Part shown: positions 1-33,745 of the stretch, one piece after another | Layout of the letters: each line of letters starts with the position of its first letter | Numbering within the stretch: position 1 is the stretch's first letter | The notes under the pieces: model-generated | Databases searched by the model: none | The model's input: the letters and a program-made list of their open reading frames with translations, nothing else | Told to the model about the DNA's origin: nothing | Program-made: the position numbers and the translations under genes | Source: Bacteroidota bacterium | Lineage (GTDB): Bacteria > Bacteroidota > Bacteroidia > Chitinophagales > Chitinophagaceae | Direction: 5' to 3' | Length of the DNA: 33,745 nucleotides | Assembly (NCBI GenBank): GCA_947454025.1 | Contig: CANGIZ010000020.1 | Span: 1-33,745, forward strand

Positions 1-149
1 ATTTGAAGGACTCCATTAATGAATTTTCCGATTATATTTGCCGCGAAATACTGGCATTGGAAATTGACTGGGTTCCGGCTTTAGAAGACGGAGTGGATGT
101 CGAAATAAATGACCAAAAATTAAGGATTTCAGTTTTACAAAAAGGATAA
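1..149 (+). CDS. ileS: Isoleucyl-tRNA synthetase, C-terminal end (partial)
   Basis: The open frame enters from the left edge (first whole codon at base 3) and ends with TAA at 147-149, giving 48 residues rich in acidic and hydrophobic positions and ending in LRISVLQKG. This resembles the extreme C-terminus of Bacteroidota isoleucyl-tRNA synthetases, which charge tRNA-Ile in the cytoplasm, and in this phylum ileS is commonly followed by a DksA/TraR-like gene, as here. No catalytic motif (HIGH, KMSKS) falls inside the window, so the call rests on the tail and the gene order. The next gene starts 2 bases after the stop, so the two are probably co-transcribed. Confidence 0.6.
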   Translation, partial: LKDSINEFSDYICREILALEIDWVPALEDGVDVEINDQKLRISVLQKG

Positions 150-151
150 AT

Positions 152-1186
152 ATGGCTACAAAAAAACCAGCGCCTAAAAAAGCAGCAGCAAAAGCTCCAG
201 CAAAAAAAGCGACAGCGCCTGCTAAAAAGGCGGCTCCAGTTAAAGCTCCTATTAAAAAGGCAGCGCCTGCAAAAGCTCCAGTTAAGAAGGCAGCACCAGC
301 AAAAGCTCCTATTAAAAAGGCAGCGCCTGCAAAAGCTCCAGTTAAGAAGGCAGCACCAGCAAAAGCTCCAGTAAAAAAGGCAGCCCCTGCTAAAGCTCCG
401 GTTAAGAAGGCAGCACCAGCAAAGGCTCCAGTAAAAAAGGCAGCGCCTGCAAAAGCTCCTGTAAAAAAAGCGGCAGCACCAGCAAAACCTGCAGCAAAAG
501 CACCAACAAAACCTGTTGCAGCTCCTGCTAAAAAAGCAGTGCCAGCAAAAGCGCCTGTAAAGCCAGCAGCTCCTGTAAAACCAGTTGCGCCAGTAAAGCC
601 AGTTGAAAAATATGTTCCACCAGCTAAGCCGGTTCCAAAAATTCCTACGCCTCCTGTAAAGCCAGTGCGCAAAGCAGCTGAGCCAATTAAGGATATTAAG
701 GTACCAAAGATCAATGCTAAAAGCAGTGTTCCATATCAACCAGGTTATGTGCCAATGGAAAAGAGAAAAGAAGTAGAAAGATCAACTGAAACATTGGTTA
801 AATATTCTGATGCTGAATTAGCTGAATTTAAAGAATTGATTACACGTAAGTTAGACGCAGCTAAAAAAGAGCTTGTTTACTTACAAGGGTTAATTACACG
901 CAAGGATGAATTAGGCGGTGATAATGACGATGCAAGATATATGACCATGGAAGATGGTAGTGTGAGTATGGAAAGAGAGCAATTGGGTCAAATGGCAAGT
1001 CGTCAAATTACATTTATCGACCATTTAGAGAAAGCATTAATGCGCATTGAAAATAAAACTTATGGTATTTGTAGAGTAACAGGCTTGTTAATTAGCAAGG
1101 ATCGTTTACGCGCTGTACCTCACGCAACATTAAGCTTAGAAGCGAAATTGGGTTATGTAAAAAATAGCACCAATGCAGCTGAATAG
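152..1186 (+). CDS. DksA/TraR-family protein with a long histone-H1-like Lys/Ala/Pro tail
   Basis: The 344-residue product has two parts. Residues 1 to about 180 are almost only Lys, Ala, Pro and Val and include eight ten-residue repeats of the form KAP(V/I)KKAAPA (residues 31-110), like the tails of histone H1, bacterial HC1-like and AlgP-like DNA-binding proteins. Residues about 200-344 match the DksA/TraR fold: an acidic/basic coiled-coil segment followed by YGICRVTGLLI and RAVPHATLSLEAK. At the four zinc-ligand positions of DksA only Cys307 remains; the others are Thr310, Ser328 and Ala331. DksA binds the secondary channel of RNA polymerase; the tail suggests added nucleic-acid contact, which is inference. 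The gene lies 2 bases after ileS and ends at a clear terminator. The repeats make its length likely to vary between strains. Confidence 0.85.
   Translation: MATKKPAPKKAAAKAPAKKATAPAKKAAPVKAPIKKAAPAKAPVKKAAPAKAPIKKAAPAKAPVKKAAPAKAPVKKAAPAKAPVKKAAPAKAPVKKAAPAKAPVKKAAAPAKPAAKAPTKPVAAPAKKAVPAKAPVKPAAPVKPVAPVKPVEKYVPPAKPVPKIPTPPVKPVRKAAEPIKDIKVPKINAKSSVPYQPGYVPMEKRKEVERSTETLVKYSDAELAEFKELITRKLDAAKKELVYLQGLITRKDELGGDNDDARYMTMEDGSVSMEREQLGQMASRQITFIDHLEKALMRIENKTYGICRVTGLLISKDRLRAVPHATLSLEAKLGYVKNSTNAAE
242..481 (+). repeat. Eight in-frame 30-bp tandem repeats encoding the KAP(V/I)KKAAPA tail
   Basis: Eight consecutive 30-base units encode ten residues each. Bases 242-300 and 302-360 are almost identical, so a 60-base super-repeat is visible, while later units differ mainly at third codon positions. 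This indicates expansion by unequal exchange or slippage with selection on the protein. The unit length is a multiple of three, so copy-number change would not break the frame. Confidence 0.9.
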
Positions 1187-1203
1187 GTATTAAAAGAAAT
1201 AAC

Positions 1204-1237
1204 AAAAAAGCCCTGGTTATTAATCAGGGCTTTTTTT
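1204..1237. terminator. Bidirectional intrinsic terminator after the DksA-like gene
   Basis: A GCCCTG/CAGGGC stem with a 9-base loop is flanked by six A on the left and seven T on the right. It therefore works as an intrinsic terminator on both strands, serving the DksA-like gene (ends 1186) and the convergent ABC exporter gene (ends 1263). Confidence 0.9.
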
Positions 1238-1262
1238 ATGTTCCAGCTTTTTAAATAAAGGA

Positions 1263-3083
1263 TTACTTAACCTCCTGCATCTCTATCAACTTGCGGTAAT
1301 AACCGTTCTGAGCAAGTAATTCATCGTGGTTGCCACGCTCTACAATATCACCTTTTTGCAATACGATAATTTCGTCTGCATGACGAATAGTGGAAAGGCG
1401 GTGTGCGATCACAATTGAAGTTCTGTTTTGCATCATATTATTAATAGCGTCTTGCACTAGCTTTTCACTTTCGGTATCTAGTGCCGATGTGGCTTCATCT
1501 AAAATTAGAATCGGCGGATTTTTAAGCACGGCTCTCGCTATGGTTAAGCGTTGACGTTCACCACCACTTAACTTACTTCCACGGTCTCCAATGATGGTGT
1601 TAAATCCATCTTCTTTTTTAACAATAAAATCGTAGGCGTTGGCAATTTTTGCTGCTTCCATAATTTCTGCATCAGTAGCTTCGGGTTTTCCTAATGCAAT
1701 ATTTGCAGCAATGGTATCATTAAATAAAATAGGCTCTTGTGTTACTACACTAATTTGTTGACGAAGACTATTTAAGCTATAGTCTTTAATATTTTTTCCG
1801 TCAATATATAAAGTACCTGCACTTACATCGTGAAAACGAGGTACCAAATCGGCCAAGGTACTTTTACCTGCACCCGATGAACCTACCAATGCAACTGTTT
1901 TTCCTTTTTGAATGGTTAAATTAATATTGTTTAAAATACTTGTATCCTGATAGGAGAATTGTACATTTTCAAACTGAATGGCATTATTGAATCCTGTTAA
2001 TTCAATTGGGTGCATAGGTTCTTCCACAACGATAGGTGCTTCCAATACTTCGTTTAAACGATCTAAGGTAGCAGTGCCTCGATTCACATTGTAAGCCGCT
2101 TGTGACAAGGCTTTTGCGGGGTTAATGATTTGTGAGAATAAAGCAACATAGGTAATAAAAGTGCTACCTGATAAAATTTCTCCGCTAATTACCAACTTGC
2201 CGCCAAACCATAAAACACAACATAAAATCATCACACCTAAAGATTCAGAAACTGGAGAAGCTAAATCGCGGCGGTACAATATTTTGTTTTTGATCTGAAA
2301 AATATCGTCTACTAAACCAAAAAAGTTTTTCTTTACTCTATTTTCTGCAGTGAAAGCTTTGATAATTCTAAGGCCAGTAAGGGTTTCTTCCATCTGACTC
2401 ATAATCTCACCCCATTTTACTTGCGCTTTATTGGTTTGCTTTTTTAAACTTCTACCAATCCTGCCTACTACCAATCCTGCTAAGGGCAATAATACAAAAA
2501 CAAATAAAGTCAGCTTCACGCTTATAATAAATAACACCACAAGAATTCCAATAATATTTAAGGGTTCTTTAATCATGCCCTCTAATGCACCAATAATAGA
2601 ATTTTCTAATTCAGCAATATCATTCGAGGATCTACTTAAAATATCGCCTTTACGTTGTTCAGTGAAATAGCCAATGGGTAATTGTAAAATCTTATTGTAT
2701 AAAAGCTTGGAGTATTTTCTGGTAACTGCATTGCGAATTGGAGCCAAAAAATAAAACGATAAATACAAGAATAAGTTCTTTAGTAAAACAGCAGTGATGA
2801 TACCAAAGCAAATCCAACCCAATGCATACACTTTGCCATACTTCGCAATATTGGTTTGTAAAAAACCATACACAATATCTTTAATGCCACTTGAGGTGCC
2901 CGCTGTAGCCACTTGCGCCGTACTGGTAAGATTGCTGCTGCCAAATATAAGGTCCATGAATGGCATAAGCATACTCAAGGAGAACAAGCTAAATATAATA
3001 GAAAGGGTAATAAACAAGCTATACAGGCCCATATAAGCCTTGTATTCCTTGATATAACTAATGATTCGAATAAATTTTCTCAT
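1263..3083 (-). CDS. ABC exporter, fused permease and ATPase (MsbA/lipid-exporter type)
   Basis: A 606-residue half-transporter. The first 330 or so residues form a six-helix type I ABC exporter domain, followed by a complete ATPase: Walker A GSSGAGKST (about residues 401-409), signature LSGGERQR (about 505), Walker B ILILDEATSALD (about 525-536) and the switch His in IAHRLST. It should act as an inner-membrane homodimer exporting a lipid or other hydrophobic molecule; the MsbA-like assignment is by overall similarity and substrate is unknown. The frame extends upstream to a TTG at 3113, but that codon overlaps a near-match to the -7 promoter element (TTACTTTG, 3111-3118), so the ATG at 3083, beginning MRKFIRIISYI, is preferred. 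It is divergent from rbfA. Confidence 0.88.
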   Translation of the reverse strand: MRKFIRIISYIKEYKAYMGLYSLFITLSIIFSLFSLSMLMPFMDLIFGSSNLTSTAQVATAGTSSGIKDIVYGFLQTNIAKYGKVYALGWICFGIITAVLLKNLFLYLSFYFLAPIRNAVTRKYSKLLYNKILQLPIGYFTEQRKGDILSRSSNDIAELENSIIGALEGMIKEPLNIIGILVVLFIISVKLTLFVFVLLPLAGLVVGRIGRSLKKQTNKAQVKWGEIMSQMEETLTGLRIIKAFTAENRVKKNFFGLVDDIFQIKNKILYRRDLASPVSESLGVMILCCVLWFGGKLVISGEILSGSTFITYVALFSQIINPAKALSQAAYNVNRGTATLDRLNEVLEAPIVVEEPMHPIELTGFNNAIQFENVQFSYQDTSILNNINLTIQKGKTVALVGSSGAGKSTLADLVPRFHDVSAGTLYIDGKNIKDYSLNSLRQQISVVTQEPILFNDTIAANIALGKPEATDAEIMEAAKIANAYDFIVKKEDGFNTIIGDRGSKLSGGERQRLTIARAVLKNPPILILDEATSALDTESEKLVQDAINNMMQNRTSIVIAHRLSTIRHADEIIVLQKGDIVERGNHDELLAQNGYYRKLIEMQEVK

Positions 3084-3152
3084 ATGTAAACTATTCCACG
3101 GAATAATCAGCAAAGTAACTAATTTTACAGCGAATCAACGATTTTGATTATT

Positions 3153-3497
3153 ATGGAAGAAGGTAAAAGACAGAAACAAGTAGCAGGGGCCATTCAGACC
3201 ACAATGAATGACATCTTTTTAAAACTAGGTCTTACGATTATAGATGGCGGTATGGTGTCCATATCCTCGGTGAAAGTGACCCCCGATTTATTGGAGGCGA
3301 GAATCTATTTAAGCTTATTTCAGGTGAACGATCAGGCAGCCTGCTTTAAAAAAATTAAGGCACAGGAATGGGAAATTAAAAAAAGATTGGGTGCCGAAAT
3401 GAAGCATCAATTAAGGCGTATACCCGTGTTGCATTTTTATTTAGACGACACATTGGATTATGTGTTTAAAATGGAAGAGATCCTAAAAAATTTATAA
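3153..3497 (+). CDS. rbfA: 30S ribosome-binding factor RbfA
   Basis: A 114-residue protein with the RbfA pattern: an N-terminal EGKRQKQVAGAI helix, a central VSISSVKVTPDLLEARIY strand region (KH-like fold) and a C-terminal LRRIPVLHFYLDDTLDY segment. RbfA helps mature the 5' end of 16S rRNA in the 30S particle, notably in the cold. The frame can be read from a TTG at 3144, but the ATG at 3153 (MEEGKRQ) gives the usual family N-terminus. The following permease gene begins immediately after the stop, so the two are probably translated in a coupled way. Confidence 0.92.
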   Translation: MEEGKRQKQVAGAIQTTMNDIFLKLGLTIIDGGMVSISSVKVTPDLLEARIYLSLFQVNDQAACFKKIKAQEWEIKKRLGAEMKHQLRRIPVLHFYLDDTLDYVFKMEEILKNL

Positions 3498-4712
3498 GTG
3501 CATTTTTTATTTGCGTGGCGTTATTTTAGAGGCAAGTACGCTTTTCAGGCAATTCAAATTATTGCTTGGGTAAGTGTTTTTGCCATTGCAATAGGCACAG
3601 CGGCGCTCATCACTATTTTGAGTGTTTCCAATGGGTTCACTTCGGTGGTAAAAGGGTTGTATGCTGACTTTTACGCCGACGTTCGCATTACACCAAAGCA
3701 AGGAAAGTTCTTTTCAATACCAGCAACTCAATATGAAAAAATAAAAGAGGTTGATGGCGTGAAAGCCATTAGCAAAGTTGTTGAAAATCGTGCGTTGTTA
3801 GTAAAGGACGGATTACAAACAGTGGCATTGGTAAAAGGAGTAGGCACTTCCTACGGAAATATCAATCAGATAAGAAAATATTTAAAAAGAGGAGAGTGTG
3901 CAATTGGAGACTCGGCAACTCCAATGTTTATAATGGGCATTGGCATTGAACAAAAACTAGGCCTTATGCAACGGTTGCTGGGAGATACCGTGCAAGTGTA
4001 TGCTGTGAATAGATCTGGCAAAGCCATCACACAGTTGGGGCAATTGAATACATTGAATGTGCAAGAGTCGGGTGCTTTTTCGGTACAGCAGGAATTTGAT
4101 GATCAATATGTTTTTACCAATACCGAGTTTGCCCAATATCTATTTGATTTACAACCCAACGAAGTATCGGCTATTGAAATGGCCATTGATACTAAAAAGG
4201 AAGACCAAATTATGTCGACCCTTACACAAATTATGGGGCCGGGTTTTGACGTAAGAAATAAGTATCAACAAAACATTGACTTATATAGAATTATGCAAGT
4301 AGAAAAATGGATCATTTTTTGCATACTTGCACTAATCATGATGGTCGCTTCTTTTAATTTAGTGGGTGCATTAACCATGTTGGTTTTAGAAAAACAAAAA
4401 GACATTCATGTGTTAAATGCAATGGGTGCAACGCAATGGGATATTCAAAAAATATTTTTACTCTTATCGGGTGTAATGGCCATGCTAGGTGCCATTATTG
4501 GAGGAGCATTAGCAAGCATATTTTGCTGGCTTCAATACAAATATCATTTTATAAAACTAGGAGGCAGTTCCTTTGTAATTGATTATTATCCAATTCAACC
4601 CATGGCAGTGGATTATATCGCCATCATGTTATTAGTAATTGTAATTGCTTTATTAGCAGGATGGATTCCATCGCGAAAAGCTGCAGCAAAAATTTACGAG
4701 CGAATTGTTTGA
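3498..4712 (+). CDS. FtsX/LolC-LolE-type ABC transporter permease
   Basis: The 404-residue protein has one N-terminal membrane helix (about residues 20-42), a periplasmic domain of about 220 residues and three C-terminal helices (about 270-295, 315-345 and 370-395), ending in PSRKAAAKIYERIV. This is the MacB/FtsX topology of LolC and LolE, the membrane subunits that release lipoproteins from the inner membrane to LolA. N-terminal LFAWRYFRGK is typical of the Bacteroidota members. No LolD ATPase is adjacent, so it must be supplied from elsewhere. The start is a GTG directly abutting the rbfA stop; no ATG gives a complete first helix. Confidence 0.85.
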   Translation: MHFLFAWRYFRGKYAFQAIQIIAWVSVFAIAIGTAALITILSVSNGFTSVVKGLYADFYADVRITPKQGKFFSIPATQYEKIKEVDGVKAISKVVENRALLVKDGLQTVALVKGVGTSYGNINQIRKYLKRGECAIGDSATPMFIMGIGIEQKLGLMQRLLGDTVQVYAVNRSGKAITQLGQLNTLNVQESGAFSVQQEFDDQYVFTNTEFAQYLFDLQPNEVSAIEMAIDTKKEDQIMSTLTQIMGPGFDVRNKYQQNIDLYRIMQVEKWIIFCILALIMMVASFNLVGALTMLVLEKQKDIHVLNAMGATQWDIQKIFLLLSGVMAMLGAIIGGALASIFCWLQYKYHFIKLGGSSFVIDYYPIQPMAVDYIAIMLLVIVIALLAGWIPSRKAAAKIYERIV

Positions 4713-4736
4713 TCCCAATAAGAATATTACAGAAAT

Positions 4737-4784
4737 ATGACGTTCAAAATTTTTGCAAAAAAAATTTATGAACGATGGGTATAA
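4737..4784 (+). other. 15-codon ORF echoing the C-terminus of the upstream permease
   Basis: The frame encodes MTFKIFAKKIYERWV and a stop. Its AKKIYERWV resembles AAKIYERIV at the end of the upstream permease, and the DNA shows a similar GC-A-run-TTTA(C/T)GA(G/A)CGA string. It may be a decayed partial duplication of the permease 3' end or a chance match in AT-rich DNA. I do not claim that it is translated. Confidence 0.25.
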
Positions 4785-4811
4785 TTGAAAAAAATCAAAA
4801 AGAGTTTAAAT

Positions 4812-4844
4812 AAAAAAAGGGCTATTTTATTTAGCCCTTTTTTT
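4812..4844. terminator. Bidirectional intrinsic terminator between permease and transketolase genes
   Basis: AGGGCTA and TAGCCCT arms around a TTTTATT loop, with seven A on the left and seven T on the right. It can stop transcription of the rbfA-permease operon from the left and the transketolase gene from the right. It ends 1 base from the transketolase stop codon. Confidence 0.9.
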
Positions 4845-4845
4845 A

Positions 4846-5685
4846 TTAATAGTCTCCTAAGGTTTCTTCTAATTGTCCTAATGCTTTTGCTAATTGTTCA
4901 TCATTTGGAGCAATGCCATGCCATTCGTGACCCGTTTCCATAAAGTCAACGCCTTTACCCATGGTGGTTTTCATTAAAATTACAATTGGCTTGCCTTGTC
5001 CTGTTAATGATTTTGCTTTTTCTAAAGTTGCAACTATTTCGTCCATATTGTGACCATCCATGTGCAATACTGTCCAATGGAAGGCTTTAAATTTATCTTC
5101 TAAATTATCTAAGTTCAACACTTTGCTTAATGGTCCGTCAATTTGTTGTCCGTTCACATCAATCGTAGCAATATAGTTGTCTACTTTATTGTGTGCAGCA
5201 AACATAATCGCTTCCCAGTTTTGTCCTTCTTGTAGTTCACCATCACCATGTAATGAATAAACGGTTCTATCATCGCTATTGTATTTTTTTGAAAGTGCAG
5301 CACCAATTGCTACGCTCATACCTTGTCCTAATGAACCACTCGCAATACGAATACCAGGAAGGTTTTCATGCGTAGTAGGATGTCCTTGTAAACGAGAATT
5401 AATCATACGAAAAGTAGACAATTCTTTTACATCAAAATAACCTGAACGAGACAACACAGAATAAAATACTGGAGAGATATGACCATTAGATAAAAAGAAA
5501 AGATCTTCATTCTTGCCATCCATTGTAAAGTTGGTATCAATTTTCATTACTTTAAAATACAAAGCAGTTAAAAAGTCAGCACAGCCCAAAGAACCACCAG
5601 GGTGACCACTTTGTTGTGCATGTACCATTCTTACAATATCTCTTCTTACTTGAGAAGCAATTTTAGTTAATTCAGTTGTTGCCAT
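4846..5685 (-). CDS. Transketolase, N-terminal (thiamine-diphosphate-binding) subunit
   Basis: A 279-residue protein covering only the N-terminal third of a classical transketolase: QQSGHPGGSLG near residue 25, FLSNGHISP, GSLGQG, and the diphosphate/Mg-binding HGDGELQEGQNWEA motif. Transketolase moves two-carbon units in the pentose phosphate pathway. Many Bacteroidota and Archaea split the enzyme into N and C subunits; the C-terminal pyrimidine-binding and Tkt_C part is not adjacent here. The frame is open to 5763, but a perfect TAnnTTTG element lies at 5705-5712, so translation must begin downstream, at the ATG 5685 (MATTELTKIA). Confidence 0.9.
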   Translation of the reverse strand: MATTELTKIASQVRRDIVRMVHAQQSGHPGGSLGCADFLTALYFKVMKIDTNFTMDGKNEDLFFLSNGHISPVFYSVLSRSGYFDVKELSTFRMINSRLQGHPTTHENLPGIRIASGSLGQGMSVAIGAALSKKYNSDDRTVYSLHGDGELQEGQNWEAIMFAAHNKVDNYIATIDVNGQQIDGPLSKVLNLDNLEDKFKAFHWTVLHMDGHNMDEIVATLEKAKSLTGQGKPIVILMKTTMGKGVDFMETGHEWHGIAPNDEQLAKALGQLEETLGDY

Positions 5686-5704
5686 AAAATTTGTGTCTAT
5701 GCGG

Positions 5705-5712
5705 CAAAGATA
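5705..5712 (-). promoter_or_regulatory. Bacteroidota -7 promoter element for the transketolase gene
   Basis: Read on the minus strand this is TATCTTTG, a full match to TAnnTTTG. It lies 19 bases before the chosen ATG at 5685, so the leader would be very short. I see no clear TTG -33 element. It also argues against a start at 5763. Confidence 0.6.
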
Positions 5713-5750
5713 GATAAAAAAAAGACTTATGAAGAATACTATGATTTGCT

Positions 5751-5758
5751 TAGCTTTG
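5751..5758 (+). promoter_or_regulatory. Bacteroidota -7 promoter element for frr
   Basis: TAGCTTTG is a full match to TAnnTTTG, 19 bases before the frr ATG. Together with the minus-strand element at 5705-5712 it makes a compact divergent promoter region of under 60 bases. Confidence 0.6.
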
Positions 5759-5777
5759 TACACTCAAATAATGCAAT

Positions 5778-6341
5778 ATGTCAGAGGAATTAAAAAAAAT
5801 CACAACAGAGGCGGAAAGTGGTATGAAAAAGGCCATAAATCACCTCGAAATCGAGATTTCTAAAATTAGAGCAGGCAAAGCGAGCCCATCTATTATAGAG
5901 GGCATTAATGTTGATTATTATGGAACACCTACTCCAATAAGCCAGGTTGCAAACGTACAAGTTTTGGACTCAAGGACTATTAGTATTCAGCCTTGGGAAA
6001 AGAACATGTTGGCTTTAATTGAAAGAGCTATCATGGCTGCAAATATTGGCATTACTCCACAAAATGATGGTATCAATATCCGATTATTCATGCCCCCATT
6101 AACCGAAGAACGTCGTAAGGAATTGTATAAGAAAGCGGCTGGCGAAGGAGAACATAGTAAAGTAGCTATTCGCAATATTAGAAGAGACCATATTGAGAAA
6201 GTGAAGAAATTACAAAAAGACGGAACGAGCGAAGATATTTGTAAAGGTGCCGAGGATGAAATCCAAGCATTAACCGATAAGCATATTGGCTTAGTGGATA
6301 AACATCTTGAAACAAAAGAAAAAGAAATCATGACGGTATAA
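5778..6341 (+). CDS. frr: Ribosome recycling factor
   Basis: A 187-residue protein, the normal family length, with the hallmark strings KIRAGKASP (about residues 30-38), DYYGTPTPISQVANV, IQPWEKN, GIRIRL-like INIRLFMPPLTEERRKEL and the C-terminal helix ending in LETKEKEIMTV. It splits post-termination 70S ribosomes together with EF-G. In many Bacteroidota frr follows pyrH; here it stands alone behind its own promoter and ends at a strong terminator. Confidence 0.96.
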   Translation: MSEELKKITTEAESGMKKAINHLEIEISKIRAGKASPSIIEGINVDYYGTPTPISQVANVQVLDSRTISIQPWEKNMLALIERAIMAANIGITPQNDGINIRLFMPPLTEERRKELYKKAAGEGEHSKVAIRNIRRDHIEKVKKLQKDGTSEDICKGAEDEIQALTDKHIGLVDKHLETKEKEIMTV

Positions 6342-6364
6342 TCACCATCTTAAAAAAATAAATG

Positions 6365-6399
6365 AAAACCCTCAAGCTTATTTTTTTGAGGGTTTTTTT
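6365..6399. terminator. Intrinsic terminator of frr that overlaps the 3' end of the DMT exporter gene
   Basis: Arms AAAACCCTCAA (6365-6375) and TTGAGGGTTTT (6386-6396) around a 10-base loop, followed by a T run. The stop codon of the convergent exporter gene (6378-6380) lies in the loop and its last codons, KKPSKK, are written in the right arm. Confidence 0.88.
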
Positions 6400-7277
6400 A
6401 TGAAGTTCAAATTGCCTCGATTTACAATATATACACCCAATAAAATCACCCCTAAGCAAATTACTTGTTTAAAGCTAAGGGACTCGCCATCGGCAATACC
6501 CCATGCTACAGCAATTACAGGAATGCCATACGTTACTAGGGATCCAAAAATAATACCTGCGCGCTTTACCAAAAAGTAAAACAAAATAGTTGCGATGGAA
6601 GTACCCACGATGCCTAATAAACTACTAGCCACAAGGGAGCGAAGTACAACCGGATCACTAAACTGATTTGTAAAGTAGCCGGTGAAATATAAAACGCATA
6701 CACTTGGAAGAATTAAAAAAGCAAATGCAATGGATGCAATATTTAAAGAACCTAAATTTTGCATATACCTGCCCACTAAGTTTACATTGATGCCATAAAA
6801 TAAAGTAGCTAATAATACAAGCCCGGCAAAGGACAAATTATGCAAACTCACATCCCTGCCAGCGGCTAGTAAAAAGCTGAGCCCAACAAATCCGAGCACC
6901 AGTCCAAATATTTTCACCATGCTGGTTTGTACTTTAAAAAATACAACACCTACAATAATGGTAAACATAGGTGTTAAGGAGTTTAATATGCCTGCTAAGG
7001 AACTATCAATTTGAGTTTCGGCGATACAAAATAAATAGGCAGGAATAAAATTTCCTAATATGCCCGAAAGGATCACCAAGCCTAATTTATTAGAAGGAAT
7101 TTTTCGAAAAGCCTTGAAAGCAAATGGCAATAAAATCAGACCAGCCGACAACATTCTTAAAGAAGCCACTTGGTAGGGTGTAAAAGCCTTTAAACCTTCT
7201 TTCATAAGGATAAAAGAACTGCCCCAAACAATGGATAATAGGGCAAAAACAAGCCAATTGGTCCACTTAGCGTACAT
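6378..7277 (-). CDS. DMT-superfamily (EamA) transporter
   Basis: A 299-residue integral membrane protein with about ten hydrophobic helices in two EamA repeats. Typical marks are LLSIVWGSSFILMKEGL at the N-terminus, SLAGILNSLTPMFT at the end of the first repeat and AGIIFGSLVTYGIPVIAV in the second. Members export amino acids or other metabolites by proton exchange; the substrate cannot be read here. The start ATG at 7277 has a near-match -7 element CATCTTTG on the minus strand at 7294-7301. It is divergent from scpA. Confidence 0.87.
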   Translation of the reverse strand: MYAKWTNWLVFALLSIVWGSSFILMKEGLKAFTPYQVASLRMLSAGLILLPFAFKAFRKIPSNKLGLVILSGILGNFIPAYLFCIAETQIDSSLAGILNSLTPMFTIIVGVVFFKVQTSMVKIFGLVLGFVGLSFLLAAGRDVSLHNLSFAGLVLLATLFYGINVNLVGRYMQNLGSLNIASIAFAFLILPSVCVLYFTGYFTNQFSDPVVLRSLVASSLLGIVGTSIATILFYFLVKRAGIIFGSLVTYGIPVIAVAWGIADGESLSFKQVICLGVILLGVYIVNRGNLNFIKKPSKK

Positions 7278-7339
7278 CTGCTATAATTTTGTTCAAAGAT
7301 GCCCCATTTTTGCCTAAAATTTGTTTTTCTTTGTAGTCT

Positions 7340-8224
7340 ATGAGTCAGCATGCAAATTATTCGATTAAAGTGGACCAATTTGAGGGGCCATTTGACCTTT
7401 TGTTATTCTTTATTGAGAGAGATGAGATGGATATTTATAATATTCAAATCACCAAAATCATAAAGGATTTCTTGGACTTTATACATAACCAAGAAAAGCT
7501 GAATATTGAAATGAGTAGTGAGTTTATCTTATTCGTTTCTACCTTAATGCGCATTAAAGCTAAATTATTATTACCAAGAAAAGAGATCGATTCTCAAGGA
7601 AATGAAATTGACCCAAGACAGGAATTAATTGACAAGATTTTAGAATACAAAAAGTACAAAGAAGCGGCGGTACAAATGGCCGATTTAGAATCTTTGCGAA
7701 TGCTTATGATGAAGCGTGGAAATATCCAACAGGAAATGTCTTTGGTGGGAGAGGAAGCAGCAGAGGGTACTGAATTACAAACGGTTACTTTGTTTAAATT
7801 AATGAAGTCGTTTGAAAAAGTAATGTTGCGTTTACAGGATCGTCAATTTAAGCCAGTGCATACGGTGGTGCGTTATAACTACACAATGGAAGGAAGTAGG
7901 GTGCATGTATTGGATTTAGTAGAAAAAGAAAAAACAGTCTCCTTCGAAAAAATATTTGACGTGTGTGAAGACCGCGTTCACGCCTTATTCTTATTCTTAT
8001 CTATCTTAGAACTTTCTCAACAAAAATATATGAAGTTGATGGTGGGTGAAGGAAGAAACAATTTCATTGTTGAATGGAATGAAAATAGAGAAGAAGATTT
8101 AGAGCCGGGCCATGTTGATACATTTGATGCTTGGGAAACCAAGGCAGATTTAGATAGCTTTAAGGATGACCCTATAAGTGCGTCTACACAAGAAGAAGGC
8201 GACTTTGATCCAAGTTTAAACTAG
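7340..8224 (+). CDS. scpA: Segregation and condensation protein A
   Basis: A 294-residue kleisin. The N-terminal FEGPFDLLLFFIERDEMDIYNI string and the following EFILFVSTLMRIKAKLLLP are the ScpA signature that contacts Smc; the C-terminal winged-helix part contains VSFEKIF and FLSILELSQQKYMKL. With Smc and ScpB it forms the bacterial condensin. The last 45 residues are strongly acidic and probably disordered. No scpB is adjacent. scpA and dxs run convergently, 35 bases apart, with no clear terminator hairpin between them. Confidence 0.93.
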   Translation: MSQHANYSIKVDQFEGPFDLLLFFIERDEMDIYNIQITKIIKDFLDFIHNQEKLNIEMSSEFILFVSTLMRIKAKLLLPRKEIDSQGNEIDPRQELIDKILEYKKYKEAAVQMADLESLRMLMMKRGNIQQEMSLVGEEAAEGTELQTVTLFKLMKSFEKVMLRLQDRQFKPVHTVVRYNYTMEGSRVHVLDLVEKEKTVSFEKIFDVCEDRVHALFLFLSILELSQQKYMKLMVGEGRNNFIVEWNENREEDLEPGHVDTFDAWETKADLDSFKDDPISASTQEEGDFDPSLN

Positions 8225-8259
8225 TAATCACTAAGCTCTCTTAATTTTTATTGTACTAT

Positions 8260-10182
8260 TTAAGCCTCGGCAAGTATCGACTTTCCCAATAAATTTTTTA
8301 CTGCATCTGCAATGGCAATGGCGTCGTAATGACATTCGTGGTGTAATTCTTTTAAACTACCATGTTCCACAATCGCATCTGGAATTCCTAGTATTTTAAT
8401 TTGACTTTGATAGCCGTGTTCATTCATGAATTCTAAAACTGCTGAACCCAAGCCCCCTACTACAGTGGCATCTTCCACCGTTACGATCTTATCATAGTTT
8501 TGGAAAACCTCATGTAATAATTCCTCGTCCAGCGGCTTTACAAAACGCATATCATAATGTGCAGGGTCAATGCCTTCTGCTCTTAAATTGCGAATAGCAG
8601 TTTGCGCAAAATTTCCTGGATGACCCAAAGAAAGGATTGCGATTTCTTTTCCATCTTTTAATTTTCTTCCTTTACCAATCGTTAATTGCTCGAATGGTTT
8701 TCTCCAATCTACCATTACGCCTTCGCCACGAGGATATCTGATCACCACTGGCAATTTAATTTCAGGGAGCTGGGAAGTGTACATGAGGTTGCGCAATTCT
8801 TGTTCATTCATTGGCGCAGCGATAATCATGTTTGGAATACATCTAAAAAATGCAATATCATAACAGCCATGATGGGTAGGACCGTCTTCGCCTACTAAAC
8901 CCGCACGGTCTAAACAAAATACAACGGGTAATTTTTGCAAAGCAACATCATGAATCACTTGATCATAGGCACGTTGCATAAAAGAACTGTAAATATTACA
9001 AAACACTTTCATGCCCTGTGTTGCCAAGCCAGCACTTAAGGTAACCGCATGTTGCTCACAAATGCCCACATCAAACGCACGATGAGGCATCGCGTCCATC
9101 ATGAATTTAAGAGAAGATCCACTCGGCATGGCCGGTGTTACGCCCATGATGTTTGGATTTTTTTCAGCCAGCTCTAATATGGTATGTCCAAAAACATCCT
9201 GGTATTTAGGAGGTTGTGGTGTCTCAATTTTTTTCTTAATAATCTCACCGGTTAATTTATCAAACAAACCAGGCGCATGCCATTTAGTTTGGTCTTTTTC
9301 GGCAAGTTCATATCCCTTTCCTTTCACAGTAAGAATATGTAAAATTTTAGGACCCGGAATTTCGCGTAAGTCTTTTAAGGTATCCACCAACTTGGTAATG
9401 TTGTGACCATCAATAGGACCAAAATACCTAAGTTGTAATGCTTCAAAAAGATTACTGCTTTTAGATACGACTCCTTTTAAACCTGCTTCCACTTTAGATG
9501 CCATCTCACGTGTGAAATGCTTACCAACAGGCAATTTGCCCATTAGTTGCCAAAGTTCGTCTCTGAATTTATTGTAAGTTGGAGAAGTACTAATGTCGGT
9601 TAAATATTCTTTCAATGCACCCACATTTGGGTCGATGCTCATGTTGTTGTCATTCAAAATAATCAATACATCGCTATCGGCAACACCAGCATGGTTCATT
9701 GCTTCAAAAGCCATCCCTGCAGTCATAGATCCATCACCAATAATTGCTACTGATTTACGATCTTCCCCTTTGTACTTAGCAGCCATGGCTATGCCTAGCG
9801 CAGCTGAAATAGATGTAGAAGAATGTCCAACACCAAAAGTATCGTATGGACTCTCGGAACGTTTAGGAAATCCACTAAGGCCATTGTATTTGCGGTTGGT
9901 CACGAATTCATCGCGACGACCCGTTAGAATTTTATGCCCATAAGCCTGGTGACCAACGTCAAAAACCAATTGATCATAAGGGGTATTGTAAACATAGTGT
10001 AAAGCAACGCTTAATTCCACTACGCCGAGGCTGGATGCGAAATGCCCACCTTGTACGCTCACCACATCAATGATGTACTGACGAAGTTCGTCACATACCT
10101 GGTGTAGTTTTTCCCTTGATACTTGTTTTAAGTCATCAGGGTTGTTAATGGTTTTTAATAAAGGGCCTGCCTCAAAATGCAT
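8260..10182 (-). CDS. dxs: 1-deoxy-D-xylulose-5-phosphate synthase
   Basis: A 640-residue full-length enzyme that condenses pyruvate and glyceraldehyde 3-phosphate with thiamine diphosphate, the first step of the MEP isoprenoid pathway and a source of precursor for thiamine and pyridoxal. Visible motifs: GGHFASSLGVVEL near the N-terminus, HQAYGHKILTGR, the diphosphate site IGDGSMTAGMAFEAMNHAG, the central FGPIDGHN, the second catalytic region GICEQHAVTLSAG, and GEDGPTHHG. The C-terminal transketolase-like domain is complete. ATG at 10182 gives the usual start. A TTG-N22-TACTTTTA pair on the minus strand (-7 at 10200-10207) is a plausible but imperfect promoter. Confidence 0.96.
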   Translation of the reverse strand: MHFEAGPLLKTINNPDDLKQVSREKLHQVCDELRQYIIDVVSVQGGHFASSLGVVELSVALHYVYNTPYDQLVFDVGHQAYGHKILTGRRDEFVTNRKYNGLSGFPKRSESPYDTFGVGHSSTSISAALGIAMAAKYKGEDRKSVAIIGDGSMTAGMAFEAMNHAGVADSDVLIILNDNNMSIDPNVGALKEYLTDISTSPTYNKFRDELWQLMGKLPVGKHFTREMASKVEAGLKGVVSKSSNLFEALQLRYFGPIDGHNITKLVDTLKDLREIPGPKILHILTVKGKGYELAEKDQTKWHAPGLFDKLTGEIIKKKIETPQPPKYQDVFGHTILELAEKNPNIMGVTPAMPSGSSLKFMMDAMPHRAFDVGICEQHAVTLSAGLATQGMKVFCNIYSSFMQRAYDQVIHDVALQKLPVVFCLDRAGLVGEDGPTHHGCYDIAFFRCIPNMIIAAPMNEQELRNLMYTSQLPEIKLPVVIRYPRGEGVMVDWRKPFEQLTIGKGRKLKDGKEIAILSLGHPGNFAQTAIRNLRAEGIDPAHYDMRFVKPLDEELLHEVFQNYDKIVTVEDATVVGGLGSAVLEFMNEHGYQSQIKILGIPDAIVEHGSLKELHHECHYDAIAIADAVKNLLGKSILAEA

Positions 10183-10292
10183 TCGAAATATTTGTGATGT
10201 AAAAGTAAGTTAATAACATAAATATAGGTCAATTGTTTACGCTAAAATCTAAACTCCCCACTTATCTAGAAATATTGCCTTTAATCTAATAA

Positions 10293-10302
10293 TTAGGCCT
10301 AA
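10293..10302. promoter_or_regulatory. 10-bp perfect palindrome at the -33 position of the LytS-type kinase promoter
   Basis: TTAGGCCTAA is a perfect palindrome ending 17 bases before the -7 element at 10320. Its place over the -33 region makes it a candidate operator, for example for the LytTR regulator, though LytTR sites are usually direct repeats, so the factor is unknown. Confidence 0.3.
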
Positions 10303-10319
10303 AAGCGGGGCTATTGGAG

Positions 10320-10327
10320 TAAATTTG
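10320..10327 (+). promoter_or_regulatory. Bacteroidota -7 element for the kinase/regulator operon
   Basis: TAAATTTG is a full TAnnTTTG match with only 6 bases between it and the ATG at 10334. Transcripts starting at the usual distance would be leaderless or nearly so. Confidence 0.55.
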
Positions 10328-10333
10328 GTGACT

Positions 10334-11434
10334 ATGAAAAAGAACAGTCGTATTTTTTGGATCTGTCAAATCGCTGGCTGGGCAAGCTACGCACTTACGA
10401 TTGTGTTTTTTGCATATGTTTTGGAAAAGCAGTTGAGTTCAATTTTTGTTAAACGCATCATAATAAGCGTATTATTAGGGATTTTACTAACTTCTTTATT
10501 GAGACATTCGATTATAAAAAATCAATTAAGGCCACCAACCCCTTCAAAACAATGGTGGAAAATTTTAGTATTATTGCTCTTTTTTTCATTCGTTTATAGC
10601 TTTTTATCAGATTCGCTTATCGAAATTTTTAGATTGTATGAGCCAAGAGGAGCTGTAAAACCAGTAAAGAATGACTTTGTATTTTCATTCACCGAAATTG
10701 CAAAAAACTGGGATTCTACAAGGGTTGGAAAAAGATTTTTATTCGGCTTGATCTTCGACACGCCTATCTTTTTTGTTTGGATTTCGATTTACATTCTTTG
10801 GCACTATATTGAGTTTACCAATTCGGAGGCTATTAATAAAGTAAAATTAGAAACGCTTATTAAAGAGTTGGAATTAAAAACGATTAAATCGCAAATTAAT
10901 CCGCACTTTATTTTCAATGCATTAAATAGCATTCGTGCATTGGTAGATGAGGATCCGCAACGAGCGAGACAAGCCATTACAGAGTTGAGTAATATTTTAA
11001 GAAGTAGCATCCAAGTAGACAAAGTGGAAGTAACTAGCTTGGAAAAAGAACTGGCAATTGTGAAGGATTATTTGGCTTTGGAATACATTCGTTTTGCCGA
11101 TCGTTTACAAATTGTATACGAAATTGACGAAAACACTTTGCACAATCAGTTGCCTCCAATGATGTTACAAACACTTGTCGAAAATGCTATCAAACACGGC
11201 CTAGGAAAGCAACCCGGAAATTGTATTATTAAAATTGTATCCAAATTTGAAGACCAAAAACTTGCATTAAAAGTAGTGAATACTGGAGTTTTACAAAACA
11301 CAGATAATGACGGATTTGGATTGCAAAGTACAAGAGAGCGTTTAAATATTTTATATCGTGGTGAAGCATTGTTTGAAATTTACCAATGTGAACCCACGCA
11401 AGTAACTGCAAAATTAGTAATACCTATTCATTAG
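10334..11434 (+). CDS. LytS/YehU-type sensor histidine kinase
   Basis: A 366-residue membrane kinase. About four N-terminal hydrophobic helices (residues 8-30, 35-55, 75-95 and 140-160) precede a short coiled coil and the His_kinase domain: QINPHFIFNALNSI with the phospho-acceptor His191, the N box LVENAIKHGLG and the G box GFGLQSTRERL. No separate sensor domain is present, so the signal is probably sensed in or near the membrane. The frame runs back to a TTG at 10325, which lies inside the -7 element, so the ATG at 10334 is chosen. The response regulator follows after 14 bases, forming a two-gene operon. Confidence 0.9.
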   Translation: MKKNSRIFWICQIAGWASYALTIVFFAYVLEKQLSSIFVKRIIISVLLGILLTSLLRHSIIKNQLRPPTPSKQWWKILVLLLFFSFVYSFLSDSLIEIFRLYEPRGAVKPVKNDFVFSFTEIAKNWDSTRVGKRFLFGLIFDTPIFFVWISIYILWHYIEFTNSEAINKVKLETLIKELELKTIKSQINPHFIFNALNSIRALVDEDPQRARQAITELSNILRSSIQVDKVEVTSLEKELAIVKDYLALEYIRFADRLQIVYEIDENTLHNQLPPMMLQTLVENAIKHGLGKQPGNCIIKIVSKFEDQKLALKVVNTGVLQNTDNDGFGLQSTRERLNILYRGEALFEIYQCEPTQVTAKLVIPIH

Positions 11435-11448
11435 AAATTTAAGTAGCA

Positions 11449-12189
11449 ATGACTATAACACCTATCAAAGCGATCATCATTGACGACGAAAGATTAGCCA
11501 GAAATGAACTGAAAAAATTGCTTGAACAACACCCCGAAATTCAAGTGGTGGACGAGGCGAGTGGTGTAGACGAAGCTGTTGAAAAAGTAGACATCGCAAG
11601 ACCTGATTTAATTTTTCTGGATATCCAAATGCCTGGTAAAACAGGGTTTGATTTATTGGCAGAGTTGGAAAAAGCACCACGCGTCATTTTCACAACTGCC
11701 TATGATGAATTTGCATTAAAAGCATTTGAGGTAAATGCCTTGGACTATTTATTAAAACCAATCGATCCAAAACGATTGGCGGACGCAATACAAAAATTAC
11801 AAACCGAACTTCAATTAGAACAAGCTAGCATAAATGGTATCAATCGTGGTCCTTTAACCGAGGCCGACCAGGTGTTTGTGAAAGATGGTGAAAAATGTTG
11901 GTTCGTTAAATTAGCTGAAATCAGATTGTTTGAAAGTGTAGGGAATTACGCCAAAGTATATTTCTCAACACACAAGCCATTAATTTTAAAATCATTGAAT
12001 GCATTAGAGGATCGTTTGGATGATCGTGTATTTTTCAGGGCCAATCGAAAGCATATCATTAATCTACATTGGATCGAAAAAATCGAACCTTATTTTAATG
12101 GAGGCTTATTAGTAGAATTAAAAGGAGGCGAAAAAATTGAAATTAGTCGTCGCCAAACCGTGAAGTTTAAGGAAATGATGAGTTTCTAA
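11449..12189 (+). CDS. LytTR-family response regulator
   Basis: A 246-residue regulator. The receiver domain has the acidic pair Asp12/Asp13, the phosphorylation site Asp58 in LIFLDIQMPG, Thr83 and Lys103. The C-terminal LytTR DNA-binding domain (about residues 140-244) contains IRLFESVGNYAKVYF and FFRANRKHIINLHWIEKI. It should be phosphorylated by the kinase encoded just upstream and bind promoter DNA as a dimer. Targets cannot be inferred. It ends 5 bases from the convergent GGGP synthase gene with no terminator between them. Confidence 0.93.
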   Translation: MTITPIKAIIIDDERLARNELKKLLEQHPEIQVVDEASGVDEAVEKVDIARPDLIFLDIQMPGKTGFDLLAELEKAPRVIFTTAYDEFALKAFEVNALDYLLKPIDPKRLADAIQKLQTELQLEQASINGINRGPLTEADQVFVKDGEKCWFVKLAEIRLFESVGNYAKVYFSTHKPLILKSLNALEDRLDDRVFFRANRKHIINLHWIEKIEPYFNGGLLVELKGGEKIEISRRQTVKFKEMMSF

Positions 12190-12194
12190 AAATA

Positions 12195-12944
12195 CTAGTT
12201 GTTTAAGCTATGAATGGCAGCTGCAATTTCTTTAATGAGTGCAGGGTCTTTTTCCACTGCATTACCCACTACAATAATGTCTGCACCTGCTAAGCAGTTT
12301 TCTTTAGCTTTTTCTGCACTTGTAATTCCGCCTCCAATTATGAGAGGGATATGAATATACTTAGCAACTTGTTGAATCATGGACGGTGTAATGGTCTGCT
12401 TCGCACCACTACCTGCGTCCATATAAATTAGCTTTAATCCCAGCATTTCTCCAGCCATTGCAGTGCAAGAGGCAATGTCGTTTTTATTTGCCGGAATAGG
12501 GTTGGTATTGGAAATATAAGAAACGGTTGTTGGAGTACCTCCGTCAACCAGCATATAACCCACAGGAATAATTTCTAGCCCGCTCTGTTTTACAAAAGGG
12601 GCACTAATTACGTGCTGACCAATTAATAATTCAGGATTACGGCCAGAAATGAGCGAAAGATACAAAAGCGCATCTGCCTTTGGCGTAATCTGATCTGGTG
12701 AACCTGGGAATAAAATTACAGGTATGCTACTCTTATTTTTAATCGTTGTTACTACTTTGTCTAAAGTGTCGGTAACCACTAAGCTACCTCCAACGAAAAA
12801 GTAGTCCACATTAGATTGGATTGCTATATCAATGGTCTTTAAAAGCGTTGTATCATCCAATTTGTCGGGGTCAATAAGTACCGCAAACGCTTTCTTGGCG
12901 CCAATTTTACCCTTATATATCGTGTCGTAAATCTTATGCTTCAT
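12195..12944 (-). CDS. Geranylgeranylglyceryl phosphate synthase-family protein (PcrB/GGGPS group II)
   Basis: A 249-residue (beta/alpha)8 barrel with the family marks LIDPDK (about residues 23-28), FFVGGSLV, FPGSPDQI, YMLVDGGTPTT, IYMDAGSGAK, IIGGGI and VVGNAVEKD for phosphate binding. Archaeal GGGPS joins a geranylgeranyl chain to glycerol 1-phosphate; Bacteroidota homologues (group II) have been reported to make the same ether-lipid precursor, but their role in the cell is not established. Dxs, encoded 2 kb away, begins the pathway that supplies the prenyl chain. The gene is alone on its strand and starts at the edge of the long control region upstream of nrdJ. Confidence 0.88.
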   Translation of the reverse strand: MKHKIYDTIYKGKIGAKKAFAVLIDPDKLDDTTLLKTIDIAIQSNVDYFFVGGSLVVTDTLDKVVTTIKNKSSIPVILFPGSPDQITPKADALLYLSLISGRNPELLIGQHVISAPFVKQSGLEIIPVGYMLVDGGTPTTVSYISNTNPIPANKNDIASCTAMAGEMLGLKLIYMDAGSGAKQTITPSMIQQVAKYIHIPLIIGGGITSAEKAKENCLAGADIIVVGNAVEKDPALIKEIAAAIHSLNN

Positions 12945-13137
12945 GATCAGTCCTAATTAGTTAATTCAGCTGCTCGAAGCTCAAAAATATCAATTTTAAG
13001 CTTAACCAGGGGAAACAATCCCATTTATTACAAAAAAAAATGATTCGACCTAGATTTTTTTCTTAAGAAACTAACATCTCGTGGGGATAATTCATAGAAT
13101 TCAATGGTGTTATGGGGTTTCGAATTAAAATAAATCC

Positions 13138-13146
13138 TTATCCACA
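13138..13146 (+). promoter_or_regulatory. Perfect DnaA-box sequence upstream of nrdJ
   Basis: TTATCCACA equals the consensus DnaA box. It lies 117 bases before the nrdJ ATG, with a one-mismatch inverted box 47 bases further upstream. DnaA control of nrd promoters is known in E. coli; whether DnaA binds here is inference. Confidence 0.5.
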
Positions 13147-13199
13147 GCTGTTGATATTTCGCAGCATGAAGTATGGATCCATAGGGATATTTTCGTATA

Positions 13200-13228
13200 C
13201 CCATCAAGGTTTTTGAAAACCTAATGGG
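13200..13228. promoter_or_regulatory. Hairpin or operator just upstream of nrdJ
   Basis: Inner arms AGGTTTT/AAAACCT (13207-13213 and 13216-13222) and outer arms CCCAT/ATGGG (13200-13204 and 13224-13228) stack with a small bulge. The structure ends 34 bases before the nrdJ start and has no T run, so it looks like an operator or 5'-leader element rather than a terminator. Confidence 0.5.
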
Positions 13229-13262
13229 AAAACTGATAATACCCTATAAATAGAATACGACC

Positions 13263-16200
13263 ATGGCTAACCCAAAAACAAAAACAAGCGCGAAGAAAGG
13301 ACTAGAGTTCTCTCGCCGATTTACAAAAGACAATGTGTCTCCATTTGACCAATTCGAGTACGACTATCGTGATAGCGTAATCAAAAATCCAAACGGAGAA
13401 AAAGTGTTTGAAATGACGAATGTAGAAGTTCCAAAACAATGGAGCCAAATTGCTACAGACATTTTAGCACAAAAGTATTTTAGAAAAGCAGGTGTGCCAC
13501 AAGCCGATGGTTCACTAGGTAGAGAAACTTCGGTTAAGCAAGTTGCACATCGTATGGCCAATTGTTGGAGAGTATGGGGAGAGCGCTATGGTTATTTCGC
13601 AACTGCAAATGATGCACAAGTATTTTATGAAGAATTGGTATATAGTATCTTAAACCAAGCGTGTGTGCCTAACTCGCCACAATGGTTTAATACAGGATTA
13701 CACGAAAGCTATGGTATTACAGGTGGAGCACAAGGACACTATTATGTAGATCCAATTGACAAACAATTAAAGAGATCAACTAGTGCGTATGAGCGTCCTC
13801 AACCGCATGCTTGTTTTATTTTGAGTGTGAACGATGATTTAGTGAACGAGGGGGGTATTATGGATTTGTGGACAAGAGAAGCAAGAATTTTTAAATATGG
13901 TTCTGGAGTGGGTACGAATTTCTCACAAATTCGTGGTGCAAATGAAAAATTAAGTGGTGGTGGTTCTTCAAGTGGTTTAATGAGCTTCTTGAAAATTGGT
14001 GACCGCGCTGCAGGTGCAATCAAATCAGGAGGTACCACACGTCGTGCTGCTAAAATGGTTTGTTTGGATTTGGATCACCCAGAAGTTTTAGAATTCATTA
14101 ACTGGAAAGTACAAGAAGAAGATAAAGTAGCTGCATTAGTAGCTGCAGGATATGACAATGGTTATGAAGGAGAAGCGTATGCAACTGTTTCAGGTCAAAA
14201 CTCAAACAACTCTGTACGTATCCCAAATAGCTTCTTTAAAGCTTTGTCTGAAAATGGCAACTGGGAATTAAAAGCACGTACCGATGGTCGTGTAATGAAG
14301 TCTATTCCAGCAAGAGAAGTATGGGAGCAAATTGCCAACGCTGCTTGGCGTTGTGCGGATCCTGGTACACAATACGATACAACTATTAACGAGTGGCATA
14401 CTTGTCCAAAAGGTGGTCGTATCAATGCATCTAATCCATGTTCTGAATACATGTTCTTAGATAACACTGCATGTAACTTGGCTTCTATTAACTTAAGAAA
14501 ATTCTTTGACGAATCAGATAACTCATTTGATGTTGAAGGTTTTGAATATACTACAAGATTATGGCAGACTGTATTAGAAGTATCTATTCTAATGGCGCAG
14601 TTCCCATCAAGAGAAGTAGCACAATTGTCTTATGACTACCGAACTACAGGTTTAGGTTTTGCCAACTTAGGTTCAATGTTAATGGTAAGTGGTATTCCTT
14701 ATGATAGCGAAGAAGCACGTGGTATTGCCGGTGCAATTACAGCAATCATGACAGGTATTGCTTATAAAACATCTGCGGAGATGGCGAGCTTCCTTGGTGC
14801 TTTTGATAAGTATGAGGAAAACAAAGAAGACATGTTGCGTGTAATGCGTAACCACCGTGCAGCTGCTTATGATGCAGATGCTTATGTTGGAATTGAAATC
14901 AAGCCACAAGGAATCAAAGCACAATACACTCCTGACTATTTATTGAAAGCTGCAACAAAGGCTTGGGATGATGCAGTTCAATTAGGAGAAAAATATGGGT
15001 ATAGAAACGCTCAAACAACGGTAATTGCTCCAACAGGAACGATTGGTTTGGTAATGGATTGTGATACTACAGGTGTGGAGCCAGATTTCGCTTTAGTGAA
15101 ATTTAAAAAATTATCTGGTGGTGGTTATTTCAAAATCATCAACCAATCAGTACCTCAAGCATTAAAGAACTTGGGTTATACACAAGCACAAAATGATGCG
15201 ATTGTGAACTTTGCGGTAGGACATGCAAGCTTTACAAATGCTCCATTTGTTAATGATGCGGCATTATTAGCTAAAGGGTTCACTCAGGAAGAAGTTGAAA
15301 AATTAAATAACGCAGCTAAATCTGCATTCGAAATTGGATTCATCTTTAACCGTTTCACTTTAGGTGATGCTTGTTTAACAAGATTAGGTTTCAAAGAAGA
15401 AGTATTCGCAGACTGGAGCTTTAACTTATTAGAGGCATTAGGATTTACCGAAGACCAAATTGATGCAGCGAACGATTATGTTTGTGGTACCATGACAGTA
15501 GAAGGTGCTCCTGAATTGAATCCTGCGCATTTGCCAGTATTTGATTGTGCGAACAAAAACGGTAAAAAAGGAGTTAGATATATTCACGCGCACGGACATA
15601 TTAGAATGATGGCTGCATGTCAACCATTCTTATCAGGTGCGATTTCAAAAACAATCAACCTTCCAAACGAAGCAACAGTCGAAGAAATTGCAGACTGTTA
15701 TTTAATGAGTTGGGAGTTAGGTTTAAAAGCAAATGCGTTATACCGCGATGGTTCTAAATTAAGCCAACCATTATCTACAAAATCAGATAAGAAAAAGAAA
15801 ACTGAAGACGCTGAAGCGGAAGAAGCAACAGCAGAAGCAGGTGCATCTCAAATGGTTGATTTAAGTAACCTTACTGTTGATGAATTATTAGAAGAAGTAC
15901 AAAAGAGAATGACTACTTCAACCGACACGGTATTAAAGCGTCAATTGTCTCGCATTGTTGAGCGCAAATCCTTACCAGCTAAGCGTCGTGGCTTTACACA
16001 AAAAGCAAGAATCGGTGGTCAAGTATTGTTCTTGAGAACTGGCGAATACAATGATGGTACTGTAGGTGAATTATTTATAGATTTAGCAAAAGAAGGTTCT
16101 ACATTGCGTAGCTTGATGAACTGTTTCGCCATCTCTATCTCAGTTGGTTTACAGTATGGTGTGCCATTAGAAGAGTTCGTTGACAAATTCGTATTTACTA

Positions 16201-16592
16201 AGTTTGAACCATCAGGTATGGTGGATCATCCAAATATTAAAACAACCACATCTATCGTGGACTTTATCTTCCGTTCATTGGCTTATGAATATTTAGGCAG
16301 AACCGATTTAGTACATGTATTAGATAAGCCAACAGTTGAAAATTTAGGCGACCCTAGTGATATCACTTTAGTAGGCAAACCTGAATTAAGCAGCATTCGT
16401 GTAACTGCACCAGCAGCTAAAACCAATGTAGCGGCGGCGGTGAACGAAGGTGGTTCAATGGACAATGTAACTGCAGCAGCAAAAAGCATGCAAAGCGATG
16501 CGCCAGCATGTAGCACTTGTGGACATATCACTATCCGTAGCGGTACTTGTTACAAATGCTTAAATTGTGGCACTTCAATGGGTTGTTCGTAA
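13263..16592 (+). CDS. nrdJ: Adenosylcobalamin-dependent (class II) ribonucleotide reductase
   Basis: A 1109-residue enzyme that reduces ribonucleotides to deoxyribonucleotides using a coenzyme B12 radical. The active-site NPCSE motif gives Asn391, the thiyl-radical Cys393 and Glu395; Cys134 (in ACVPNSPQW) and Cys404 (in TACNLAS) form the expected redox pair. A charged linker (about residues 841-860, Lys then Glu/Ala rich) leads to the TSCPD-type C-terminal domain (LMNCFAISISVGLQYG, FEPSGMVDHP), and the protein ends in a Cys-rich tail CSTCG...CYKCLNCG suited to relaying thiol electrons. It is monocistronic between a long control region and a strong terminator. Class II enzymes work with or without oxygen but need cobalamin. 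Confidence 0.95.
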   Translation: MANPKTKTSAKKGLEFSRRFTKDNVSPFDQFEYDYRDSVIKNPNGEKVFEMTNVEVPKQWSQIATDILAQKYFRKAGVPQADGSLGRETSVKQVAHRMANCWRVWGERYGYFATANDAQVFYEELVYSILNQACVPNSPQWFNTGLHESYGITGGAQGHYYVDPIDKQLKRSTSAYERPQPHACFILSVNDDLVNEGGIMDLWTREARIFKYGSGVGTNFSQIRGANEKLSGGGSSSGLMSFLKIGDRAAGAIKSGGTTRRAAKMVCLDLDHPEVLEFINWKVQEEDKVAALVAAGYDNGYEGEAYATVSGQNSNNSVRIPNSFFKALSENGNWELKARTDGRVMKSIPAREVWEQIANAAWRCADPGTQYDTTINEWHTCPKGGRINASNPCSEYMFLDNTACNLASINLRKFFDESDNSFDVEGFEYTTRLWQTVLEVSILMAQFPSREVAQLSYDYRTTGLGFANLGSMLMVSGIPYDSEEARGIAGAITAIMTGIAYKTSAEMASFLGAFDKYEENKEDMLRVMRNHRAAAYDADAYVGIEIKPQGIKAQYTPDYLLKAATKAWDDAVQLGEKYGYRNAQTTVIAPTGTIGLVMDCDTTGVEPDFALVKFKKLSGGGYFKIINQSVPQALKNLGYTQAQNDAIVNFAVGHASFTNAPFVNDAALLAKGFTQEEVEKLNNAAKSAFEIGFIFNRFTLGDACLTRLGFKEEVFADWSFNLLEALGFTEDQIDAANDYVCGTMTVEGAPELNPAHLPVFDCANKNGKKGVRYIHAHGHIRMMAACQPFLSGAISKTINLPNEATVEEIADCYLMSWELGLKANALYRDGSKLSQPLSTKSDKKKKTEDAEAEEATAEAGASQMVDLSNLTVDELLEEVQKRMTTSTDTVLKRQLSRIVERKSLPAKRRGFTQKARIGGQVLFLRTGEYNDGTVGELFIDLAKEGSTLRSLMNCFAISISVGLQYGVPLEEFVDKFVFTKFEPSGMVDHPNIKTTTSIVDFIFRSLAYEYLGRTDLVHVLDKPTVENLGDPSDITLVGKPELSSIRVTAPAAKTNVAAAVNEGGSMDNVTAAAKSMQSDAPACSTCGHITIRSGTCYKCLNCGTSMGCS

Positions 16593-16619
16593 TCCTTTGT
16601 CAAACAATAATAAAATTCA

Positions 16620-16651
16620 ATACCCGCTCATAAAACAGCGGGTATTTTTTT
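16620..16651 (+). terminator. Intrinsic terminator of nrdJ
   Basis: Nine-base perfect arms ATACCCGCT (16620-16628) and AGCGGGTAT (16637-16645) with an 8-base loop, then a run of seven T. Confidence 0.93.
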
Positions 16652-16714
16652 GTCAATGATTAAAATAATTACTTAAATTCATAGTTCAAATCTCATCAGA
16701 TAAACGATTGCATT

Positions 16715-18457
16715 ATGTCAGATTTTCAAGTTAAAGTGGCGCCCAAAAAATATGATGCTATAATTGTAGGATCAGGCGCTGGTGGCGGTATGGCCGCTTA
16801 TGTGTTAGCCAAGGCGGGCCTAAAAGTATGTTTGTTAGAAGCGGGTCCCGATTATGATCCAGCAAAAAATTCGGCTCAATTAAAAAATCCTTGGGATTCT
16901 CCACGTCGTGGCGCAAGTTCAAAGTTTCGTCCATTCGGCGAATTTGATGGTTGCTACTGGGGTTGGGAAATTGACGGAGAACCTTATACACAAACAAAAG
17001 GGTCAGATACATTTGAGTGGTGGAGAGCAAGAATGGTGGGCGGACGTACCAACCACTGGGGACGTATTTCCTTACGTTTTGGACCAAGAGATTTTAAAAG
17101 AAGAAGCATTGATGGCTTAGGTGATGACTGGCCTATTGGATACGAAGACGTTAAACCTTATTACGATAAAATTGATCGTTTAATTGGAGTATACGGAACG
17201 AATGAAGGTTTGGAAAATGATCCAGATGGTATTTTCTTACCACCTCCAAAACCACGTTTGCATGAATTGATGTTTAAAAAAGCAGCAACAGGTATTAATA
17301 TTCCTGTGATCCCTTCTCGTTTATCTATCTTAACAAAGAAAATAAATGACGAACGTGGTGCTTGTTTTTATTGCGGACAATGTAATCGTTCTTGTAAAGT
17401 ATATGGTGACTTTTCATCTTCATCAGTATTGGTTAAACCTGCTGTATTAACTGGTAATGTAGATTTAATTACCGGTGCGATGGCACGTGAAGTGTTAACG
17501 GATAGAGAAGGAAAAGCAGTAGGTATTTCTTATGTAAACAAAGACGATAAACAAGAATATCAAATTAACGCGAAAGTGGTTATCCTAGGCGCAAGTACCT
17601 GTGAAACTGCACGTTTGTTATTGAATTCAAAATCACCAAAACATCCAAATGGATTGGCAAATAGTAGCGGTGTAGTAGGTCACTATTTACATGACTCTAC
17701 TGGTGCTGCAATGGGTGGAGTTATTCCAAGTTTATTTGGTCGTAAGCGTTATAATGAAGACGGTGTTGGTGGTATGCACGTATACACACCATGGTGGTTG
17801 GATAATAAAAAATTAGATTTCCCTCGTGGATACCATATTGAGTATTGGGGTGGCATGAGCCAACCTAGTTACGGATTTGGAATGGGACAACAAGGTTTAA
17901 ATGGTCAATTCCAAGTAAATGGTAAAACCAAAGAAGCAGGTGGATATGGTGAATCATTAAAAGAGGATGTACGTTTCTTTTATGGTGCAAGTGTTGGAAT
18001 GGGAGGACGTGGTGAAGCAGTTCCTCGTTTTGAAAACAATTGTAGCATCGATCCAAATGTGGTTGATAAATATGGTATTCCAGTTTTAAAATTTGATTGT
18101 AAGAATTCTGAGTATGAAGTAAATCAAGCGAAGCATATGAAGGAAACCTTCCGTGAAATCATGCACGAAATGGGTGCGGTAATCACATGGGGAGACCAAG
18201 ACGATGCAAGCAATAAATATGGTTTATCAAATCCTGGTAATATCATTCATGAAGCTGGAACTGTTCGTATGGGTAATGACAAGAAAACATCTGCCTTAAA
18301 CAAATGGGGACAAGCGCATGATTGTAGTAACTTATTCTGTGTAGATGGATCGGTATTTACATCACAAGCAGATAAGAATATTACATGGACGATTTTAGCA
18401 TTGTCTATGCGTACTTCGGAATATATTTTGGATCAATTACAAAAGCAAAACTTATAA
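16715..18457 (+). CDS. GMC-family FAD oxidoreductase, catalytic subunit with an Fe-S-type cysteine motif
   Basis: A 580-residue GMC oxidoreductase. The FAD site is VGSGAGGGMAA (Gly19, Gly21, Gly24). The catalytic pair is His512 (HEAGTVRMG) and Asn555 (QADKNITW). Residues 217-227 read CFYCGQCNRSC; Cys217, Cys223 and Cys227 have the spacing (X5, X3) of the 3Fe-4S ligands of FAD-dependent glucose dehydrogenases such as the Burkholderia alpha subunit. It should oxidise a sugar or polyol and pass electrons through the cluster. It lacks its own signal peptide; the small subunit 32 bases downstream has one and could carry it through the Tat system. No cytochrome subunit is encoded nearby. Confidence 0.9.
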   Translation: MSDFQVKVAPKKYDAIIVGSGAGGGMAAYVLAKAGLKVCLLEAGPDYDPAKNSAQLKNPWDSPRRGASSKFRPFGEFDGCYWGWEIDGEPYTQTKGSDTFEWWRARMVGGRTNHWGRISLRFGPRDFKRRSIDGLGDDWPIGYEDVKPYYDKIDRLIGVYGTNEGLENDPDGIFLPPPKPRLHELMFKKAATGINIPVIPSRLSILTKKINDERGACFYCGQCNRSCKVYGDFSSSSVLVKPAVLTGNVDLITGAMAREVLTDREGKAVGISYVNKDDKQEYQINAKVVILGASTCETARLLLNSKSPKHPNGLANSSGVVGHYLHDSTGAAMGGVIPSLFGRKRYNEDGVGGMHVYTPWWLDNKKLDFPRGYHIEYWGGMSQPSYGFGMGQQGLNGQFQVNGKTKEAGGYGESLKEDVRFFYGASVGMGGRGEAVPRFENNCSIDPNVVDKYGIPVLKFDCKNSEYEVNQAKHMKETFREIMHEMGAVITWGDQDDASNKYGLSNPGNIIHEAGTVRMGNDKKTSALNKWGQAHDCSNLFCVDGSVFTSQADKNITWTILALSMRTSEYILDQLQKQNL

Positions 18458-18489
18458 TTTTTAAACAGACGCTCTTAAATTAATATATT

Positions 18490-19131
18490 ATGGACAGAAG
18501 GAATTCCATCAAAGCCATGTTCATCGGAACGGTATCAGCAAGTGTTTTAATTGAGGCTTGTAAAAGTGCAAGTACAACAGTTGCAGTAGCTACCGACGCC
18601 GATCGCATGCAAGAAGAGAAAGACTATTTGGTAAAAGTAAATGCTGCACCAAAGTTTTTTAATGAGCATGAAATGGCAACCATTACCGTATTAGGGGATA
18701 TTATTATTCCAAAAGATGCAGTAAGTGGATCAGCATCCGATGCAAAAGTGCCTGAGTTTATTGAATTCATTGTTAAAGACATGCCAGAACATCAAGTACC
18801 TGTACGTGGTGGTTTAAGATGGTTGGATTTACATAGTTTCAATAAGCATGGCAAGTCATTTGTGGCTTGTTCAAAACAAGAGCAAATTGGCATCGTAGAC
18901 GAGATTGCTTATCCTAAAAAAGCAAAACCTGAAGTTTCTCAAGGAGTTAGCTTTTTTAATAAAATGCGCGATTTAGTAACCACAGGTTTTTATACTGCCG
19001 AAATTGGTGTGAAGGATTTAGGTTATTTGGGTAACCAGCCTAACCAATGGAATGGAGTACCGGATGAAGTATTAAAGCAACACGGACTAGCTTATACCGA
19101 AAAAGAATTGAAAGAATGTATATCGTTCTAG
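18490..19131 (+). CDS. Gluconate 2-dehydrogenase subunit 3 family protein (Tat-signal small subunit)
   Basis: A 213-residue partner of the upstream GMC enzyme. The N-terminus MDRRNSIKAMF carries a twin arginine followed by a hydrophobic stretch and Cys24 in a lipobox-like LIEAC context, so it may be a Tat-exported lipoprotein. The rest (FFNEHEMATITVLGDIIIPKDA, GLRWLDLHSF) matches the subunit 3 family, whose members help FAD subunits fold and leave the cytoplasm. It shares an operon with the GMC gene and ends at a strong bidirectional terminator. Confidence 0.88.
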   Translation: MDRRNSIKAMFIGTVSASVLIEACKSASTTVAVATDADRMQEEKDYLVKVNAAPKFFNEHEMATITVLGDIIIPKDAVSGSASDAKVPEFIEFIVKDMPEHQVPVRGGLRWLDLHSFNKHGKSFVACSKQEQIGIVDEIAYPKKAKPEVSQGVSFFNKMRDLVTTGFYTAEIGVKDLGYLGNQPNQWNGVPDEVLKQHGLAYTEKELKECISF

Positions 19132-19134
19132 CAT

Positions 19135-19168
19135 AAAAAAATAGGCCTCAATTGAGGCCTATTTTTTT
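19135..19168. terminator. Bidirectional terminator between the dehydrogenase operon and metG
   Basis: The 22-base stretch from 19141 to 19162 is fully self-complementary, with arms ATAGGCCTC and GAGGCCTAT, and is flanked by seven A and seven T. The last two T belong to the metG stop codon. Confidence 0.93.
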
Positions 19169-21305
19169 ATGCTATTGAACTTCCCGATGCGATGGCTTCG
19201 CTAGGGGATACAAAATATAATTTGCCATTGGCGTCTTCGGCCATTAAAATCATGCCCTTACTTTCAATGCCACGCATTTTACGTGGGGCAAGATTAGCAA
19301 CAATGGTTACTTGTTTGCCAACTATATCTTCTGGTTTAAAATGCATTGCAATACCCGATAAAATGGTTCTTTGCTCAAAGCCAAGGTCTACTAAAAGTTC
19401 TAATAATTTATCGGCCTTCTCCACTTTTTTAGCTTCAATAATGGTGCCTACGCGCAAGTCGATTTTGCCAAAATCATCAAAAACAATTTCAGGTTTTAAA
19501 GGAGCGATGCCATTGGCTGCTTCGCCTTCGGCTGCAGGATTTGTATTGTTCGTTTCCATTTTTGTTTTTTTTACTTCTGAATTTGCTTTTAACGCTGCTA
19601 ATTCTGCTGCAATTTCTTCGTCTTCAATTTTTCTAAATAATAATTCAGGAGCGCGTAAAGTATAACCCACTTTTAATAAGTTAAAATTACCTGCATTTTC
19701 CCATTCCAACATTCTGTCTACCACTTTCATTAAGTGACACATTTTCTTAGCGGTGAATGGTAAAAATGGATTGATCAAAATAGCAAGGTTTGCAGTTAAT
19801 TGCAAACAACCATGCATACAGTTGTCAATCTTAGCTTGTGCTGTAGGATCCGTTTCCAAATTCTTTGCTAAAATCCATGGCTCTTTTTTTTGCATGTATT
19901 GGTTGCCCAAACGCGCTAAATTAATTACTTCAAATTGAGCGTCTCTAAATTTATACTGCTCTAATAAATCAGTAATTTTTTCTTTGGCTTCTTTAACTGC
20001 CAATATTAATGCGTTGTCCTCTGAATCCAAATGTTCAATATGAATCTTAGGTACTTTACCGTTACATAACTTGTGCATTAACACCCAAGTTCTATTTACA
20101 AAATTGGCAAAGATGCTTACTAGTTCGCCATTCACAGCATCCTGAAAACCTTTCCAAGTAAACTCACTGTCCTTAGATTCAGGAGCAATGGAGTTTAAAT
20201 AAAAACGTAAACAGTCGGCCATTGCTTCGCCGCCATTTTCTTTCTTAATCCATTTGTTGATATAGTCATCCATCTCAATACTCCAACCTCTGGAAGTACT
20301 CATCTTGTCACCTTCTAAGTTCATGAACTCATTAGCAGGTACATTCTCAGGTAAAATATTACCATGTAATTTTAACATCACTGGGAATATGATACAGTGA
20401 AACACAATATTATCCTTACCAATAAAATGTACCAACTTGGTTTCAGGATCATTCCAATATGGCTTCCAATCTTTGTCGTTGTTTATTGCCCATTGCTTGG
20501 TAGCACTAATATATCCAATAGGTGCATCAAACCAAACGTACAACACTTTTCCATCTCCACCTGCAACTGGCACTTTCACGCCCCAATCTAAATCACGGGT
20601 AACTGCTCGCGGTTGTAAACCGCCTTCGATCCAACTTTTACATTGACCAATTACCGCAGGTCTCCAATCATTCGCATGTTCTTCCAATAACCATTTGCGT
20701 AAAAAATCTTCATGTCTATTTAAAGGTAGGTACCAATGGGTGGTTTCTTTTTTAATTGGCGCATTGCCGCTTAAAGTACTCACTGGATTAATTAGTTCTT
20801 CGGGGCTCAAGCTCTTTCCACATTTTTCACACTGATCGCCATAGGCTTCGCTATGTCCACAGTTAGGGCAAGTGCCTTTAATATAACGGTCGGCCAAAAA
20901 TGTATTGGCTTGCGCATCAAAATATTGTTCGGTCGTTTTTGTTTCTAAGTCACCGCGGCTTTCTAAATCTTTAAAAAATTCACTCGCAGTTTCGTGGTGT
21001 AAAGGGTCGCTAGTACGGTGGTAAATATCAAAAGCAATACCTAAGTCCTTAAAGTTTTGCTCAATAATGGGATGGTACTTGTCAATAATGGCTTGCGCAG
21101 TAGTTCCTTCCTTGGTTGCTTGAATTGGGATGGCAGTACCATGCTCATCACTTCCACATACAAAAACCACGTCTCTTTTTTGTGCTTTTAAATAGCGCAC
21201 ATAAATATCGGCAGGTAAATACGCGCCTGCTAAATGACCAATATGTTTTAAACCATTGGCATAAGGCAGGGCGGCCGTAATCAAATATCGTTTAGGCGTC
21301 TTCAT
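19167..21305 (-). CDS. metG: Methionyl-tRNA synthetase with C-terminal tRNA-binding domain
   Basis: A 712-residue class I synthetase. HIGH box: LPYANGLKHIGH near residue 14. Zinc-knuckle insert: CPNCG...CEKCG (about residues 145-165). KMSKS box: DKMSTSRG. An anticodon-binding helical domain follows, then a linker and a C-terminal Trbp111/EMAP-type OB domain (DLRVGTIIEAKKVEKADKLL), which raises tRNA affinity through dimerisation. The frame is open to 21347, but a perfect -7 element sits at 21311-21318 and MKTPKRYLITAALPY is the family N-terminus, so the ATG at 21305 is chosen. The gene is divergent from the LD-carboxypeptidase. Confidence 0.96.
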   Translation of the reverse strand: MKTPKRYLITAALPYANGLKHIGHLAGAYLPADIYVRYLKAQKRDVVFVCGSDEHGTAIPIQATKEGTTAQAIIDKYHPIIEQNFKDLGIAFDIYHRTSDPLHHETASEFFKDLESRGDLETKTTEQYFDAQANTFLADRYIKGTCPNCGHSEAYGDQCEKCGKSLSPEELINPVSTLSGNAPIKKETTHWYLPLNRHEDFLRKWLLEEHANDWRPAVIGQCKSWIEGGLQPRAVTRDLDWGVKVPVAGGDGKVLYVWFDAPIGYISATKQWAINNDKDWKPYWNDPETKLVHFIGKDNIVFHCIIFPVMLKLHGNILPENVPANEFMNLEGDKMSTSRGWSIEMDDYINKWIKKENGGEAMADCLRFYLNSIAPESKDSEFTWKGFQDAVNGELVSIFANFVNRTWVLMHKLCNGKVPKIHIEHLDSEDNALILAVKEAKEKITDLLEQYKFRDAQFEVINLARLGNQYMQKKEPWILAKNLETDPTAQAKIDNCMHGCLQLTANLAILINPFLPFTAKKMCHLMKVVDRMLEWENAGNFNLLKVGYTLRAPELLFRKIEDEEIAAELAALKANSEVKKTKMETNNTNPAAEGEAANGIAPLKPEIVFDDFGKIDLRVGTIIEAKKVEKADKLLELLVDLGFEQRTILSGIAMHFKPEDIVGKQVTIVANLAPRKMRGIESKGMILMAEDANGKLYFVSPSEAIASGSSIA

Positions 21306-21310
21306 TCCTG

Positions 21311-21318
21311 CAAAAGTA
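21311..21318 (-). promoter_or_regulatory. Bacteroidota -7 element for metG, 5 bases before the start codon
   Basis: TACTTTTG on the minus strand matches TAnnTTTG fully. Only 5 bases separate it from the ATG, so the transcript is likely leaderless. A plus-strand near-match, TAATATTG (21321-21328), sits 4 bases before the divergent ldcA-like ATG. Confidence 0.55.
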
Positions 21319-21332
21319 CTTAATATTGCGGT

Positions 21333-22235
21333 ATGATTCAACCTCAAAACCTACAAGCAGGGGACATTATTGGCATGGTTTGTCCGGCAGGATCCATTCC
21401 CATGGAAAGGGTGCAAAAATGTGTGGAAACGCTTACCAGCTGCGGTTATCAAGTGAAATTAGGGAACACAGTGGGTGCAAAAACGAATTGTTTTTCAGCC
21501 AGCGATAGTGAAAGAGCCGCAGATTTACAGGAAATGTTGGACGATAAATCAGTGAAAGCGGTTTTATGTGGAAGAGGGGGATATGGGGTGAGTAGAATTG
21601 TGAATGAACTGAATTGGTCGGCTTTTGCACAACAGCCAAAATGGATAATTGGCTTTAGCGATATTACCGTTTTACACGCGGCTTTGCAAAATGCAGGGTA
21701 TATGAGTATTCATGGTCCAATGGCTGCAGCATTTAATAAAGGAGCGCAAGGGGAACCGTATATCCAGGCATTGAAAGATATTTTAGAAGGTACTAAAACC
21801 TATTATGAAGCAGCACCCAATGTATTGAATCAACTGGGGGAAGTTACAGCACCCATGGTAGGTGGAAACTTATGCATGATCGCCCATTTAATTGGCTCAG
21901 CGAATAGTTTTAATACCCAAGGCAAAATATTATTTATTGAAGATGTGGGCGAGTACCATTATAATTTGGATCGATTAATGATTCAAATTAAAAATGCGGG
22001 GCTCTTAAATAATTTAGCCGGTTTGGTGGTTGGTGGGTTTACTGAAATGAAGGACCCAAGTACTGATTTTGGGGCAACTGCCATGGAAATAATTCACGCG
22101 CATGTAAGGGAATTCAAGTATCCCATTTGTTTCGATTTCCCCATCAGCCATGGCCTACCCAATTATCCAATTAAGGAAGGGGCAATTTATGCGTTAAAGG
22201 TAAATTCCAATATGGTGAGCTTAAACGAAGCTTAA
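21333..22235 (+). CDS. LD-carboxypeptidase (peptidase family S66)
   Basis: A 300-residue cytoplasmic serine peptidase that trims the terminal D-Ala from tetrapeptide murein fragments during recycling. The nucleophile is Ser109 in IIGFSDITVLH; the Glu lies in LFIEDVGEYHYNLDR and the His in FDFPISHGLPNYP, as in LdcA. The N-terminal GDIIGMVCPAGSI is also typical. No signal peptide is visible. The start ATG lies only 27 bases from the divergent metG start, so the two promoters overlap. Confidence 0.93.
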   Translation: MIQPQNLQAGDIIGMVCPAGSIPMERVQKCVETLTSCGYQVKLGNTVGAKTNCFSASDSERAADLQEMLDDKSVKAVLCGRGGYGVSRIVNELNWSAFAQQPKWIIGFSDITVLHAALQNAGYMSIHGPMAAAFNKGAQGEPYIQALKDILEGTKTYYEAAPNVLNQLGEVTAPMVGGNLCMIAHLIGSANSFNTQGKILFIEDVGEYHYNLDRLMIQIKNAGLLNNLAGLVVGGFTEMKDPSTDFGATAMEIIHAHVREFKYPICFDFPISHGLPNYPIKEGAIYALKVNSNMVSLNEA

Positions 22236-22301
22236 TTCCCAACATTTATTAAAAGCCCGTTAATATTAGGTTGTAAGCGTTGTGTGTGCAAATTAAAGTC
22301 T

Positions 22302-22309
22302 TAAATTTG
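22302..22309 (+). promoter_or_regulatory. Bacteroidota promoter (-33 TTG and -7 TAAATTTG) for the secreted protein gene
   Basis: The -7 element TAAATTTG is exact, and a TTG at 22280-22282 lies 19 bases upstream, within the 17-23 spacing known for this phylum. The ATG is at 22328. This is the best complete promoter match in the window. Confidence 0.65.
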
Positions 22310-22327
22310 TGTTCTAAAATCGATTCT

Positions 22328-23902
22328 ATGCAAAAGTTATTATTCGGATTTATCGTAACTATTTTACTAAGTACTCAGTATGCTTTTGCGCAGTCTTATA
22401 CTTTATCTGGAATTGAAAAAACCGATAAGGAAGATATGCAATACGAGATCTTAGGAAAAGTAGACAACCATTATTGGATTTATAAAAAGAACGGAGCGGT
22501 TTCCACCATTGCGCAGTACAATGCACAAATGCAATTGGTGAAGCAAAATGATTTAGCATTTTTGCCGGCATCCATTAGCACTATCGAGTTTATTACTTAT
22601 CCCGACAAAGTGGTGGCCTTTTATCAATTTCAAGGAAGGTCAACTGTGTATGCAGCAGCAGCTGAATTAAATAAGGAAGGTCAATTAGTAGGTACACCAA
22701 AAATTATAGATACTGCCGAAAATATTCGACCAGGTGCACAAGCGAAAGTGTTTAATTTATTGCAAAGTGATGATCGTCAAAAAATGGCATTGTTTAGTGT
22801 AAATACAACGCGTGCCAATTCAATAAAAGTTAAAGTGGTGTCGTTAAATGACCATTTTGAAATGGTGAATGAAGCTACGATCAATGTAAATGCACAAAAT
22901 AAAAAAAGTAATTTATCTGATTTCGCTTTGGACAATAAAGGCAATTTGTTTTGTTTAAGAAATATGACCTTAGCCAATGCAGCACCTGCTGTGAGTTTGT
23001 TGTATTTATCGGCTGACGGATCAGAAGTGGTTGAGTCACCTATTTTGAACAACACTTTATTGCTGGATGATATTCGTTTAAAAGTAGACAATGCAAACGG
23101 CCGCGTGTTGTTAAATTCTTTTTATGCAACTTCTAAAAAAGGCAATGTAGAAGGATTGTATACTTATGTTTGGGATATTGCTAGCAAAAAAGAAATTACA
23201 AGTAATGCAAATCGCTTCACCGATGCATTACGAGGCGCAGTGAGCAATAAGCGTAATTTAAAAGACGCATTTGATAACTATTATTTGGATAAAGTAAATA
23301 CACAAGCCGACGGTAGTTTTGTGGTAGTAGCCGAAGCGGTTGAAACGTATAGCAATCGAAATGCATTTTCAAGATGGGATTATTATTATGGAGGTGCTTT
23401 TTATAATCCATACATGTTCAATTATTGGAACCGTCCTTTTGGTTTTTATCCATGGACAAGATTTGGATACGGATTCGGAATGTCGCCATTTATGTGGAGC
23501 CCATGGATGAATCCATATGCAGGATATGGATACCGATCAGTGACGTATAATGCCGACAAAGTTGCTTTGATTTCATTAGATGCAAAAGGAAATATTCAAT
23601 GGGTTAAAACGATAGACAAAAATCAATCCGATGTAAATGTGGATCAATTCATTGGGTATGGCACTATCGAAAACGCAACAGGAACAAGCTTTGTATACTA
23701 TCATAAAGAAAAAGGCGTGCGTCAGTTTGTGGTGAATACATTAACCAATAATGGTCAATTGGCAAAGGGTGCCAATATAATTTTAGCAGAGAAAAGAAAC
23801 GAGTGGATGCCGCGTTCATTAAAACAAATCGGAGACAATGAAGCCATTGTGCCTTATCAGTATAAGAATAAGATTGGCTTTGCGAAAATTCAAATTAAGT
23901 AA
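22328..23902 (+). CDS. Unknown secreted protein with an aromatic- and glycine-rich segment
   Basis: I do not recognise a named family. The 524-residue product starts with a clear signal peptide (MQKLLFGFIVTILLS..., cleavage probably after AFAQ). Much of the rest alternates short beta-like segments with D/N-G turns such as DNKGNLF and DAKGNIQWVK, which suggests a beta-propeller-like or repeated beta fold. Residues about 342-404 (roughly bases 23350-23540) are dense in Tyr, Trp, Phe, Gly, Pro and Met. There is no type IX secretion C-terminal signal. The frame extends to 22280, but the promoter at 22302-22309 and the signal peptide set the start at 22328. The next gene begins 2 bases after the stop, linking it to a membrane protein. 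Confidence 0.7.
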   Translation: MQKLLFGFIVTILLSTQYAFAQSYTLSGIEKTDKEDMQYEILGKVDNHYWIYKKNGAVSTIAQYNAQMQLVKQNDLAFLPASISTIEFITYPDKVVAFYQFQGRSTVYAAAAELNKEGQLVGTPKIIDTAENIRPGAQAKVFNLLQSDDRQKMALFSVNTTRANSIKVKVVSLNDHFEMVNEATINVNAQNKKSNLSDFALDNKGNLFCLRNMTLANAAPAVSLLYLSADGSEVVESPILNNTLLLDDIRLKVDNANGRVLLNSFYATSKKGNVEGLYTYVWDIASKKEITSNANRFTDALRGAVSNKRNLKDAFDNYYLDKVNTQADGSFVVVAEAVETYSNRNAFSRWDYYYGGAFYNPYMFNYWNRPFGFYPWTRFGYGFGMSPFMWSPWMNPYAGYGYRSVTYNADKVALISLDAKGNIQWVKTIDKNQSDVNVDQFIGYGTIENATGTSFVYYHKEKGVRQFVVNTLTNNGQLAKGANIILAEKRNEWMPRSLKQIGDNEAIVPYQYKNKIGFAKIQIK

Positions 23903-23904
23903 GC

Positions 23905-24876
23905 GTGGTTTTTTTATTTAGAGATAGGTCGGACATTAACTTGTTGTTTTTAGTACTGCTAAGTGTTGCCTTGCATTTTCATATTTGGATGCATCCACCA
24001 TTGGTGATTGCGAATGAGACGGATGGATTATTGGCATATATACTAGTACATTATATAAAACCTTTGTCGCCACTCGCACTCATAATTTTATTTCAGGTAA
24101 TTATTTTAAGTCAGGCTATTCGCTTAAATGTATTAATGAGCAGACTTAAAATGTTCCAACAAGTAAGTTATTTGCCAGGCTTTACCTATATCATTTTAAC
24201 CGCCTTGTTTCCATTTTGGCATGTGATTAGCTCTGGTTTGGTAGCGAATTCCTTAGTAATGTGGATTTTGGTAAAACTATTAAGGCTGTACGAGCAAAAT
24301 CAGCCTAAATCTTTGGAATTTAATATTGGATTAATCGTTGGAGGTTCAATTTTATTATACGAACCCATAGCCATTTTAATTCCTGTGGTATTATTTGCAT
24401 TAACCATTATCCGACCCTTTAAATTAACCGAGTGGTTGGTGTTAATGATGGGCATTATGGTCCCTTTTTATTTTGTGTTTACTTTTGTTTTTTTAACAAG
24501 TGGAGCAGGAGAATTTCGACATTTTTTACCCCGACTCGATTGGAAAAATCCATTGGTAAGACCGGATTTGAATGTGATTTTGTCATTGATTGTTATAACC
24601 GTACAGTTGTTCGTGGGGCTCTATTTTTGGCAGGATCAACAATCAAGATTCATTATACAGGTGCGTAAATATTGGGGTGTACTCTTATTGGTACTCATAT
24701 TAACCTTGTTTCAGCCCATTATTTTCTCGGCACAGGCCTTATATGCCTCTGCAATTGTATTAACCCCCTTGGCCTGCTTTATTAGCTTTGGGTATTCGGT
24801 GCCTAAACGACTATTTGTGCCTAATTTATTGTTTTGGTCGGCAATAGCAGTTATTGTGTATAACCACCTAGGTTAA
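23905..24876 (+). CDS. Polytopic membrane protein, DUF6427-like
   Basis: A 323-residue protein with about nine or ten hydrophobic helices and few charged residues, resembling the Bacteroidota-specific DUF6427 family in length and pattern; the family has no known function. Marks include an N-terminal [12 protein letters not shown], a loop [13 protein letters not shown] after the sixth helix and a last helix ending in VYNHLG. It begins with GTG 2 bases after the secreted-protein stop, so translation is probably coupled and the two products may act together at the envelope. That partnership is inference from spacing. Confidence 0.65.
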
Positions 24877-24913
24877 GTGAAGAATTTAACAGTTTCCTTT
24901 TAGGGGTTTTTGG

Positions 24914-24921
24914 TAACTTTG
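24914..24921 (+). promoter_or_regulatory. Bacteroidota -7 element for purQ
   Basis: TAACTTTG is an exact TAnnTTTG match 38 bases before the purQ ATG, leaving a leader of roughly 30 bases. No clear -33 TTG is seen. Confidence 0.55.
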
Positions 24922-24959
24922 AGCTTCCATTTTATACCCTAATACGTAAAATAATAAAG

Positions 24960-25622
24960 ATGAAATTTGGTGTAGTCGTATTCCCAGGATCTAATTGTGA
25001 TAGAGATATGCAAGATGCTTTAGAAAAAGATCTTGGCGCTCCAGTTGAAATGCTATGGCATAAGGACAGTGATTTATCCCATTTTACAACCGAAGATTGT
25101 GTGGTATTGCCGGGCGGTTTTTCCTATGGTGATTATTTGCGTTGCGGTGCGATTGCAAAATTTAGCCCAATGATGCAATCCGTTATTGAATTTGCAAATA
25201 AAGGCGGGAAGGTATTAGGCGTTTGTAATGGTTTTCAAATTTTGTGTGAGAGTGGTTTATTGCCAGGCGCATTATTACAAAACGAGAATCAACAATTTAT
25301 TTGTAAGAATGTATATATCAAAACAGATAAAAGCGAAGCGTTACAAATTCCTATTGCACATGGTGAAGGAAGATATTTTGCAGACGATGCAACCTTAGCG
25401 CATTTAGAAAGTAACCATCAAATTTTGTTTCGTTATTGCGATGAGCAAGGTAAAATAGGTGGAACAGCCAATCCAAATGGTTCAACAAATGATATTGCAG
25501 GTATTTGCAACGACAAGCGCAATGTGTTTGGCATGATGCCGCATCCAGAACGTGCTACCAATAGTGCATTGAGTAATATTGATGGTAAGCAAGTTTTTGA
25601 AATTTTAGGTTTGACAAAATAA
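24960..25622 (+). CDS. purQ: Phosphoribosylformylglycinamidine synthase, glutaminase subunit
   Basis: A 220-residue class I glutamine amidotransferase supplying ammonia to PurL for step four of purine synthesis. The N-terminal [13 protein letters not shown], the [17 protein letters not shown] oxyanion region, the nucleophile Cys89 in GVCNGFQIL and the His195/Glu197 pair in MPHPERA are all present. PurQ as a separate protein implies the small PurL plus PurS arrangement, with those genes elsewhere. It seems monocistronic: its own promoter lies upstream and a hairpin follows. Confidence 0.96.
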
Positions 25623-25631
25623 TGACCGATA

Positions 25632-25650
25632 AAGGACTTGATAAGTCCTT
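25632..25650. terminator. Hairpin after purQ without a T run
   Basis: Perfect 8-base arms AAGGACTT and AAGTCCTT around a GAT loop, 9 bases after the purQ stop. There is no U tract, so it may be a weak terminator, an mRNA-stabilising end or a processing site. Confidence 0.45.
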
Positions 25651-25696
25651 AGAAAAGATGAAATAAGTGTTGATTCATTCGATAAAATAGTTGACT

Positions 25697-26146
25697 ATGA
25701 AAAAAATTATTGTAATCTGTTTAACATTGTTTGTTGCATTGAATGTACATGCGCAAAGATTGAATCCGGTAAAATGGACCTTTGAAGCGGTTAAAGTTTC
25801 AGAAAAGCAATACGATATCGTTTTCACTGCCAATGTGGAAGCACCATGGCATATCTATTCTCAGTTCGTAAAAAAAGGACCAGTACCAACCAGCATTGTG
25901 TTTAAAAAGAATGCATTGGTGCAAGTAAAAGGACAAGCCAAAGAAGTAGGTAAACTAGAAAAACATTTTGATAAAAACTTTGGTGCCGAAATTGCCTATT
26001 TCAGTAACAAAGTACAATTTGTACAAACTATTAATTTAAGAGCTGCAAGCAAAACCAGTGTAGCTGGTGAAGTAGAATACATGGTATGTAATGACGAGCG
26101 TTGTTTACCACCAACGAAAGTACCATTTGAAGTAGCTATTCAGTAA
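25697..26146 (+). CDS. Free-standing DsbD N-terminal-domain protein with a redox cysteine pair
   Basis: A 149-residue periplasmic protein: signal peptide MKKIIVICLTLFVALNVHAQ, then an immunoglobulin-like DsbD-alpha domain with EAPWHIYSQ and, near the end, EYMVCNDERCLPP. Cys131 and Cys136 (CX4C) match the redox pair of the N-terminal domain of DsbD, which takes electrons from the membrane domain and passes them to periplasmic partners. The frame starts at a TTG at 25691; the ATG at 25697 begins the signal peptide and is chosen. It precedes the dsbD-type gene by 60 bases and probably shares its transcript. Confidence 0.87.
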   Translation: MKKIIVICLTLFVALNVHAQRLNPVKWTFEAVKVSEKQYDIVFTANVEAPWHIYSQFVKKGPVPTSIVFKKNALVQVKGQAKEVGKLEKHFDKNFGAEIAYFSNKVQFVQTINLRAASKTSVAGEVEYMVCNDERCLPPTKVPFEVAIQ

Positions 26147-26155
26147 TTGAATTCA

Positions 26156-26183
26156 TTAGGAACAGTTTTACAGTTGTTCCTAA
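26156..26183. other. Hairpin between the two Dsb genes
   Basis: Perfect 9-base arms TTAGGAACA and TGTTCCTAA around a 10-base loop, lying 9 bases after the first stop and 23 bases before the next start. With no T run it may tune the ratio of the two proteins by partial termination or by protecting the upstream message. Confidence 0.5.
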
Positions 26184-26206
26184 TACGATCATTAAAATCA
26201 TAAATT

Positions 26207-28177
26207 TTGAATAAGATTTTTTCTTTTCTAGGCGCAGTTGTTTTGTTACTAACTGTGCAAAGTACTGCTATGGCCCAAACGGATAGTTTGGTACAGGTAA
26301 GTGCAACTGCTACCCCAATAAATGATAGTACGTATAAGTTACAGTATCATATTCAGGCAAAAGAGGGTTGGAAATTATATGGAACAACGCCTTCGAATGA
26401 TAGTCATGAACTTGATCCGGTTCCGATGACTACGCAGCCTTTATTGATCCTTAAATTGGAAACGGCCAAGCATATTGGCATAACATCTTATTCTGCGAAA
26501 GCGATAAAACAAAAAGATGTACTTTTTAAAAATGCTTTAGTATTTCCCAATAAATTAGAAGCTACAGACACTATTATCATAAAAGGGTTTCAACCCGACA
26601 CTTTAAAAACAATATTAGATATTCAAATAGCTAAGGGGACTGAATTTTATGAAAAAGAAATTCCTCTTTCTATCTTTTTAGTGAACGGTAAAAAAACAAC
26701 CAGCACGCAAATACTATTACCTGCATCAGCAACCACTCCCCCTGCCGGGGCTTGTGGGGAAGCTGCACATGACAGTAAAAAGTCCAGCCTATGGACAGTT
26801 TTTATTTTGGGTTTCTTGGGCGGATTGATTGCCTTAATTACGCCATGTGTGTTCCCTATGATTCCAGTAACAGTATCGTTCTTTACAAAGCGATCTAAGA
26901 CAAGAAAGCAAGGGATTAAGAATGGTTTATTATATGGACTAAGTATTTTCTTGATTTATGTATTAGCAAGTGTGCCATTTCATTTATTGGGAAATGTACA
27001 ACCTGAAATTTTTAATAGCATTTCAACAAGTCCAGTGTTGAATTTAATTTTCTTTGTCATTTTTATATTCTTCTCCATTTCCTTCTTCGGTTATTTTGAA
27101 ATCACTTTGCCAAGTGGCATTGCCAACAAGGCCGATTCGAAAAGTGGATTGGGAAGTTTAGGGGGTATCTTTTTTATGGCCATCACATTGGCTATCGTAT
27201 CTTTTTCTTGTACAGGACCTATTTTGGGTACCTTATTAGTAGGATCATTACAAGGTGGCGCATGGGCATTAACACTCGGAATGGCAGGGTTTGGAATTGC
27301 CTTAGCATTACCATTTACTTTATTTGCGATTTTCCCACAATGGTTACATAGCTTACCAAAGTCGGGCGGATGGTTGGATACGGTTAAAAAAATATTAGCC
27401 TTTTTAGAATTAGCATTGGCCTTTAAATTTTTATCTAATGCTGACTTAGTACAACATTGGGGATTGTTAAAGCGTGAAGTATTTTTGGGATTATGGGCAT
27501 TAATAAGTGTAGGATTAGCATTGTATTTATGGGGTAAAATTCATTTGCCACATGATAACAAAGGCGCTAAAATTTCAATGGGTCGTAAACTAGGAGGGCT
27601 TGTAGCCATCGCATTTTCTGTAGTATTAATCATGGGCATATTTCCTAAAAATGCTAGCTATATTAAATTCTTAAGTGGATTCCCTCCGCCAAGTTCATAT
27701 AGCTTATTGGCAAAACCAAACGACGACAATCGCGGCGTGCATGCCAATGTGGTGAATGATTATCAAAAAGCATTAGCATTATCGAAGGAGCAAAACAAAC
27801 CTATTTTAATTGACTTTACTGGATGGGCTTGTGTGAACTGTCGTAAGATGGAGGAAAATGTATGGACGGATCCTGCAGTGTCTAGTTACATTAAAGATAA
27901 TTTCATTTTAGTTTCTTTATATGTAGATGATAAAGAAATGTTGCCGGTGGATAAACGCTTTAAATACACAAGCAAAGCAGGCAATGAAAAAGATATTAAT
28001 AGCGTGGGTGATTTATGGGCAACCTTCCAGGCCGAAAATTTTAACCAAGTAACACAACCATTGTATGTGGTAATAAGCCCCGAACAAAACTTATTATCCA
28101 ATCCAGTAGGCTATACGCCCGATGTGCAGGAATACTTGCACTGGTTGCAATGCGGTGTAGCAAAAGGGAAAAAGTAA
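26207..28177 (+). CDS. Thiol:disulfide interchange protein, DsbD family
   Basis: A 656-residue inner-membrane reductant conductor. A signal peptide (ending TAMAQ) leads to a DsbD-alpha-like periplasmic domain (residues about 25-175), then eight membrane helices with the redox Cys214 in TPCVFPMIP and Cys335 in SCTGPILG, and a C-terminal thioredoxin domain with Cys542 and Cys545 in WACVNCRKME. Electrons from cytoplasmic thioredoxin pass through it to periplasmic proteins such as cytochrome c maturation or isomerase factors. The N-terminal domain has no cysteine where the family's CX4C pair should be; that pair is on the small protein upstream. The only start giving the whole signal peptide is the TTG at 26207. 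Confidence 0.9.
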   Translation: MNKIFSFLGAVVLLLTVQSTAMAQTDSLVQVSATATPINDSTYKLQYHIQAKEGWKLYGTTPSNDSHELDPVPMTTQPLLILKLETAKHIGITSYSAKAIKQKDVLFKNALVFPNKLEATDTIIIKGFQPDTLKTILDIQIAKGTEFYEKEIPLSIFLVNGKKTTSTQILLPASATTPPAGACGEAAHDSKKSSLWTVFILGFLGGLIALITPCVFPMIPVTVSFFTKRSKTRKQGIKNGLLYGLSIFLIYVLASVPFHLLGNVQPEIFNSISTSPVLNLIFFVIFIFFSISFFGYFEITLPSGIANKADSKSGLGSLGGIFFMAITLAIVSFSCTGPILGTLLVGSLQGGAWALTLGMAGFGIALALPFTLFAIFPQWLHSLPKSGGWLDTVKKILAFLELALAFKFLSNADLVQHWGLLKREVFLGLWALISVGLALYLWGKIHLPHDNKGAKISMGRKLGGLVAIAFSVVLIMGIFPKNASYIKFLSGFPPPSSYSLLAKPNDDNRGVHANVVNDYQKALALSKEQNKPILIDFTGWACVNCRKMEENVWTDPAVSSYIKDNFILVSLYVDDKEMLPVDKRFKYTSKAGNEKDINSVGDLWATFQAENFNQVTQPLYVVISPEQNLLSNPVGYTPDVQEYLHWLQCGVAKGKK

Positions 28178-28183
28178 ATGCAT

Positions 28184-28218
28184 AAAAAAAAGGCTCCGAA
28201 CTCGGAGCCTTTTTTTTT
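28184..28218. terminator. Bidirectional terminator between dsbD-type and sigma-factor genes
   Basis: Nine-base perfect arms AGGCTCCGA and TCGGAGCCT with a 2-base nominal loop, flanked by runs of A and T. The right T run enters the stop codon of the convergent sigma-factor gene (28217-28219). Confidence 0.93.
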
Positions 28219-28798
28219 ATAAACTCATTCCGCGCTCGTTCATCATCTTTCTCAAATTAATTAAACCATAACGCATTCTTCCCAAAGCGGTGTTAATGCT
28301 ACAGTTGGTCATTTGTGCGATTTCTTTAAAACTTAAATTCGCATAATGTCTTAATACAATAATTTCTCTTTGTTCTTCAGGTAATAAGTCCACTAGTTCC
28401 TGAATATTACGATGCGTTTGCGTGCGCGTCATTTTGTAATCGGCAGGATGGTCGGAGTGTTTGATAATTTCAAACAAATCCTGGTCATCACTTGTTTTAA
28501 TAGTAGGCGTGCGTTTTACTTTTCTAAAATGATCTACACAAAAATTATGTGCAATACGTAAAGCCCAAGGTAAAAACTTACCCTCATCGTTGTATTTGTT
28601 CAACTTTAAGTTGTTAATAATCTTAATGAAAATATCCTGAATTAAATCTTCAGCTAAATAACTATCCTTAACCATAAACAAGATAGCGTTATAAATCCTT
28701 TCTTGGTGACGATCAATTAAAGCATCAAAAGCACGGGTGTTTCCTTCCTGAAATAATTGAATCAATTCGTTGTCTGTGAGCTGTACAGTTTTGTTCAT
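28217..28798 (-). CDS. ECF-type RNA polymerase sigma factor
   Basis: A 193-residue group IV sigma factor. Region 2 spans residues about 20-90, with AEDLIQDIFIKI and FLPWALRIAHNFCVDHFRK for -10 recognition and melting. A linker follows, then region 4 (about residues 130-185) with LLPEEQREIIVLRHYANLSFKEIAQMT and the recognition helix CSINTALGRMRYGLINLRK. No anti-sigma or sensor gene is adjacent, so control is not visible here. The ATG at 28798 is the only good start. The gene is divergent from uvrA, 210 bases apart; I saw no strong promoter in that gap. Confidence 0.92.
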   Translation of the reverse strand: MNKTVQLTDNELIQLFQEGNTRAFDALIDRHQERIYNAILFMVKDSYLAEDLIQDIFIKIINNLKLNKYNDEGKFLPWALRIAHNFCVDHFRKVKRTPTIKTSDDQDLFEIIKHSDHPADYKMTRTQTHRNIQELVDLLPEEQREIIVLRHYANLSFKEIAQMTNCSINTALGRMRYGLINLRKMMNERGMSL

Positions 28799-29008
28799 TT
28801 TTGTTTTTTTATAGGTCTTCGAAGGCTAAGTATAGGGGGTACTTAGTTGGGTTAGTGGTGGAAAATTACTCCCTATTACAATCCGTTTTTCATTTGTTGA
28901 AAACGAAAAATGGAGCTCGAGGATATCCACACAACTATCTTGTACCCAAATGCAAAACTTTATTGCTTTTGGTACAACCAATTGCTGCGGATTGTGTTAT
29001 TTTGCTAT

Positions 29009-31810
29009 ATGGCGGTAGCTAAAAAAGGAAAGGATTCAATCGAAGTAGTAGGTGCAAGGGTACATAACTTAAAAAATGTGTCTGTTGCGTTTCCACGTGA
29101 CCAGTTTATAGTGGTAACAGGCGTTTCAGGTAGTGGAAAGTCCTCTTTAACTATTGATACTTTATTTGCTGAGGGGCAAAGACGTTATGCGGAGAGTTTG
29201 TCCTCTTATGCTCGTCAGTTTATGTCGCGCATGGGTAAGCCCGATGTGGATTATATAAAAGGACTTTGTCCTGCTATTGCCATTGAACAAAAGGTAACCA
29301 CCCGCACTCCACGCAGTACAGTGGGAAGTATGACCGAGATATACGATTACTTTAGGGTATTTTTTGCGCGCATTGGTAAAACCTTTTCTCCCATTAGTGG
29401 ACAGGAAGTAAAAAAGCACGATGTGCAGGATGTACTTGCCTATATCCAAAAAGGCAAGGCGGGCGATAAGATGGTATTATTAGTACCTTTTAAACAACAA
29501 GCAAAAAGAGATATTGCCGAAGAGTTAAATATATTAGTGCAGAAAGGATTTACGCGTATTTATTTACGAACAGCCAAAGCACAGTCGGAGGTATTGAGGA
29601 TTGAAGATGCATTGGAATTATCCAAAACCGAGTTGGCGAAAAAAGTAAAAGCGCATGATGTATATGTTTTAATAGATCGTATCGTAGTGAAAGAATTTGA
29701 CGAGGACGATATTCACCGTTTAACCGATTCCATTGGTACTGCATTTTATGAAGGAGAAGGAATGTTGTGGGTAGAAAAAAACAATGATACCCTTCAAGAT
29801 TTTAATAATAAGTTTAGTTTGGATGGAATGGAATTTGATGAGCCTTCGCCTAATTTATTTTCCTTCAACAATCCATATGGAGCCTGTCCTACCTGTGAAG
29901 GCTATAGTCAGGTATTGGGTATTGATGAAAACTTGGTGATTGCCAATCCATTTTTATCGGTGTATGATGGAGGGGTAGCTCCATGGAAAGGAGAAAAATT
30001 AAGTTGGTGGAAGGATCAGTTTGTAAAAGAGGCAGGTAAGACAGGGTTTCCCATTCATCAGCCTATCAACAAATTAACGAAGGCACAGTATACGCAACTT
30101 TGGAAAGGAACAGGAAAAGCATTGGGTATTGATGATTTTTTTAAAGATGTAGAAGCGCATTTATATAAAGTACAGTTTAGAGTTTTGTTAAGTAGGTATC
30201 GAGGCAGAACCAATTGCCCTGATTGTAATGGTTATAGAGTGCGTAAAGAAGCTTTATATGTAAAAATTGGTGGCAAGCATATTGGTGAATTATGTGCGAT
30301 GCCAGTACGTGAATTACAACAATGGTTCAAGGATTTGAAATTGTCAGCACTTGATGCTGAAATTGCAAAGCGTATATTAATTGAGATAGAACAACGCTTA
30401 CAAACTTTAATGGATGTGGGCTTGGGTTATTTAACCCTAAGCCGTTTAGCGAATAGTTTGAGTGGAGGCGAGAGTCAAAGAATACAATTAACAAGATGCT
30501 TGGGAAGTAATTTAACCAACTCTTTATACATATTGGATGAGCCCAGTATTGGATTGCATTCAAGAGATACGGAAAGGTTGATAAAAGTATTACAAAACCT
30601 CAGAGACCTCGGTAATACGGTAGTAGTGGTGGAGCATGACGAGCAAATAATGCGTCAAGCCGATCATATCATTGACATGGGGCCATTAGCCGCACATTTA
30701 GGAGGAGAAGTAGTAGCAGTGGGTAATGCAGCCGAACTTATAAAGGACAAGAAAAGTTTAACAGGAAAATATTTAAAGGGAGAATTATTTATTCCGATTC
30801 CGGCAAAAACAAGACCCGCTAAACATTTTATAAAATTAACAGGAGCGCATTTACATAATTTACAAAATGTAGATGTGGATTTTCCTTTACAAAGTTTATG
30901 TGTAGTAAGTGGGGTGAGCGGAAGTGGAAAAACAACTTTGGTAAAAAAGGTTTTGTATAACGCCTTGTTAAAAGCAAAGCAACAACCTACTGAATTAGTG
31001 GGAGGATATGCCGACTTAAAAGGCGATATGCATTTAATAGATGCCATTGAAATGGTGGATCAAAACCCAATCGGCAAATCATCGCGTAGCAATCCGGTGA
31101 CCTATATTAAGGCATACGATGCAATAAGAGATGTGTATTCAAAACAAGCACTCTCCAAGATAAGAGGATTTCAGCCCAAACATTTTTCTTTTAATGTAGA
31201 CGGTGGACGTTGTGATACCTGTAAGGGAGAGGGTGAGCAATTGGTGGAAATGCAGTTCTTAGCCGATGTGCATTTAACCTGCGAGGATTGTGGCGGAAAG
31301 CGTTTTAAAGAGTCGGTATTGGAAGTGCATTATAAAGGCAAAAGTATTTATGATGTATTGGAAATGAGTGTGGATGAAGCTATTGAATTTTTTAGCGAAG
31401 AAAAAAATATTGTACTTGCTATAAGTCCATTACAAGAAGTGGGATTAGGATATGTGAAATTGGGACAAAGTAGTAGTACATTAAGTGGTGGAGAGGCGCA
31501 ACGTGTAAAGCTAGCCAGCTTCTTAGGCAAAGGCAAAGCCAATCAAAAAATGTTGTTCATTTTTGATGAGCCCACCACAGGATTGCATTTTCATGATATC
31601 CATAAATTATTAAAAGCGTTCAACGCATTAATTGATCAAGGACATTCCTTAATTGTAGTGGAACATAATACCGATGTGATTAAAGCCTCGGACTGGGTAA
31701 TTGACATGGGCCCCGAAGCAGGAGATGCAGGTGGAACAGTCGTTTATGCAGGCATTCCAAGTGGCTTAGCCAAATGTAAGGCATCTCAAACTGGGAAATA
31801 CTTAGGCTAA
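29009..31810 (+). CDS. uvrA: Excinuclease ABC subunit A
   Basis: A 933-residue damage-recognition ATPase of nucleotide excision repair. It has two ABC modules: Walker A GVSGSGKSS (residues 38-46, Lys44) with signature LSGGESQRIQL, and Walker A GVSGSGKTT (635-643, Lys641) with LSGGEAQRVKL. Zinc modules are CPTC (Cys293/296) with CPDC (Cys403/406), and the DNA-binding finger CDTC (735/738) with CEDC (758/761). UvrA loads UvrB on damaged DNA. The frame is open from 28910, but the 33 extra residues are hydrophobic and unlike the family, so the ATG at 29009 (MAVAKKGKDSIEVVGAR) is chosen. Confidence 0.96.
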   Translation: MAVAKKGKDSIEVVGARVHNLKNVSVAFPRDQFIVVTGVSGSGKSSLTIDTLFAEGQRRYAESLSSYARQFMSRMGKPDVDYIKGLCPAIAIEQKVTTRTPRSTVGSMTEIYDYFRVFFARIGKTFSPISGQEVKKHDVQDVLAYIQKGKAGDKMVLLVPFKQQAKRDIAEELNILVQKGFTRIYLRTAKAQSEVLRIEDALELSKTELAKKVKAHDVYVLIDRIVVKEFDEDDIHRLTDSIGTAFYEGEGMLWVEKNNDTLQDFNNKFSLDGMEFDEPSPNLFSFNNPYGACPTCEGYSQVLGIDENLVIANPFLSVYDGGVAPWKGEKLSWWKDQFVKEAGKTGFPIHQPINKLTKAQYTQLWKGTGKALGIDDFFKDVEAHLYKVQFRVLLSRYRGRTNCPDCNGYRVRKEALYVKIGGKHIGELCAMPVRELQQWFKDLKLSALDAEIAKRILIEIEQRLQTLMDVGLGYLTLSRLANSLSGGESQRIQLTRCLGSNLTNSLYILDEPSIGLHSRDTERLIKVLQNLRDLGNTVVVVEHDEQIMRQADHIIDMGPLAAHLGGEVVAVGNAAELIKDKKSLTGKYLKGELFIPIPAKTRPAKHFIKLTGAHLHNLQNVDVDFPLQSLCVVSGVSGSGKTTLVKKVLYNALLKAKQQPTELVGGYADLKGDMHLIDAIEMVDQNPIGKSSRSNPVTYIKAYDAIRDVYSKQALSKIRGFQPKHFSFNVDGGRCDTCKGEGEQLVEMQFLADVHLTCEDCGGKRFKESVLEVHYKGKSIYDVLEMSVDEAIEFFSEEKNIVLAISPLQEVGLGYVKLGQSSSTLSGGEAQRVKLASFLGKGKANQKMLFIFDEPTTGLHFHDIHKLLKAFNALIDQGHSLIVVEHNTDVIKASDWVIDMGPEAGDAGGTVVYAGIPSGLAKCKASQTGKYLG

Positions 31811-31879
31811 ATTCTATGTAACTTATTGAAAAACAATTAATTACAAAAATAAAATTTGTTTTTGCAAATTATTATGTTT

Positions 31880-31916
31880 TAAATTTATGTAACTGAAAAA
31901 TAGTTGCATAAATTTA
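31880..31916. promoter_or_regulatory. Inverted-repeat operator immediately upstream of hicA
   Basis: Two 15-base arms, TAAATTTATGTAACT (31880-31894) and AGTTGCATAAATTTA (31902-31916), pair at 14 of 15 positions around a 7-base spacer, and the right arm ends 1 base before the hicA ATG. Each outer end is TAAATTTA, itself palindromic and a near-match to the -7 element. The shape and place fit an autoregulatory site for the HicB antitoxin. A smaller palindrome AATTTG/CAAATT lies at 31853-31870. Confidence 0.75.
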
Positions 31917-31917
31917 C

Positions 31918-32175
31918 ATGACAAAAAAAGACAAACTAATAGAAAGGTTCTTAAGTATACCTAAGGACTTTACATTTGATGAGCTGAGCTCGCTACTACA
32001 AAGTATGGGTTTTGAGATTGAAAATAAAGGCAAGACCTCTGGATCAAGAGTTGCTTTTGTTCATGTAAATTTCAATAAACATATATTGATTCATAAACCT
32101 CATCCAAATAAAATTATGAATAGAGTTTATTTGAAAAATATTATTGTTGAACTCACTTTAAAACAAATTATATGA
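31918..32175 (+). CDS. hicA: HicA-family toxin (mRNA interferase)
   Basis: An 85-residue protein with the small dsRBD-like HicA fold: KLIERFLSIPKDFTFDELSSLLQSMGFE, then GKTSGSRVAF and the histidine-bearing HILIHKPHP strand. HicA toxins cut mRNA in the ribosome-independent manner described for the family and are held inactive by HicB. This subtype with SGSRVAF and HKPHP is common in Bacteroidota. The stop codon overlaps the hicB start (ATGA), giving tight translational coupling. Confidence 0.88.
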   Translation: MTKKDKLIERFLSIPKDFTFDELSSLLQSMGFEIENKGKTSGSRVAFVHVNFNKHILIHKPHPNKIMNRVYLKNIIVELTLKQII

Positions 32176-32510
32176 ACAATACATTAAAATATAAAGGATT
32201 TTTTGCATCAGTTATTTTTAGTGATGAGGATAACATTTTGTTTGGTAAAATAGAAGGGATAGATGATTTAGTAATGTTTGAAGGTTCATCAGTTACTGAA
32301 TTAAAGGCTATGTTTAGAGAAGCTGTCGAAGACTATATTGAAATTTGTAAACAAAGCAATAAGCCTTGCATAAAAAGTTTTAAGGGATCATTTAATGTTC
32401 GAGTAAAGCCTGAAATTCATCAAAGAGCTGCAATGATTGCAACTGCAAAAGGTATTAGCTTAAATCAATTAGTACAAAAAGCAATTGAAAGGGAGATTGA
32501 GGCAGCTTAG
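32172..32510 (+). CDS. hicB: HicB-family antitoxin with ribbon-helix-helix C-terminus
   Basis: A 112-residue antitoxin. The N-terminal half (YKGFFASVIFSDEDNILFGKIEGI) is the partly degraded RNase H-like HicB domain, followed by FEGSSVTELKAMFREAVEDYIE. The C-terminal FNVRVKPEIHQRAAMIATAKGISLNQLVQKAIERE is a ribbon-helix-helix DNA-binding domain. It should neutralise HicA and repress the operon through the inverted repeat at 31880-31916. Its stop codon overlaps that of the convergent M23-like gene and no terminator separates them. Confidence 0.9.
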   Translation: MNNTLKYKGFFASVIFSDEDNILFGKIEGIDDLVMFEGSSVTELKAMFREAVEDYIEICKQSNKPCIKSFKGSFNVRVKPEIHQRAAMIATAKGISLNQLVQKAIEREIEAA

Positions 32511-33433
32511 TTGCCAATGCCTAGCTTTTTCTTTTCTCTGTTGCTAAGCTCCTCCGCAATGATTTCAAGTGATCTTGTCGATTCGTATTTTTGATTTTCG
32601 GAAAGATTGGTGGAGGGTGCATTTTCATTTAAATAATAATAAGCTGGTAGGGGAGTAAGTATTTCTTTAATGTTATCAGTTCTAATTTTGTCTTCGTCTA
32701 AATAGAAAATAGAAAACAACATCATATATTTTTCCGAAGCCTTATTAAATACAGCAATGGGTTGTCCTGGTATAACATTGTCTCCGTTTTGGACCAAACA
32801 GTTAATTGGGGAGAGGATTGTATAAAATCCTAAAGTGCCATCTTTGTGTTGTATGTAAATCTTATTTCTGTCACTTGTAAAAACAGTGTTGTTCCCTTCG
32901 CCTTGTTTTAATTGATCATTAATATTATAAATAACTCCAGCCCTACTTGCACAAATTGTATCCCCTAATTCATATTTAAAACCTTGTGCATAAGAATAGC
33001 TATTGGACTGTTGACCTAAAATAGTGCTAAGTTTTGAAGTAGCAGTCACCAGCGTTGTTTTGCCAGTGGCGACAGGTAAAACATAATGAGTGTAATTATT
33101 TGGAGCCTTTCTAAATGCAACGCCAGGATAAAAACTATAAGAATAGTTTAGTGACCTGAAGCCTGCATTTTTATCAAGGGATAATCTGGTAACCTGAGAC
33201 CTTCCAACATTAATGTTTGTGATGTATGGGTTACCTCCTCTATTATTGGTATAGCCTGAAAGATTTGTAAAATTAAGCTTGATAGTATATTTACAATAGG
33301 CAAGACTATTCGCATAAATGGCCACAGAGCCGTCGGGATAACTTTCATTCTCAAGCGTAATCAGTCCCGTTTGAGCATTTGTATTTAATGCAAGAAAGCT
33401 AGCGGCAAGAAGGAGAAGCAAATATTTTTTCAT
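32507..33433 (-). CDS. Secreted protein with a degenerate M23-peptidase (LytM-like) domain
   Basis: The 308-residue product has a signal peptide (MKKYLLLLLAASFLALNTNAQ) and, at residues about 155-240, the skeleton of an M23 beta domain: GDTICASRAGVIYNI, NKIYIQHKDGTLGFYTILSP and VQNGDNVIPGQPIAVFN. Active M23 enzymes need an HxxxD pair before this and an HxH near the end. Here the first is missing and the last reads MMLFSIFY, leaving a single His in IQHKDG, so the domain is probably not catalytic and may bind or regulate murein enzymes. It is the second gene of a likely operon with the partial gene to its right (39-base gap). Confidence 0.75.
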   Translation of the reverse strand: MKKYLLLLLAASFLALNTNAQTGLITLENESYPDGSVAIYANSLAYCKYTIKLNFTNLSGYTNNRGGNPYITNINVGRSQVTRLSLDKNAGFRSLNYSYSFYPGVAFRKAPNNYTHYVLPVATGKTTLVTATSKLSTILGQQSNSYSYAQGFKYELGDTICASRAGVIYNINDQLKQGEGNNTVFTSDRNKIYIQHKDGTLGFYTILSPINCLVQNGDNVIPGQPIAVFNKASEKYMMLFSIFYLDEDKIRTDNIKEILTPLPAYYYLNENAPSTNLSENQKYESTRSLEIIAEELSNREKKKLGIGN

Positions 33434-33459
33434 ACAATTAATTTAAGGCCTTTTGTTTT

Positions 33460-33473
33460 ATTAGTCGACTAAT
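33460..33473. repeat. 14-bp perfect palindrome between the last two genes
   Basis: ATTAGTCGACTAAT is fully self-complementary and overlaps the stop codon of the right-hand gene by one base. It lies 27 bases upstream of the M23-like gene's ATG. It may be an operator or chance; there is no T run. Confidence 0.35.
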
Positions 33474-33745
33474 TACTGAAATCGATTTTTATTTAAGGGA
33501 TTGCTACTTCTATTGCCATCACCCATTGGTACGGCAATCATTTGCGTGGTGACTTTTCTGGGAGGTAAGTTACCTATTGCATCCTTGCCAACAATTGGAG
33601 CTAAAACAATGGCTTGTTTATGCATAAAGGGTATTTTTCTATTATAATGCATTGCAGGAAGCCATTTAGTAGATCCCACAAAAATATTACCAATAGTTCT
33701 ATCTAAAGCAGGGTTCGCTTTATTTGATAATAATGCTTCAGTCAC
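33473..33745 (-). CDS. C-terminal end of an unidentified protein (partial)
   Basis: The frame is open to the right edge of the window, so the 90 residues seen are probably the end of a longer protein; the GTG at the very edge need not be its start. The sequence is rich in Asn, Ala, Pro and Lys (GNLPPRKVTTQMIAVPMGDG and a final NKNRFQ) with no recognisable motif. It is followed on the same strand by the M23-like secreted protein, which suggests an envelope-related operon, but I cannot name a function. Confidence 0.5.
   Translation of the reverse strand: MTEALLSNKANPALDRTIGNIFVGSTKWLPAMHYNRKIPFMHKQAIVLAPIVGKDAIGNLPPRKVTTQMIAVPMGDGNRSSNPLNKNRFQ

Follow-up and report, generated by a model that had tools for sequence, protein, structure and literature searches.

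A DksA/TraR-family protein with a histone H1-like N-terminal tail in Chitinophagaceae, a variant of the DdbA-type architecture

INTRODUCTION

The described protein closest in architecture to the one reported here is DdbA (SCO2075) of Streptomyces coelicolor, which is reportedly the subject of Aldridge et al. (2013) and whose gene, we presume, lies between ileS and lspA. As presented in the available portions of two papers, DdbA combines an H1-like DNA-binding N terminus with a DksA C terminus and is said to modulate RNA polymerase and to organize DNA under stress; when ddbA is deleted, both the compaction of the chromosome and the stress resistance of spores are affected (PMC9043899, PMC11942623). 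Zinc-free DksA is likewise already known, from Pseudomonas aeruginosa, where, according to excerpts of the source, DksA2 is made under zinc starvation beside the zinc-bearing DksA1 (PMC9213440). The Pseudomonas proteins AlgP and PhaF carry histone H1-like low-complexity tails of Lys, Pro and Ala. Excerpts on AlgP state that algP varies in repeat number, that the protein associates with polyphosphate (polyP) granules, and that the spacing of these granules depends on its tail, which also binds DNA (PMC9239181).

The gene described here lies in a window of 33,745 nucleotides, contig 20 of the genome of a freshwater bacterium. The genome is of a Sediminibacterium-like Chitinophagaceae (2.04 Mb, 86.8% complete), and its nearest named relatives are Chitinophagaceae and Bacteroidota MAGs and Sediminibacterium spp., including the cultured S. 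magnilacihabitans. Like DdbA, the window protein joins an N-terminal Lys-rich region, H1-like by composition, to a C-terminal DksA domain. DdbA is an actinomycete protein, considered here from its description in partly available sources. The window protein belongs to Bacteroidota and has lost zinc ligands, its tail is built of KAP repeats, and it has a junction motif found in Chitinophagaceae. AlgP, within the limits of the excerpts, differs in having its KPAA tail at the C terminus of a helical N-terminal domain, with no DksA domain described (PMC9239181). The H1-like/DksA architecture itself is already known from DdbA, as far as its sources could be consulted. What appears to be new is its distribution across Bacteroidota, together with the zinc-less form and the conserved junction motif. 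The literature searched, covered as listings, beginnings of abstracts and excerpts, yielded no report of these or of the tail in Bacteroidota, which is not proof of absence.

RESULTS

Gene and neighborhood. The gene encodes a protein of 344 residues with a pI of 10.2 (Table 1). It follows the 3′ end of ileS, recognized by a match of window positions 3 to 146 to PF19302 (DUF5915) at 27.3 bits against a cutoff of 27; the ileS stop codon occupies positions 147 to 149, and dksA starts two bases on. An ileS gene was found at the same place by Pfam beside two tailed genes (L069 and L203) and one tail-less gene (L120), and by eye beside four more tailed (L092, L109, L142, and L196) and two more tail-less genes (L129 and L155). 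Pfam matches also placed lspA 3′ of dksA in L129, L142, and L196. On this shared position, the tailed and tail-less genes behind ileS are taken as positional orthologs. The ileS-dksA-lspA order is broken in the window, where a convergent open reading frame (ORF) at 1263 to 3113, an ABC transporter by eye, stands at the place of lspA; L005 and L069 look alike in this respect.

The region around the hairpin 3′ of dksA (1195 to 1250) folds at −19.5 kcal/mol (z = −4.96), and a simple terminator scan did not list the hairpin. A promoter scan of positions 1 to 1400 returned one site, on the minus strand, which is fewer than in shuffled sequences, and neither Rfam nor a tRNA scan gave a match in the window. 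Two minus-strand ORFs of 232 and 235 codons (16 to 714 and 32 to 739) mirror the repeat tail. They were rejected as genes, being mirror images of the repeat composition; such antisense ORFs are likely composition artifacts that could be misannotated as genes.

Table 1. Features of the dksA locus, in positions of the window
Feature	Position	Strand	Basis
ileS 3′ end (C-terminal DUF5915 domain of isoleucyl-tRNA synthetase)	3..149	+	PF19302 match
DksA/TraR-family protein with N-terminal histone H1-like tail	152..1186	+	ORF, composition, Pfam
Basic Lys/Ala/Pro tail, about aa 1-187	152..712	+	Composition; tail also in relatives
Eight tandem KAP(V/I)KKA2-3PA units, aa 31-111	242..484	+	Repeat analysis
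Conserved junction KPVRKAAEPIKDIKVPKINAKSSVPYQPGYVPMEKR, aa 170-205; candidate short linear docking motif	659..766	+	Alignment; coil in model
First helix of DksA-type coiled coil, aa 220-254	809..913	+	AlphaFold2 model
Second helix of coiled coil, aa 269-303	956..1060	+	AlphaFold2 model, alignment
Former zinc-finger region with ligand positions C307, T310, S328, A331	1070..1144	+	Pfam, alignment
Intrinsic-terminator-like hairpin 3′ of dksA	1204..1236	+	Inverted repeat, folding energy

The C-terminal domain. The first-pass annotation, made from the window sequence, had recognized a DksA/TraR fold with three of the four zinc ligands replaced, and this held in every detail. PF01258 (zf-dskA_traR) matches residues 303 to 331 at 27 bits (gathering cutoff, 24.9) and 31 bits in the genome scan, and sequence and profile searches match the DksA structures 6ptg, 4ijj, 2kq9, and 1tjl. 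The equivalog cutoffs of the canonical NCBIfam DksA models are not reached (TIGR02420, 38.8 versus 115.5; NF033459, 36.1 versus 105), and a further NCBIfam DksA model scores far below its cutoff (21.4 versus 289). The AlphaFold2 model (mean pLDDT, 73; pTM, 0.57) consists of a pair of long helices plus a small hairpin domain and so contains the two-helix coiled coil and compact hairpin/helix domain of the family. The four best Foldseek matches are Pseudomonas DksA2 (two chains), E. coli DksA, and DksA in a complex with RNA polymerase. The statistics of these matches are weak (E values of 0.004 to 0.013, with none at 0.001; query-normalized TM scores of 0.42 to 0.49), and VIA-align, a second structural aligner, lists only other helical hairpins. 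At the tip of the coil, just ahead of the second helix, E267-D268-G269 is nearly invariant, with E267 and D268 acidic. The ppGpp site of E. coli DksA includes R91, L95, K98, R129, and K139. With positions counted from the aligned cysteines, identical counterparts were present for just two of these residues, R91 and K139 (R284 and K332), so dependence on ppGpp is uncertain. We place the protein in the DksA/TraR superfamily, as a member that is divergent and zinc-free.

Loss of the zinc site. The four-cysteine site of the family is absent: the ligand positions hold C307, T310, S328, and A331, and C307 is the sole cysteine of the protein. A missing zinc site does not exclude a DksA fold, because zinc-free DksA proteins are known. 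P. aeruginosa DksA2 (PDB 4ijj), the best Foldseek match, likewise has a DksA fold without zinc coordination; unlike the window protein, it keeps two cysteines and, as a 136-residue chain, has no long tail. DksA2 also coexists with DksA1, whereas a scan of the 86.8%-complete assembly of the window genome yielded a single DksA/TraR gene. The best sequence-profile match, PDB 6ptg (annotated as a DnaK suppressor; E value, 1.6e-11), has one cysteine in the aligned finger stretch and differs from the window protein in being 132 residues long, without a long tail.

Ligand loss had been thought common in this group, and so it proved: the quartet C-T-S-A occupies the ligand columns in 52/52 aligned sequences, a set that includes the window and both tailed and tail-less proteins, and scripted reading gave this quartet in 88/88 rows as well. 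Elsewhere the variants C-T-T-A (L033 and L034) and C-T-S-G (L040 and L045) occur; the quartets of a few rows (e.g., L030, L169, and L190) were left out as parsing errors. Six deep-phylum relatives (L142, L148, L152, L154, L192, and L209) have all four cysteines together with a basic tail, and in Pedobacter relatives both features are absent. As judged from these alignments, ligand loss is a property of the clade and is not tied to the tail. The pairing of tail and zinc loss in the first-pass annotation thus survives as two real features that are not linked. The idea of the tail as compensation for lost zinc was rejected, as the two occur independently. The single cysteine is invariant in the 52 aligned sequences, with the other ligand residues gone, and Cys307 might have a redox role.

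Composition of the tail. Eight KAP units had been claimed, and repeat analysis agreed: residues 31 to 111 form eight contiguous KAP[VI]KKA(2-3)PA units, the eighth with one extra Ala. Tandem Repeats Finder reports periods of 30 (positions 223 to 494; score, 321) and 60 (positions 223 to 487; score, 377), scores that put the array far beyond chance. Units 1-2 and 3-4 have the same DNA sequence, a 60-bp duplication. The basic tail extends beyond the array and is separated from the domain by the conserved 36-residue junction. Residues 1 to 150 contain 42 Lys, 57 Ala, and 32 Pro and no Asp or Glu, and the net charge is about +49 for residues 1 to 205 versus about −2 for the DksA domain. From this composition the tail is expected to be disordered. 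Its likeness to H1 is compositional, the NCBIfam histone H1-like model NF038053 scoring 17.2 against a cutoff of 80.

The number of units differs between the window (eight) and L003 (three), although their domains are 99% identical, which points to fast repeat turnover. The window's seven equal-length units show a pS of 0.45 and a pN of 0.022, with Ile/Val as the only amino acid difference; they were located by pattern and form one contiguous array in which none was skipped except the eighth. Units from other genomes were chosen by pattern, which lowers their pN. In 27 tails of the genus, counted without the last 75 residues ahead of the domain, 3766 residues include 1081 Lys, 2 Arg, 3 Glu, and no Asp; the domains belonging to these tails contain 313 Lys and 246 Arg. 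Family-wide, the bias is weaker than in the genus and still strong (64 proteins; 2546 Lys, 21 Arg, 118 Glu, and 29 Asp of 8929 residues). Changes from Lys to Glu or Arg are single transitions and yet rare, which argues for selection for lysine as such. On these counts the tail looks to be under selection, its composition held while its repeats turn over quickly.

A search of the genome with the tail sequence revealed no other tail-bearing protein; apart from the gene itself, it returned one weak match, which lies within this region and contains ten stops. Of two HU matches in the genome, one has a frame of 105 residues, too short to hold a tail of this kind, and the other is partial, cut off by the contig end and so not readable.

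Junction motif. The junction stays conserved while the tail repeats vary. Among 93 tailed loci of the family set, which include the window and some near-duplicates, 44 carry the form Y-x-P-[ED]-F-T-[KR]-S-[VIL]-L-D or similar, 46 carry the form S-V-P-Y-x-P-x-Y-x-x-[ML]-E-[KRE]-R, which in Sediminibacterium ends in E-K-R, and the other three are variant-like; the patterns were written after the sequences had been viewed. In an extended AlphaFold2 run the junction is a coil (block pLDDT, 60 to 66), which gave no support to the idea that it folds onto the domain. Because it is modeled as a coil, we propose that the junction may be a docking peptide.

Distribution of the tail. A DksA domain was found in 295 of the 296 genomes of a phylum survey and in 34 of the 36 same-genus genomes examined, and sequence was read at 33 of these 34 (G029 was left out). 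The comparison of homologs and their tail lengths advocated in the first-pass annotation found the tail in all 31 same-genus genomes with readable upstream sequence. In two more, L024 and L031, contig ends leave no tail region; of the 31, L004 and L032 are cut by a contig end, L016 is frameshifted near the start, and L035 has a split domain. All 10 other genomes of the same family (f1) in the phylum survey, one of the same genus and nine of other genera, have tails of 143 to 247 residues with net charges of +13 to +52. Among 22 same-order genomes with a match, 16 were read and 8 have the tail, the remaining six having frames of at most 151 residues. Outside the order, the best-match frame exceeds 180 residues in 3/57 same-class genomes, all three from family f27 and all tailed, and the frames of the other 54/57 are short.

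Sixty of 80 named loci are tailed. The other 20 comprise ten from Pedobacter or Daejeonella, three that are gapped, cut, or broken (L067, L110, and L117), the borderline L123, and six more without a tail; tail-less orthologs are found in Pedobacter and in family f36. A basic tail, defined as at least 40 residues ahead of the domain with a net charge of +10 or more, is present in at least one member of 25/44 families read, a count that leans upward, as regions were partly picked for long ORFs, and that includes several short tails (40 to 60 residues) unlike that of the window. The domain tree has 126 columns and 190 rows, with many unresolved forks; (near-)duplicates (L001, L055, L062, L064, L065, L066, L068, and L072) and cut, broken, gapped, or contig-edge loci (L004, L006, L016, L024, L031, L032, L035, L067, L110, L117, and L143) were left out. 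On this poorly resolved tree the tail state requires at least 15 changes over 183 scored rows. When the seven odd rows are scored as a group of their own, beside tailed and tail-less, 18 changes are needed for the tail label, 11 of them forced by supported branches. The clade that includes Chitinophagaceae has 88 rows, of which 86 have the tail; of the other two, L116 lacks it and one is odd.

Several extensions in the survey are of other kinds. Family f18 (L044, which is G053, and L178, which is G220) has a long C-terminal extension with an acidic end instead of a basic N-terminal tail, and G053 has a second DksA-domain match in a short, 128-residue frame. The N-terminal extensions of L207 (G068), L175 (G345), and L144 (G218) are mixed or acidic (net charges of +10, +24, and −8, respectively), so not every long extension is H1-like. 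In Nonomuraea (L216), the one matching place read encodes a tail-less, four-cysteine DksA, which by eye is followed by lspA and rluD and adjoined by an ileS-like ORF on the other strand. The DksA protein of a Gemmatirosa plasmid record has no Lys-rich tail, and the gene annotated on one Streptomyces goshikiensis plasmid, at 387 bases, is too short for a long one.

The contigs of L004, L024, L031, and L032 end in or near the tail, where L067 has a run of N and L016 its frameshift. The tail repeats probably disrupt assembly from short reads, and the feature may be easily missed for that reason. One metagenome paper, in the portion available, has DksA in a table within a comparison of PacBio and Illumina assemblies (PMC5248499).

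DISCUSSION

The tailed DksA-domain protein is a real feature, widespread in its family and apparently selected, and is a variant of the DdbA-type architecture. By analogy with DdbA, we think it rather probable that it is a bifunctional protein that tethers a secondary-channel regulator of RNA polymerase to the nucleoid. The first-pass annotation had already suggested a hybrid of nucleoid protein and transcription regulator; that remains the best reading and has a precedent in DdbA, and by the same token the idea is not new. It is favored by the PF01258 match, the DksA structure matches, the helices and hairpin of the model, the acidic tip, the split in charge between tail and domain, the conservation of the tail, the signs of selection on its composition, the DdbA precedent, and a SpoT/RelA gene in the genome. 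The NCBIfam scores below cutoff, the weak Foldseek statistics, the VIA-align list of other helical hairpins, and the few matches to the ppGpp site argue against it. The C-terminal domain would act as a zinc-independent DksA, entering the secondary channel of RNA polymerase and working with (p)ppGpp. The lysine tail, expected to be disordered, would keep the protein on DNA or nascent RNA, together with any polymerase that it has bound. The protein would thereby become locally more concentrated on the nucleoid and would also help to compact DNA, probably above all in starvation. The core role would not need the tail, because Pedobacter and family f36 lack it and most same-class genomes outside the order have short frames. 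A stronger version, which we consider improbable as a whole, makes the protein by default a chromatin-anchored polymerase factor of the stringent response. Here the Lys-only tail would load it onto the nucleoid, kept free of Arg and acidic residues for posttranslational control (e.g., acetylation), the junction would dock the protein on a partner, for example a nucleoid protein or RNA polymerase itself, and compaction would be coupled to promoter choice in starvation.

Other roles for the tail were weighed against the DdbA-like one. The genome has a gene for polyphosphate kinase as well as the SpoT/RelA gene, making both a ppGpp partner and a role in polyP possible. As in AlgP, the tail could be a polyanion anchor for polyP, linking starvation granules, nucleoid, and RNA polymerase. 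The similar Lys/Pro/Ala tail of AlgP on polyP granules, with its part in their spacing, and the almost pure Lys of the basic residues in genus tails fit this idea; the KPAA unit, however, is not the repeat of the window protein, and a Lys/Ala/Pro tail suits DNA equally, the AlgP tail itself also binding DNA (PMC9239181). We regard the polyP anchor as quite unlikely.

We judge no more favorably a main role in RNA biology or ribosome assembly, with the tail binding rRNA or nascent transcripts and the domain piggybacking on RNA polymerase. Both DNA and RNA can be bound by basic tails of Lys, Ala and Pro, and the gene starts two bases behind a translation gene. The linkage to ileS, however, says nothing about the tail, because tail-less orthologs share it (L120 by Pfam; L129 and L155 by eye). 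Finally, the tail could be a near-neutral repeat expansion tolerated at the N terminus of an ordinary DksA, as the differing unit numbers of the window and L003 and the tail-less orthologs, including L116 among Chitinophaga on the tree, might suggest. This we find very doubtful: the window repeats differ almost only at synonymous sites, Lys hardly ever becomes Arg or Glu though each is one transition away, every readable genome of the genus has the tail, and basic tails recur in other families.

The tail is present almost throughout one environmental family, and it recurs in further families of the phylum. A general polymerase factor that bears a histone-like tail makes it possible to test in one gene how nucleoid state and stringent transcription are linked; the natural tail-less orthologs of Pedobacter and family f36 are ready controls, and the junction motif is a precise target for mutation.
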